The notes under the pieces were generated by a model. It was not told the DNA's origin. It searched no databases and saw only the letters and a program-made list of their open reading frames with translations. A stretch of 64,000 bases of DNA from Brachycybe producta (Eukaryota > Arthropoda > Diplopoda > Playtdesmida > Andrognathidae): contig JAUPFP010000008.1 of NCBI GenBank assembly GCA_036925085.1, forward strand, positions 204,001 to 268,000. The letters run 5' to 3'. Below are positions 1 to 64,000 of this stretch, in pieces; the first letter of the stretch is position 1, and each line of letters opens with the position of its first letter. Both the position numbers and the translations under genes were made by a program.

Positions 1-76
1 TTCAGTTAACACACATTCAATTTCTTCTTAGAGTTGATCTTCTGAAACGCAGAATAACAAGAGTTTGAAAATCAGC
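1..76. repeat. Palindromic repeat family 1, right end in an ARMH3 intron
   Basis: ATTTCTTCTTAGAGTTGATC followed by CTGAAACGCAGAATAACAAG matches the right terminus of the copy at 12,585-12,735. The remainder is outside the window. The repeat lies in the intron after the exon at 231-139. Confidence 0.5.
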
Positions 77-944
77 TGTTCATAAAAGAGCTTAATTTTA
101 AAAAAACAACACTCGAAGAATCTAAAAAGTGTTCTTACCGTTGCTAAGACGAGCAAAAGCTTTAAACTTAACCTTTTTAAGTGTTCAACATGATCTCCAG
201 TCAGAAAATTACACAAATGCTCTATCAGAGTCTAGCCAAAAAAAAAACGATAATTTGTTTCAATAAGGTAAAAAAAAATGGTAGCATACGAGTCGAATAC
301 GCACTTGCATTACGCTTTCGGCCGCATCGAAGCCAATCAGAATGTTGATAACATCAAAGCCATGATCGCCACCCGATTTGGCAAAAACACCACGAATCAA
401 GGCACTCAGGGTCTTTAAAAAAAATCACGTAAGCTTATTTCACAGTACTTTAATGATATTACTGAAAACAGGATTTTAAATTGTCAAAACAAATTCCACC
501 TGAAAGGCATTCGCAACACGAATTGGATTATCTTCTTTCAAAGCTTTGATACAATGATAACAGATTGAACTGATGTTGCCCTAAAACACGATCGATTAAT
601 GAGACGAGATACAAAATTTAAGACAGCGTTCGAATGAATCCAACCTTTAGATCGAGCAGTTGATCGCCGCTTAGTTTGTCGAACTGTCCGAGAATGTTCG
701 GTACGTTCGGCTTCAAAAGGAAGAATTCATCCCAGAAATTAGAATTTCCAAGAGAAGGATCTTCTCCCTGAAAAGAAAAGAAAAATATCATTCAAAGTGT
801 CAGAAAAATAGAAACGTTCTATTGGATCCTCAAAACCAACGAACGAGAACCGACCCGAAAGAAAGCTTCGTAGATGAGAACGACTTTCTCTTTTAAAAGC
901 TTCCTAGAAGCTGAATTGTGTCGAATTCTTTCAGTGGCTGCCAT
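1..944 (-). CDS. ARMH3: ARMH3-like armadillo-like helical protein, N-terminal part (gene runs off the left edge)
   Basis: Five coding exons on the minus strand join in one frame, all by phase-0 introns: 944-855, 767-645, 580-500, 412-305 and 231-139. They give 165 residues. The product aligns from memory with the N-terminus of ARMH3 (C10orf76): a start followed by SAS-K-LKEKVV, a block [11 protein letters not shown], then [14 protein letters not shown] and LSLKLLL. The family protein binds the phosphatidylinositol 4-kinase PI4KB at the Golgi and supports PI4P production. I chose the ATG at 944 because the family begins about 15 residues before KEKVV; an in-frame ATG lies upstream at 1007. Each boundary has GT/AG, for example GTAAGA at 138 and GTGCGT at 304. 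The next exon lies outside the window. The first 76 bases match a dispersed inverted repeat, so they are intronic. Function is known for the family; identity here is inferred. Confidence 0.88.
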
Positions 945-1006
945 TTCTTTAGCAGAAAATAGGAACTGAACTTGGAAGAAACTAATTTCATGACGCGTTT
1001 TCACCA

Positions 1007-1385
1007 ACTGAAATACAAAAACAAGCCAAACAAAAATAATTATTGAACGAGGTTATCATTACGTTAACATCTATTAAACATTACAAAGCTTGAAACCGGA
1101 TTAAGAAGCTATTTCGCGTTTAAAACTGTCCTAATACACAATCATTTCCCGCCAACATCAATGTCGGTGTTAAACCACACCCTTTTCAATCAATTTCCGT
1201 TATTAAAACGTAAATTAAAACTCAAATAGACTCAATTATTTGATCAGAAACCTGAGTCGATCATAATTACAATATAAACACGTCCAATAAGACAAAGATC
1301 TACATAAATCAAAAGTAAAAGTCGATAAAAACGTACCGAAAAGAAGGACGCAACAGCTGTGATAACCGGAAGCCGCCATTTTACT
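1007..1385 (-). promoter_or_regulatory. ARMH3 5' leader: untranslated first exon with upstream ORF and YY1-like start element
   Basis: On the minus strand a likely noncoding exon ends at 1337 with CG|GTACGT and joins an acceptor (TTTCAG at 1013-1008) just before the main coding exon. Its 5' end carries AAAATGGCGGC (about 1382-1372), which resembles the YY1/initiator element of housekeeping promoters. The ATG in that motif opens a 20-codon upstream ORF that crosses the inferred splice junction and stops at 990-988, before the main ATG at 944. The transcription start itself is inferred. Confidence 0.45.
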
Positions 1386-1488
1386 AATTACAGCGAAAAA
1401 AAAATGGAGCGTATCAATATAAAAACACAGAGGTAACTCAACTAAGATCTCTTAATTACCGAGCATTGCGTGCCAAAACTGAGTGTGG

Positions 1489-1502
1489 CCAATAGATGGC
1501 GC
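1489..1502 (+). promoter_or_regulatory. Candidate CTCF-type insulator motif between divergent genes
   Basis: CCAATAGATGGCGC fits the AGRKGGCR core of the animal CTCF zinc-finger site, with a flanking CCA. It lies between the divergent ARMH3-like gene and the small plus-strand gene that starts at 1725. This is a motif match only. Confidence 0.3.
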
Positions 1503-1724
1503 AGACTGTACTTAGTGCTTCAGTTACATTAAGGTTTCAATGGAAATGCATAAAAATGGATGACATTTTATAAAAGCAAGATGTCTTTCTTCTACCTTCA
1601 AAAAGCAGACAACTCGTGACTCACTTTTGGCGTTTTTTCCTAACATGAAGTTGCTTTACCTTTTATACATCTATCTTTGAAGCGTCTGTAGTAACAGCGC
1701 CTCTAGTGGCAGAAGGCCGAAACA

Positions 1725-2363
1725 ATGCTTTTAAGGTTGGTAACACACGATCATTTCCACTTTGTCCAAAAAAACACCATGATTTTTAACCACGTTGTAA
1801 ACTATGTTTGGACGCTAAGGATTGACCAGTTACATTTGACTGTGTGCACCCAGCCTAAGAACTATATTACTCTGCATGCAAAATTAACAAAGAAGCCTAT
1901 GGAGGTTTCGATATATGGGTAAGTTAATTTGCTGTTTTCTTGTAAATTACCAACTCAATTAAAGTGAAATTCTCAAGAATTATAGTTAAAAGTAGTTAGT
2001 ATGATAGTCAGGAATTGGTTTTTAAATATCCTTCGTAGTTTTATAGTTTTCGTTATATTCATTCTGAAAATTCATTATAACTTTTTAACATGAAAGTCTA
2101 TGCGATTTTGCTGCATCGCCACGGTTTTTTTTTTGCGATTTTCTTGTAAAAATATACGTCTGATTAATGTGAAAATATATCAGAATATAGTTCAAAGTAT
2201 GCGCTTTCATAATGTGGTATTAGTCTTCTGGGTTTCAATGTTTTAATTTAAAAATTCACTGATTATATACATGACTATCAAGAACTGTCATAAGTCAGTG
2301 AATAACATTTTTAATTGTATTCAAATTCTGTTTTGTGTTTTCAGGAGGTTCGTTATCGTCTGA
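1725..2363 (+). CDS. Possible small two-exon gene, 70 residues, function unknown
   Basis: Exon 1 (1725-1918) is a 64-codon open frame starting in the context AAACAATGC and ending at a good donor (GG|GTAAGT). An acceptor TTTTCAG at 2338-2344 joins in frame to a short last exon (2345-2363) that stops after five more codons. AATAAA follows at about 2417. The predicted protein is 70 residues, with no signal peptide or membrane segment, a histidine-containing N-terminus and a middle run VWTLRIDQLHLTV. I do not recognise it. Strong donor, acceptor and poly(A) signals in the right order argue for a real transcript. The short length and lack of a known family argue for caution. It is divergent from the ARMH3-like gene (about 340 bp between presumed starts) and lies 230 bp upstream of RNASEH2A on the same strand. 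Confidence 0.4.
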
Positions 2364-2592
2364 CAGATTTCTTTCATCGAATCATCGGTCATTTTTTAGT
2401 ATTTTATTTTATTATTTAATAAATGTGTCATTCGAATAAATCACAAAAAAGAATTTAAAAAAACAACAACAAGAAATTGCAATTCACTGACTAAGTCAGG
2501 TTAAAAGTCTTATTTATTGGTTGTAGTTGTTGATATTTATTTTTACATTTTCAAGATTTTCAATAGATCTGTAATAATTCACAATACATAAA

Positions 2593-3943
2593 ATGGACAT
2601 CGATTCCTTCTTGAAGGACACAAGTGTTTCAAAGTATTTCTCATCGACTATTCCGAAAGTGACCAAAGAAAAACCTTGCATGTTAGGTGTAGATGAAGCG
2701 GGTCGAGGACCTGTTTTAGGTATAATAATATAATTATCCTGTTTTATATTTTAAGAAGCTTTTTGTCGTTTTCAAACGGAATCAATTAGATGTTAATGGT
2801 ATATTTCAAAATATAGGGCCAATGGTTTACGGAATATGTTTTTGTCCATTAAGTGATACGGAAAAACTCAAAGAAATGAAATTTGCAGGTTAAATTGCAT
2901 GATCTCGCGTTTGCGACTCAAGTTATTAATTGTTGCCGATATCGTAGATTCAAAGACCTTGAAGGAAAGCCAACGAGAAATTCTCTTTGACGAGATCGAT
3001 GGAGCGGCTTCCGTGTTTCTCGGTTGGATGACCGAAGTCATTTCGCCAAATGTCATATGCAATAAAATGCTGAAACGGTTCGCAAAATGAAAACAACCTC
3101 AACTGATAAAAAAATTAATAACTCACGATGAAAATCCTTTAGATCAAAGTATAATTTGAATTTGGTCTCTCACGACTCTGCCGTCGGATTGATCCAGAGA
3201 GCTCTAGACGAAGGTGTCAACGTCAAAGAAGTTAGTTTTCTTACGAATGTACACTTTGACGGTAACCATACGTTTTTTGTTTTGCAAACACATGCAGGTT
3301 TATGTCGATACTGTCGGCGATGCTACTAAATACGAAGCCAAACTGAGCAACATATTTCCGGGCATCAAAGTGACAGTTGCAAAGAAAGCCGATTCGACTT
3401 ACCCGATCGTAAGTGCAGCGAGCATTTGCGCAAAAGTTTGCCGAGATAACATTCTGAAGAGGTGGAACTTCGTGGAGAAGATTGAGATCGAACCAGATTC
3501 CTGGGGTTCGGGATATCCCGGAGGTATGTTAAGAATATTTCGCAATCGAACGTCTTTGGAAAAAAAATGTTAGAACTGCCTTTTTCTTCGTGTTCAGATC
3601 CTGCGACGAAGAAGTTCCTTGTCAATCAACTGGATCCGGTGTTTGGATTTCCACAGTTGGTTCGTTTCAGTTGGTCCACTGCGAGCAAGATACTTGATGA
3701 TAAAGCGGCAACTGTGGAATGGTAACCCGATGACGAATACGTTTCAGCATTGTACATATACAATAGATTTCAATACCGTTTCGTAGGGATGATGTTGAAG
3801 ATGAGGAGAACACCGAATCAACAGGAACAAAATCGCTGTTATCGTTCTTCAAGTGTTCACCCGCAAAACGAGCGAGAAAAGAAGTTCATGTTCCACATTC
3901 ATTCTTTACTGATCGATGCCTCAGTCAGATGACAACATTCTGA
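2593..3943 (+). CDS. RNASEH2A: Ribonuclease H2 catalytic subunit A
   Basis: Seven exons (2593-2719, 2817-2888, 2948-3077, 3143-3230, 3298-3523, 3598-3721, 3787-3943) with GT-AG introns give a 307-residue protein; the human protein has 299. It is the catalytic subunit of nuclear RNase H2, which cuts RNA in RNA:DNA hybrids and removes single ribonucleotides from DNA. The active-site blocks are intact: DEAGRG with D34 and E35, D143 in VDTVG, D171 in KADSTYP, and the ribonucleotide-sensing tyrosine Y212 in GSGYPGD. The C-terminus carries a degenerate PCNA-interaction-like stretch, TKSLLSFF (270-277), at the place where family members have ITSYF. The start gives the family's usual N-terminal spacing, with DE at 34-35 as in human. 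Introns are short (59-98 bp). A poly(A) signal AATAAA follows at 3981. Identification is very secure. Confidence 0.96.
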
Positions 3944-4890
3944 AAATATTTTCATGATTTCATTGTAAAATACGAATCACAATAAAAATTCACAACAAAA
4001 AACATTCGTACAAGATTTTTTTTTTTGTATTTGCAACATAAATTACACTATTACACGATTGTACAATTAGCGTTTGAAAACGAAGTGGCAAGAATCAATA
4101 ATAATAATAAAATGAGCAAATAAGGTCAACTGGAACAAAAAAAACATGAAAAGGTTAAAAAAAAACGATATGTAAATTAGAAAAAGGAAAGAATATTTAC
4201 ATAAGTATTTCATTGGAAGACACATCAAAATTAAACAAGAAGAAAAAACCCGCAATAAGAAAATAAATTAATCACAATGTTAATTAATTGCAAAACGTTT
4301 AACTCGTTTCCTACTCCTTCAAGTTATTTAAGGCAAATTCTGTTTTCTCTCGTAACAATAAATTGGATAAACATAAATAATATTTTATAATCTTTTGAGT
4401 GATAAATATAAATGATTCATCTTCTCAAATCATTTCTTTGTTCATAATACTTGATTTTTTTGTTGTCATTTTCTAAACTTAAAAATTCATTTTAGGATAT
4501 TCATTTTATAAATTTTAGTTTGTTCTTCAGAATACACATTAATATATTTTCATCAGATTTAAGGCAAATTCATGATAACGTCGTTCAAGACCGAGACGAT
4601 AACCGATATATAATTTGATTATCATGAGCAAGAGAGAGAGAGAGACAGCTTTTGGAATGCAATTTCATTTCGATCACTGTATATAATGGCAAATATATAT
4701 ATGTATATACAAACAACATGAACGACAATAGTACACGACGAAATCAGAAATAACGAAAGATTTCATGAAACGTCGAGAAAGACATACAGTATAAGCAAAT
4801 CTCGTGTTGTGACGTTCATAATAATTATTTACAACAATTGTAAGGAAAACGATTAGAAGTGGCTAAATTACTGTCATTTTCCAACCTCCT
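3944..4890. other. Convergent intergenic stretch between RNASEH2A and GPAT
   Basis: The two genes end tail to tail. The stretch is AT-rich, presumably both 3' UTRs, with a short (GA)n run at about 4630-4646 and a TATATA run near 4693. I see no conserved coding potential and no RNA gene. Confidence 0.5.
3981..3986 (+). terminator. Poly(A) signal of RNASEH2A
   Basis: AATAAA lies 38 bases after the stop codon of RNASEH2A, in the sequence CACAATAAAAATTC. Confidence 0.6.
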
Positions 4891-7447
4891 TTAATCACAT
4901 TTGATCCTCTGACTAAATACTTCTTGTTGCTTTTCACGCCATTCCTTCTTAGCTTTCGTACGTTTCAGTTGTCCATCCCTGAAAAAAAACCAATCAAGAG
5001 ATTGTTAATACATTCAGGCCCCTCTACTCAAGAAAAAGGCAACTTGAATCCCCTCTGGACAGGGTTCCCAACATAAAAAAAAACTCATTGCTGTGTTGAG
5101 TACCATTGACCAGAGTTATTATTCTATGTTGGAACCCTGGCTGAGAGGGTTCCAGTTGAAGTTCAAGTGCTAAGTTTTCTTTTTGAATTTGAGTTTTAGC
5201 TAGAAAATTCATTAATTTTCGTTTCTTGTTTCTTCTTGAAATTGGGTTTATACCACAAATCTAGATTGAGCATTTCAAAGACGACACTTCTAAAAGAAAT
5301 TCAAACCTTATTTGAAACTAGAAGAGTAAAAAATATCCAATGGAATAATGGTATCTTTGCGTTCTTATATAAAAGAAGACATTCGTTTTTTACTTTTACA
5401 TCGACCAAAGCAGCTGACAAAAACTGAAAACTATCTTTTTCAAACTGTCACCACCTAATCAGCATTAAGTCCTCAACTTGCACAGTTAATTCGTTTGGGA
5501 AGTTTCCACGTAATGCCAGTAAGTGCTATGTATTTTTGCGTTTACAAAGCCAATCGATACGTGGCGTTGTCATTTTAAGAGGAAGTACTGCAACCACGTA
5601 TAGGACTTACTGTACATGTATTAATTTTATTCTTCTGGTTTCAGATTAACTTTAAATTTCTTTTAAAAAAATTGCTTCAAAATCGCTGAGGACCCTGCAC
5701 CTATGGGTCCAAATACAAATTAATCCTCACAATTAAGCATAAAAACTAGAATTAACAGAATTCGTACCACATCAAGTCCACTAAACCACCACAACTCGCA
5801 ATCTCGGCTTTAACTCGGTTAGCGAAATCCACAGCTTCTTCACCTTCCTAATAAGAAAAAATGAACTCTTAAAAGAATCTTTCGAGTATCACAAATAGTA
5901 AAAAGGGGGGACCCACATTGATGACCATCGGTGGCAGATACCAAACTTCGCATACGATTGCCCAACTCGTCATCATCATGAGTAAATAATGAATTGCAGA
6001 TTGTTTACTACTGTTCCAGAAAGGATCGCCGAATTTCGGATCGTACTGAATTCAAGAATCAACTTATAAAACTTCAGACAAATCATACGAGATTATCATC
6101 GAGATACTTTAATAGCAGCCGGATAAATTGTGCCCCCGATTTCAAAACTTCCTTTCTTGAACATCATCACCGAAGTATTATTAATACAAGTTCCTGAAAA
6201 ATAACGCAAAACAGAATTCCAGATCATCCTAAAGCTTCATTACAAACAGAATCTTTAAATTACCTTCAGGAAAGATGAGAATTGGAAGTTTGTTTTTGTC
6301 TTCAACGTGTTCTCGCAACCTGAAATTATCAAACGATTGTTTAAAATTGATATAACACGTTAATTGTATGATGAAAGGGAGAAAAAAAGTTCCATTATTT
6401 GAATCGTGCCTCTTCGTGACGGCCGTTCGATCCTTGACTTCCGATCTCTCGAACCAGATGTGCGAAGATGCTCTGGCGAGTGCGCGTTGAAGAAGACCAA
6501 AGAAACCAGTATGGCTCTGTCCAATCTGTTAAAAGCAAGAATTAGAATTCGTAAAACAGAAGCTCCAAACGAGATCCTTATACCAACCAGTGCATAACAA
6601 TTGTCACACGCAAGAACGACTACATCTATAGGTGACGTGTGATTTGCAACACAAATCCCTCCACCTTGAGCTCTGTTCTCTCTGTGGAAATTAAAACATT
6701 AAAAGAGCAAAAGAGTTACATAATAGCAAAAACAAAAGAACCGCTTCAGGGCAGTTATAAAATGGCACCTTTTGTAATTAAATAACTGCGTAAATAACCG
6801 ACTTTCAAACTGCCGCAAAAGTTCTAACTACGCCACTGTTCTTACATGATTTCTTTTACTCTTCTAGTATGAAACTAAGCATTTTTTGTTGTTGCTTAAA
6901 ATCATTTTTAATAAAACAAACATAACCATCTAAGAATATTATTATTACTTGATAGTAGAATAGCCTCTACTAACCTTGTTGTTTCGTTTTTCTCAAGAGA
7001 GCTTAAATATATGTGGAAAAAAAAGGAAGTGTATAGATTTCGTAAATCTATACACTTTCTTTTTTCCCACATATATATATTTAAGCTTTTTGTGACCCCG
7101 CGGTCCTCAAGCCTTTTTACGTCTTTTTAGAATATTTGAATTTGTTTTCGATTTTAAGTCTTTTTTTATTACACGCTTTTATTTAACTTCGTAATTTGTT
7201 TGTTTGTCCACCACCTTCTGAAATATTATATATATAATATCCCAAGTCTGTGTATCTATCTATATATCTGTCTCTGAAGTAACGTTGTACAAACATTGAA
7301 GCATGTCGGAATTTATATAAATTTGAAATGAACGGCTTTTTTTTCTCAAAGTCTCATATGTTGCACACTCCCCACCGAAGAACCCCATGATATTAAATTG
7401 GAGAAGAGAAAAGGATGGAAAGTGTAGAGGTGGGAAAGTGTAGAGGT

Positions 7448-7486
<39 letters not shown>

Positions 7487-10426
7487 GTGGAAGGGGAAAA
7501 GGTTGGAAAGTGTAGGGGGGGAGAGAGAAACGTGGAGGGAGGGAAAAAGAGGGAAGGGGTGACTGAAATTGAAATGAAAAGAGGAAAAAAGAAACAAACG
7601 ACGCGCATGCGCACAATTGCCTAGTTTGGAAATATAATCCACACTCCACAGGGATTGAACCCATGACCAACATTACCACTACACCAGCAACACAACAGAT
7701 TCTATTTTGTTTTACTTTTTAGACCTCTTCTTTTATAAAAGCAAGTATCACAAAAAATATGTTTTTTGTTTAATTTTTTTTTGTTTTGAATAACTTTGTT
7801 AACAAAATTTTAAAAATTATAGAAACTTTGCACTTTTTAAGTTTTTTGGAACTTCTGGACAGTTCAGTCCTGTTGACGCATTTTTTATGTCTTTTTTTAA
7901 AAAAGCGTTTGAATTTTATTTCGATTTTAGGCGGTTTTTGGCCCCATTGCCCTTTGACATTTGACCCCCCCCATTTTTTAAATTTTAAAAACTCGTGAAT
8001 CCTTTTACTTATTGAAACTTTTTGGAACTTTTGAGGACAGTCAAGTTTCACTCGAGACCTTTTTTATAACCTTTTTGGCGCATTTAATTTTTTTCGATCT
8101 TTTCGCAACAAAAATTCTGCCTAATTTCACTTAATTCGTCGTTACGACAAACAAACCGATCGAGAACTCACACCATTTTCCAATGAATTTTCGAACCCAA
8201 TATATACCTGTTATGATATGTGATAATAGCAGAAAACGCCCTCGAAAGAATTCGAAAACACATGAGACTAATGTGCCAATTTAACCATTTCTTGAACCTA
8301 TTTAAAAATTAAACGATTCGACCGTGTCAACAATAATACGGAAATAAAATGCAAATATGATAAAAAAAAGACCTGCTTGCAGGAAGATATCCTATAAAAG
8401 CAGTACAAAGACAAAGCCACAAAACGCCAAACACGAGCAAGAGTAATCTGTAACAGAAAAAAAAAATTACGACAAAAAAAAATAATCGATATCGACTACG
8501 ATCACGGACCAAATTGGTTAACGAATCTCAGTTACCTGATCGGTAAAAGTAAAACGTATCGGAAGAAAAAACCGACGCACCAAATTATTGTTAACCTCAA
8601 ACTAGAAGAAACGAGACGTGAAAAATCCTTCAATCGAGAATTTATAAGTGGCAACCAAACAAACAAACCTAATGTAGTGATAATTGTTATTCGTTCTCGT
8701 TAACAGATTCCAAGACGACAACTCTGTAAAAATTAAACAAAAAAAAAATTAAAATTCTTCCGAAAAGACAAGAATTAAAGAGTTAAAAGCAAGAATCAAA
8801 AACTTACCCTCGGCAGAGAACCGTTTCGTAACCTCGTCGTCGATGATCGCCTTTGAAAAAGAAAAAACCGATCAAAGATCCAAATATACGAGTAAAACCA
8901 ATATTAAACGACACAAAAAAAAACCTCCATTCCAGCTTTGATGAAGTCCATCGGATGGTCGAGACTGAATTCTCCTCGGGAATTCTCTCGTAATTCATCG
9001 TCATCGTTTTGTTCAATCTTCGGTTCGGGAACGAATTTCACTCCTTCTCTCGAAATAACTGCAATAATTTCGTTAATATCAGAATCGAAACCCGAAACTG
9101 AAAGGTAAAAATATCTCTATTCTAAGTTCCAACGTGAGTTCGGAGAAGATCCATTCGTGTAAGTCGAAGGTACATCTTCGTCGTGACTGTATTTTCGCCT
9201 CGAAGCTTTCTCGATTTTAATTCGTCCATACTTTAATCGAATAAAAAAAAATGAAAGCGATCGTATTAGACAAGAAAAAAAAAATCAACTAATTCAAATT
9301 AATTCAAGCTGGTTTTAAAGTGCAAACACCCCTCGAACTTAGTAACTAGAAGAGTCGCTTAATAACTTAAGAATATTTTCGTATTGTTATGCTCTGCCTA
9401 CATCTCAAGCTGACAAAAGTGAAACATGAGTTGGAGACAAAATCACAACAAAAACGACGACAGAAAAAGCCGACTTTGAAAACAAAAAAACCTGAAACAA
9501 CTGTCAAACCATATTCAAGACAAAACCACCACAAAATTTGGTTTTATTTTTGTTTCTATTTTTGTCTCTGCTATTTTCAGTCAACACTGCAAAGACAAGA
9601 GTTGACAAAATGTTGCATACTTCCGAGACAAAACACGAACATTTTGATATTTACCGACTTGCAGCGAGACATAAAGAAAAAATTTTATTAGAAATTATAT
9701 CAATTTCAAACCAACCAACCAACAATTGAGTATTTTCAGTGATTCCATATTTCTAAAACATTTTAAAAGTTGTATTTTTTGTTATAAATTGACAGGAAAT
9801 TCATGTTAAATGAGTGAAGAAAACCGGAGACCAATTTTTTTTTTCTTTGTGATTTTGTGTCTCTCGTTTTTATTTGTGCTAAAAATAAAAGTCAAAAGTC
9901 TAAATCTATGTTTCAATTGAACATTGACCTTTCAAAGTTTCAAACCATTGGAATTATTATTGATGCGAATCAACAGAAATGCGAGGTCAAAGGTCGAAAA
10001 TAGCCCAACATATTAAAAAAAAAAAAAGCATTTCAACTTAAATTAGTTCATTTTACGTGTTTTTAAGCGTGTTTTCCGCCGTTTATATTTTATAATGGCG
10101 TTTATATTAATTATAAATGTGATAAATACAAAGAATATATTAAAAAATACATGTAATTTACATAAATTTGGTTAATTATTTATCGATGGCGTCATTATTT
10201 AAGAATTTATCGGAATTTTTCTTTTCACCCCTTTTGAACTTACTTCGAAAACCTTGAGTAAAACGTTGACGTAAGCTTTCCTGATGCCCAAAGATTTACC
10301 AAATGATGCTAAAATAAGCGAAACTAACAGAAGAAACGCAAAAGGAGGCAGAAAAAAGGAACCAAGAACATTCATAGCACCGCCAATTGCAGCCATCATT
10401 TTTTGAAGATTCACAATTTTCAACAA
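4891..10426 (-). CDS. GPAT4: Glycerol-3-phosphate acyltransferase of the ER (GPAT3/GPAT4 type)
   Basis: Fifteen minus-strand exons join in frame: 10426-10244, 9230-9134, 9058-8925, 8850-8808, 8723-8669, 8601-8536, 8447-8373, 8297-8208, 6681-6588, 6525-6410, 6319-6264, 6193-6108, 6045-5917, 5847-5768 and 4978-4891. They give 463 residues; human GPAT4 has 456 and GPAT3 434. The family acylates sn-glycerol-3-phosphate to lysophosphatidic acid in the ER membrane, the first step of glycerolipid synthesis. Visible are an N-terminal hydrophobic segment (about 19-41), the conserved FSAEELSSWNLLTRT block, two further hydrophobic stretches (about 176-217), acyltransferase block I NHTSPID (H262, D267), the FPEGTCINNTS block (334-344) and IYPAAIK (359-365). 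The N-terminal exon matches the family's SFGIRK block. Intron 10 begins with GC rather than GT. The large intron 8 (6682-8207) holds repeats. GPAT3 and GPAT4 cannot be told apart here; the symbol names the subfamily. Confidence 0.95.
5017..5195. repeat. Palindromic repeat family 2, copy in the last GPAT intron
   Basis: The arms CAGGGTTCC-AACATA (near 5070) and TATGTTGGAACCCTG (near 5130) are inverted, and the outer part CCAGTTGAAGTTCAAGTGCTAAG matches the copies at 32,690 and 48,100. No ORF. It looks like a short non-autonomous DNA transposon. Target-site duplication not resolved. Confidence 0.5.
7000..7087. repeat. 88-bp near-perfect palindrome in GPAT intron 8
   Basis: The left arm starts AGCTTAAATATATGTGG and the right arm ends CCCACATATATATATTTAAGCT-like. 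The inner arms GTGTATAGATTT and AAATCTATACAC face each other across a CGT centre. About 41 bp pair with few mismatches. RNA from either strand would fold into one long hairpin. It may be a tiny foldback transposon or a hairpin RNA precursor. Confidence 0.6.
7450..7483. repeat. (GA)n microsatellite with flanking purine minisatellite
   Basis: An uninterrupted GA run in GPAT intron 8, flanked by repeats of GGAAAGTGTAGAGGTGG (about 7418-7450) and variants to about 7545. The open frames crossing it are products of the repeat, not genes. Confidence 0.75.
7651..7687 (-). repeat. tRNA-like promoter relic (possible SINE head)
   Basis: On the minus strand TGGTGTAGTGG (7687-7677) resembles RNA polymerase III box A and GGTTCAATCCC (7661-7651) is a good box B. 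They are only 15 bases apart, too close for a real tRNA gene, so this is at best a deleted tRNA or tRNA-derived SINE head in GPAT intron 8. Confidence 0.3.
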
Positions 10427-10625
10427 TTTATGAATCTGTGATAATTATAAAAAAAAAAAAAAAAAAATTTAAACTGTTTTCAGCGTCACTCTGCGGACAT
10501 TCCAATAACAAATAATATCAATTTAAAATTGTGAATGACGTCATTGTTTAATTTATAAAAGCGCTTTCTACAAAAGACTTTTCAGTTCCTATAAGACGTT
10601 GCATATTAAATGGTTTATCAAAAGA

Positions 10626-10933
10626 GCTCTGATTATTTATTCTGTCTTTCAGAATTTTGCTAGCAAAATTAACAAAAACTATGGAAATTGTTTTAGAAAC
10701 TAGAAGGGTAGCCTCAATCAGTTATGAAATATATATTTCATGATGATATCTTTCAAAATAAACTTTTTATAGACAAATATTTAAAAAATATCGTCTGCTT
10801 TTTAAACTTAGGTCATTTTCAAACTCGCATAAAAAACCTTATTTTGAATGACGACAAGAAAATTACCCTTCTAGTTTCTAAAACATACAATTATCTCTTC
10901 ATTTTGCAATCTGAAAGACAAAATAATCAAGAA
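10626..10933. repeat. Palindromic repeat family 1 (MITE-like), copy upstream of GPAT
   Basis: The left arm reads CTGATTATTTATTCTGTCTTTC and then GTTTTAGAAACTAGAAGGGTAG. The right arm reads CCCTTCTAGTTTCTAAAACAT, then CTGAAAGACAAAATAATCAAG. The arms are reverse complements with scattered changes, separated by a core containing CGCATAAAAAACC. It has no transposase and is about 300 bp long, as expected for a non-autonomous DNA transposon. Confidence 0.6.
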
Positions 10934-12584
10934 TCATGGAGATTTGTTTACACTTTAAAATTACATTAAAATCATTTTATTTTCAATTACAAGAGACGAT
11001 TTTAATTTTTTTATATATTTGGTTAACCTTTTAAAATAAGCATTAGGCCTACAATTTGAATATAAGCTAACCTAACAGCAAACAATAAACATTTAAAATG
11101 AAAACATGAATATAAAAACTAAAATATTATCATGTCAATTAAATTTTAATAATTTCTATCAGCATTTGCTAAGCAAAATTAAATGTATTCAAAATTAAAA
11201 TGCATATATACATATTTATATAATTGAACAAAATTTATTTCTTGAAATTTTTCAAATATATAAAATTAAATATCAAATAAAAGCAAACAAACTATGAAGT
11301 TAAAACATTTTTTTACGAAATAAATATCTCAATAAATTAATATTTATATATCAATAATTGATTTTTTTCTTGTTATCAAAATTATAACAATCTAAATTTC
11401 ACTAAAATAAACCTCCAATATTTTACAATAAACTATGATAAGATAACAGATGCTTTAAAATGCGAAATAAATCATTATTTGATGATCTGTTAACGCAATC
11501 ATTTGAATCAAGTGACCACTGGTGCAAAACGGGTATAAGGGGGGAGGGGGGAGAGGGGAGGTAAAAGTAATAAGAAAGGGTGTTTAACCACCCATCAACA
11601 CATAGATTACGTCATGTTTGCAGAAATAATTTCAAATAAAAAATCTCTTTAGAGTGTCTCTCACTCACTCATTCTCTTGAATAATATAAGAAAAATTGTT
11701 GCAATTTTCACAACCGTGATATGGAAGATTAGGCGGCGCCACCACCTCCTCCTCCTCCTCCTATAGGTATAATAATTGTCTTCAGGGATCAGAATTGAGA
11801 GGGAGTTAATAGACCCTTATATTCACCACAAATATTATACTCAGTTATGTTATGTGTGGAGTAGAAACAGAAAGACCCTCCAACAACAACCAAAAAAAAA
11901 AACTTCCAACAATTTAAATAACAATATAGTGAGTGAGGTCACAAATCAAATATTGGAGTTCAGCATTGCGTGAAATTAGGCTGTAGATAAAAACTAAAAT
12001 CTAACCTACTCGAACCTCGTTATGTAGTAGTACAGTTATAATATACACCAAAAAAAAAAGTCCCAACTAAAATAAAAACATCACAATTCTCTAAAAAGGG
12101 AAGCACACCATTTTTTTTTTAACTTCTACCATATATGACTTAAATAAATATATATAGGCTTAAGCTAAGGACCCAGGAGAAAAATTTACATATTCTTCTC
12201 TTTAGCCCTTTAGTATATATAATAAATAGACATTCTAAAGTCAATTGTATGCACCAAAGGCTTTGATTTTGCATGTAAACTATTTATTTAAGTACAAACA
12301 GATTGCACACAAATATTTATGAAGCATGAAGTTTTTTATTTTGCGAATTAAAGGGATAAAATCTGCACCAATATAACTACACATTTTATAGGACTTTAAA
12401 TAAGACTTCAAAATATGTAATTGCAAAGAACAATGAAATGGAATTTAACTCCGATTAATTATTTTGGATTTCAGAAAAACCATAAGAATAAATAAAATCA
12501 CTTAAAAATAAGCTTCGATTTTCCTTTTTTCAACTTCAAATTCAGTCAAAAATGCAATAAAAAAAATGCAAAATTTTTATCATT

Positions 12585-12735
12585 TTTAAACTGCCATAAC
12601 AAGCATATATATTTTTAATTAAAAATACCAACATAAAAACACTATTAAGTAATCCCTTTACTACTCTAGTTTCTAAAACACCTTCAATTTCTTCCTAATG
12701 TTGCTTCCAAAACGCAGAATAACAAGAGTTCTATA
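12585..12735. repeat. Palindromic repeat family 1, right half only
   Basis: Contains ACTCTAGTTTCTAAAACAC followed by AACGCAGAATAACAAGAGTTC, the family's right terminus, and the core motif AACTGCCATAACAAGC. The left arm is missing. Confidence 0.45.
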
Positions 12736-14301
12736 GACTTATAGATGTGTCATTTTTTGTTGTTGTTTGTAAATATATATTGAGACACGAAAAATCGGAT
12801 AACACGAAATATATTTATGGTCTGGTCTCTTTAAATAGCATAAGAAAAGAAAAAAAAATTAACACGAAATTCGTTTAAAACGAAAAAAAATATTCACGTC
12901 TCTTCTATCTCGTATTATAAATGACACGTCTATGACACCTGATTTTTAAATGAATGGAATGTTTTTAAGCTGTGAGCAGCCATATTTTCACAGACACATT
13001 TGAAATAAGACACAAACACAAATTTGTCTAACATTTGTAAGTAAAGGATAGTAATTCAAAAATTTATTTGCAGGTGATAGATATATATACAGTATATATT
13101 TTCCCATTTTTTGCAGATGTCACTTTTGTTTGTAAAATGCAACAAGGGAGACAAATAAAGTACTCATATTACACGCAAATGAATAAATAGGTTGGTTTTT
13201 TTTTTCTACTAAACTTACAAATAATCTTACAAACATGTAGCTTTTTCATTCTCTATACATAAAACTGTTTATTTTTGCTATTTTTAAAAGTAAAAACACC
13301 ATGAGAACAAACATACTAGAAAAAAAAAACCTGAAGGATTTTCTTTAGTTTTGTTTGGAGGGAAGGAGAGAGGAAGAATAATTTAGGATTCGGAGAGGGA
13401 TTCAAGATAAGAGGGTAGAAGGGGGGGGGGGGGGGAAGGACCATTACATTTATAGTATATATATCCCACTGTAGAAGATGAGCCCTAATCCATTGACCAT
13501 TGTCCAAGTGGGACTTTGCAAGGATAACTTTAATGAAGCAACCAGGCGTGTTGACCATCCAAAAGAATAAAACCCAATGGCTTTAAAAATGACCCTCATA
13601 TCATTAAGGTGTTACTGAAATACTTCTATGGTCAGACAGACAATGTTATCTTTTTTTTTTATAAACTCCTAAGTCAATGGACACTGACTGTTGACCATTG
13701 GTTCATAATCGGTAATTATCCAGTCACAACTATTCAAAAAAAAAATAAAATCTCTCTGGCTCCATTATGTTGTTGACAGCTGGACAACGGTGACCTTTAC
13801 ATGAGCACAATAGAAAGAGATACACGTATTAAAGTTTTAAAACGAGTGGTCATCTCTCGTCACAAAAAATGTATATAAAAACAGCATTAGTCTTTAGAAC
13901 GGTGTTGATGGCTAAAGTTGCAATTGAAATACGATCTAAAAATCTAAAATCGGACTGATCCAAATGACCGGAAAGAGCCTAAACTAATAGATTTCCTATA
14001 GAATTGAAAAAAGATCATATAATCCGAAATTATAGTGAGAGGTCATTATAATACTCATGAATGAATTGATCCTCTGACATGACCTGGTTGACCATCACCT
14101 GCTAAACAAACCATGCAACAAGCAAAAATAACAGCAGATAGCTAATGACGAAACAGGTCACAATAGGAACCGATTCTGGGGCCAGTTGAACGCTCACAAG
14201 GATTGGGTTATGTACATGTATATATGTGTCAAGCATGTTACGCCGGGTACACTTAGTAAAAAGGAATTTTATTTTAGGTGGTTTAAAGTGCAAATTGCCT
14301 C

Positions 14302-14562
14302 TAGAACTCTTGATATTATTGTGTGTTTTTCAGAAACAAAATTTAAAAGAAACTTGAAAGCGTTTTAGAAACTAGAAAGGAAGCTCAATCACTATTTTTA
14401 TGTTGATATCTTTTAAAATAAGCTGTTTGTGTCTTAAATTTATGTTTATATAAAAAAAAAGTTTATTTTGAGAGATAACAACATGAAAATACTATTAAGT
14501 AATAAGCTACTGTTCTAGTTTCTAACACACTTTCATTTTCTTCATAGGGTTGCTTCTTAAAT
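14302..14562. repeat. Palindromic repeat family 1 copy
   Basis: The left arm carries GAACTCTTGATATTATT and GTTTTAGAAACTAGAAAGG. The right arm carries CTGTTCTAGTTTCTAACACAC and TTCTTCATAGGGTTGCTTCT. The spacing matches the copies at 10,626 and 43,359. Confidence 0.5.
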
Positions 14563-16361
14563 TCAAAAAATATCCGAAATGGCAAATTAGTTGTTTATAC
14601 ACCAAATGTTTAATAAAAATAATCAATTGTTCAATGAAATAAATCGATTATTTGTCAAATAAAAATAGATATAATCAATCGCCTTTTTAGAACTTTTAGA
14701 ACTTTTTTAGATTATGGAAGGAACCACCGGCAACTTTTAGATGGATGTGTGGTTGATGCAGAATCATAATTAGGTCTATAAGCACGCAATGTCAGTGTTG
14801 GGGTAACTAAATGATATATGTTCCTATAAAAAAAAAATCCAGAAGAATAAAAAATAGGGCCACAGGGCCACAACATTTCTCTCTTTCTATATACTCTCAT
14901 GTGTTAACAAAGTGGAACACTGAAAAAGAGGCTCAAATAGCAATCAAAAGTATTAACGTATGTGTTTCCCCCCATTAGAACGCAATTAAATCGGTTGCTT
15001 AGAAGAGAAATGAGCGGTTTGGTTTCTCCTATCTCTCTCTTTCTTTTGACCATTTCGAATATATATATATTATGTGTGTGCAATAAAAAGAACGAATCAT
15101 TTTCTCAAGAGCTTCAATCAAAAGCAACTGAATGAATCCTTGCTTTAAATGAAAAGCTTCAACTATCTTTCTAATCATCTAATGGCAGATGAGAAATAAA
15201 ATCAAAAAAAAAAAAAAGAGACACAATTCAATGAAAAAGAAATTGGTCTGCTTCTCTCTTTTTTTTTTGTCTTTTAGCAAAATTCGTCGAAGAAAGAAAA
15301 AGCAATTTAGATCTCTATTGATCTATATTAGAAAATAGATTCTGACCCCGTGGTAACTAGGATTTTTATAGAAAAGTTCAAAAAAACCGCACCAATTAAA
15401 AAGTTGTTAAGAGGCGAAAATCATAAATGAGTTGAGAAATAAAAAAAGAATGAATGAGTGGGTTTCTCAACATAACATTCAACAACACCTTAATAAAACG
15501 AAACTAAACTCTTACAAGAGCAAGATCAATTATGCTTTTTTGTTTTCAAATCAAAAAAAGAATGGTTAGTTTCTAGTCACTAGCGAGACTAACATCAGTC
15601 AACTGGAATACTGTAACGTCTAACTAGTTTTTTTAATTGTAAAAATACATAGGCCTAATTGTAGTTACTCTAGTCATGACTCATGACATGATTTCGTGGA
15701 CTCATAAACACCCCGTACATATAAATTCAACCGGTAGAATGGCTAATACTCGGCTAGACTAAATGGTTTGGGTAGATCTACATCGGTTACACACTAACCT
15801 TTGTCTATTTTCTAATATTTTAGCAAAAAAAAAAAGGTTAACTGCCGCATAGATTGAGGGACCAATTTCTTGCGTTTGGCCCTTATTCGACGAGATCATA
15901 CTCGTAGCATATAGCTTGGATATACCGGCACGTTTTAATAGCAAGCCGTATTTTTCTATTAACCGAGTGTGGAACTCTTTACCTGTCAATAGTATTGTTC
16001 AGTTACCTACTTGTTCAAGTTTCTACAATACAATAGTAACGATAAATTTATCATGCTGGCACTATGGTCCAATGATCATCTAGTCATCTATGATCATCCG
16101 AGTAGTTTAAAAAACTGATAACACTTTTTCATGTGGGGCCTAAAGCCTATCGGTAGGGGTGCCAGGAATCTTTAACTTACTAACTTAACTATGGTTGAAC
16201 TCTTCATTAACAGACTTACACCAAATATATTCATGTCTCATAAGTGGGTTTTTTTAAGCCTCCTGAACCTCCTTTCCAGCACAAGATATGTACTGTTTAT
16301 GGATAAATAATTTTTGGGGAGAAAAAAACTACAGAATGTCTAAAAGTAGCAAATAAATCTA

Positions 16362-16512
16362 CAGTGGAAACTGCTTAAAATGAAATGGGAGAAAACAGAC
16401 TGCTTTCTCATGTTAAGAGAATTTCGTGTTAAAAGAAATTTTCTGTCATTCTAAGAGAGCCACACCGAAAATATATTTCGTGTTATCCGTTTTTCATCAG
16501 TGGAAACCACTG
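16362..16512. mobile_element. Tc1/mariner-pogo-like MITE flanked by TA
   Basis: The ends are CAGTGGAAACTGC on the left and GGAAACCACTG on the right, so both termini read CAGTGG inward, and the element is bounded by TA on each side. The inside contains several AACACGAAAT-like words on both strands, as in Tigger/pogo-derived short elements. It is 151 bp with no transposase. A related fragment, with CGGATAACACGAAATATAT, lies at about 12,785-12,900. Confidence 0.55.
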
Positions 16513-17642
16513 TATAAATAGAAAAAAGAGGCATCTTCTCATAATAAGAAATTTGACAGACAGGACTCTGCAGTACCGCATATAAAACCTACTCATTATG
16601 TGTCTATTATATAAATTTTAAAAAACACACACACATGCACATGCACGTCATAGGGCTTTTCTAAGTGCTATTGTGTTCATCCACTAGATGGTCCTATCAG
16701 TGACTTCATCTCGCTCCTTTTCACTACTAAACGCTGCAGGGAAACCACTCCACATGGTCGTTCACCATTGCTTCCCGAATGGAAACAATAAGAAGTCATG
16801 CCAGGGTGAACACTGATCACACACATACGAGGGCAACCACTCAAAAGCAGTCCAACTACATCATAATACAATGTAGATATTGTATACACAATAGTCCAAA
16901 AAAATACTCGACCATTAACCAAACAAATACAATTGAATAATAAAGGAAGAATATTTATAAATGAGAATAAACTTTTAACAACATGGCTCCACTCCATTAA
17001 AACTCAGTAGCTCCACTTCATATCAGATATTCAAATTTACTTAGAGGTTCCTCAACCTCTCCCCATCCCCCCCCAATTTCATTTTCATAAAGTTAAACTT
17101 TTGAGGACAAAGTCCCCCACCCCCTCCCTAAATCTAACCACTCTATCCTAAATGTTTGTAATACTCACTATATGTTATGACACAACACTTGACAATTTCA
17201 AGTGGCATATCTTTGCTATAGGACACAATAACAAAAGTGGTGTCATAGAAAAAACAAGTATTGAATATTTTTTTTAACATTTAATATAATATGGCCTATT
17301 ATAATTGATCTAAACGATTACAATCGATTTTCATGTGAAAATCTGTAACTGCAGCCTCCCAAACAAATATTTCAAAACCTTACAGTATCAGTTTTTTTTT
17401 TGTTATATACATTATAAAATGAATTTTCACTTCAATTTAATAGCTAGACCTAGAAACAGTACGTATTGTCAAATATAAAATTACTGAAATATAATAATAA
17501 AATAAGCTTAAAATCTTTCCCCCTTGAATTTGAGTACTTTAGAAATTAAATTTGTATGAAAAAAAAAATTGTTGCCATTAATATCATCAGAGACATTTAA
17601 AATGATTAGAATTATTTAAGATGTTCTATAAATAGGAGATTT

Positions 17643-17908
17643 TCGAATTCTGGTTACTGTCTTTTAGGAGCAAAGTTAAGAGAAACTACAAAATGTGTTT
17701 TATAAACTAGAAGAGTAGAATAAACTGTTTATAGGCAACAATTATAAATTTTGTCTGCTTAAAATTTGAACGAAACTCACATAAAAAAGCTGATTTTGAA
17801 AGCTATCGACGTTAAAATAAAATTACGTTATTGAGTTGCCCCTTTGTTTTCTTAAAACACTTTCAAAGTTTCTCTTAATTTTGCTCCTGAAAGATCAATC
17901 TACAACCA
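17643..17908. repeat. Palindromic repeat family 1 copy with clear inverted arms
   Basis: The left arm TTTTAGGAGCAAAGTTAAGA-GAAACT (near 17,661) is answered by AGTTTCTC-TTAATTTTGCTCCTGAAAG (near 17,868), and GTGTTTTATAAACTAGAAGAG by TTCTTAAAACACTTTC. About 260 bp, no ORF. Confidence 0.6.
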
Positions 17909-19304
17909 GCTTAATTAACTTTAAAAAAATGTATTTTGTTTTATTATGAAGGCAACCCAGAAACTTGTAAAAAAAAGTGACAAATTTTACATTTACAAAT
18001 CGCATTTGAAATTTTCACTAAAAATGCATATTTGAATTACAATTTATTTTTTTATTTTCTTGGCTAATTAAAAAATTATTTTGATCGGCAAAACAAAGAA
18101 TGCAATAGATATGTATATTGAAAAAAAGTTCTAATTTGGTCATCACATGTATTCATTATTTAAGCTTGATTTCATCATTGCCTAATGAAAAATACAGGGT
18201 GCCTAATTAGAAGTTAAACCCCTAAATGAAATAATTTCTGAAGTCAATCGATAAGGTACCATTATTCTCATTGTTCTCTTTAATAAAAAAGCACATGAAT
18301 TGCATAGAATTCTGAAGGTTTGACGTTGAGATACCATCATAGTCATTATGTTTATTTAGAGCTTTAGGCTTTTGCATATTACATATTATAAGATAAATGC
18401 AGTTGTGACAATGTATATTATTATATTGAGGACCCTAATATAGCCTCTGTGCATCTGCTGCGAATAGAGTTGCACATAATATGAATAAATATGAAACCGC
18501 TAATGGGACAACTCCGCCCAAACATTCGGGAACCATATTTGAAGTGACAGTGCCGCCAACCGATGATTGTATGAAGCTCTCTCTCTCTCTCTTCTCTTCT
18601 TGGCTTCAAATTCTCCCTTTTTTTTCCTCCCTTTTCCATTCATGAAAAGACCCTTTCTTTGAAAAACAGTTTTGTATTGTAAAACAGACAACTTGATGTG
18701 TTTGTCCCGCTATACATTCCCATTATAAATGAGCCCTATATACACTACCATTGCCTGTACAAACCAGGCAATCTGAGTCCAGTACAGGTCTGTATACAGG
18801 ATATTCCCAAATGCAATCATTATTTAGGAAGTACAGTATGTACCCTCTCTATACTATATCTATGGCCTCTCTTACCCTTCGCATTCTGCTCAGCAAATTT
18901 CAAGAAAAGAAATAAGAGATCCATATATAAAACCTTCAACATGGACAACCTCGGATATAAGAGCCAAAAATGGCTCTTTAAAGCACCGTTTCTAGTAGAT
19001 CAACAAAATAACAGGTGGAAGTCATTTTTAACCTAATGGAAACAGGTCCGTGTACTGTATGATGACGGAAATGTATTAGTAATTCAGATTTCACGTTTTT
19101 CCTTTGCATATTGTAAATAAAAAATATTATAGCTTGTAGATGTATTTCTCTATTAGTTCTATTTTATGAAATTTCAATCTAAAAATCCTAAAGAATAAAT
19201 AAAAATCCAAAATTCATTTTTTTTTCAATTTTAAATAATAAGATATGTAAGTAAAACTTCTAAAAGAATATAAATTTAGTAAATTTTGCAATAATTATTA
19301 AATT

Positions 19305-19600
19305 ATAATTACTAAGGCTCATATTATCAGATATCAAACAAATGTTTCTCAATCTAGAACTCAGAGAGTCAATTAATTGTCAAGTAACAAATCCTGTTTA
19401 GATCACCCAACAATTAAGATTTTTTTTTCAATCAAAAACACTGGTTAGAAGCTAAAACTGTAAGTATACTTACAACTAACAATACTAAAAGTCTAGCCTT
19501 TAACCAGCCTTTTCGATTTGAAAAAGCATAATTGCAGTTGCTCTATTGAGAAACAATTGCTTGATAATGCATTAAAATCTGAGCCCTAATAATTAGAAAT
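19305..19600. repeat. Inverted repeat family 3 copy
   Basis: The outer ends read ACTAAGGCTCATATTATC and ATCTGAGCCCTAATAATTAG in inverted orientation. The inner part has TCAAAAACACTGGTTAGAAG and a reverse counterpart TTTAACCAGCCTTTTCGATT. It matches the copy at 50,872-51,186. Noncoding. Confidence 0.45.
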
Positions 19601-20086
19601 CATCGGACTTCCAAATCTACTTTATAACAATTACTTTTAAAAGTATAATTAATAAATATTTCGTACAAATTTAGACAAAAATGAAGACATTTTCTTATCT
19701 CTCATCTATGTGGCTCACAGTCACAAAAAGATTGGCCATGTCTATTATATAGTAAATCTGAAAACTAAACCTGTACGTTGATGATGATGATGATGATGTA
19801 GAAGTATATAGGGAAAGAATCTATTAATGATTCTAGTAGCTGTTTGGTTGGTCGGATGTTTATGGTAGAGAGAAAGAGATCATTAATTAGAGAATTTATA
19901 TATAAGAGGGTAAAAAGAGAAAAAGATATTACACGGAGAACATCTCTAAATGATGCTTACATATAAACTATATAATAGAAAGAGGATCTCAACCCAAGGG
20001 GTATAAGGGTGGTTGGAGGGAAGGAGAGAGGGAGTGAAAAAACGAGGGGTTTTTGAGAGATTTTTCAATGTAAAGAGACTAAATGA

Positions 20087-20117
<31 letters not shown>

Positions 20118-21616
20118 AATGAATGAGAGGAGATAAAGTGATCATTGGAAGTGGGAATCGAATGAACATTATAATAGGAAAAGAAGTTTCGATTCTGAGC
20201 ATTTTATTTCTCTTAAGTCTCTTCCATTTGGAAACAAATGGAAAGTTAAGCGACAAAAAAAAGGTGTTCACATACACAAATTTAAACTGTAAATTAAATA
20301 AGTAGCGGCAACATTAACAGTTCAAAGCATTTACTTTTTATATGCTTCTAATGTTTCAAAATGAAATTATAGGACCCTCCTCCAATATTTATACTAATAG
20401 TAGAGAAATGAAACTTATCAAATTACCTTTTAATACTTTTTTTTTCCCCCATCTAAATCTCAACTTTTCATTCTGGTCCTTTTTTCTGTATTAAATAATA
20501 GTGCAAATATAGATTTTAAATTACAATCACATAATAGCAGTAACAGTTTTAATTATTTCCGTTTGCAACAAATCCTCCCAAATATACTAATTTAATTACA
20601 ATATTGGGCCATTGTATTAATGTTATTTTAGTACTAAGATGAAAAGTAAACAAGTTCCTTTGTAAAAATTTGTATTTGTTATATGAATAACATGAATCTG
20701 CAATTTTAGCCAAGATTTTAATTACACAAAGAGCTGCATAACATTTCGTTTTGTTACACCTCAACCCAGTTGGCGAGCATCAAGGTGCAAAATCAGTTAT
20801 TCACTAACAAATTTACAAAACCACGAATGTACGAAACCATCAATTTATTTTTCTTCTAAACAATACTCGCAAATATACAGCGTTTTAGGCAATGAGCAGA
20901 ATTTACTCAACAATCTGAAAATCTACATTATGAGATCTGTAGGTAAACTGTTCGATTGTTAGAATTTTATAAGTATATTCTACATTAGATATACAGTTAT
21001 ACCAACATCACAACAGAACACTGAAAGTATATTGAGTTAATATTCCAATATTTAAAATTTGTATCTAAATAGGTTTAGATTTTTATAAAGTCAATATTAA
21101 TTTTTCATATTCTTAACTATAGGCAGGCTTCTTGTAATTCAACTAAACATAATTAACATGAATGCAATTAGCTCAAGTCATTATACAGAATGACTGATAT
21201 TCTGCTTTGCCAGTAACATGTATTCATTTTTAAATTAATTAATCAAAGATTTAACTAAAATTATACTGTTAATATTCATTCAGTATCTAATATTAATTCA
21301 TTCTTTCATATTAAAGAATAACATGCACATGATACCTTGTTGTAAACAGATTAGGAAATTATCCAACTCCAGTCCTTAGTTCTTACAAGACTTGGTCTTG
21401 CAAGATTTAGAGCAGAATTTGTTTGATTTCTTGCACTAAATCTTGCTATATACTGCAAATATTTACGCTTTACAATCCTGCCAGTTTCCTTAGAAAAAAA
21501 AATACAATTTTTAAATATTTATGAGAAACTTAGAATAAAATATCACCATTTTTAGTAACGTGTGTATCAAACATTGTAGAAGTCATCAACCTAAAATTTA
21601 TTACCATAGTTTATGA

Positions 21617-22249
21617 AAGCAAAGGGTGGCGCTGATCAAGCGCCAAATTGAATAAGCGCCAAATTGAACAAACGCCAATCTGAACTAACGCCAAACTGAA
21701 TAAACGCCAAATGGAACAAACGCCAAACTGAATAAAAGGCAAATGGAACAAACGCCAAACTGAATAAGTGCCAAATGGAACAAACACCAAACTGAACAAG
21801 CGCCAAACTGAATAACCGCCAAAATGTGATAAAGACATTGTTAGGTTTGGTTAGGTTTGGTTAAGTTATTTTAGGTTAGGTTTGGTTAGGTAATTTTAGG
21901 TTAGGTTAGGTTTGGTTAGGTTAGGTTAGGATGTTCTGTTTGTAAATCTGCACAGTCTGACGTCTATAAAAGCTCACAATATTTGGACCATCAGAATTTA
22001 CAAAAAACCTGAATAACCACCAAACTGAATAAACGCCAAATGGAACAAACGCCAAATGGAACAAACGCCAAACTGAATAAGCGCCAAATGGAGCAAACCC
22101 CAAACTGAATAAGCGCCAAATGGAAGAAACGCCAAACTGAATAAAAGCCAAAAATTTGGCGGTTATTCAGTTTGGCGTTTGTTCTATTTGGCGCTTATTC
22201 AGTTTGGCGTTTGTTCAATTTGGCGCTTATTCAGTCGCCCCAAGCAAAG
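21617..22249. mobile_element. Foldback-type DNA transposon with 8-bp target duplication
   Basis: The element is 21625-22241, flanked on both sides by the identical octamer AAGCAAAG (21617-21624 and 22242-22249). Its left end GGTGGCGCTGATCAAGCGCC and right end (reversed) GGGGCGACTGAATAAGCGCC are inverted. Both arms are built of 16-bp units, CGCCAAACTGAATAAG alternating with CGCCAAATGGAACAAA. The left arm runs about 21640-21830. A second block in the same orientation lies at 22010-22150. An inverted block lies at 22155-22235, so the last two would form a hairpin. The middle (21839-21931) is a GGTTAGGTTT/TTAGG-rich tract. Long inverted ends made of short tandem repeats are the hallmark of foldback (FB-like) elements, and an 8-bp duplication points to the hAT type. 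No transposase. The long translated frames with WRLF repeats are by-products of the repeat. Confidence 0.75.
21839..21931. repeat. Interstitial TTAGG/TTTGG-rich tract inside the foldback element
   Basis: Tandem GGTTAGGTTTGGTTAGG-type sequence with a few interruptions (AATTTTAGG). TTAGG is the telomere unit of many arthropods, but here the tract is short, degenerate and sits inside a transposon. Confidence 0.6.
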
Positions 22250-22434
22250 TGCAAATAGCCTCACATTTTCAGCCATTTGTACCATACTACGTCAATGAAT
22301 TTACTTCCTGAAAAAAAATGTAAATGAAGGAGTTTATATTTTAGAGAGGATTCGTAGGAGTGCAATTGTTACAATTTACAAAACATGCACATATTAATGA
22401 TGCTTTTCAATTCAATTTTATATTTGCATCGGGG

Positions 22435-22560
22435 AATTTTTAGTGTTATGTATTAACAGGCTATTTTGACAATGCATTTCTTATGCAGATTTTAGACTAA
22501 ATTGTCTCTCTGTCATAGATCTTCTGAGCTGTTTGTAGGAAGTCAAATGTAAACCCACAG
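22435..22560 (+). repeat. Dispersed repeat family 4 (retroposon 3'-end-like), copy 1
   Basis: Shares TTGACAATGCATTTCTTATGC, then TAAATTGTC-CTCTGTCATAG and CTGTTTGTAGGAAG with copies at 31,140, 37,535 and 38,575. Weakest of the four. Confidence 0.35.
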
Positions 22561-24993
22561 TATATAGTGTGACAACTTTACAAACAATCATAGAGAAAGA
22601 AAATAAAAAGATATATTTATGAGAAATATGATCTTATGACAAAAAACATCGGAAACCAGGCTACTACTTTTATACTACAATATACAAATTTAAAATTCAA
22701 GTTGAGGAATTTTAAGCACTTTCTATTGTTAATAGATCAGCAAACTTGGTAGATAATTATTGTAAATAGTTTGTATAGACAAGACCTCTGTCTCTAAAAC
22801 ACTTTATTTAGTGTTTTCAACTGTTTTTCTTCTTCTATGATTTATAAATAAATGTGCTGAATAAGCCCCTTATTGTAATCAAGGTAACAAGGAAGAAGGG
22901 TGGGTGGTGCTGCTGCTGCTGCTGCTTGGCAAATATTTCCTTTGGCAATTCAACATCTATAGGAAATCCCTTTGTATACTGTATATATGTATTCTACATT
23001 ATATACACACAAATTACACACTTAACTGGCAGGCAATACACACACAATGTAGACATCCAAAATTGAGCACAACAGGGTCCATTTATAGCCTATGGGGTTC
23101 ACAATAAAAGCATTTTCAGTACAACTAGGAAGCAATGATGACAAAAGAGAATGATGGACTCTTGAGAATATAAAAAAAGAAGAAGAAACTGAACACAGTG
23201 GTCAATCTTAACTCGTCAAAGAAAGATTTAAACCAACAAAAAAAGTGGCCATGATTGAGTGAGTACATGTTTAGAGAGAGAGAGTATGACCATTTGATGA
23301 GTTTCTCTCTCTCAATATACTGTATACATGTATATGTATGTATGTATTGGTGGCTAGTTTTATTCAGAATGTGAAGAAGAAATCCCTTTTGCCCTTTATA
23401 ATAGAAAAATGTGTGGTGGTCAAGTGGTCTGACCACCCATCTACTGAAAAACAAGAAGGTTCAATGAGACATGTTTAAATAATTGTACTCTCCATAGAGT
23501 TAATAATCACTGGTTTACCTCAACAGGTGATTATTGAAAGAAGAAGAAGAAAAAAAGGTAAAGAACAAATGAGTGCGATTAGTAATGACAATAGAACATG
23601 TCATTAATGAGAAACACACACACACAAAAAGGGAAAACATTCAAACGTCAATCAAACCACTTAAACAATTTAAAAATAAGTCTATAAATGTGGGTAAATC
23701 TTTCTTAGAAGTAAACCAAAAAAGTAGAGACGAGTAGAATACAGGGGCTCCGTGTCCAACTTCAGAGGTTAATAATGCTCAATTTGTCTAGTGTTTTTTT
23801 TTTCCAAATGATTTTCCAAACCTTGGGGGGTTTGGAAATTAATAGAATTATTAATAAGGCGAAAAATTAAATTTTGTATTTTTAAAAATAAATGTCTAGA
23901 GGCTAGAGTTATCTCAAAGGTCACTTAACAATAGTTCTCTAATACCTTATACACACATGAGTTAAATGAATTCCAATTAGATCTAAATGTGTTTAGGTGA
24001 ATTATACAGAATCCAGTTAAGGACATGAACCAAATAAAAATTGACTTTATTATTAATATTTTAAATTGAAATTTACTAAATCAATATTTTGTCAATAGTT
24101 TATATATTATATTTAAGTATTAACTCAATATTTTCAGATTATTAACTGAATTAAATTGAATTCTACATATTGTTTCTTTGTCCTTCACAGAGGGCTCTGT
24201 AGAACACTTTTATTATTTAAATGCGTTTAAATTATTAGGTGTGTACTAGGTATTAGATTTTCGCTTTTAAATAGTCTTTGATTAAAAAAAGCCATCCTTT
24301 TTTAGAATTAATTAAGAATAACAAAAGCCTGCCTCTTGTTTGTCTATCCATTTGGAACACAACTGTGTTCTACAACACGCTTCTTTGAAATAACAAATTT
24401 TATCTTATTTCCGCATCTATTTTTCATATATGCCAAAGATTTTTTTTCTCGTGTCCAAAACGTGTTTTTGTTACGCCAAAATTTTAAATTTATGTCAAAC
24501 CAATTTATTTACAAAATAAAATCTTACAAAAACAAAAAAAAAAATCAATTATATTACAATTTACACCACACTCCTCCATGTCGGGTTACATTCTAGTATA
24601 AAAAAATAAACATCATTCTGCATCTTAAACATAGAAATCACTCAATATATAAATATAGTATTTCTTTATGCCTAATTTAGTGGTTAGTAACCATATATTT
24701 GAATGATTTTAATACCCAAAAAAAAAAGCCAAACAATTTTCCTGCTTGCAATCCACCTGGAAAGACACTATGAAGAAGAAGCCAAAGAAAATCTAATCTA
24801 ACACCTGTCAATAGAAAGTGGGAGAAACATGGAGAGAAAGACTGTTAATTCTCAGCATCTCATCTATAAATAGAAGTAGAAAATACATCACTTCCTAAAA
24901 CACACACAAAGTGAGAACAATCAAGCAGGACATTAGTGGACAATCCTCGAAGGCGCCACCCAATACCAACTTAAATATAGAGAGACAGAAAGA

Positions 24994-24998
<5 letters not shown>

Positions 24999-25040
<42 letters not shown>

Positions 25041-25049
25041 GAGAGAGAG
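24999..25049. repeat. (GA)n microsatellite
   Basis: About 50 bases of GA with one ATAG interruption. The open frames through it on both strands encode only arginine/glutamate or serine/leucine repeats. Confidence 0.8.
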
Positions 25050-28000
25050 AAAAAAAAGACAAGAACAAAAAAAAAGTTAAGAGACTTGAGTTGAATAGGG
25101 AGACGAATTGTCATTGAAACATGACACAAGTGCTGTTGAGACCATCTTTGATCAAGAAATAACATAAGAGAGTACTTTTCCAATGAAGAAGAAACAAATA
25201 AGGTGGTTTTAGAGAGTATAGGTAGGTAGAAGAGAAGCTTTTTAGACAAGATTCATTTAAAGACACAAAAGAATTAAGACAAAGAAAAGAAAGAAAGAGA
25301 GAAATAGAAGGATTTTCAAAGACAGAGACAAATTAGAGACCTAAAAACTAACAAGAGAAAGACAAGAAGAAAAAAAAAAATAGAAGAAAAGAAGGGCCAA
25401 TAAAGCAGTCAGACTCAGCAATTTTGTCCAGATTAAATTGGTAGACAAAAGGAGTTCTTCTTGTGGATATGTTCAATAATGAGAAGCACTTAAGTTGCAT
25501 ATATATCTATATCTAAAAACGAAAATCTTAAGAATGTTCACAAAAAAAAGGTCCCATTTTATACAATCAACGAACATTCAAAAAATATATTTAACAATGA
25601 CTTGAACTTTAGAATCTTGGCTTCATTTAGACAAAGTTTTAGTTAACGTTAGAGTTGTGCACTAAGTTACGTTGAATTTTGTGTCCACGTCAAGAAACAA
25701 CCTTAGAAATGTTCGGCGCCAACATTTAATCTTACTACACTCATTGAATAATGCAAAGTGACAGGTTTCAGTTGAAGTATAATTTTCAATACAAACAACT
25801 TTTGACCTATAAATTGTTCAATGGCTCTCAGAGCAAAGTACTTCAACTCAGTCGTTTCTACAACCTTAGTAAAATATATATTTTTTAAAAAAAAGCATCA
25901 AAAACTGAGTTGCTTTAGTCAGGACCACCTTTGATCACCAATTATCATTAACATTGAAGTAAGTGTCAAAAAACATTTGTGCTGGTCAGTCTATACGCCA
26001 AGTACAAATTTACAGTTGTATGGACACAGGGTAACCGCAAAATTGTGAGGTCCAGGACAATCGCGTCCATTTCCCTCCCTCCAAATCCAGCAGTGTACAA
26101 AATATTTTTATCAGAAGTAAACAGCGTTGCAGAAGCGAATATAATTTCAGAATAATAAAAAAGAAAACATACCCTTAAATGAAATCACTGTGTACCTTCT
26201 AGTTTTTAAATTAAAAATTCAAATTCTCTATTACACTTAACACAGGAAGATCAAAAGATGAGAACCTTTTAAAAACCTGTATAAATAAATGGAATTTTAA
26301 ACAAAACTAGAAAACATATCTACAAACATGATCTTTAAAAAGAAGTATTCCATTTAAAAACCAACTCATCATACAATTAAAATAGAAAGGTTAAAATACT
26401 AAATATTTTACAGAAACTAAACTGCTTCGTAAAATTGAATAATGTTTTAAACAAAATTAGAAAACATTTTGAAAAACCAAAAAGACATTCTCATAAACTA
26501 TAACCTTCGTATTCAAAAACGTTGCTTAAAATAAAGTTAAGCTTAAATCAAGACGCAATACAAAACTCTCCATAAAATTCTATATATTTTTTAAGTTTAG
26601 TTTTGTTTAAGTTTCATTTTGGCTTAAGTAACATTTCAGCCGTTAATATTGTAAAAATGAAATGTTCCCTAAACATATTGTCTCAAATATACCCGAAATT
26701 TAATTCCTACGTTTATAAGACCTAAAGTTATTACAAAACAAAAATGTAACAACAATGATACAACTGAGATTTCAAGAACAAACTAAAGAAGTTGACAGTT
26801 CAATTTAAGAAACTAACAACAAAAATATAGGAAGATATAAAAGTAAATATTGAACGTCAAACAAAACGTAACATAAAAGACGTTTGGGGAAATTCAAGAA
26901 AAATTTGAAAACAAATCTCATGAGATGACCACTATTTATATATATATTATACTTATATGATTTCTAGAAAGATTAAAAAAACAGAATTCTATACCATAAT
27001 AGCTATACTACAACATAACATAAACATTCGAGAATCTTATGTAGATTGCATACAGCTTTCAAATTGATGATGCAAAAAAAAATATGAAAGAAGCAATTTT
27101 ATTTGTAAAATGCCAAGAGCATTGTGGCTGCTAAACTACACTACAAAACATATAAAGGAACAATTTCATTAAAATATAACTCAAACCATTGGAACTAAAT
27201 CGAAATATAAGGAAAGGAAAAAAAAATTCATATGGAGATTGGTCAAGATTTTCATGGTGTGACGGGACCACATATACCTTCCATACACCAGTGACCAGTG
27301 GTCAACACTGACTCTTGTTCCTACTACATTCACTAGATACCGACATTATCACCAAAACAATTATAATGTTATCACATGCTCCATAACATGCATACCACAA
27401 GTATATTGAAATTGAAAATATCAAGAAGTAATTTACTGTAATGAAATTATTTTTTTCAAATAATTAGTAATTCACCGTATTACTTTTGAAACGTTGTAAT
27501 TATATATAATTACCTTTTGTAAAGAATAACGCAATTACTTTAAATTACTTTTTTATATTTTTGTTCTCAAACTATACTCTCAACTGCACTTAACTATTTC
27601 TGATTATTCATAACTTTCAGCATTCAATTTTTTAATTGTTGTTTTTGTAATTGAAAAGGGTTTGAAAAAAAAATGAATATTTGTAATTAATTTCTTTTTG
27701 AAAAAGTAATTTGTATCAACATTCAAAAATTATTATCAATAAAATAAATTTGATCCGTGTCTAGAATCCTTACCAAGAGCAATTACTTTAATGGCAATTT
27801 GACATTATATGCATCAATAATTCCAAATTGATGTACAAGACTAATGCAAAGAATCATCCTTCTCATGTAATCTCTAAATTGTACTTTCTCATTGAATTTG
27901 AAAGTAACATTGGGCAATAGAAAAAAGAAAACACCACAAGAAACTTTCTCCATAATATAGCTGAATAAATGTTGAATTCTTGTCTGATAGAAAAAAAAAA

Positions 28001-29938
28001 TCCTCCCTAATTCATAATGCATCTGGATGTATCAATAAGAAGAACAGCACTAAGATCGATAAGACTTTGTATCAAATGCTCAAAAAAGAAAAAAAAATAC
28101 CTGACAATGTCTATTGTAAGATAAGAGATTTCGGTACATTTTAGACTAAAATCTTTACTAAAAAAGTAGTCAAGATAAAATGTTCTATATAAATGCACAA
28201 ACTTTTGATAAGATCACCAATCATGGTAGCAATTACTTATATGGAATATTGTGGAGAAAAGGAAAAGATCACTATCGTCTTTGAAAGCAATCAAACAAAT
28301 AATAAATATATTGTAGAACTACATACCAGTATATTTTTTATAATAAAAAAATACATTAAATATATAAGAACTCAAATATTAATGCATTGTGAAAATAGTG
28401 CACACAAAAATCTTTAAAGTTTTTAATGCTTAAAGGAATCAATTTCATCTTAAGACAAATCTATTACTGATGGAGGAACGTTATACCAAGAAATAAATGT
28501 ACAATCACACACATTACAATGCCTGTAGTTTGCGTTTTAAAATCTAAAATAACATCTAAAACATCTTTAAAAAAAACGGTATAAAGGAACATATATATCT
28601 GAGCAGTGACGTAGCTATAGGATTGGTTGAGCTCCCATCCCCCCTAATGCTTAAAACATTGCGCCCCATTTGCATTCCCAAAATGTGCCCTCCAAACGTC
28701 CTGCACCCCCCCCCCCCCCCTCAGTCGCGGGGGCTGCGGGTCACCAGCTACACCCCAGTACCTGAGAAACTCGACAGAATTCAGCCACTGAGAAGTAACA
28801 AATAAGCTACACAATTATGTAAGTCTCTTGATTAAATTGCACGTTCAATTTCTCATACTATATGTCAATCTGTGTATAGTTGCTATAGAAACTTCCAAAG
28901 CTTTGCTTTCAATGTCTTGAGTGCAGGTTTTAATGCACAATGAACAAAAATACAAACAGGTGTACAAATGCTTTTTTTGTGTGTGTTAATTTATGTACTT
29001 ACAGGCAATAAAAGAAATTAAACATGGGAAAAGATTTTAAAACAGGCTAAATTAAGAGTCCTAATCTACAAATTTAAAGCCATTCGGGAAAATTATCAAG
29101 GGATATTGAGACAAATAGAGAATCTTTCAAACTCAATGTTTTATTTAAAATTTCTATAAAAAAATAACACAGAGTGGAATAATTCTTAATGATTGCTAAG
29201 TCAAAAGTAGTGCTAAACTTGTGTTTATATATGTTAAGGCACCAAAGGAGCGGTGGAACTTAATCATTCTATTCCAAAATTTGGTCATTTTCAAACTGCC
29301 ATAAAAAGCATATTTTTTAAAAATATCAACATGATATTAGCGCTTATACATAACAATTTTCAAGTTTTTCTAGAAGTTTTTTCAAGTCGTAAAATATTCG
29401 GAATTCTATTCAAGTTTTGGCGTCGCAAATTTAAAAAGTTCAACATTTTCTTTTCATTTTTTTTTTTTAAATCCATGAAACAAGACACAATTTTACGTTA
29501 AAATAAGGCAAGTATGTCTGTCCCTCTACACCTAAAAAAATATATAATAATAATTTTCTTCATATGAACTGCTACCTACACAAGTAAAGACCAAGAAGAT
29601 GTGTTTTACGTTACATTTTCTTACTTTTAGTGACCTGTGACCACTCAGTGTGCCTTGACTTTATAATAAAATGTACGTAATATACTTTGAGAGCTATAAA
29701 TGTAATACAGAGTGCAGATATAAAAAATAATTTCAACACTCCATCGTTTTTTGAAGTATAGAATCTATTAAGAAGAAGGAGAAGAAGAAGACGCAGTGGT
29801 TCGTTGAGAAAAAGATTTAGAGAAAAGCCTTTGGAGAACAACAAAATGGTCATTTAAGATGACCATTGGGCAAAGCTGCCATCCACACACAAACATAAAG
29901 AAAGAAAAGACTTCCATATAACAAATGGAAAGGCTAAA

Positions 29939-30038
<100 letters not shown>

Positions 30039-31139
30039 GATGATGGAACAGAAAAAAACATCTTGTTGGTCTAATATACACATCTAAATGGCTCTTGTGA
30101 TGGACCAATTATATTCATGGTTCAACGAGAGAGAGAGAGAGAGAGAAACTCTTTTTACGAGTTTCTATTTCTTCTACTTGTCTACTATAATGTACATAAT
30201 AGTAGGGACCTTATAGTATCTAATAAATGACGAAGAAATAGCATTGAGTCCATTTTGGAAAAAGGGCGACCTTTTTTTCTCTCTTCACTTTTATCCCATC
30301 TCTTCTACTTTATATGACCACATTATTTCTCATGAGTCCATCTTAAGACATAACCCTCAGCCCAAGATTACGAAAAGTATGTTTCTTTTTTTTTCAATAT
30401 GGGGGGAGAAAAACTAAGGAAAGCTTTTTCCTAGGGTACACAAATCGCTTCAAGAAAGGTGATGGTTTTATGTTGTGAACCTAAACAACACACATCAAAT
30501 ACTAAACAATACATTTAGTTTTGTAATGGAAAAAAAAGGTGGAGGGCGAAAATGAGATGAAAAGGTAGAGAGAAAAAGTCATAGACTTTCATCTAGAGCT
30601 AAAAAAAAAGTATAGTTGAAATAAAACTCTTCAAAGAAAATGAGAATTAAATATGTTGCTCTTGGTTGGATAATATTTATGAGTGACAATAATATTAATC
30701 ACAACGCGTGGCAATCAATAAAGACACCTTTCGAATACTGCACAACTATAATTGTGCATTTTCTGTGTTCTGTCCTCTTCTTATTGTAGAATTAGGTCTG
30801 CATGTTACGTCAGTGTGAGGAAAATCATTCATTCTACACATTTAATAGACAATATGTGATACCAGCAATTCCGTATTACTAAATCTGCACATCTACTAGC
30901 ATTTCAAGGAATGTGAACAATGTCATCATCAAGAAGCAAATCAAAACAATGCCTTTAACCATTAAAAAAAAAACAAAAAAAACAATGGTTTTGTTGTTTT
31001 AGGCATTCTGTGCATTGCCTGAGATATTGAAAAATTTGCAGAATTACTGACGATTTAGTGGTTTTAGACACTGCTTGCTTACACTAGAATATAAGATTGA
31101 ACAAGGTAAATTATATACTAATGCTGCCATTCAACTCAA

Positions 31140-31262
31140 TATTATATTTGCCTGGTAAATTGTTACATGATAGGTGATAGAATTTTATTTTTGACAATGC
31201 ATTTCTATGCTGCTTTTGGATTAAATAGTCCCTATGCCACATGCAAAATAATTATTCAAATT
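31140..31262 (+). repeat. Dispersed repeat family 4, copy 2
   Basis: Contains TTGACAATGCATTTCTATGCTG, AGTCCCTATGCCACATGC and a terminal ATTCAAATTCAAATG. The last is a short hexamer repeat like the microsatellite tail of a non-LTR retroposon. Confidence 0.45.
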
Positions 31263-31732
31263 CAAATGTATGTCTTTAGTTATAGCCAGTGACTTAACCG
31301 CCTCAACACACAACACATACTCTTATTGCCACATAAACACAAACCATAGACACGCGCCAATGATACCAATGATATAAAAAACCCAATGTATTTACAAGAT
31401 AATCAGAAATTGTGGGATCTAATCTTTCATTTGAAATGTGTGTGTGTGTGTGTGTGTGGTGTCTTATGTAACACCTATTATTTTCCAATATTTTATCTGT
31501 CACACATTGATTATCTGTAGACACAATTCATCATTATGTCTAAAAAAAAGTTTGTGAGAAAAAAAAGTTTAAAGAAGTGTTGTGTACTTGTAAAATATGG
31601 TGCTCTGAACTTTTAAAATCTCGAGAGAATTTCTGATTCTTTTCTTTGGAGTAAAAAGGGGGCAAAAGTGTTGACACAAATGGTTGAACTGGGAAAGAAG
31701 GAAAAGTTATTTTTTAGAGTGTATTAAGCACT

Positions 31733-31734
<2 letters not shown>

Positions 31735-31828
<94 letters not shown>

Positions 31829-31832
31829 AGAG
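31735..31832. repeat. (GA)n microsatellite, about 98 bp
   Basis: The longest GA run in the window, with one GG interruption near 31,809. Confidence 0.9.
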
Positions 31833-32082
31833 CAAACAGAGAGAGCCTCAATACACAGACAAACCTTGTCTGAAATCGATTTGGAAACGTTTTGGTTTAT
31901 GTGTTTGACGGTGATGAGACTGATGTTTAAACCCTGGGCTAATGGAGAGAGAACACAAACACACAGACAACAAAAAAACAGAACGAAGTGGCCACAGGCG
32001 TATCACAAATTCTCCATTCTTCTTCTTCTTCTTTGCTCCAATCGCAAAAAGAAAAACCCCATACAACATAGTATATACATAG

Positions 32083-32094
32083 TATATATTAGGG

Positions 32095-32136
<42 letters not shown>

Positions 32137-32147
32137 CCCTAATATTC
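32083..32147. repeat. (AT)n core with perfect palindromic shoulders
   Basis: ATATTAGGGTTATATA...TATATAACCCTAATAT: an AT run of about 40 bases whose two flanks, ATTAGGGTTA and TAACCCTAAT, are exact reverse complements. The whole 60-odd bases can extrude as a cruciform. Confidence 0.75.
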
Positions 32148-32689
32148 ATTCTAGAACTCTAGTGTTAATATGTATATAGTTCAAAAATATAAGTCTAAAT
32201 TCATGCCACATTATCTTTTGGCTCCTTCAAAAAAACAAAAAATATCAAGATGCTCATAGCAACTCATTAGCCTGAGAGATGCATCACGGGAAACTGTCTT
32301 GATTCAAACTTCTTTACAAAACACTTCAAGCAACATTTATGCACAAAATAAACAAACAAACAAATATAAAAAATAAAAGAAAATTTAAATTCTATAATAA
32401 TTCTGTAAAGAGAAAATAATATTAATAATAATGAACACCGCAAATAAAATACATTCTTGCTGATGAAATTAAGTTAATAAATCGAGTTTCACACCCATAT
32501 GCAGACACTAATTAACAGATGAAAGTTTTTCGTAATTACTAATTAAGAACATTTATTTGTTGCAATTAAGCGTTCCTGTATATGTATATATTTTACTATA
32601 ATATAGCATAAAATAGCTTGGTGTTTTTATTCTCTCTCACTTTCTCTCTCTCTCTCTCTCTCTTTTGCAAACATCCAAATCTCATAAAA

Positions 32690-32880
32690 TTAACTGAGGC
32701 TCAGATTCCACAAAATAATACTAAGCAGTTGCACTTCAATTTACTCTCTGATCAGGGTTCCAAAATAAAAAAATCTGTGTTTTTTTATCATCATTTGAAC
32801 AGGGTTTTTTTGAAAGGTGAAACTTTACTCAGAGGGTTAAAGTTGAAGTCCACAGTGTTCTTCTTGAATTTGGGCCTTAG
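32690..32880. repeat. Palindromic repeat family 2 copy
   Basis: The left end CTGAGGCTCAGATTCCAC pairs with the right end TTCTTGAATTTGGGCCTTAG. The inner TTGCACTTCAATTTACTCTCTGA pairs with TCAGAGGGTTAAAGTTGAAG. The centre holds CAGGGTTCCAAAATAAAA. About 190 bp with arms of about 50 bp. It is the best preserved copy of this family. Confidence 0.6.
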
Positions 32881-35751
32881 AAATCAGGAGGAAGAAGAAT
32901 TACACCGTAGTATATACTGTATATATATATATATATATAGACAACGATGTCTGTTAAATATAAATCTAATAAAGATGTGAGTAGGTGGAGTATACATAAA
33001 TAGTTTATAAAATGCCTTTCTGTTAAAGAGCTTCCCCCCTTCATTTCATACATCCACACATTAACTCTCTTAAGTCTTTCACTATGAATGCCTCACCTCC
33101 TCATCCTCCTTCTTCCCTCCATTTTCCAACCATTAGTGCTCAGTGTCAAATAATAATGTATGCATGCACAGATTACATTACGAAGAATAAATTCAATTGG
33201 AGCTTATATGGTGCAGTTAATGGCTCGATAATGTTGTGAAACCATCTTAAATGTCGTTAATGTTATCGACCCATCAGTGACGTCATTATAATGTTATTAC
33301 AGTGACCTATGTGGCTGTAGATACAAACACACAGAATGGCAGAGAGGGAGAGAAAGATGTTGAGCTTCTATTGTTATAAATGGATACCGTTAATATTTTG
33401 ATAATGGGCTTATAGCTTCAATAAGAGAACGAAAAACAAATAAAAAAAAAAAGAAGTTTGCGCAAATGCTTTGAAATTTACACTTTCTGTAATGTGTGCT
33501 TTTATGCGTTAACTCATATAGATATTTTTGCAAAAATAAATTACAAACAAATTTAACACATTGAGTGTTATATGCAAAGGTGACTCAAAATGTGCGAATT
33601 AAAGAGTTGAGCGAAACCTCTTAAGTTGCATGTTATTTATTAAGAAAATCGCAATGTAGTATTATTATTGGTATCTGTAATGACTCAGTGAGGCATTGCA
33701 ATAAGAAGGAATTGAAGAATGTGAACATGGTTGTTACTGCTTCTCTGTATTAATAAGCAAGACTGTATAAACAGAAAATGTGAAAATCAATTTTGTGATA
33801 TGACAAATTATCACGATACCAAACCGTTTTAGAAAATAATAAAAATGATATTTAAAAATTGCCACATTATATAAACAAAATACTGTATACTATACTGTAA
33901 GCAGTCAAAAAATAAGCAAAAGTGAAAAAAAAAGTTTTGACAAAAATAAACAATAGAAAATTACTTTAAAAAATGTTTGGTTTCATGTAGAAAAAATAAA
34001 TTGAAAGATAAAACAACAAATAATCTTTAAAAGTTATTTTTTTTAAAAAAAAAATCTGTAAAAAAATATTTGAAGTGGAATTTGACAGTTTTGTTTTTTG
34101 CAATAAAGCACTCCATAAATTAAGAAATATCTCTGACGCGCTATAAAAAAAACTTCGAAACCATAAATTTCAAATAAAATAACGATAATAAATATTACAT
34201 AATTAGAATGCTTTTTTTGTGATTTATATGTATTTCATATCTACTTATAATTGAGAAGTAAACACTTTCAAAATAGACCAGTGTAACAAAAAAGTGGCCT
34301 ATGTCCAACGAAAATGAGGAGAGAAAAAATACATATAAGAACAGAGAGAGATAGGGGTCAAATGTGATCCATTCCTGTCACATTCACTTTAAAATCTCAA
34401 TATATTCTTGTATATGGATTTTTATAAACCTATATAGATGGAAAGGACAACAAAACCTCTTATTATTACAGAAGAAGAAGAAGCTGAGCTGAGGGGATTC
34501 TCTTATTACGTGTTTATGTGTATAGTGACAAGTAACAAAGGGTCCTCCATATAATATTGTATTGCAAAGTAAAAAGCATCACCCAAAAAAAAAAGAGAAA
34601 AATAGAATAAGAAGAACCTCAAAGAAGACGAAGAAGAAGAAAAAGAAGCAAAAAAGAAACAAGCCCAAAGGCTGTTTTCACTTTCATTTTCATTGTTCTC
34701 CTTCATCCACCCTTCACCACTTATAAAAAGAGTAGGGTTTGGGTTCGGGGGGGGGGGGGGGGGAGTGACAACTTTCACGCCATTTCCTATCGCCATCACA
34801 CAAAACTTTATAAATTCTGAAGGTTCCAGATATTATATAGCCTATATATACAGTATAAGAGAAAGAACATTGTATTCATCTTTTTCTCTTCTTTTTTTTT
34901 CATTTCTCATCTCTTCTTTCTTACATTATTTATATTTTAAGCAAGAGAGTATCTTCCTTTTTACATTTCGGTTATACACACACACACAAAAAAAAAATAA
35001 GTACAAAGCCCACACGTCAAGCTTTCAATTGCATGGAACTTGTATTATAGGGCCACTAGACAAGAACTATAATGTACATTAGCAGGCCTATACACAATAA
35101 TATATAGATAAGAGAGGAGAGAGAAAAAATATATATCTGAACAATACATTTTCTATACTTACTTACAATGTATTGTTATAGGAGGTGCCCATTACGAGCA
35201 TATACTCCATTTCAGAAATTCATAGTGAAGTTCCTTTAAAAGCCTCGAGTCTGTTTATGAACAACGAAAACAAAGCAAAAGAGTTTCTAATTGCCATAAA
35301 AAGCGAAAGCAAACAGTTGATAATTGAGGTATTGATAAAAGAAAAAATATTATTAGTTATTACTAACCATCTTTTAGTAAGTGCCATTTCAACAAACAAT
35401 TTTTTTTAAATATCCCTTCATTTAGATTTTAAATAAAAGATTTTAAAAAATGTGTCTGTTGAATGTACTTACCAAATTAATCTATCTAAACTTTAGAGTT
35501 TAGACTATAAAAATTATACTTGATAATCTCTGGCAACCATGTATAATTTTTTTTATAAAGAATGCCGCAAATGGAACTTGATTGCAGGTGTATACTGAGT
35601 GTTGAATTGAAAATTTCACAAAAATTGAAAACAAGGGACAAAGAAAACTTTCAAACTCACGTGTCACACAACAACGTCATCATGAACATACAGTATGTCA
35701 AGACATCACTAGAAATGTGGATAATCTGATTTAAAAAAAAAAAAAGATTCA

Positions 35752-35966
35752 GAAAAACTTGGAAATGTTTAGAAACTCGAAGAATTGCTGAAATTATGGA
35801 AGGATTGGAAGATATCAGGCAAATTTGAAATTTGTTTTTATGTTGACATTGTCCACAAAAACTTACTTGACTTCACCAGTTTACTAATCAGATTTCAACA
35901 ATACTTTTAATTTTGTCTTAATGTTATTTCTGAAAGGCAGAATTAATAACCAGATTTCTATTCCAT
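35752..35966. repeat. Palindromic repeat family 1, diverged copy
   Basis: Carries AAATGTTTAGAAACTCGAAG on the left and CTGAAAGGCAGAATTAATAACC on the right, both recognisable family-1 ends, with a degenerate core. Confidence 0.4.
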
Positions 35967-37534
35967 TGTCTAATTTTATTTACCTATTTTGCAATGTCTG
36001 ATTTTTATCCATTTCATGCAACACATTTCTTTAAATGGCTGTCTCTATAATTTATTTTCTAGATATAAAACCCCTATTTTCTTAAAGGCTAGAACCACCA
36101 TCCGTGTTTATTCCACCCCCTGGATTATGTCCTTCTCCTTATTTTTGTAGTATTCTTCCAATGTACAGGGGATCTGAGCCTACCTGTGACGTTTTATAAA
36201 TTCTGCAATGTGTTTTCTAATATCTGCATAATCCTTTTTATAAAGAACGTGGCTTATTAGTATTAATATAATATAATATAATATAGTAAGTAGACTATAT
36301 AATATACAACATGAAATCGTTTTTGAATGTACACTACAAGACATACAAGTAAGACCACCATCACCACAATACAATGTTATGAGCTTAAGACACCAAATAC
36401 AGCAGAATCCATACAACCTGTATGACACCCCAACTACAATACAATCTTATCCCTCGCCCTAACCCGACCGACCCCCATCAGCCACCACCCCCTTGTATAT
36501 TTCAAACTATGAGAAGATGCACGAATAAAGAAGCTAAAGATGACGGTCCCAAAGACACCACCTACCCCAGGAGGGCAAAGAACCTCAGAGAAAGACATAA
36601 AAAGGACCAGAAAAAAATGGATAAGTTTTGAGGGGTGGATTCTATTCATTGAATAAGAAACGATGAAAGAACATTTAAGTTGTCCATAAATACAAAAGTG
36701 CATTGAAGGATATATAGTTGCAACCTACTAAAGTGTGTAATTTACATGTTCTTATACACAACAATATACAAGATAAGTTGAGACTGTCCCACGACTGAAT
36801 AGAGAGGGCTACTTTGAAGACGTTCCCTCCCATTCCCATCCCCCTTCGCCTCATTTAATAACAGGACCTTCATAATTTACTATCAGCAATTGTATATTCC
36901 TTTTTTTTTTTTGCTTCTCTGCATATACAAGATAGTGTCATTTGCACATACACACACATACACAAAATAACCTCTGAAACGATAAAACCCTCCAATGAAT
37001 CTATACAGAGACCTATAATTTGTCAATCATTGCCGTGTATTTCACTACGACCTCAATAGTTTCCTTTATATTAAATCCTCAATTTAGAGCTCTTATTCCT
37101 TTGGCACATTTCGAACCTCAATATACATTGTATACAAAAAATATAACAATAAGTTTTCCTAAACGATACAACCTTCACACTCCCCCCTCCCCCAACCTAT
37201 CTCTCTTGCGTCCCACCTTCAAAGGCTCACCCAATATCATCACAATGTCTGGATCGTGTGACACAGCTTCAAATACAAATCTTATTACTTTCACAACATC
37301 TAAATTTTAAAATATGAATATACTGTTTTGTTTAAATTTTTTACAAAAAAAAAATAGGTGGCATCTAGACTAGAAATTGTTTTAAATCAATTTAATATAT
37401 TTGGTATAGGGGAGACCACTCTAACAAAATTAGAGAGTTTTACAGGTCATTTGTACCTAGGATGGTAAGACAAGCGGCACCCTTGCAGAATATGTTAAGC
37501 ATGAAAATAAACTTGTATTTTGGGGCTCTTCATT

Positions 37535-37680
37535 TTCTCACAATGTATTATTTCAGTTGCACCAAAACGCATTGCAATTGTTACCGGGTGCATTTCGTAT
37601 GCTGCAAATGGACTTTTCTCCCTCTGCAACAGGTCTTTTTGGCTACTTCCAGAGTAATTTTTCAAATTCAAATAATGTAG
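37535..37680 (+). repeat. Dispersed repeat family 4, copy 3
   Basis: Shares ATGCTGCAAATGGA, CCCTCTGCAACAGGTC, TTTTTGGCT and the terminal TTCAAATTCAAATAATG with the copy at 38,575. Confidence 0.45.
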
Positions 37681-38574
37681 ATCTACATTAACTGTAGGAT
37701 TTCCAAACTCTTCCATTCTTTACATATATTGATAAAATTATGCACCTTCTCTTTATTGGCATTCTGAGGAGTTTTGTTTTTTTAGAATTTTCAAACTTAC
37801 AAAATGACACATTTTCTTAATTTGCAACTCAATTAATCTAAGTTAAGCAACCACTTGCAAAATGAGATTGTCCAATCAATTTGCAGCTCTCCTCTTTTAG
37901 TTAAGAAATTTGCATCAAGCTTACTTCAAGTGCTCTTAACATTTTGCTTACAATACTAAACAGAACAAACAAATCAATAACAATGATTTGTTTGTTTACA
38001 CCCATCTCAAGAGTCTACACAAGTAGGCCTCCTGTATCTATCTATAGATCTTTATAAAGAAATTGAAAATAAAAGTGCTAAAATCTACTGAATACAAAAT
38101 TAATTACTACATTAAAAAAAATCTTACATCCATAATTATAATCCTTTCTAGAAGGTGTTTTTAAAATTGCAAAGTAGTTTAGAGTGTTACGTATATAATT
38201 TTCTTTCACATGAAATTCTTAACAATCTATCAAGTAACAGTTTACTCAATAGGAAAAATTACCACATTTGCAAAAAAAAAAAACCAGGTTCATGAGCATA
38301 TTTGTACAATTAAAATCTTTTAATTCCGTTATTCGGAGGTTCAGCAAAGTGACGTCACACCGCTGGATAAATCGATGAACAACGGAATGGCCAGTATCCT
38401 GGAAAATTACTTTTAAAATATTTTCGGTGTTATTCACTGTCACGTCACTGAAATGCTAAGTATAATATAAATAGCAAGATTCAGTGATATTCTCAAGTTC
38501 TCACCTCATTTTCTTTACCTATTTAAAATCACCACAAAATGGTGAATGGAGATAATTTTGTTTTATGGGATTCA

Positions 38575-38705
38575 CAATTGTATATTCATTTTATTTTTTA
38601 TATATTTGCTTGACAATGCTTAATGCTGCATGTGGATTTTTATACCCTCTGCCATAGGCCTATTTGGCTGTTAGCAGAGTACTAATTGTAATTGTAATTG
38701 TAAAA
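38575..38705 (+). repeat. Dispersed repeat family 4, copy 4 with hexamer tail
   Basis: Contains TTGACAATGCTTAATGCTGC, CCTCTGCCATAGGCCTATTT, GGCTGTTAGCAGAGTACTAA and a tail of three AATTGT hexamers followed by poly(A). The tail is what 3' ends of RTE/CR1-like non-LTR elements and their SINEs often look like. Confidence 0.5.
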
Positions 38706-39239
38706 AAAAATATATATAAATTACATTTTTCTAATTTTATTTAATAGTTTAATTTGAGAAATGATATACTAAAAAATTATGGTCAAATATTTGAATGGAT
38801 CTTCAAGAAATAAATTTATTTTTGTGAAATTAATGCAAAAAAAAAAAACAATACCCAACCTAAGAAACTATCTCAATTTCCTAACTAGAAAAGCTAAACT
38901 CACCAACGTTTTTTTTAATTAAAAAATAAATCAAATACAATATTTTTAAATTCTCCCCAAAACTCTTATCAATACAACAAACATCATATAAGCACATTGT
39001 GCAATATACGAATTGCAATATGCAATATACTAATTCAGTTTAAATTGAGGATTTTAAAACCCATGGAGTCATATGCTGATATTCATTAATATACCAAACA
39101 AAAAACCATATTTGCAAATATGTACACACAAGCAAACATATTATACATAGTTAGACAAATCTAACCAATAGAAATTTAGAAAATAATCAAACAGGAGGGA
39201 GGGAAAAGAGTGAGAGAGAATGAAGTACGAAGTTGAACA

Positions 39240-40773
39240 TGCAACCCTCTAGTAGGCGGCGCCACATTTGACGTGCGCCCGTTTCAACTTCAATCCCATT
39301 AGCTATTGTGTATGACCAATAGACGAATCTTTTTTTACTTCTCCCTACTCTTCCTTCATTTTTTTTTTCTGTTTCTATATATGTCTATATAGCATTTTTA
39401 ACGTGGCTGACACTTTTATTTTCTAGTTATTAGCACAATCTGAGAGGTGGGTGGCTCGTTACGTTGTTGACTAGATTGTGCATAAAACAACATCGACCAC
39501 CTCAACCCCTCTTTCTCTCTCTCTCTCTCTCTCTCTAAATATATATGTATTAACAACATCAACATACCTTTTTTTTTTGGTTGGGTCTCTCTCTCTCTCT
39601 TCAGCTTTTAAACCCCCTTGGGTTCAGTCTAGAGTAAGATAGAACATGATGATGTTGCTCGGTGATGATGATAGTGGTGGTCGTGGTTTATATTGACTCT
39701 CTCAGTTTCTTACTTGGTTTCAAAGTTTTGCACTCCCTCTCCTCGAATCATGTGTGTGTTTTCATAGTTGTAGTTCTTGTCAAATTGCATCCAATTCTAA
39801 AAAAAAAAAAAAAATAGGAAGCAGAGTGCAAAAAAAAAAAAAAAAATCATTTTACAACATATTTCAGATTCTACCTTGAAGCAAATTGCACACGCACGCA
39901 CTCAACACACACAAAAAAAAACAAGATTTCTCGTTGAAGTATAGTGTGTGCTCGCGACAACAACAACAACAACAACAAACTAACCTTTCTACAGTGTGTT
40001 TGTGCGTGTGTTTTCACGGTGTCTATTTCTCACCTCGTTTTTTTTATATATATATAAACTCACTTTTCTCAAAGTGCCAAAACAGTGAACAACCATCAAA
40101 CTATCTAAAAGGTTCCACAATATACCAAACTATGTAGTAGTAGTAGTAATCGAACTCATCAACATTATCCACTACTTCCTCATCATCATCATCATCAGAA
40201 TCGCTTATTTGATTTAGGCACTTAAAAAAGAGTTGCAATCATGGATCAAATTGACCTGAAATGAACGAAACAAACAAAACAAAAAAGTAAACCTGTAAGA
40301 ACATAATTAACAATTAAGTATAAACAGTGATTTGAAGTGCAGTGATTTAGAAATTTAAGAGAATGCAATTTACAAATGATTAAATCAAATGTATTCGTAA
40401 CTAAAAGGAAACAAACAAATTTGTCAAATATAAATATATATAAAAAAATATTCATAAAAAAAAAAAAAAACAATCAATAGAAATCTAAAATTTGATTTCA
40501 TTAATTATAAGAAGAAGAAAAATTCGTCTACCTAATCAGAAATAGTTATAAAAAAAAGTAAGTAAATTTAATTGTTTTGAATACTTCTAAAAAGAACCCA
40601 TTGGGTCCTTAAAATAATGCATGAGATTTGAAATATACATAAATAAAAATCAATTTATTATTGTCTTTTTATAACTTTTATTTAAATTATAACAAACAAT
40701 TCTTGATTGTTTTTGTATATTTTTATAAGTGTTTTTATTCATTTGTTAGTTCCTATATACACATACAATAAAA
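39240..40773. promoter_or_regulatory. HMX upstream region and probable 5' leader
   Basis: Compared with the desert to its left this stretch has more GC and more CpG (for example GGCGGCGCCAC near 39,256). It also has (CT)n runs at about 39,511-39,537 and 39,587-39,600, two poly(A) tracts near 39,800-39,845 and a CAACAACAA run near 39,957. I expect the HMX promoter and leader here, but I cannot place a TATA box or start site with confidence. Confidence 0.35.
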
Positions 40774-43239
<2,466 letters not shown>

Positions 43240-43286
43240 TGCAATGGAACAAATTCAAGTATCATCATCACTTAACTATTAACGTT

Positions 43287-43292
43287 AATAAA
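43287..43292 (+). terminator. Poly(A) signal of HMX
   Basis: AATAAA, in GTTAATAAAAAC, 47 bases after the HMX stop codon. A longer 3' UTR using later signals is possible. Confidence 0.5.
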
Positions 43293-43358
43293 AACAATGG
43301 GAAAGTTTGGATAAAAATCATGATTTAAAACAAAATTAGAATATTTAAGTTGTTTTAT

Positions 43359-43612
43359 GAACTCTGGTTATTTTTGCGTTTTCACGAGCAACACTAATTA
43401 GAAATTGAAAATGTTAGAAACTAGAACGGTTACTGAAGAATATTTTCATGTTGAAATTTTTCAAATTAAATGTTTTGTAGATAAAAAATTAAAAACAAAA
43501 AAACAAATCAATATGAAAATAGTCTTAAGTGATTGAGCTACACTTTCTAGTTTCTAAAACACTTTCAAGTTTTACTTATTTTTGGTCCTGAAAGACGGAA
43601 TAACCAGAGTTC
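43359..43612. repeat. Palindromic repeat family 1, best-bounded copy, just 3' of HMX
   Basis: The ends are exact 14-bp inverted repeats: GAACTCTGGTTATT (43359-43372) and AATAACCAGAGTTC (43599-43612). Further in, TGTTAGAAACTAGAACGG is answered by TTTCTAGTTTCTAAAACAC. It is 254 bp with no ORF, and starts 120 bases after the HMX stop, so it may be in its 3' UTR. Confidence 0.65.
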
Positions 43613-44052
43613 GAGAGGGACGTTTACACTTTAAATCCACTTGAATCAAATTATCTAAAAGCCTGAAACATTCGAAATAATAAACTACGTATACATTAAG
43701 TGGAATAATTAGCATTAATTATGCAAGAATATTCAAATTAAACGCAATGCATTTATGGTAAATTTTCGCAATAAATTCTAACTCAATACAATTAATTTTC
43801 ATTTATAAATTTTGTTATTAAAATACAAATTTCACATTACGATTTATTTTTGTAGAAAACAATTAAGAAATATTTTGATTTGTTTTAAATCATGTGAATT
43901 AAATGAAACAAACCCAGGTTAAGAACCTAATAAAGACTCTGATCAATGATGTGTAAAAGTGTGTCGCTCATAGGGGTGTGTATATATTAATATTATATAG
44001 AATTTGCATGCAAAGTGTCCATCTAGTCTAAACACCCGAATATTCATTCATC

Positions 44053-44345
44053 TTAAGCATTGTTTCCACTTGTACTCATGAGTATGTAAACATCTTTAGG
44101 AAAGCCCAGATAAATGTATCCAATTAATGAATTTTGCATTTCCACTAAAGCATGTTGCAGCAGCCATAAACAAATGTGATGTTTTCATTCTCTCATATAC
44201 GGTAATATGCGCAGTGACTCGTTTTTCCTTTGCTGAACAATTGTTTTAGACGCAACCTATATAAATGTTGCTGCTCTTGGAACGAGCGCATTGTTGAGGT
44301 CATATGTTGCAAACTCATGAGTCTTAAGTGGAAACGTACCTTAAA
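44053..44345. repeat. Inverted-repeat element with TTAA at both ends
   Basis: The left end TTAAGCATTGTTTCCACTT, then ACTCATGAGT, is mirrored by the right end ACTCATGAGT, then AAGTGGAAACGTACCTTAA. It is about 293 bp with no ORF. TTAA at both outer edges would fit a piggyBac-type duplication, but the next bases do not follow a known piggyBac terminus. Confidence 0.5.
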
Positions 44346-47300
44346 ATTACAAGTAGACAAATATAGACGATTTCATCTGTAGAAAAATATTCAAACCCTT
44401 CATTAAGATCAATGAAAAATAAATAATTTATGCGCCTGATGATGAATGCATTGTAGATAGTTTTAAAAGTTTAACAGAAAAAAGAAAATTTGAAAAAAAA
44501 AATGCAACATTAATTGATCAAAATAAAATAATTAAGCCTCCTCTGCATGCTTTTTTTTTAAATTCAAATCTTATCTGAATCTGCTGCATGAAAAAAAAAG
44601 GTATCTTGGTCGAATTCTTATATAAATTAGCACAAAAATGTAAATAAATGTGTATAAAATAATTTAAATAAATCTTTACAAAAAGAATATCAGAAAGAAA
44701 AAAAAGATCTTAAAAGATTTATTGTCAAGATTTGTATTTTAATTACGAGTGTTTTTAGCAATACTGGGTAGGTGTTGGCTAACTATCTTCGAAATTTATG
44801 GATTCATCGAACAATAATAAGTGAAGTGCCCAGTACATGTATTGCAATGGTGGCGACATTTAAAACTTCAAAATTTGAAATCTGGTGCTTAGAACTACTG
44901 GTAGCATCAATTCCAAAAGGTACCGAGTGAGTGAATTTAGTCCTGGATACCACTTAGTTACTAGTTATTGCAAAATAGTCATGCGTGACTTTTATTCAAG
45001 TTATCATGTTTATCCTAACTTATGAAGTTATGACCATTCTATTAATCAGGATGCGACTTCTTGGTCATCTAAATTCTTGAAGTGGACTTCCATGCTACAT
45101 CCAACTTCTACTATTCAGTTTAGCCAATGAGCAAGTCAGCTAACAGTATTGATTAGATCAAGTATAAATGGTGTTTTATTGATTAAGTGTAATTGCTGCT
45201 GATTGGTGAACTTATAGTCTCCTTTGAAGCATCAAAGAAGACTAACTATAGAAATTTAACATGCAAGTTTGTTGTAATTTGGTTACTAGTTTCTATACTG
45301 ACTGGTCATTCATGACTTTCGGTAGTGACCAGTAACCAAATAGAACCAGATCTTTAGGACAAACATACAAAAATACACCTACACATGGTGAATTTTGGAA
45401 TTGATGTCCAACAGTATAGTCAAAAGCCCAATCCTGTATAGAACATAAGCGACCTAAAAGTGGATTTCCTAGTGAGCTGAAGCTAAAATGTGCTAATCAG
45501 GTTGTGTTTGTCCTGTTGCCAGATTGTGTATTTACAAGTGGACTGAAGAAGAAACTTTTCAGCTAAAACAGCAAGTTGGATGTTAGTTAATGTCTGATTC
45601 ACAGTAGCTGCAAAAACCACATGCATATTCAGCTATTGTTTCAGCACACACACATTTTATTTTCAGCTCACAAGTAAATCTACCATATAATTTTAAAGAA
45701 GGACCTTCCCTTTTACCACTTAAATCGGTGTTTACGATTTATACTCATTTAAATTAGCGTTTAAGCTAATGTTGTGATAAATACCATTAAAGGTTTAGGT
45801 TTTATACACTTTAATGTGACAAACTAATAAAAAAAAGGTTGGAAATACAAATACATTCTACAACCATCAATGGCATTTTGGATGCCATTTTAGAAAGAGA
45901 GAGAGAGAGAGAGAGACTTTTTTTTTTACAGAAACTGAATCAACTCTATTAAGAGAGGCATACACACATACACATTCATATATAACCTCAATGATTGAAA
46001 TACTAAAAAATGAAGAAAGCCAATTGAATACAAATCTCTACTTGATCGGTATGTATATAAGAAAAGCAAAAAAAAAAAAAACAGATACAAAATAATAAAA
46101 AAATGGTGTTCTTCTATATTATAACGACTGCTTTATACAAAGTTTGATTGGCATAATATGTTCCAGAAAAAGACCCTTTTTTACAAGAAGTACATTCAAG
46201 CAAACATAAGAGAAATTTCTTTTCCACTTTGTCGCAAATATTCTCTCTCTCTCTCTCAATCTCTCAGTCTCTCTATTCTGAGAAATGAAAGAAGAAAAAT
46301 CTCTTAAACTTAGTAGAAAAGAGAGATATAAAAAGAGAGAAGTTAAAGAATGAAACAAATTTGGCGACAATAATAATAGAAGTGGAGTATAGAGTGGAGT
46401 GGAGGGGTTTTTCAAGGGCCCTTTTCTACATTTTTTACATTATGTTCTCCTTACACCCCCACCTCTCTTCTTTCTTTTTTTTTAGCAGGTTAAGAAATGT
46501 CTGGTTCTAAATATTCATCATTATTTTATACCACCCTTTTTTTTCATATATATCCACCCTCTCTCTCTCTCCCTTGAAAATGTGAACGCCGTCGAAATTA
46601 TCTGTCAACAACATCAAAAGGCGATTGAAGTGAAACGTTAAAGAATAAAAAAGACTTTTTTATTTTGTACTATTTCAGAAGAAGTAAAAAAAAAATAAGT
46701 AAAGAGATTGAAGATTGCTTTGCTGTTGAATCTTGTAATATAAAAGAAAAGTATCTTTTAGTGCCAAATGATTAAAGACTTACAAAAATAAATCTTTGAA
46801 TAGAAAGAAGAAAAAGAAGAGAAAAAAAATTGTTAAGACAATTTTTTTCGTAAATTGGAGTTGCCAAAAAAAGATGCAACTACATATTGTAAATGTGTGT
46901 GTGTGTATATATATACAGTATGTATATACCTAACATACAGAATGCCTGAAAAGTCTTAAACCGATTGAAATATGCTAAACACTGCAAATAGCCAAGAATG
47001 CCTGTAATAGCAAGACTGCATTATTTGCTTTCAGTGTCTTTAAAGCTAAGCTTTGCGTTACTTTTTGTAGCTAATTCATGATACTACAAAACCGTCTTTA
47101 AAAAAGCAAACTGCTGAGCTCCTTGCTTTTTTAAGCTTCCATATGATTTGACATTTGCGGCAGATCATAGCGTTAAAAAACAAACTAACCAATCAGATCC
47201 GACGAGAAATGAACAAGGCAGGTCAGCTCAATATAATAGAGGTTAGATTGAGACACACATATGCAGTATTGAATTCGTTGCTTTAAATTTTCCTTCTAAA

Positions 47301-48084
47301 AAAATCAGCAGCAAGCAGTACCTTCAAAGCTACAGAAAGTAAATATACAGACCCACCATTAATATAACAGAAGAAAAACAGTAACAATTGCAGCATGCGA
47401 AATGCATTGTTAAAACTCGAAGAGTATAAAAAACCAACAACCATTGTAATGTGTTAGTTCTTTTGCTGCATGACATAATTGCTTTCTCAGAAAATTAGGA
47501 ATCTCATAATGCAATATGATTTTCATGCACATAATTCCTTGCAATATGCGTTATTATTCACAATATATGTGCGTTACGTGTCGACTTTGAACCTAAACGC
47601 ACTTGGTCATGCCAGCAGTTTATGTCTGCATTGCATGACATTTGGTACCTGTAAAGACAAAACCATTTTTACCATTGATTCCAGACTTTTTTAACACCAC
47701 TGTATATAGTAATATAAAAGATTGCTCCACTATCTCTCTGATGGGATGGGCGTTTCCTCTATTTTTTTCCAGTCTAAGGGTACCAAAGTACCAGGCAAAA
47801 CTCCTTTTTTTTAAACAAATAGTTCTAAGAGTGAAAGACAAGAGGAGGATGGATAGTAGGCAAACACTCATTACTTGTGCGCATTGCAGTGATATTAGAA
47901 AACACAATAAACGGCCACAATGTAAAAACCTACGTACAAGGTGTTTTCAAAGTGGCCAATTATGATCACAATGAAATAACATTAATGCTATACTTATATA
48001 GAACAATAGTAAACTAGAAATGATTTCAACACATTTATAATTGAAAACACACACTGTAATTTATCAATACAGCACAATGAAAAC

Positions 48085-48260
48085 AGCTGACATTTTAGGC
48101 CCAAATTCGAGAAAGAAACTTTTTTTTTTAACTAGAACCATCTTAACAATGTTCCAACTTAGAAAACCCACTATTTAAAATCATCTTTTCATTTTGAAAC
48201 CCTGTTCCAGAAGGTTTAAGTTTACAGTCGATGTGCTAAGTTTGCACCTTAAAAATGTTT
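48085..48260. repeat. Palindromic repeat family 2 copy
   Basis: Left TAGGCCCAAATTCGAGAAAG and right CGATGTGCTAAGTTTGCACC with inner AACCCTGTTCCAGAAGG match the copies at 5,017 and 32,690. The left arm has a poly(T) expansion. Confidence 0.5.
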
Positions 48261-49303
48261 CACGATTGTTTTTTTTTTTATAAAAAAGTGAGTTAAAATT
48301 TCCCTCCAAAATGAACCTTACATTTTGGTTGTCAAAAAAATAAAAAACCCCAATTCCCGATTTTTTTAAAGGCACTTAAGTCATTTACATATTGATTTTT
48401 GTTAAGACTAAAAATTTGAAGTTGTTACTTTTAATCATAAAGATGGTTGAGAACCACTTTATATAGAAAAAAAAATGTTTCTGTGGAAACAACAAACTTC
48501 ATAAAAGGAAGAAAAACAAATTCTTTTTGATTTTTTAGTAAGAATCTGTTTGTATTTTTTTGTTGTTCCTCTTCTTAAATGTACATTAAACGAACAAAAA
48601 CCAAAACAAGCTAATATATAACCATAATATACGTAAATATAGATGTTTTGTCTTTTTTTTTTGTTAAAGGTATCCCAAGAAATGGTTTTTATAAATTCTA
48701 TTGAATTTAGATGTTTAGAGATAAAAGCAACGAGAAAATCTTATGGTGTTTACGAGATAAAATAGCAAAACAGTTTGAATCAATATATTGTCCATACATA
48801 CATCGAGTATAATGTGTTTTCTAAATGGATTGTCTGTGTATTTTTTTTTCTTCAACAAGAGTTTAAAAAAAAAGATAGACACATATATACAGTATATACT
48901 GGAAATAGAGATAAAGAGACCGGTGACATACGATCTCTATTGGCTCTTTGTATATTGGCATCAATTTCGACAATTTATTCTTTGTAAACCTAAATTCTAA
49001 AACGTATCTCATCTATTACATATATAGGCTCCATAATAACCTCATATATTTATACAAGTATAGACCTACCTTATATAGGTACACACTTCCTTCCATCAAT
49101 AGCCAAAATAAAAGGCATCTATATAATAATAGGTCGCAATATATACATTATATACAGTATTTCTAAAAAAAAAATTTATAAAGTGCTCTGATAAAAGCTT
49201 CAAGTTTATTTTTATCTTCTTCTTAGAATTGTTGCTGAGGTTAAAACAAGAATAAGAAGAAAAAGACGAGAAAAAAAAATCATCAGCTTATATGTATTAT
49301 AAT

Positions 49304-49308
<5 letters not shown>

Positions 49309-49369
<61 letters not shown>
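49309..49369. repeat. (AT)n microsatellite
   Basis: About 60 uninterrupted bases of alternating AT. Confidence 0.9.
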
Positions 49370-49372
<3 letters not shown>

Positions 49373-50871
49373 GACATGTAATAATAGAAAGCCAAAATTC
49401 ACTTTTTTGAAATCGCCAATGCTTAAATTTGTGACAAAAGAAAGTTTAAGTGCATTCAATTCACTTCATATAATGTAAAAGAAAATATGAAAAATCATCT
49501 TCAATATTTTTCTTTGTCTTCCTACAAACAAACCAAAAAAAAAAAGCACAATGGTTCTTTTTTTTTTTTTTTTTGCTTATTTGTTTCCTTGACTTTCACA
49601 GAAATTCTAATTCTTCTAAAAAACCACTTGGTGTTGACAAGGAGTTAAGGACCTCTTGTAATTCAGCGGTTTTTAATTATTTTTAAAAATAACCAGGATA
49701 AATTTAGTTAGCCTACATGTGGGGCTTTAAATAAGTTACATTAACATCATATTGATTATGGGTGCAATCGGAAACTATGATGTATGATGTTTAAGTCAAA
49801 GCTATTGTTAAATTTATCAATTGTTACTGAACATTTCCTATCAAAAGTTCATTAGTATTAGCTTTGACTTATCAGTTATTAAGAATACGACCCTATATAC
49901 GAGGAGAGCCACACAAAGCCTCATATGAGGAGGCTAAACATACACACATTCTTTAAATTCTCACCTTCACAATGAAGGTAGTGACCACATTCCATTTCAT
50001 TTTCTCCAGAAAAGAAATATATGGAATACAATTTTGCTTTCTGGAAAAAAAAGATAGGTTGAGTTAGCATGATTCTCGGACACCACATGTTGTTTCCGGA
50101 CGCTATTTTTCTGTTTTCTTTACAGATAACAGTTTTTTCTCTAGTTTCCGATTGCATCCTATATAATATCTTTCTATATGAACGTGACCATATCTATCTA
50201 TAAATAAAGACTTTGATGGACAAGTGTATTTCATCAAGCTTATTTTCAATGACTTTTGTCACATGACAAGAAATTAAGGCTTCACGTTTCAGAGAGAGAA
50301 AGAGAAAGAAAAAAATTGAAATCTCTTTTTTATTCAATGGATTTTAAAAAGAACTTATACAAGTCCACTGCAAAAACCGACCTAACCATACTAGACTGTA
50401 TAACATATACACGTATAATGTGTAACCATAAAAGTTCTACTAAAACCTCTTCTAGAAAACCTTACAGGAAGATTTTCAGAATATACTGTACCGGTACATA
50501 CTAAAAAAACGTCATGAACTGACTGATAAAAATGACCCCAAAGTAGAAGATCCCTTCTCTCACACTTGTTCATGTCATGTATGTATAGAAGATATTAAAC
50601 TCATATTAATCTATACTAAAAATCAATTTTATATTGATCTCTCACGCAGGTAAGATTTTTTTATAAAATGAAACTATTAAATTTTTTTTTATCTACTTGG
50701 ACGAAATATTTCTAAAAAAATACAAAATCTTCATACTCACACACCTTTATCAAAATAAACAAGACATTGTAAAGTGAAATATGTGGGGAGACTTTCATCG
50801 AGAAGGTATGGTTCAAATTTAAGTTGGATTTAGGCTTCAATCAACTCACAAATTTCATTATGATTGAGAAA

Positions 50872-51186
50872 AACTATCATTATAAGGGCTCAAATTTTCA
50901 TTCAGTATCAAGCAAATCTCAAGTGTCAATCGTGAAGTAATCATCATCATTACAGCAACAGCAATTATGTTTTTTTTTCTAATCAAAAAGGCTGGTTAGA
51001 GACTAGATGTTTGGTTATTCTCAGTTGTCAACTAGACTTCTAACCTCTAACTAGAATTTTTGATTGACAAAACAATAATTGTTGGTTGGTCTAAACGGGA
51101 TTGTTATTTTGTAATTTGCCCTTGGGCTACATACAGATATTTGCTTCATATTGCATAAAAATCCGAGCCCTAATCATTATAATGGA
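50872..51186. repeat. Inverted repeat family 3 copy
   Basis: The left end CATTATAAGGGCTCAAATTTT is mirrored by the right end AAATCCGAGCCCTAATCATT. The inner TAATCAAAAAGGCTGGTTAG is answered by CTAACTAGAATTTTTGATTG. About 310 bp, noncoding. Confidence 0.5.
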
Positions 51187-52383
51187 CAATAGTCTATTTA
51201 ATAAGCATATTGTAGTCAAGTCAATCCCATAAATAATATTTACTGATTTACTTTTGGGATCCTTGTGATTTTTCAGAAATAAAAAGGACACTTTTCGATT
51301 ATTTTTGTTAGAAATTTTTATATTTCTTATCTCAGTGTCCATAATAACTCTCTAAAAGTCTATTTCTTTTATATTTTTTTGAGATCTACATCTAATTAAG
51401 ATGTTTCTTGCATTTATAGACTTATGTCATCAAACAAATAAGGGGACACAACATTCTCATGCATCCAAATGGAACATGGGGCCCCAGGGTATGCAAATTA
51501 AGACATACATAAAAAAAACATATATGTAATAAGAGTACCAAAAACACGTGTAATACAAGAATAAGGTCCTACATTACAATATAGGATATTCCAAATGACT
51601 AAAGTAGGTCTATCAAAAGAAAACAGCCAACAGCCATGCAATAGATTGCATATACTAGGCTACATTGGCAAAAATATAACATTAGTATACATCTTACAAG
51701 TCCAATTTCAAAACAGTCAAAACAGTCTACAAAACATACAACAGACCCTTTAAGCTAAAAACATGATGAGATGATAAAAATAACTTAGAACTAATAAATG
51801 ATGTATATAAACTACGTCAAATATTTTATTTAATAACCAAGTGCCTCAAACCCTCTCCAGCCTCCATCTTTATGGCCCTATCTAATCAATCACAAAGGAC
51901 CTATAAAGTGGCACAGTATGTGAGACATAATCCAAGTGTAAACATTTCAAGAGGAATTTTCAACATTTGAAATTAAGTGGTATTTTTTTAATCAATTGCA
52001 ACTGACAAATACCAAATGTCATAAACAAAATAACCTGAGTTAGGTCCATAACCCTGAATTATATTATAATCATATGGTTTTGGCATACTTCTCTTTCTAC
52101 AAAGTGAAAAAAACACTAATAACTATACCCATTCTAGAATAAAAAAAGTGGGTTCTACACATATAAATATGAATGAGAAAAAGCTCAATTTTCAAAAAAT
52201 TTCTTTGTGAACCAATCATATATGGTATAATGATTTTAATAGGTGCATCTTAAACGACCTTTAACCTTCAATAAAGGATGATCAGTCATCCATATAATGA
52301 ACAAAAATGGGAGGATGTATTATATAAGCAGATGAGACAGATTCATATTATATTATTAATAAGGACCCCCTAATTCCTCCTCC

Positions 52384-52414
<31 letters not shown>

Positions 52415-54810
52415 CTCTTGCTTTTTTTTAAATAATAAAAAGCACAGATATAAACACTTTGATTGGTTCACAGACTTATGACTTTCTTAAATTCATTAAA
52501 TCTAGCCCTATGAATATAGAGCGATGTCACAGTGGGATGTCCAAAAGCAAAGAGAGGACCCTCTCTTATCTTCTCAACTAAAAAAAAATATATTGGACCA
52601 GGTATATCAAAAAAAAAGAGGGTTGAAAGGTTCTTGAGATAATCGGCTATACAAGGTAAACACATTGCAAAAGTTGAATTTGAAGCGATTACACTCATTT
52701 TTTTTACATGCATCCATAGAGGGCCACCATGAATGCAATCATTTGAGAAGAGTTGATAGGAAGGAGGGAGGGGGGAGGAGAGGGTAACATACATATTGCC
52801 CACCTGACAAAAGATCATATGGAGTCTGTGCACATCAGATCATTTTGCATAAATGACTGGTTCGATTATACACAAACTCAACTCTCCACCTCAACCTTAC
52901 CCTCCTCCCTTCCTAACCCCCTCCTTCTTAATTCTCTTGACCTCACACTCCAATGGACCTATTCAACTGGTTTGCGATGAACACAAACACAAAGGTTTGT
53001 GTATGTATTTCTATATAAGGCCTCATTCAATCTAATACTTAAGACCCATCATAATAAAACTGTAGTAACATAATCATATTCATAACGAAATAGCCATCAA
53101 TATCATCCTCTTAACCCTCAGAAGAAGAAAAAAATATGAAATATGAATAAAAAATATAATGTAGGCTTCTATATATCATTTCCTATGAGATTTTTTTTGT
53201 ATGCTGTTTATATGTGTCTACACTGTATAGTCAATGAAGCCTTGATAATGAGCGAACAACAGATGCTTGGTTGAGGGCGCCTTCCAGCCAAATCATCATC
53301 ATCATCAGCAGCAGCAGCAGCAACAGCAGCATTGGAGGCACAAAAAAACCCTGAAATAAGGTGCATATATAGGACCTAATACACTTCACAAGGGGGGGGG
53401 AGGGGGAAGACACACGGATGAGAGTGGAACAGGGTGGGGGGTGGAGGTCACAAAACATGATTTCTAATTTCCTATCTATGTTAAAAGCTCATCCTCTTAT
53501 TTCTACTTTTATTTATTTTCAGGCATAGAAAATTTTTATCAGCTTCTCATCCCTTAAATATGGACTCATGAAAGGTTACCAGGTGTATCCATACCAAAAA
53601 TTGTATTATAAAAGTGTCATCTTGAATAATTTGTTACTTTGCGAAATTCCCCCCCCCCAAAAAAAACAAATACAAAACACTGTCCTGAAAAATCTCAAAT
53701 ATTTAGATCTATTTTTGTGTTTCCATACTTTATATATAATGAGCTTCAAAATTATGAAATATAGTTCTTGAAAAAGTCATCATTAATTAAATTTTTATTC
53801 CAGAAAACATTTTTACATGACAAATTCAGTTATTAAAATAAATAATTCTGTTCATTATTAAAATCAAAATTAAATTAGAGATATCAACAATCAAGAATTC
53901 TCAATTTTGATACACTTTGGCAAAACAATGCAATAGGCCCAGTAACAAAAAGTACACACACAAACACAAAGGGCATAAATATAGGCCTATTTTGAGGACA
54001 AACACAAGAGAAAAAAAAAACAATTGTAAAAAAATCTTCACCATAAGATTGTAATCTTATCTAATATATGAATCTCTATAGAATATATAGACTGAAATGA
54101 CTGACTATACTATATACACATTGTATAGATAGATATTAAAATGGTAGGCCAATATAATTAAATTGAAATTTTAACAATGGTTTTTCTTTCAGAAAGAAAG
54201 GACGACACAAAATTGTATATCTAAATGTAGGCCTCAGATAAATAAGGAAGGAATACACGCCCTCTACTCTTTCTAAAATCGAAGACTACACACTATGCCT
54301 ACTACCTACCTATGGTGCAATTTTCAATTTTCATCATTAACTTTTTTACTTTATTCCTTTTTCATGCTTTTCATTTTAACTTATAGAAAATAGGCCTCGT
54401 ACACACACACATACATGTATATACATACATTATACTCGTATGCAGCCTAATGCTTTTAATAATCAGATTATTACTTTGAAAAATGAAAAAGGGTCTGTCA
54501 TATTAACTTATCAAGAAATCTCTTCCATACACATACACTTATATTATAGAGAATTAAAATATTCCATTTTTTTTATCTTGTTCACTTTATGTGTGCTAAA
54601 GATAGTAAAGATGTACCATTTGAAAATTGGAATGAAGACATTCTTCAGTCTACTTTCTTATACTTTCAACTTAGATTAGTTAAATTAATAATTTCTACAA
54701 TTTTATACATATTTTATACATTTGAATGGCATTATAGATAAATTATTATAAGTAGGCCTAAGATTAAAAGTAAATTATAGCTAAGAGAAGTTTGAAATAA
54801 TACAACAGTA

Positions 54811-54824
54811 GCGCCATCTATACG
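54811..54824 (-). promoter_or_regulatory. Candidate CTCF-type motif
   Basis: On the minus strand CGTATAGATGGCGC fits the AGRKGGCR core. Motif match only; it lies in the desert between HMX and the retroelement. Confidence 0.25.
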
Positions 54825-55023
54825 TGTTTTTCATTTTGCATACTTGCAACAATAAAAAAGATGCATTTCTATAATTGATTTTTTTTCGGAGTTTTTTTTT
54901 TGTGTTCACTTTTTACAATAATTCTGAATGTCTAATTAAGGACCTACTGTTTCTGCATAAATATCGAAATTCGTAGAGAAACTAATTTTAATTAAATTAG
55001 GTTAGATTAAAAGTGAGAGGAAT

Positions 55024-55397
55024 ATCTCGTTTCCACTGCAAAAATTAACTGCAGTTACATAACCAAGGATATAGTTAACTGCAGACAAGCTAGAAGTGGT
55101 ACCTTTGATTAAATGATTTCATCTCACTTCTTGTTAACAAGGAGTTCTTTCAGTCAAAAATTAAGTGTTGTCTCTCACTATCCACCAGGTTGTTTATAGG
55201 CTAAATTTGGTTGAACACAGGAAGTGATGTATTTAACCATTCAATAATGTAATTACCCACACTGGGCTATAGTTGTAGTTAAGTTGATTGTTCAGAAGTT
55301 AAACCATTTTTAATGTTAATGCAACCACGTTTGCACTAGAAAATTAATTCTGGTTAATTTTTTAACTGCAGTTAATTTTTGTAGTGGAAACGAGGTA
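55024..55397. repeat. Inverted-repeat element with TCGTTTCCACT ends
   Basis: The left end CTCGTTTCCACTGCAAAAAT, then TAACTGCAGTTA, is mirrored by TAACTGCAGTTA, then ATTTTTGTAGTGGAAACGAG. The arms are about 35 bp and the element about 374 bp, with no ORF. The GTTTCCACT core is shared with the element at 44,053, so the two may be related families. Confidence 0.6.
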
Positions 55398-55680
55398 TAA
55401 TTTAGTTTGGAAATTAAGATTCATATTCAAGAATAAAACTTAACACTTGAGCTTCAGCTTGAACTCTCGATGGGGTGTTTTCAAATCACAAAAACTTAAT
55501 ATACAGTATATTAATGTAATCATTAAAACTAGATTTTTCTGTTTTGATATCATGTTTTTTTCTGGCTGTTCAGGTAGTTCAAGTAATAAATTTCTAAACT
55601 TGTGAGATATTTAAAAAGTTAATCCAAACATCCAATTGTTAAAAATTGTTCACTTATTTAGAATATATTTACTATGACAT

Positions 55681-55790
55681 ATACGAGGAAGGGGAGCTTA
55701 GAAGCCAAATGACAAAATGTGATACTTATATCCATTTTTATTTTTTAAAAAATGTCACTTATCCCTCTTGGCTTCTAAGCCTCCTCATAC
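55681..55790. repeat. Short hairpin-forming repeat
   Basis: GCTTAGAAGCCAA (55696-55708) and TTGGCTTCTAAGC (55768-55780) are perfect 13-bp inverted repeats. The surrounding GAGGA and CCTCCTC extend the stem imperfectly. Confidence 0.5.
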
Positions 55791-56125
55791 ATTCATAATA
55801 TTAAAAAAATTTCAATATACCACCACCAAATGAATAATTTTAATTTAAGAGCATCCAAATAAGACGTGAAAAGAAGAAAAGCAAAAAAAAAAGAAGAAAC
55901 AAGAGAAGGTTCAAAACCTCAAATGTAATCTATTATAGAAGCAAAGTGCAGCGATGCACAACCTACTTGAACGAATAACAACAGAATTTACTAAAGAAAA
56001 TATAGAGAGATAGACAGATAGATACAGTAGATACATAGTAAGTGAGAGAGAAAATGAGAGAAAGAGAGAGAGATAGAATAGAAAAAAAAGTAATCAGTAT
56101 CTTGGGCTGGTTTTGCTGCCTTAGA

Positions 56126-56150
56126 AAGAGAGAGAGAGAGAGAGAGAGAG
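56126..56150. repeat. (GA)n microsatellite
   Basis: About 25 bases of GA, within a broader purine-rich zone from 56,040 to 56,390 that precedes the LTR. Confidence 0.75.
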
Positions 56151-56745
56151 TATATATCCTATAATTGGAAAGTGCTACGATCATGAATAAACAAGAACGA
56201 TTTAGTAATTACATTCTTCTTAATCCCTATTACCCAAATTAATTTCTCAGCAGTCAAGAGACATAAAAGGCAGATAACATGCACACATTACAGACCCATT
56301 AAGAGGGATGAGATAAGGTGGGCGAGTGAGAGAGAGAAGGAAGGAGGCTAAAACATGGATAAAAAGGGGGGAGAGAGAGAGAGAACAGATTGGGATGAAT
56401 TTTTAGAGGTGGGATGAGGATAATAATAGAGGTATAGGTAGGTTAGGTTCAACTTCAGTGAGATTCAAGAAGGGAGGACCAACAACAACAAAAAATAGGG
56501 GAAAAAAAATGTGGTTGCGTGCACCACAATATACTTTTGATGTACATAAAAGTATAATGAGAATGCAAAAATATGAATCTTTTTTTTAAAAAAAAATCAT
56601 GCAAAAAACCCTCTCTACTGTGTAACACCCTGTAAATCGTGATCCCGCCAAAACCATAGCCTGGGGGGTAAACAACTCTCAACCGTCCCTCCCTCCTCTC
56701 TGACTCACCTTTCTGACTCATGCCCAAGTGGCGGATTGATACATA

Positions 56746-56815
56746 AAGGACCATGGTCACTTGGACCTGGTTACACCTCGCAGGTGTACACAGGTCCAAG
56801 GTATAAAAGGACCAT
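56746..56815 (+). promoter_or_regulatory. LTR promoter with nested palindromes and TATA box
   Basis: TATAAAAG at 56802-56809 is preceded by a 35-bp imperfect palindrome, GGACCTGGTTACACCT...AGGTGTACACAGGTCC (56763-56797), and by a GACCATGGTC palindrome. AAAGGACCATG occurs as a direct repeat on both sides (near 56747 and 56806). This suggests paired binding sites for a dimeric factor. Confidence 0.5.
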
Positions 56816-56940
56816 GTTCCTCTTTGTTCCTCAGTTCTTTCCTTTGCCTGTTTTTGCGATACATTCCAAATCATGGGCCTGAGGATTTCCAGTTAGTATA
56901 TTACTATTCACCCTTGTATCTGTACTTCTTACAAGGAATG

Positions 56941-56946
56941 AATAAA
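56941..56946 (+). terminator. LTR poly(A) signal
   Basis: AATAAA 132 bases after the TATA box, followed by TGTTGTAAC; sets the R/U5 boundary. Confidence 0.5.
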
Positions 56947-57308
56947 AGTGTTGTAACAAGAAGTAGCGTTGTCTCTATGTTTATGTAAATAACTTCTCTT
57001 CAGAGGCCGGAGGTTTCATAGGGCAGGAGCTATACGATTCTCAGCAGCTACAACATCTTCTCTGGTCGGAATACCGATGGAGAAGATGTATATCAGCATC
57101 AACCGGAAGAGAGAGAGATGGCCGCCACTCTCCTGCATCGATTTCACCCCCATGCAGAAGAGTGACTACAATCTATCTCCATCCAGCTCTCTCTACAGCT
57201 CGGATCTTCTCTGTGCAGGTGTCATACTGCTCAGAGAAGAAACGAAAAGTAGAAAATGTCATCTAAAGGTTGGTAATTAAATATTGGTTGATGTCAAAAG
57301 CTCACATT

Positions 57309-57327
57309 TGGTGGAGGTGCGGGGTAT
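57309..57327 (+). other. Primer-binding site matching tRNA-Ala
   Basis: TGGTGGAGGTGC is the exact complement of the tRNA-Ala 3' end (GCACCTCCA plus CCA). The following GGGGTAT fits a T-arm CCCCG/ATA variant. It lies three bases after the LTR end, where reverse transcription of an LTR element is primed. Confidence 0.6.
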
Positions 57328-57431
57328 AGCTCCATCTGCCCTCTCCGACCTGTAAACAGAAGCCGTCCTTTGTCCTAAGTCTCGTGATTGTGCCTCACGA
57401 GGCTTCGTCCGTCCTTTCTATGTTGGAGCCA

Positions 57432-57790
57432 CGTATGGAGACCCTCGATAGCGTCAAAGTCAACCGCGTGGCGCCTGTCTGTAAAACCGCGTATGGAGAC
57501 CCTCGATCACGTCAAAGTCAACCGCGCGGCGTCCTTTGTGTTGGAACCACGTGTGGAGACCCTCGATAGCGTCAAAGTCGACCACGTGGCGCCTTTGTAA
57601 AACCGCGTATGGAGGCCCTCGATCACGTCAAAGCCAACCGCGCGGCGTCCTTTGTGTTGGAACCACGTATGGAGGCCCTCGATAGCGTCAAAGCCAACCG
57701 CGTGGCGCCTTTTTATGTTGGGATCATGTATGGAGGCCCTCGATCACGTCAAAGCCAACCGCATGGTACCGTTTTTGTGGAATCGCGAAA
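57432..57790 (+). repeat. Higher-order tandem array, six units of about 60 bp in ABABAB order
   Basis: Units begin with CGTATGGAGACCCTCGAT or CGTATGGAGGCCCTCGAT at about 57432, 57490, 57550, 57606, 57666 and 57727. Odd units read GATAGCGTCAAAG and end GTGGCGCCT. Even units read GATCACGTCAAAG and, except the last, end GCGGCGTCC. Two distinct monomers alternate, so the true period is about 118 bp. Confidence 0.8.
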
Positions 57791-58560
57791 GAGACTTGTG
57801 GCTACACACACCACGTGTCGACCGCGCGATTCTGTGTCCTGTCCTTAGAGACACGTGGGAACGAACTTTTGTCTGCTGACCGCTTAGCACTCGGAAAGTG
57901 GACAACCGTTTGGACACACGTGTTTCCGTCCATGTTTTTGTATTTCATGTTTCCATTACAATCACCCACTGTCACCTTCACTCTTCTTTAATTTTCAAAG
58001 TGAAACCCACACCACGTGGGCAACACTTTAAACAAATTCTTCTTACTCTCCGAGAGGAGTTTGCAGTCTCATTATGAGATGAGCAAACAAATCTCATCTA
58101 CTAATCTATTCATCTATTAATAGGCTTTTAAAGGACGTGTGTGTCTTTTAAAATGTCCTATTATCTTCACTCTTCATCTTTAATTTTCAAGCAAGATTCT
58201 CCCTAGCTCTATTTCATTGTTAGGGGGCTTACAAGCTTAAAACACACTTTTTCTAGCCACGTGGGACTTTCTTGTCCCCCCTTTTCTTTGTTCTTTGTTT
58301 TTACACTTGTGTTTCCCTTGGGACCCTCTATGTCCCAAGTCATGTTCTTCAATTTCTTCATCATCATCACCTCAATGCATCATCACATGAACTTTCTCCA
58401 TTGGACAGCACTGAAGCCCGGCCGCCATCTTGGATCGACCGGACACTCTTCAAAAAGCGCCAACGGAGCGGTTTTTCGCTCCATGTGACTCATTGTTGTA
58501 CCTTCTCTCATCTTTTTGTGTTCTCTTCTCTTCTCTTCTCTTCCAGAGGATTGCACTCAC

Positions 58561-58574
58561 GCGCCCCCTGGCGG
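58561..58574 (-). promoter_or_regulatory. Strong CTCF consensus match in the retroelement leader
   Basis: On the minus strand CCGCCAGGGGGCGC matches the CTCF consensus CCASYAGRKGGCR closely. A weaker CCGTAGGTGGCGC lies at 58740-58728. Motif match only. Confidence 0.35.
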
Positions 58575-59752
58575 AGTTCCTCTTGTTAGAGAAAACTTCT
58601 CTTTTTCTTTGAATTTTCTCTCTTTTTGTGTCTTTCTCCTGGCCACCATAAAAACGTGCCCCGGAGGAACTTTTCAATCATCAATTTTTGGACATTGCAA
58701 TAAACTGAACCGGAAGTGGCCACCTCAGCGCCACCTACGGACTTCTTCCTTCTACTCAACATAGTCCCTCACTGGGCACTGACTCTGTCTTTTCATCCAG
58801 AGCCATCCAGCAGTGAGGACTCAAAATTTCTCCAGTCTGAACATTTCTTCTGGTTCACCAAGTATTTATCTTGTTGAACACACTTCAATTTCTACACTGT
58901 TTTACTGTTTTAATAAAACTAAATTGAAACTTTTGATGTGCGGGCACCGCACCTAAGTTTTAAACTTTCAAAGTAAAACAGCTTTCTTTTCTTGCTTCTT
59001 TGGAGAGTTCAGCCATCTTGAACTTCTCCTTTGTTTGTGCATTTAAAAAGTTCAGCCATCTTGAACTTTTTGTTCTTTGTGTGTTCTTCACACACACACT
59101 CTTCATTCTTGTTTCTAAGTAAAACTAAAAGTGCGGGCACCGCGCTCTAGCTTTACTCTTCGTATTGCTTTCCTCTTCTTCAGGCAACTGCAATACACTT
59201 CCATTTCTAATTCACTTTCCGCAGTGCAATCTTGATTGGGTGGTGTACCACGCTCGAGGTTGTATTGTACATCTGCTGTTTCTTTATTGAGGTTTTTGGA
59301 ATTCTCGTAACCTCCACGTGGTCGCCAAATACCACGTGTCGAGAGAGATCCTTCCAAAATCTGACGCTCAATAAAGAATTCACGACGCTACACCAGTTGG
59401 GAACCAAAACTCATCACACGCCCAACTGAGAACACGATCAACACGATACAACCATCACCACACTAACGGAGTGAACGGCCACTTCGTTATACACGTCACA
59501 AGCTTAGGTAATCTATCGTTACTCAGTGTATAAGAGTACGATAGTGTCGGTTGCCGACAAGCACTAAATTGCCAACGCGCAGTGACATCACCGACCTACA
59601 ACTTCACGAACTGAACGAGTCCCATCATACTGGAACCCGAAAGTATAGCTCAGAGTGTACTCGAGAACCCTCGGAGCTGCACACAACGACTTGGACTTCG
59701 CCGGACTCGTTCGTCACCGCATATTCACATTACACAAGCCACTTCATTAACC

Positions 59753-61504
59753 ATGGCTACCTCACACGATAATACGGGGTCCCTGTCTGATCACCAGGGT
59801 TCGCACGAAGATCTGTTGGAAGTACCCGTGACTACTGATGTGACACCACCGCCGCGGCCGACTGGGGCCGAGTTTGACCACCTGTCACAACAAGTGGCTG
59901 CACTTTCGACTCGCATGTCTCAGCTCATAGACGACCGATTCACACCGAATCGGCCGACTACACCACGGCGGACAACACGCACACACCGACTTCGCGACGA
60001 TGACTCGGACGCCTCTTCAGCCTCCTATGTTGGCTACAGAGAGCGTCACGATCGTTACGAAAGACATTACACACCGCACACACGTCATCTACCGCGTAAC
60101 CCTGACTGGCAACAACAAGGGCAGTCAGATGATCCGCGTCACAGAGATGAGCGTGCGGAAATACCGATTACGACACGTGCTGATTCTCCTCACTCGCTTG
60201 TCCGGGTTGCACGTAGCGGTCGCCGCTCGACACCCCCGGAACAACAGCCTAACCAAGGAGCGACACAAGGCACTTCAGTTTACGCGCCACGTTTTCCACC
60301 GCAAGGGGTAGGTCTGATGCCGGCTGGAATGTCAAACGTCCAGGATGGCATCTATCGACCAACCCCCAGAGAACCCTCCGTGGAAGAGTTCAATAAGAAA
60401 TACAGCGGTCGCCACCCTGCCGATTCAATCCAAAAATTCAACGGATTGACAGGTTTCCGTCCCTTCCTGGAAGAATTCGAGGAAGTGGCACACCTGTACG
60501 GTTGGAAAGACCACCACAAGGAGGAATACATCACGGGGTGTTTCACTGGGGCCGCCCGTACGTGGCTGAGTAAACTGAGGTATGAGCTTCAGGACATTCC
60601 TTGGCCAGCACTGAGAGTACAGATGGTAGATACGTTCGGGAAGCCGAACGAACTGGCCATCTTGGAGAAAAAGTATACAGAGATGCTCCAGAAGGAAGGT
60701 GAGAGTACACAAGCTTTCATCTGGGAGTTTATGATACTCGGCGACCGAGTTTACCCGCAACTTGACGATCAGCTGCGTATAAGCCAGTTGCGCCGCGCTC
60801 TACATCCCACCATACAGAACGCCGCGCACCACGCATCTACGACGTCGTTCAAGGACTTCGCAAACGCCGTCCTCAATATGGAGGTGGTCTTGCTGTCCTT
60901 GGATAAATGGCCGACGGAACCAAAACCCGCAGCTGATTCACAGTCGGGTAAAGGAGCATCGAAGACCGACCAGGAGCCGGCGGCAGCCGCCAGCCCTAAA
61001 GACAAACCACACCGGTCTAGGCATGATAAAAAGCCTAGTCAGACTGCTGCCACCAATTCAAACCGACACTCTGCAACGGACCCCCAACCAGAGACCACTC
61101 GCACGTTCGACAAGAGTAAGTCGACGTGTTATAACTGTGGCAAATTGGGGCATTTCGTCCGTGAGTGTCGGCAACCAAAGAAGAAGGTTGCAATCAAGCA
61201 GTTTGGGGAGCCGGTTACCGACTATGACATCAAAGGAGAGGTGCCTGAAACGGATATCATCACCGAAGACGGCATTGAGTTTGCCCTGATAAGAGTGGCG
61301 GGACAAATCCGCCGGATCCCTCTTCCAGCAGCAGACTCAGCCGCCGGAGCACCTCCTCCTGACACATCCGACAATGACAGCTCTGACCACTCTGAAGACA
61401 TACCAATCAAAGTGCTCGACCGAGCTCCTGCACACAAATGGACCTCGGGCGAGCCGATCAAGTGGCCACCCACGCTGTCAAGAAACCAAACGCGACGAAA
61501 ATAA
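59753..61504 (+). CDS. gag: Gag-like retrotransposon capsid polyprotein
   Basis: A 583-residue ORF starting in a strong context (ACCATGGCT). Residues 1-200 are low-complexity and polar, with many charged and proline residues. Residues about 205-385 are a helical region typical of retrotransposon Gag capsids, with a GAARTWLSKL-type block followed by a long EF/LR-rich stretch. A single CCHC zinc knuckle C459-X2-C462-X4-H467-X4-C472 lies after a basic linker and would bind the element's RNA. An acidic 110-residue tail follows. No protease, reverse transcriptase or integrase is fused, and none is seen in any frame downstream. Composition is far richer in GC than the host genes. It could be an intact Gag of a non-autonomous element or the remains of a longer one. 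The LTR at 56,621 may or may not belong to it. Confidence 0.85.
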   Translation: MATSHDNTGSLSDHQGSHEDLLEVPVTTDVTPPPRPTGAEFDHLSQQVAALSTRMSQLIDDRFTPNRPTTPRRTTRTHRLRDDDSDASSASYVGYRERHDRYERHYTPHTRHLPRNPDWQQQGQSDDPRHRDERAEIPITTRADSPHSLVRVARSGRRSTPPEQQPNQGATQGTSVYAPRFPPQGVGLMPAGMSNVQDGIYRPTPREPSVEEFNKKYSGRHPADSIQKFNGLTGFRPFLEEFEEVAHLYGWKDHHKEEYITGCFTGAARTWLSKLRYELQDIPWPALRVQMVDTFGKPNELAILEKKYTEMLQKEGESTQAFIWEFMILGDRVYPQLDDQLRISQLRRALHPTIQNAAHHASTTSFKDFANAVLNMEVVLLSLDKWPTEPKPAADSQSGKGASKTDQEPAAAASPKDKPHRSRHDKKPSQTAATNSNRHSATDPQPETTRTFDKSKSTCYNCGKLGHFVRECRQPKKKVAIKQFGEPVTDYDIKGEVPETDIITEDGIEFALIRVAGQIRRIPLPAADSAAGAPPPDTSDNDSSDHSEDIPIKVLDRAPAHKWTSGEPIKWPPTLSRNQTRRK

Positions 61505-61519
61505 AACAATAATTCACCA

Positions 61520-61550
61520 GTGTTTATTTCATGACTATGGAAATAAACAC
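61520..61550 (+). terminator. Hairpin with embedded poly(A) signal just after the gag stop
   Basis: GTGTTTATTTC and GAAATAAACAC are perfect 11-bp inverted repeats with a 9-base loop, starting 16 bases after the gag stop codon. The right arm contains AATAAA (61542-61547). This would allow a gag-only transcript to end here. Confidence 0.5.
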
Positions 61551-62818
61551 CAGCAACCATCAAATATCAACAATAGAAGAGCGGGAGGAATTTGAGAATT
61601 GTTGTGTTAAGAAACAACTGAGGACAGTTGTCAAGAGGTGGGGGAGGGGATAAAAGGAACCCCCCAACGAATAAACAACCCCACAGCATCAACAACCCCT
61701 CTAAACACTCTCAAATAACTCCCAAAACTCTACAAAATTCACACAACTTTAATTTTTGAAACACTTTTAAACTTTTCAAAATGGCCGCCAATATTTACAT
61801 ATTGGCAACCATTTCAAACATGCAATAAACTACACCGGAACCACGTGGCCTTCACACACAACTGTCAACCACGTGGTACACCTGGGAAAAACGCCGAAGG
61901 CTAGTCAAGGACGTTCAGAAGAAAAATCAAGAGCCATAAAAAGGTCAGCAAAAGAAAAACACCGTGCTCCCCTTTATTATGGACGGACGTCATTGACCAT
62001 GCTGTTGACAGTGGAAGGATAGAAACTTCAAAGAGACAATTGCTCTGGGGGCCAGACCAATGCACTGGGACTTCAAAGAAAAAAAAAAAAAACAACAAAA
62101 ACTGCTGGCCATAAACAAATAAAAAAGGAAGAAAATCAGTTTTGAGGATTTTGTGAGAGCGGACACCTTCAATTAAAATTGAAGAACCTGTCACCCTCTC
62201 AATTAAGATCGAATTGTGGGACACCAACTCCTGCCCCACTCCCCCCTAAAAATAATAACCAACAGCAAGGTACATTAGTAACCTTGCTGACCTATTCTTT
62301 CCAAAAAAAGGCATTAAGGAAAAGAAGGGGAGAAAGTTAATGGGCAACTTCACACCTCGGTGTGAAATAAAATAACGGCCCTTCTCCCTCGAGATTCCTT
62401 AGTCCTTTTGTTTATCTAAAAATAATAAACAGGACCGACTCTGATAAGAATTAGATCAACACCTCTCACATCTAATGTCGGTGGGACAACCCCCACCCCC
62501 AATAAATAAAGTCGTGAAGAAACCAATTAGAGTAAGGTGTCTTATTCTAAAAGGGGCCGGCCCTTCTAACTTTTAAAATTAAATAAGAAAAGTGACCAAA
62601 CTTGGTCAATTACCACTTGATTTGCTCTCTTCAAAGAAGCACTCGTTTTTGTTCATCTCTTTATATCATCAAATCCTCAATCTACTTCTGTGCCAAGTTC
62701 CAAATCTTAATTTCGAACTTCTTCAGTTTTTGTTGTTAATCAAAAGCTTGAGTGCCACCTTCAAGCCTTTGAACTCACGTGCAGTGCATCAGGCCTTCAG
62801 AACTTTTTGGACCTCTTG

Positions 62819-62861
62819 AAATAATAACAGAGTGATCGGGGACCGATTTCTGTTATTATTT
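62819..62861 (+). other. Strong hairpin upstream of the second ORF
   Basis: A perfect 13-bp stem AAATAATAACAGA / TCTGTTATTATTT, a small internal loop, a second 5-bp stem ATCGG / CCGAT and a GGA loop. It ends 61 bases before the ATG at 62923. Confidence 0.6.
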
Positions 62862-62922
62862 GGAAGTAATCACCAGCAGCGGGACTTTTGAAAAAGTAAG
62901 AACTTTTAAACTCTTGAGAAAT

Positions 62923-64000
62923 ATGCCAGGTAGAGGCTCATGGAGAGGAGGCAGAATGATGTCTGCCTCTTCTAGTGAAGATGAGACGGAGAGTGGAACG
63001 GCGGGGACCGCTGAACCCCTCTCTCAATCTACCTGCCAGCTACAAAGGGCGGGCGCCGCCAGTGCGCCAATAACAAGAAGAGAGTCGCCAAACACAATAG
63101 ATAGGCGCCGCACCTCCTCCGAACCGGAGAATTTTCACCGGCGTGGGGAGAAGCGCCTAAAAGCAAGCTTCAAGCGACCTGCCAATGTCGGGCGCGAAGG
63201 GAAGCCTGCTGCTCCAAGCAGCATCGTCCCCTTCGACGTCACGACATCAAAACACTACTGGGAGGAGCGGGAAGACCGCATCGATATTAATACAATGGCA
63301 TGGGGGGTTAACCAGGCGTTCCGCGATAGCATCGCGCCTGGTCAACCCATTCCGGGTGGAGCTGAAACAAGAGGAAAGCGTGGGGGAGGTGGATCTGTGC
63401 CCTCCCCCCTCGAAGACCTCCACTTGGAGATGCAGAGGGAGGCTGCCCTTCGCCAGGCAGCCAGAGATAAAAAGGAAGGGGAGGACAATCTGGCGTACCT
63501 CCGTGCGGTTTGCGCCCGCCTTGTCGAGCTGGGCTTACCGTGTACGGCGCACCTCCCGAAGGAGGAGCTCCTGCGAATCGAGGCCCGACTCCAAGAGGCC
63601 GCCCGAGTTACGTCATCGGCCACGTCATCACCTCCATCCTCAAACTCGCCAGCAACCCTGACAACTGGCCTCTCCACATCTCCTTCTCCACCCATAACGC
63701 CACCAGAGCCTTTCCAACACTGCTCACCGGTGCCGTCAATCACTCCGCCGCCTCCTCCTCATACACCATTATCGTCACCACCAACCTCCCGATGTGCCAC
63801 GCCTCCACACAGCGAGGCCGCCACACCAACTCCGACTCCAAAGCTACCTTCCATAGTGGTGGTTCCCCAACCTGTTCGTGTTCAGGTTCCCACTGGGGCT
63901 CGCCCCAAGGAGCCTCAACAGTCCTACAGGGGCCACCACTCTTCTCGAGACTCTCTTCAACGGCCACAACCACGTCGCTCTTCGCCACGTGGTTCCCATC
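62923..64000 (+). CDS. Long open reading frame running off the right edge, probably a mobile-element protein
   Basis: From ATG 62923 the frame stays open for 359 codons to the last base of the window. I checked it line by line and found no stop. The N-terminus is basic and serine-rich (MPGRGSWRGGRMM). Residues about 100-150 include HYWEEREDRID and NTMAWGVNQAFRDS. Residues about 165-230 look like a coiled coil rich in E, A, R and L. The rest, about 130 residues, is proline/serine/threonine rich with basic patches. I do not recognise the family. A GC-rich retroelement setting, a low-complexity tail and a central helical segment would fit a Gag-like or ORF1-like structural protein, but that is inference. 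No zinc knuckle is seen before the edge. A 158-codon frame at 63185-63661 overlaps in another frame and is a shadow. Confidence 0.6.
   Translation, partial: MPGRGSWRGGRMMSASSSEDETESGTAGTAEPLSQSTCQLQRAGAASAPITRRESPNTIDRRRTSSEPENFHRRGEKRLKASFKRPANVGREGKPAAPSSIVPFDVTTSKHYWEEREDRIDINTMAWGVNQAFRDSIAPGQPIPGGAETRGKRGGGGSVPSPLEDLHLEMQREAALRQAARDKKEGEDNLAYLRAVCARLVELGLPCTAHLPKEELLRIEARLQEAARVTSSATSSPPSSNSPATLTTGLSTSPSPPITPPEPFQHCSPVPSITPPPPPHTPLSSPPTSRCATPPHSEAATPTPTPKLPSIVVVPQPVRVQVPTGARPKEPQQSYRGHHSSRDSLQRPQPRRSSPRGSH

Follow-up and report, generated by a model that had tools for sequence, protein, structure and literature searches.

The window analysed here, a stretch of 64,000 nucleotides from Brachycybe producta, holds a 617-bp sequence in which short tandem repeats and telomere-like DNA are enclosed between two identical octamers. 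This raises the question what kind of element it is, which enzyme could move it, and how DNA resembling telomere repeats came to form its core. A sequence-only reading had proposed a foldback transposon with tandem-repeat arms, and had linked its 8-bp target-site duplication (TSD) to hAT transposons. These proposals were followed up by searching the 295-Mb assembly (442 contigs); in what follows, L numbers are loci fetched from the genome and C numbers are contigs.

Structure of the element in the window

The 617-bp element (21625-22241), with the termini quoted in the earlier reading and the octamer AAGCAAAG on either side, could be seen directly at 21617-22249 (Table 1). From left to right it consists of a terminus, a forward array, a telomere-like tract, a 60-bp segment, a second forward array, a short joint, an inverted array and the other terminus; the two 16-bp termini differ from each other. 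Arrays of 16/32 bp were called by TRF at 21641-21823, 22009-22152 and 22155-22235, and the proposed TTAGG-like core was recovered by the same program as a 5-bp GTTAG array (21840-21930). The claim of inverted arms holds in so far as inverted 16-bp arrays are present at the ends, but these do not form a simple pair: the arms are asymmetric, with a second forward array to the right of the core and inversion only in the 2-9 units at the right end. Folded as a single strand, the element reaches -131 kcal/mol, as compared to -70 ± 4 kcal/mol for 20 shuffled sequences, none of which folds as well (z -14.6). Foldback elements are a known element type, and the element in the window is a non-autonomous one (MITE), since no reading frame of at least 120 aa overlaps it.

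Table 1 Features of the foldback element and its flanks, in window positions
Feature	Position	Strand	Evidence or remark
Left target-site duplication AAGCAAAG	21617..21624	.	Read in window sequence; other copies have duplications of their own
Left 16-bp terminus GGTGGCGCTGATCAAG	21625..21640	+	866 genomic left-end matches, control 0
Left forward array, 16-bp units (period 32)	21641..21823	+	TRF and unit scan
Telomere-like tract of TTAGG, TTTGG and variants	21840..21930	+	TRF; length differs between copies
60-bp segment of the core, including TATAAAAG (21965-21972)	21942..22001	+	433 matches, control 0
Second forward array, 16-bp units	22009..22152	+	TRF and unit scan
Inverted array, 16-bp units	22155..22225	-	TRF and unit scan
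Right 16-bp terminus GGGGCGACTGAATAAG (minus strand)	22226..22241	-	805 genomic right-end matches, control 0
Right target-site duplication AAGCAAAG	22242..22249	.	Read in window sequence

Copies in the genome

A mobile foldback element should be present at dispersed places with the same ends, and this is what the genome search revealed. The left end (28-mer, at most 3 mismatches) gave 866 matches, the right end (23-mer, at most 2 mismatches) 805 and the 60-bp core (at most 3 mismatches) 433, with no match to the reversed-pattern control in each case; the core matches listed, about 100 places, are exact ones only. The copy number of the family is thus of the order of 800, and since cores are about half as numerous as ends, many copies must lack the core or carry a diverged one. 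For closer comparison, the best 40 of 1723 candidates were taken, counting the copy in the window, and the other 39 were fetched. Both ends are present in 36 of these 40 scored copies, and all 36 carry 16-mer arrays that are mutually inverted at the ends and asymmetric. Of the other four, L025 is without TSD and consists of a pair of left ends in facing orientation, and L030, L031 and L034 have a right end alone.

Perfect TSDs of 8 bp flank 27 of the 36 two-ended copies; two have 9 bp (L011, L016), one has 7 bp (L042) and six have none (L014, L021, L035, L036, L037, L047), L021 being one base short of a match. The number of independent sites is 34, because two pairs of loci, L026/L027 and L036/L037, lie in stretches that occur twice among the contigs. 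When flanks were swapped between copies, identical 8-mers appeared in only 4 of 1260 pairs, which can be accounted for by the L026/L027 duplicate and two copies that carry TTTTTTTT. Sites without the element were also found. When the flanks of L038 are joined, they align with L024:3346-3619 (87.7%, 277 columns), where CTTTTTGT occurs once. The joined flanks of L041 likewise align with L014 (77%, 173 columns), where the target is present once and differs by one base. The insertions of L039 and L032 lie inside dispersed repeats that occur elsewhere without the element, here at lower identity.

The dispersed repeat that received the L039 insertion also occurs in the window (10663-10787, 10772-10908 and 17779-17887) and in several fetched loci.

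Age of the family and changes in array length

The family is young and abundant. Thirty ungapped cores from fetched copies differ from their consensus by 1.0% per site on average, with 9 of the 19 differences falling on one shared site; the fetched copies were chosen by their similarity to the one in the window, and the family may therefore be more diverse. The motif TATAAAAG is present in 33 of 36 cores, which carries little weight at such low divergence. All 36 copies share the layout of a forward array, the core, another forward array and the inverted array, with a stray unit called inside the core in five, and the number of units ranges from 3 to 18 in the left array, from 3 to 10 in the second forward array and from 2 to 9 in the inverted array. 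L027 is one 16-bp unit longer than its duplicate L026. Far larger arrays occur in L069 (about 41 units) and in L071, where one array counts 33 units and the telomere-like tract measures 370 bp. On contigs C1-C5 there are 90 exact left ends, and for 61 of them an exact right end lies inside 15 kb, with spans from 128 bp and a median of 531 bp. The plain reading is that array length shifts through slippage or unequal exchange, which would account for these differences. With near-identical cores and very variable arrays, the family is well suited to the study of foldback arm expansion, and also to asking whether arm repeats serve as transposase-binding sites.

Source of the transposase

The element is probably a young, high-copy, non-autonomous foldback transposon of the cut-and-paste type, with a trans-acting transposase that would most likely be Mutator-like (MULE) and with the 16-mers as putative additional binding sites. 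Among the classes considered, MULE is the most likely, and is preferred over hAT because the TSD is 8, sometimes 9 bp long and both termini start with GG. MULE TSDs are given as 8-11 bp, and as 8 bp for the arthropod MULE clade Spectre (PMC6446971); the TSDs found here fall in this range, except for the one 7-bp copy. Most arthropod MULE terminal inverted repeats have G or C as their first three bases (PMC13359780). The element starts with GGG at one end and with GGT at the other, where the third base is off this rule.

The genome holds 21 matches to the MULE domain (PF10551), and at none of these 21 loci are element ends or 16-mers present inside about 1.5 kb of the domain; MULE membership is therefore not claimed. 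All seven frames from MULE loci that were scanned score above the MULE cut-off, and three of them (L048, L057, L059) have C2H2-finger matches, one of which, in L057, passes its cut-off. No transposase was seen in exact-end pairs of 1465, 1542 and 2229 bp or at one left end without an exact partner, with the frames scanned in L069; these four fetched spans are array-expanded, clustered or interrupted copies. Two longer exact-end pairs on C2, which span 5.0 and 7.9 kb, enclose other listed ends, and a further pair on C5, with its right end at 3196585 and its left end at 3208291, spans 11.7 kb.

Two observations on the MULE loci themselves may be added. Frames of at least 882 aa at L062-L068 (C89, C5, C2, C38) are more than 99% identical and form divergent pairs that flank repeated inverted segments at three sites. 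At L058, a tandem array next to the MULE gene was considered as a family member and rejected, as it belongs to another foldback, the flanking octamers of which (CCTTATAT and TTTTATAT) match imperfectly. This foldback (L058:2341-3171, end approximate) has tandem arms of 27 and 31 bp, is without a telomere-like core and adjoins the MULE frame.

A hAT-driven MITE, the 8-bp TSD of which would be made by a hAT transposase, was an origin suggested by the sequence-only reading, and the TSD of 8 bp, present at 27 of the 36 copies, has the length that hAT elements make as well. Genes of this type are common in the genome (149 matches). We nevertheless consider this origin unlikely, since two copies have 9-bp TSDs and the termini, GGTGGC and GGGGCG, are presumably not of hAT type. 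Furthermore, comparison of the 66 of these 149 matches that lie on C1-C5 with 187 exact ends placed three inside 10 kb of an end and none between a listed end pair, so the search for a hAT gene carrying the ends of the element yielded none among these 66. One of the three, at C1:9613897 with a frame of 850 aa, lies 4.4 kb from a left end that has no right end in the exact list. No listed end was present inside 10 kb of its equal-scoring counterparts on C3 and C5.

Galileo elements make 7-bp TSDs and have termini unlike those of the element in the window, which makes it improbable that the family is a P-superfamily foldback of this kind with arms that hold THAP-domain binding sites. The attraction of such an origin is that the tandem-repeat arms of Galileo contain extra transposase-binding sites (PMC3688188). 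A Merlin-type MITE is a very improbable third candidate: the genome gave no PF12762 match, which is weak evidence against it, as the model was positive in 1 of 14 control genomes and may miss animal Merlin. Merlin elements have 8-9-bp TSDs and GG-type ends, in its favour. Finally, the very long arrays of L069 and L071 could point to a plain satellite of 16-bp units that lacks mobile copies; this reading is contradicted by the TSDs and unfilled sites, found at dispersed places with fixed ends.

For a foldback transposon moved by a MULE enzyme, the following course of events can be envisaged. A trans-acting transposase, which is most likely Mutator-like, would bind the two distinct 16-bp ends, and the repeated 16-mers are putative extra binding sites, by analogy with the arm repeats of Galileo. 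The element would then be excised and inserted by a staggered cut of 8 bp, sometimes 9 bp, and the arrays and the telomere-like tract may alter their length through slippage or unequal exchange. Of this picture, the shared ends of the dispersed copies, the TSDs, the unfilled sites and the unequal array lengths are directly observed, and the MULE source, the binding role of the 16-mers and the way in which arrays change are inferred.

The telomere-like core and a second foldback family

The idea of a telomere-like core gained from the genome search. Exact (TTAGG)8 gave 459 + 7077 matches (overlaps counted; control 1), and among the matches listed is an array from C1:5001 on the strand expected for a left chromosome end. 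TTAGG is thus very likely the host telomere motif, although the array starts 5 kb inside the contig. In the fetched DNA up to L074, telomere-like runs outside the family were found at two loci, L073 and L011:766-795, and both lie in other elements of foldback or inverted-repeat type.

The first of these, L073:893-1554, belongs to a second foldback family (also L075-L088) with arms of 18-bp units, a telomere-like core and the termini GGTTGGGGGTCACTACAGC and GGGACTGGCTCACTACAGC. Its left end has 467 genomic matches (at most 2 mismatches; control 0). Among nine copies read, the TSD is 8 bp in five and 9 bp in two, L075 is without TSD and L077 without the canonical right end. The best matches between the two families are confined to the telomere-like tract, and as far as sequence comparison goes the second family is unrelated to the first. 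The other locus, L011:597-927, is a 331-bp inverted-repeat element of which a single copy was seen; its telomere-like core is short, and its 9-bp TSD reads TTCGCTATG. Besides the tract, it has TAACCCTTTCTCCCTAA and TCTAAACTAAAC at the core borders in common with the second family, which suggests that the core may have been exchanged between these two rather than captured independently.

Interstitial telomere repeats are often interpreted as traces left where chromosomes fused or breaks were repaired. The presence of telomere-like tracts inside at least two unrelated foldback families implies that transposition alone can spread such tracts. The core-derived pattern GGTTAGGTTYGGTTAGG gave 2121 genomic matches (control 0), and the approximately 100 matches listed, all on C1, form 25 clusters. 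By position, 11 of these lie in the first family and two in the second. The next six, which were read, all belong to the second family, with both arms in L083, L084 and L087 and incomplete copies in L085, L086 and L088, and two further clusters lie about 300 bp from left ends of that family. In total 21 of the 25 listed clusters were assigned to the two foldback families and the remaining four were left aside, a proportion that applies to part of one contig, is favoured by a pattern drawn from the families' own cores and has plain TTAGG arrays outside its count. It is conceivable, though we hold it only tentatively, that the core is a module which foldback MITEs acquired repeatedly or exchanged and which would now make up most of the short interstitial telomere-like DNA; that it was first seeded by telomerase healing of a broken element end is a conjecture. 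If this is true, mobile elements and not old chromosome fusions would be the main source of interstitial telomere-like DNA here.

Comparison with known foldback elements

Foldback elements with short tandem repeats in their arms include TU of sea urchins, with 15-bp units and an 8-bp TSD, and FB of Drosophila; the likeness of the present family to both is one of description. To our knowledge, neither TU nor FB has a telomere-like core. Among described systems, the Mutator/Foldback element Tm1 of root-knot nematodes is similar in its composite tandem-repeat arms of variable length, its MITE-like non-autonomous copies and its TSDs of 8-10 bp. It differs in that the TSD is mostly 9 bp, that a copy with a transposase carrying FLYWCH and MULE domains exists and that copies are far fewer, and the available part of its description does not mention a telomere-like core (PMC3169594). 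Tetris of Drosophila virilis is likewise a non-autonomous foldback with tandem-repeat arms, a TSD of 8-10 bp and no transposase found, and its arm repeats expand to satellite-like arrays. Its units are 220 bp long, however, only three structurally complete copies exist, and a telomere-like core goes unmentioned in the accessible portion of the account (PMC4079207).

The MULE-like Rehavkus elements have a minisatellite just ahead of the 3' terminal repeat, comparable to the second forward array here, but they differ in a 9-bp TSD and a PHD-finger transposase, none having been found for the present family (PMC6446971). Galileo of Drosophila has long, internally repetitive arms and provides the model in which such repeats are transposase-binding sites; it belongs to the P superfamily, and the likeness is by description and not by sequence (PMC3688188). 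A foldback element or MITE with a TTAGG-like core was not found in the literature as covered by titles, opening abstracts and best matches. The possible novelty is that a host-telomere-like core recurs in unrelated foldback families, for which no published account was found.

Other features of the window

In the window, no tRNA was detected by ARAGORN and no Rfam family reached its gathering score. A Homeodomain frame (PF00046) lies at 42544-43239, about 20 kb from the element. Further along, a gag-like frame (Retrotrans_gag, zf-CCHC) occupies 59753-61504 in a stretch of raised G+C, and a 60/116-bp tandem repeat is present upstream of it at 57421-57766.
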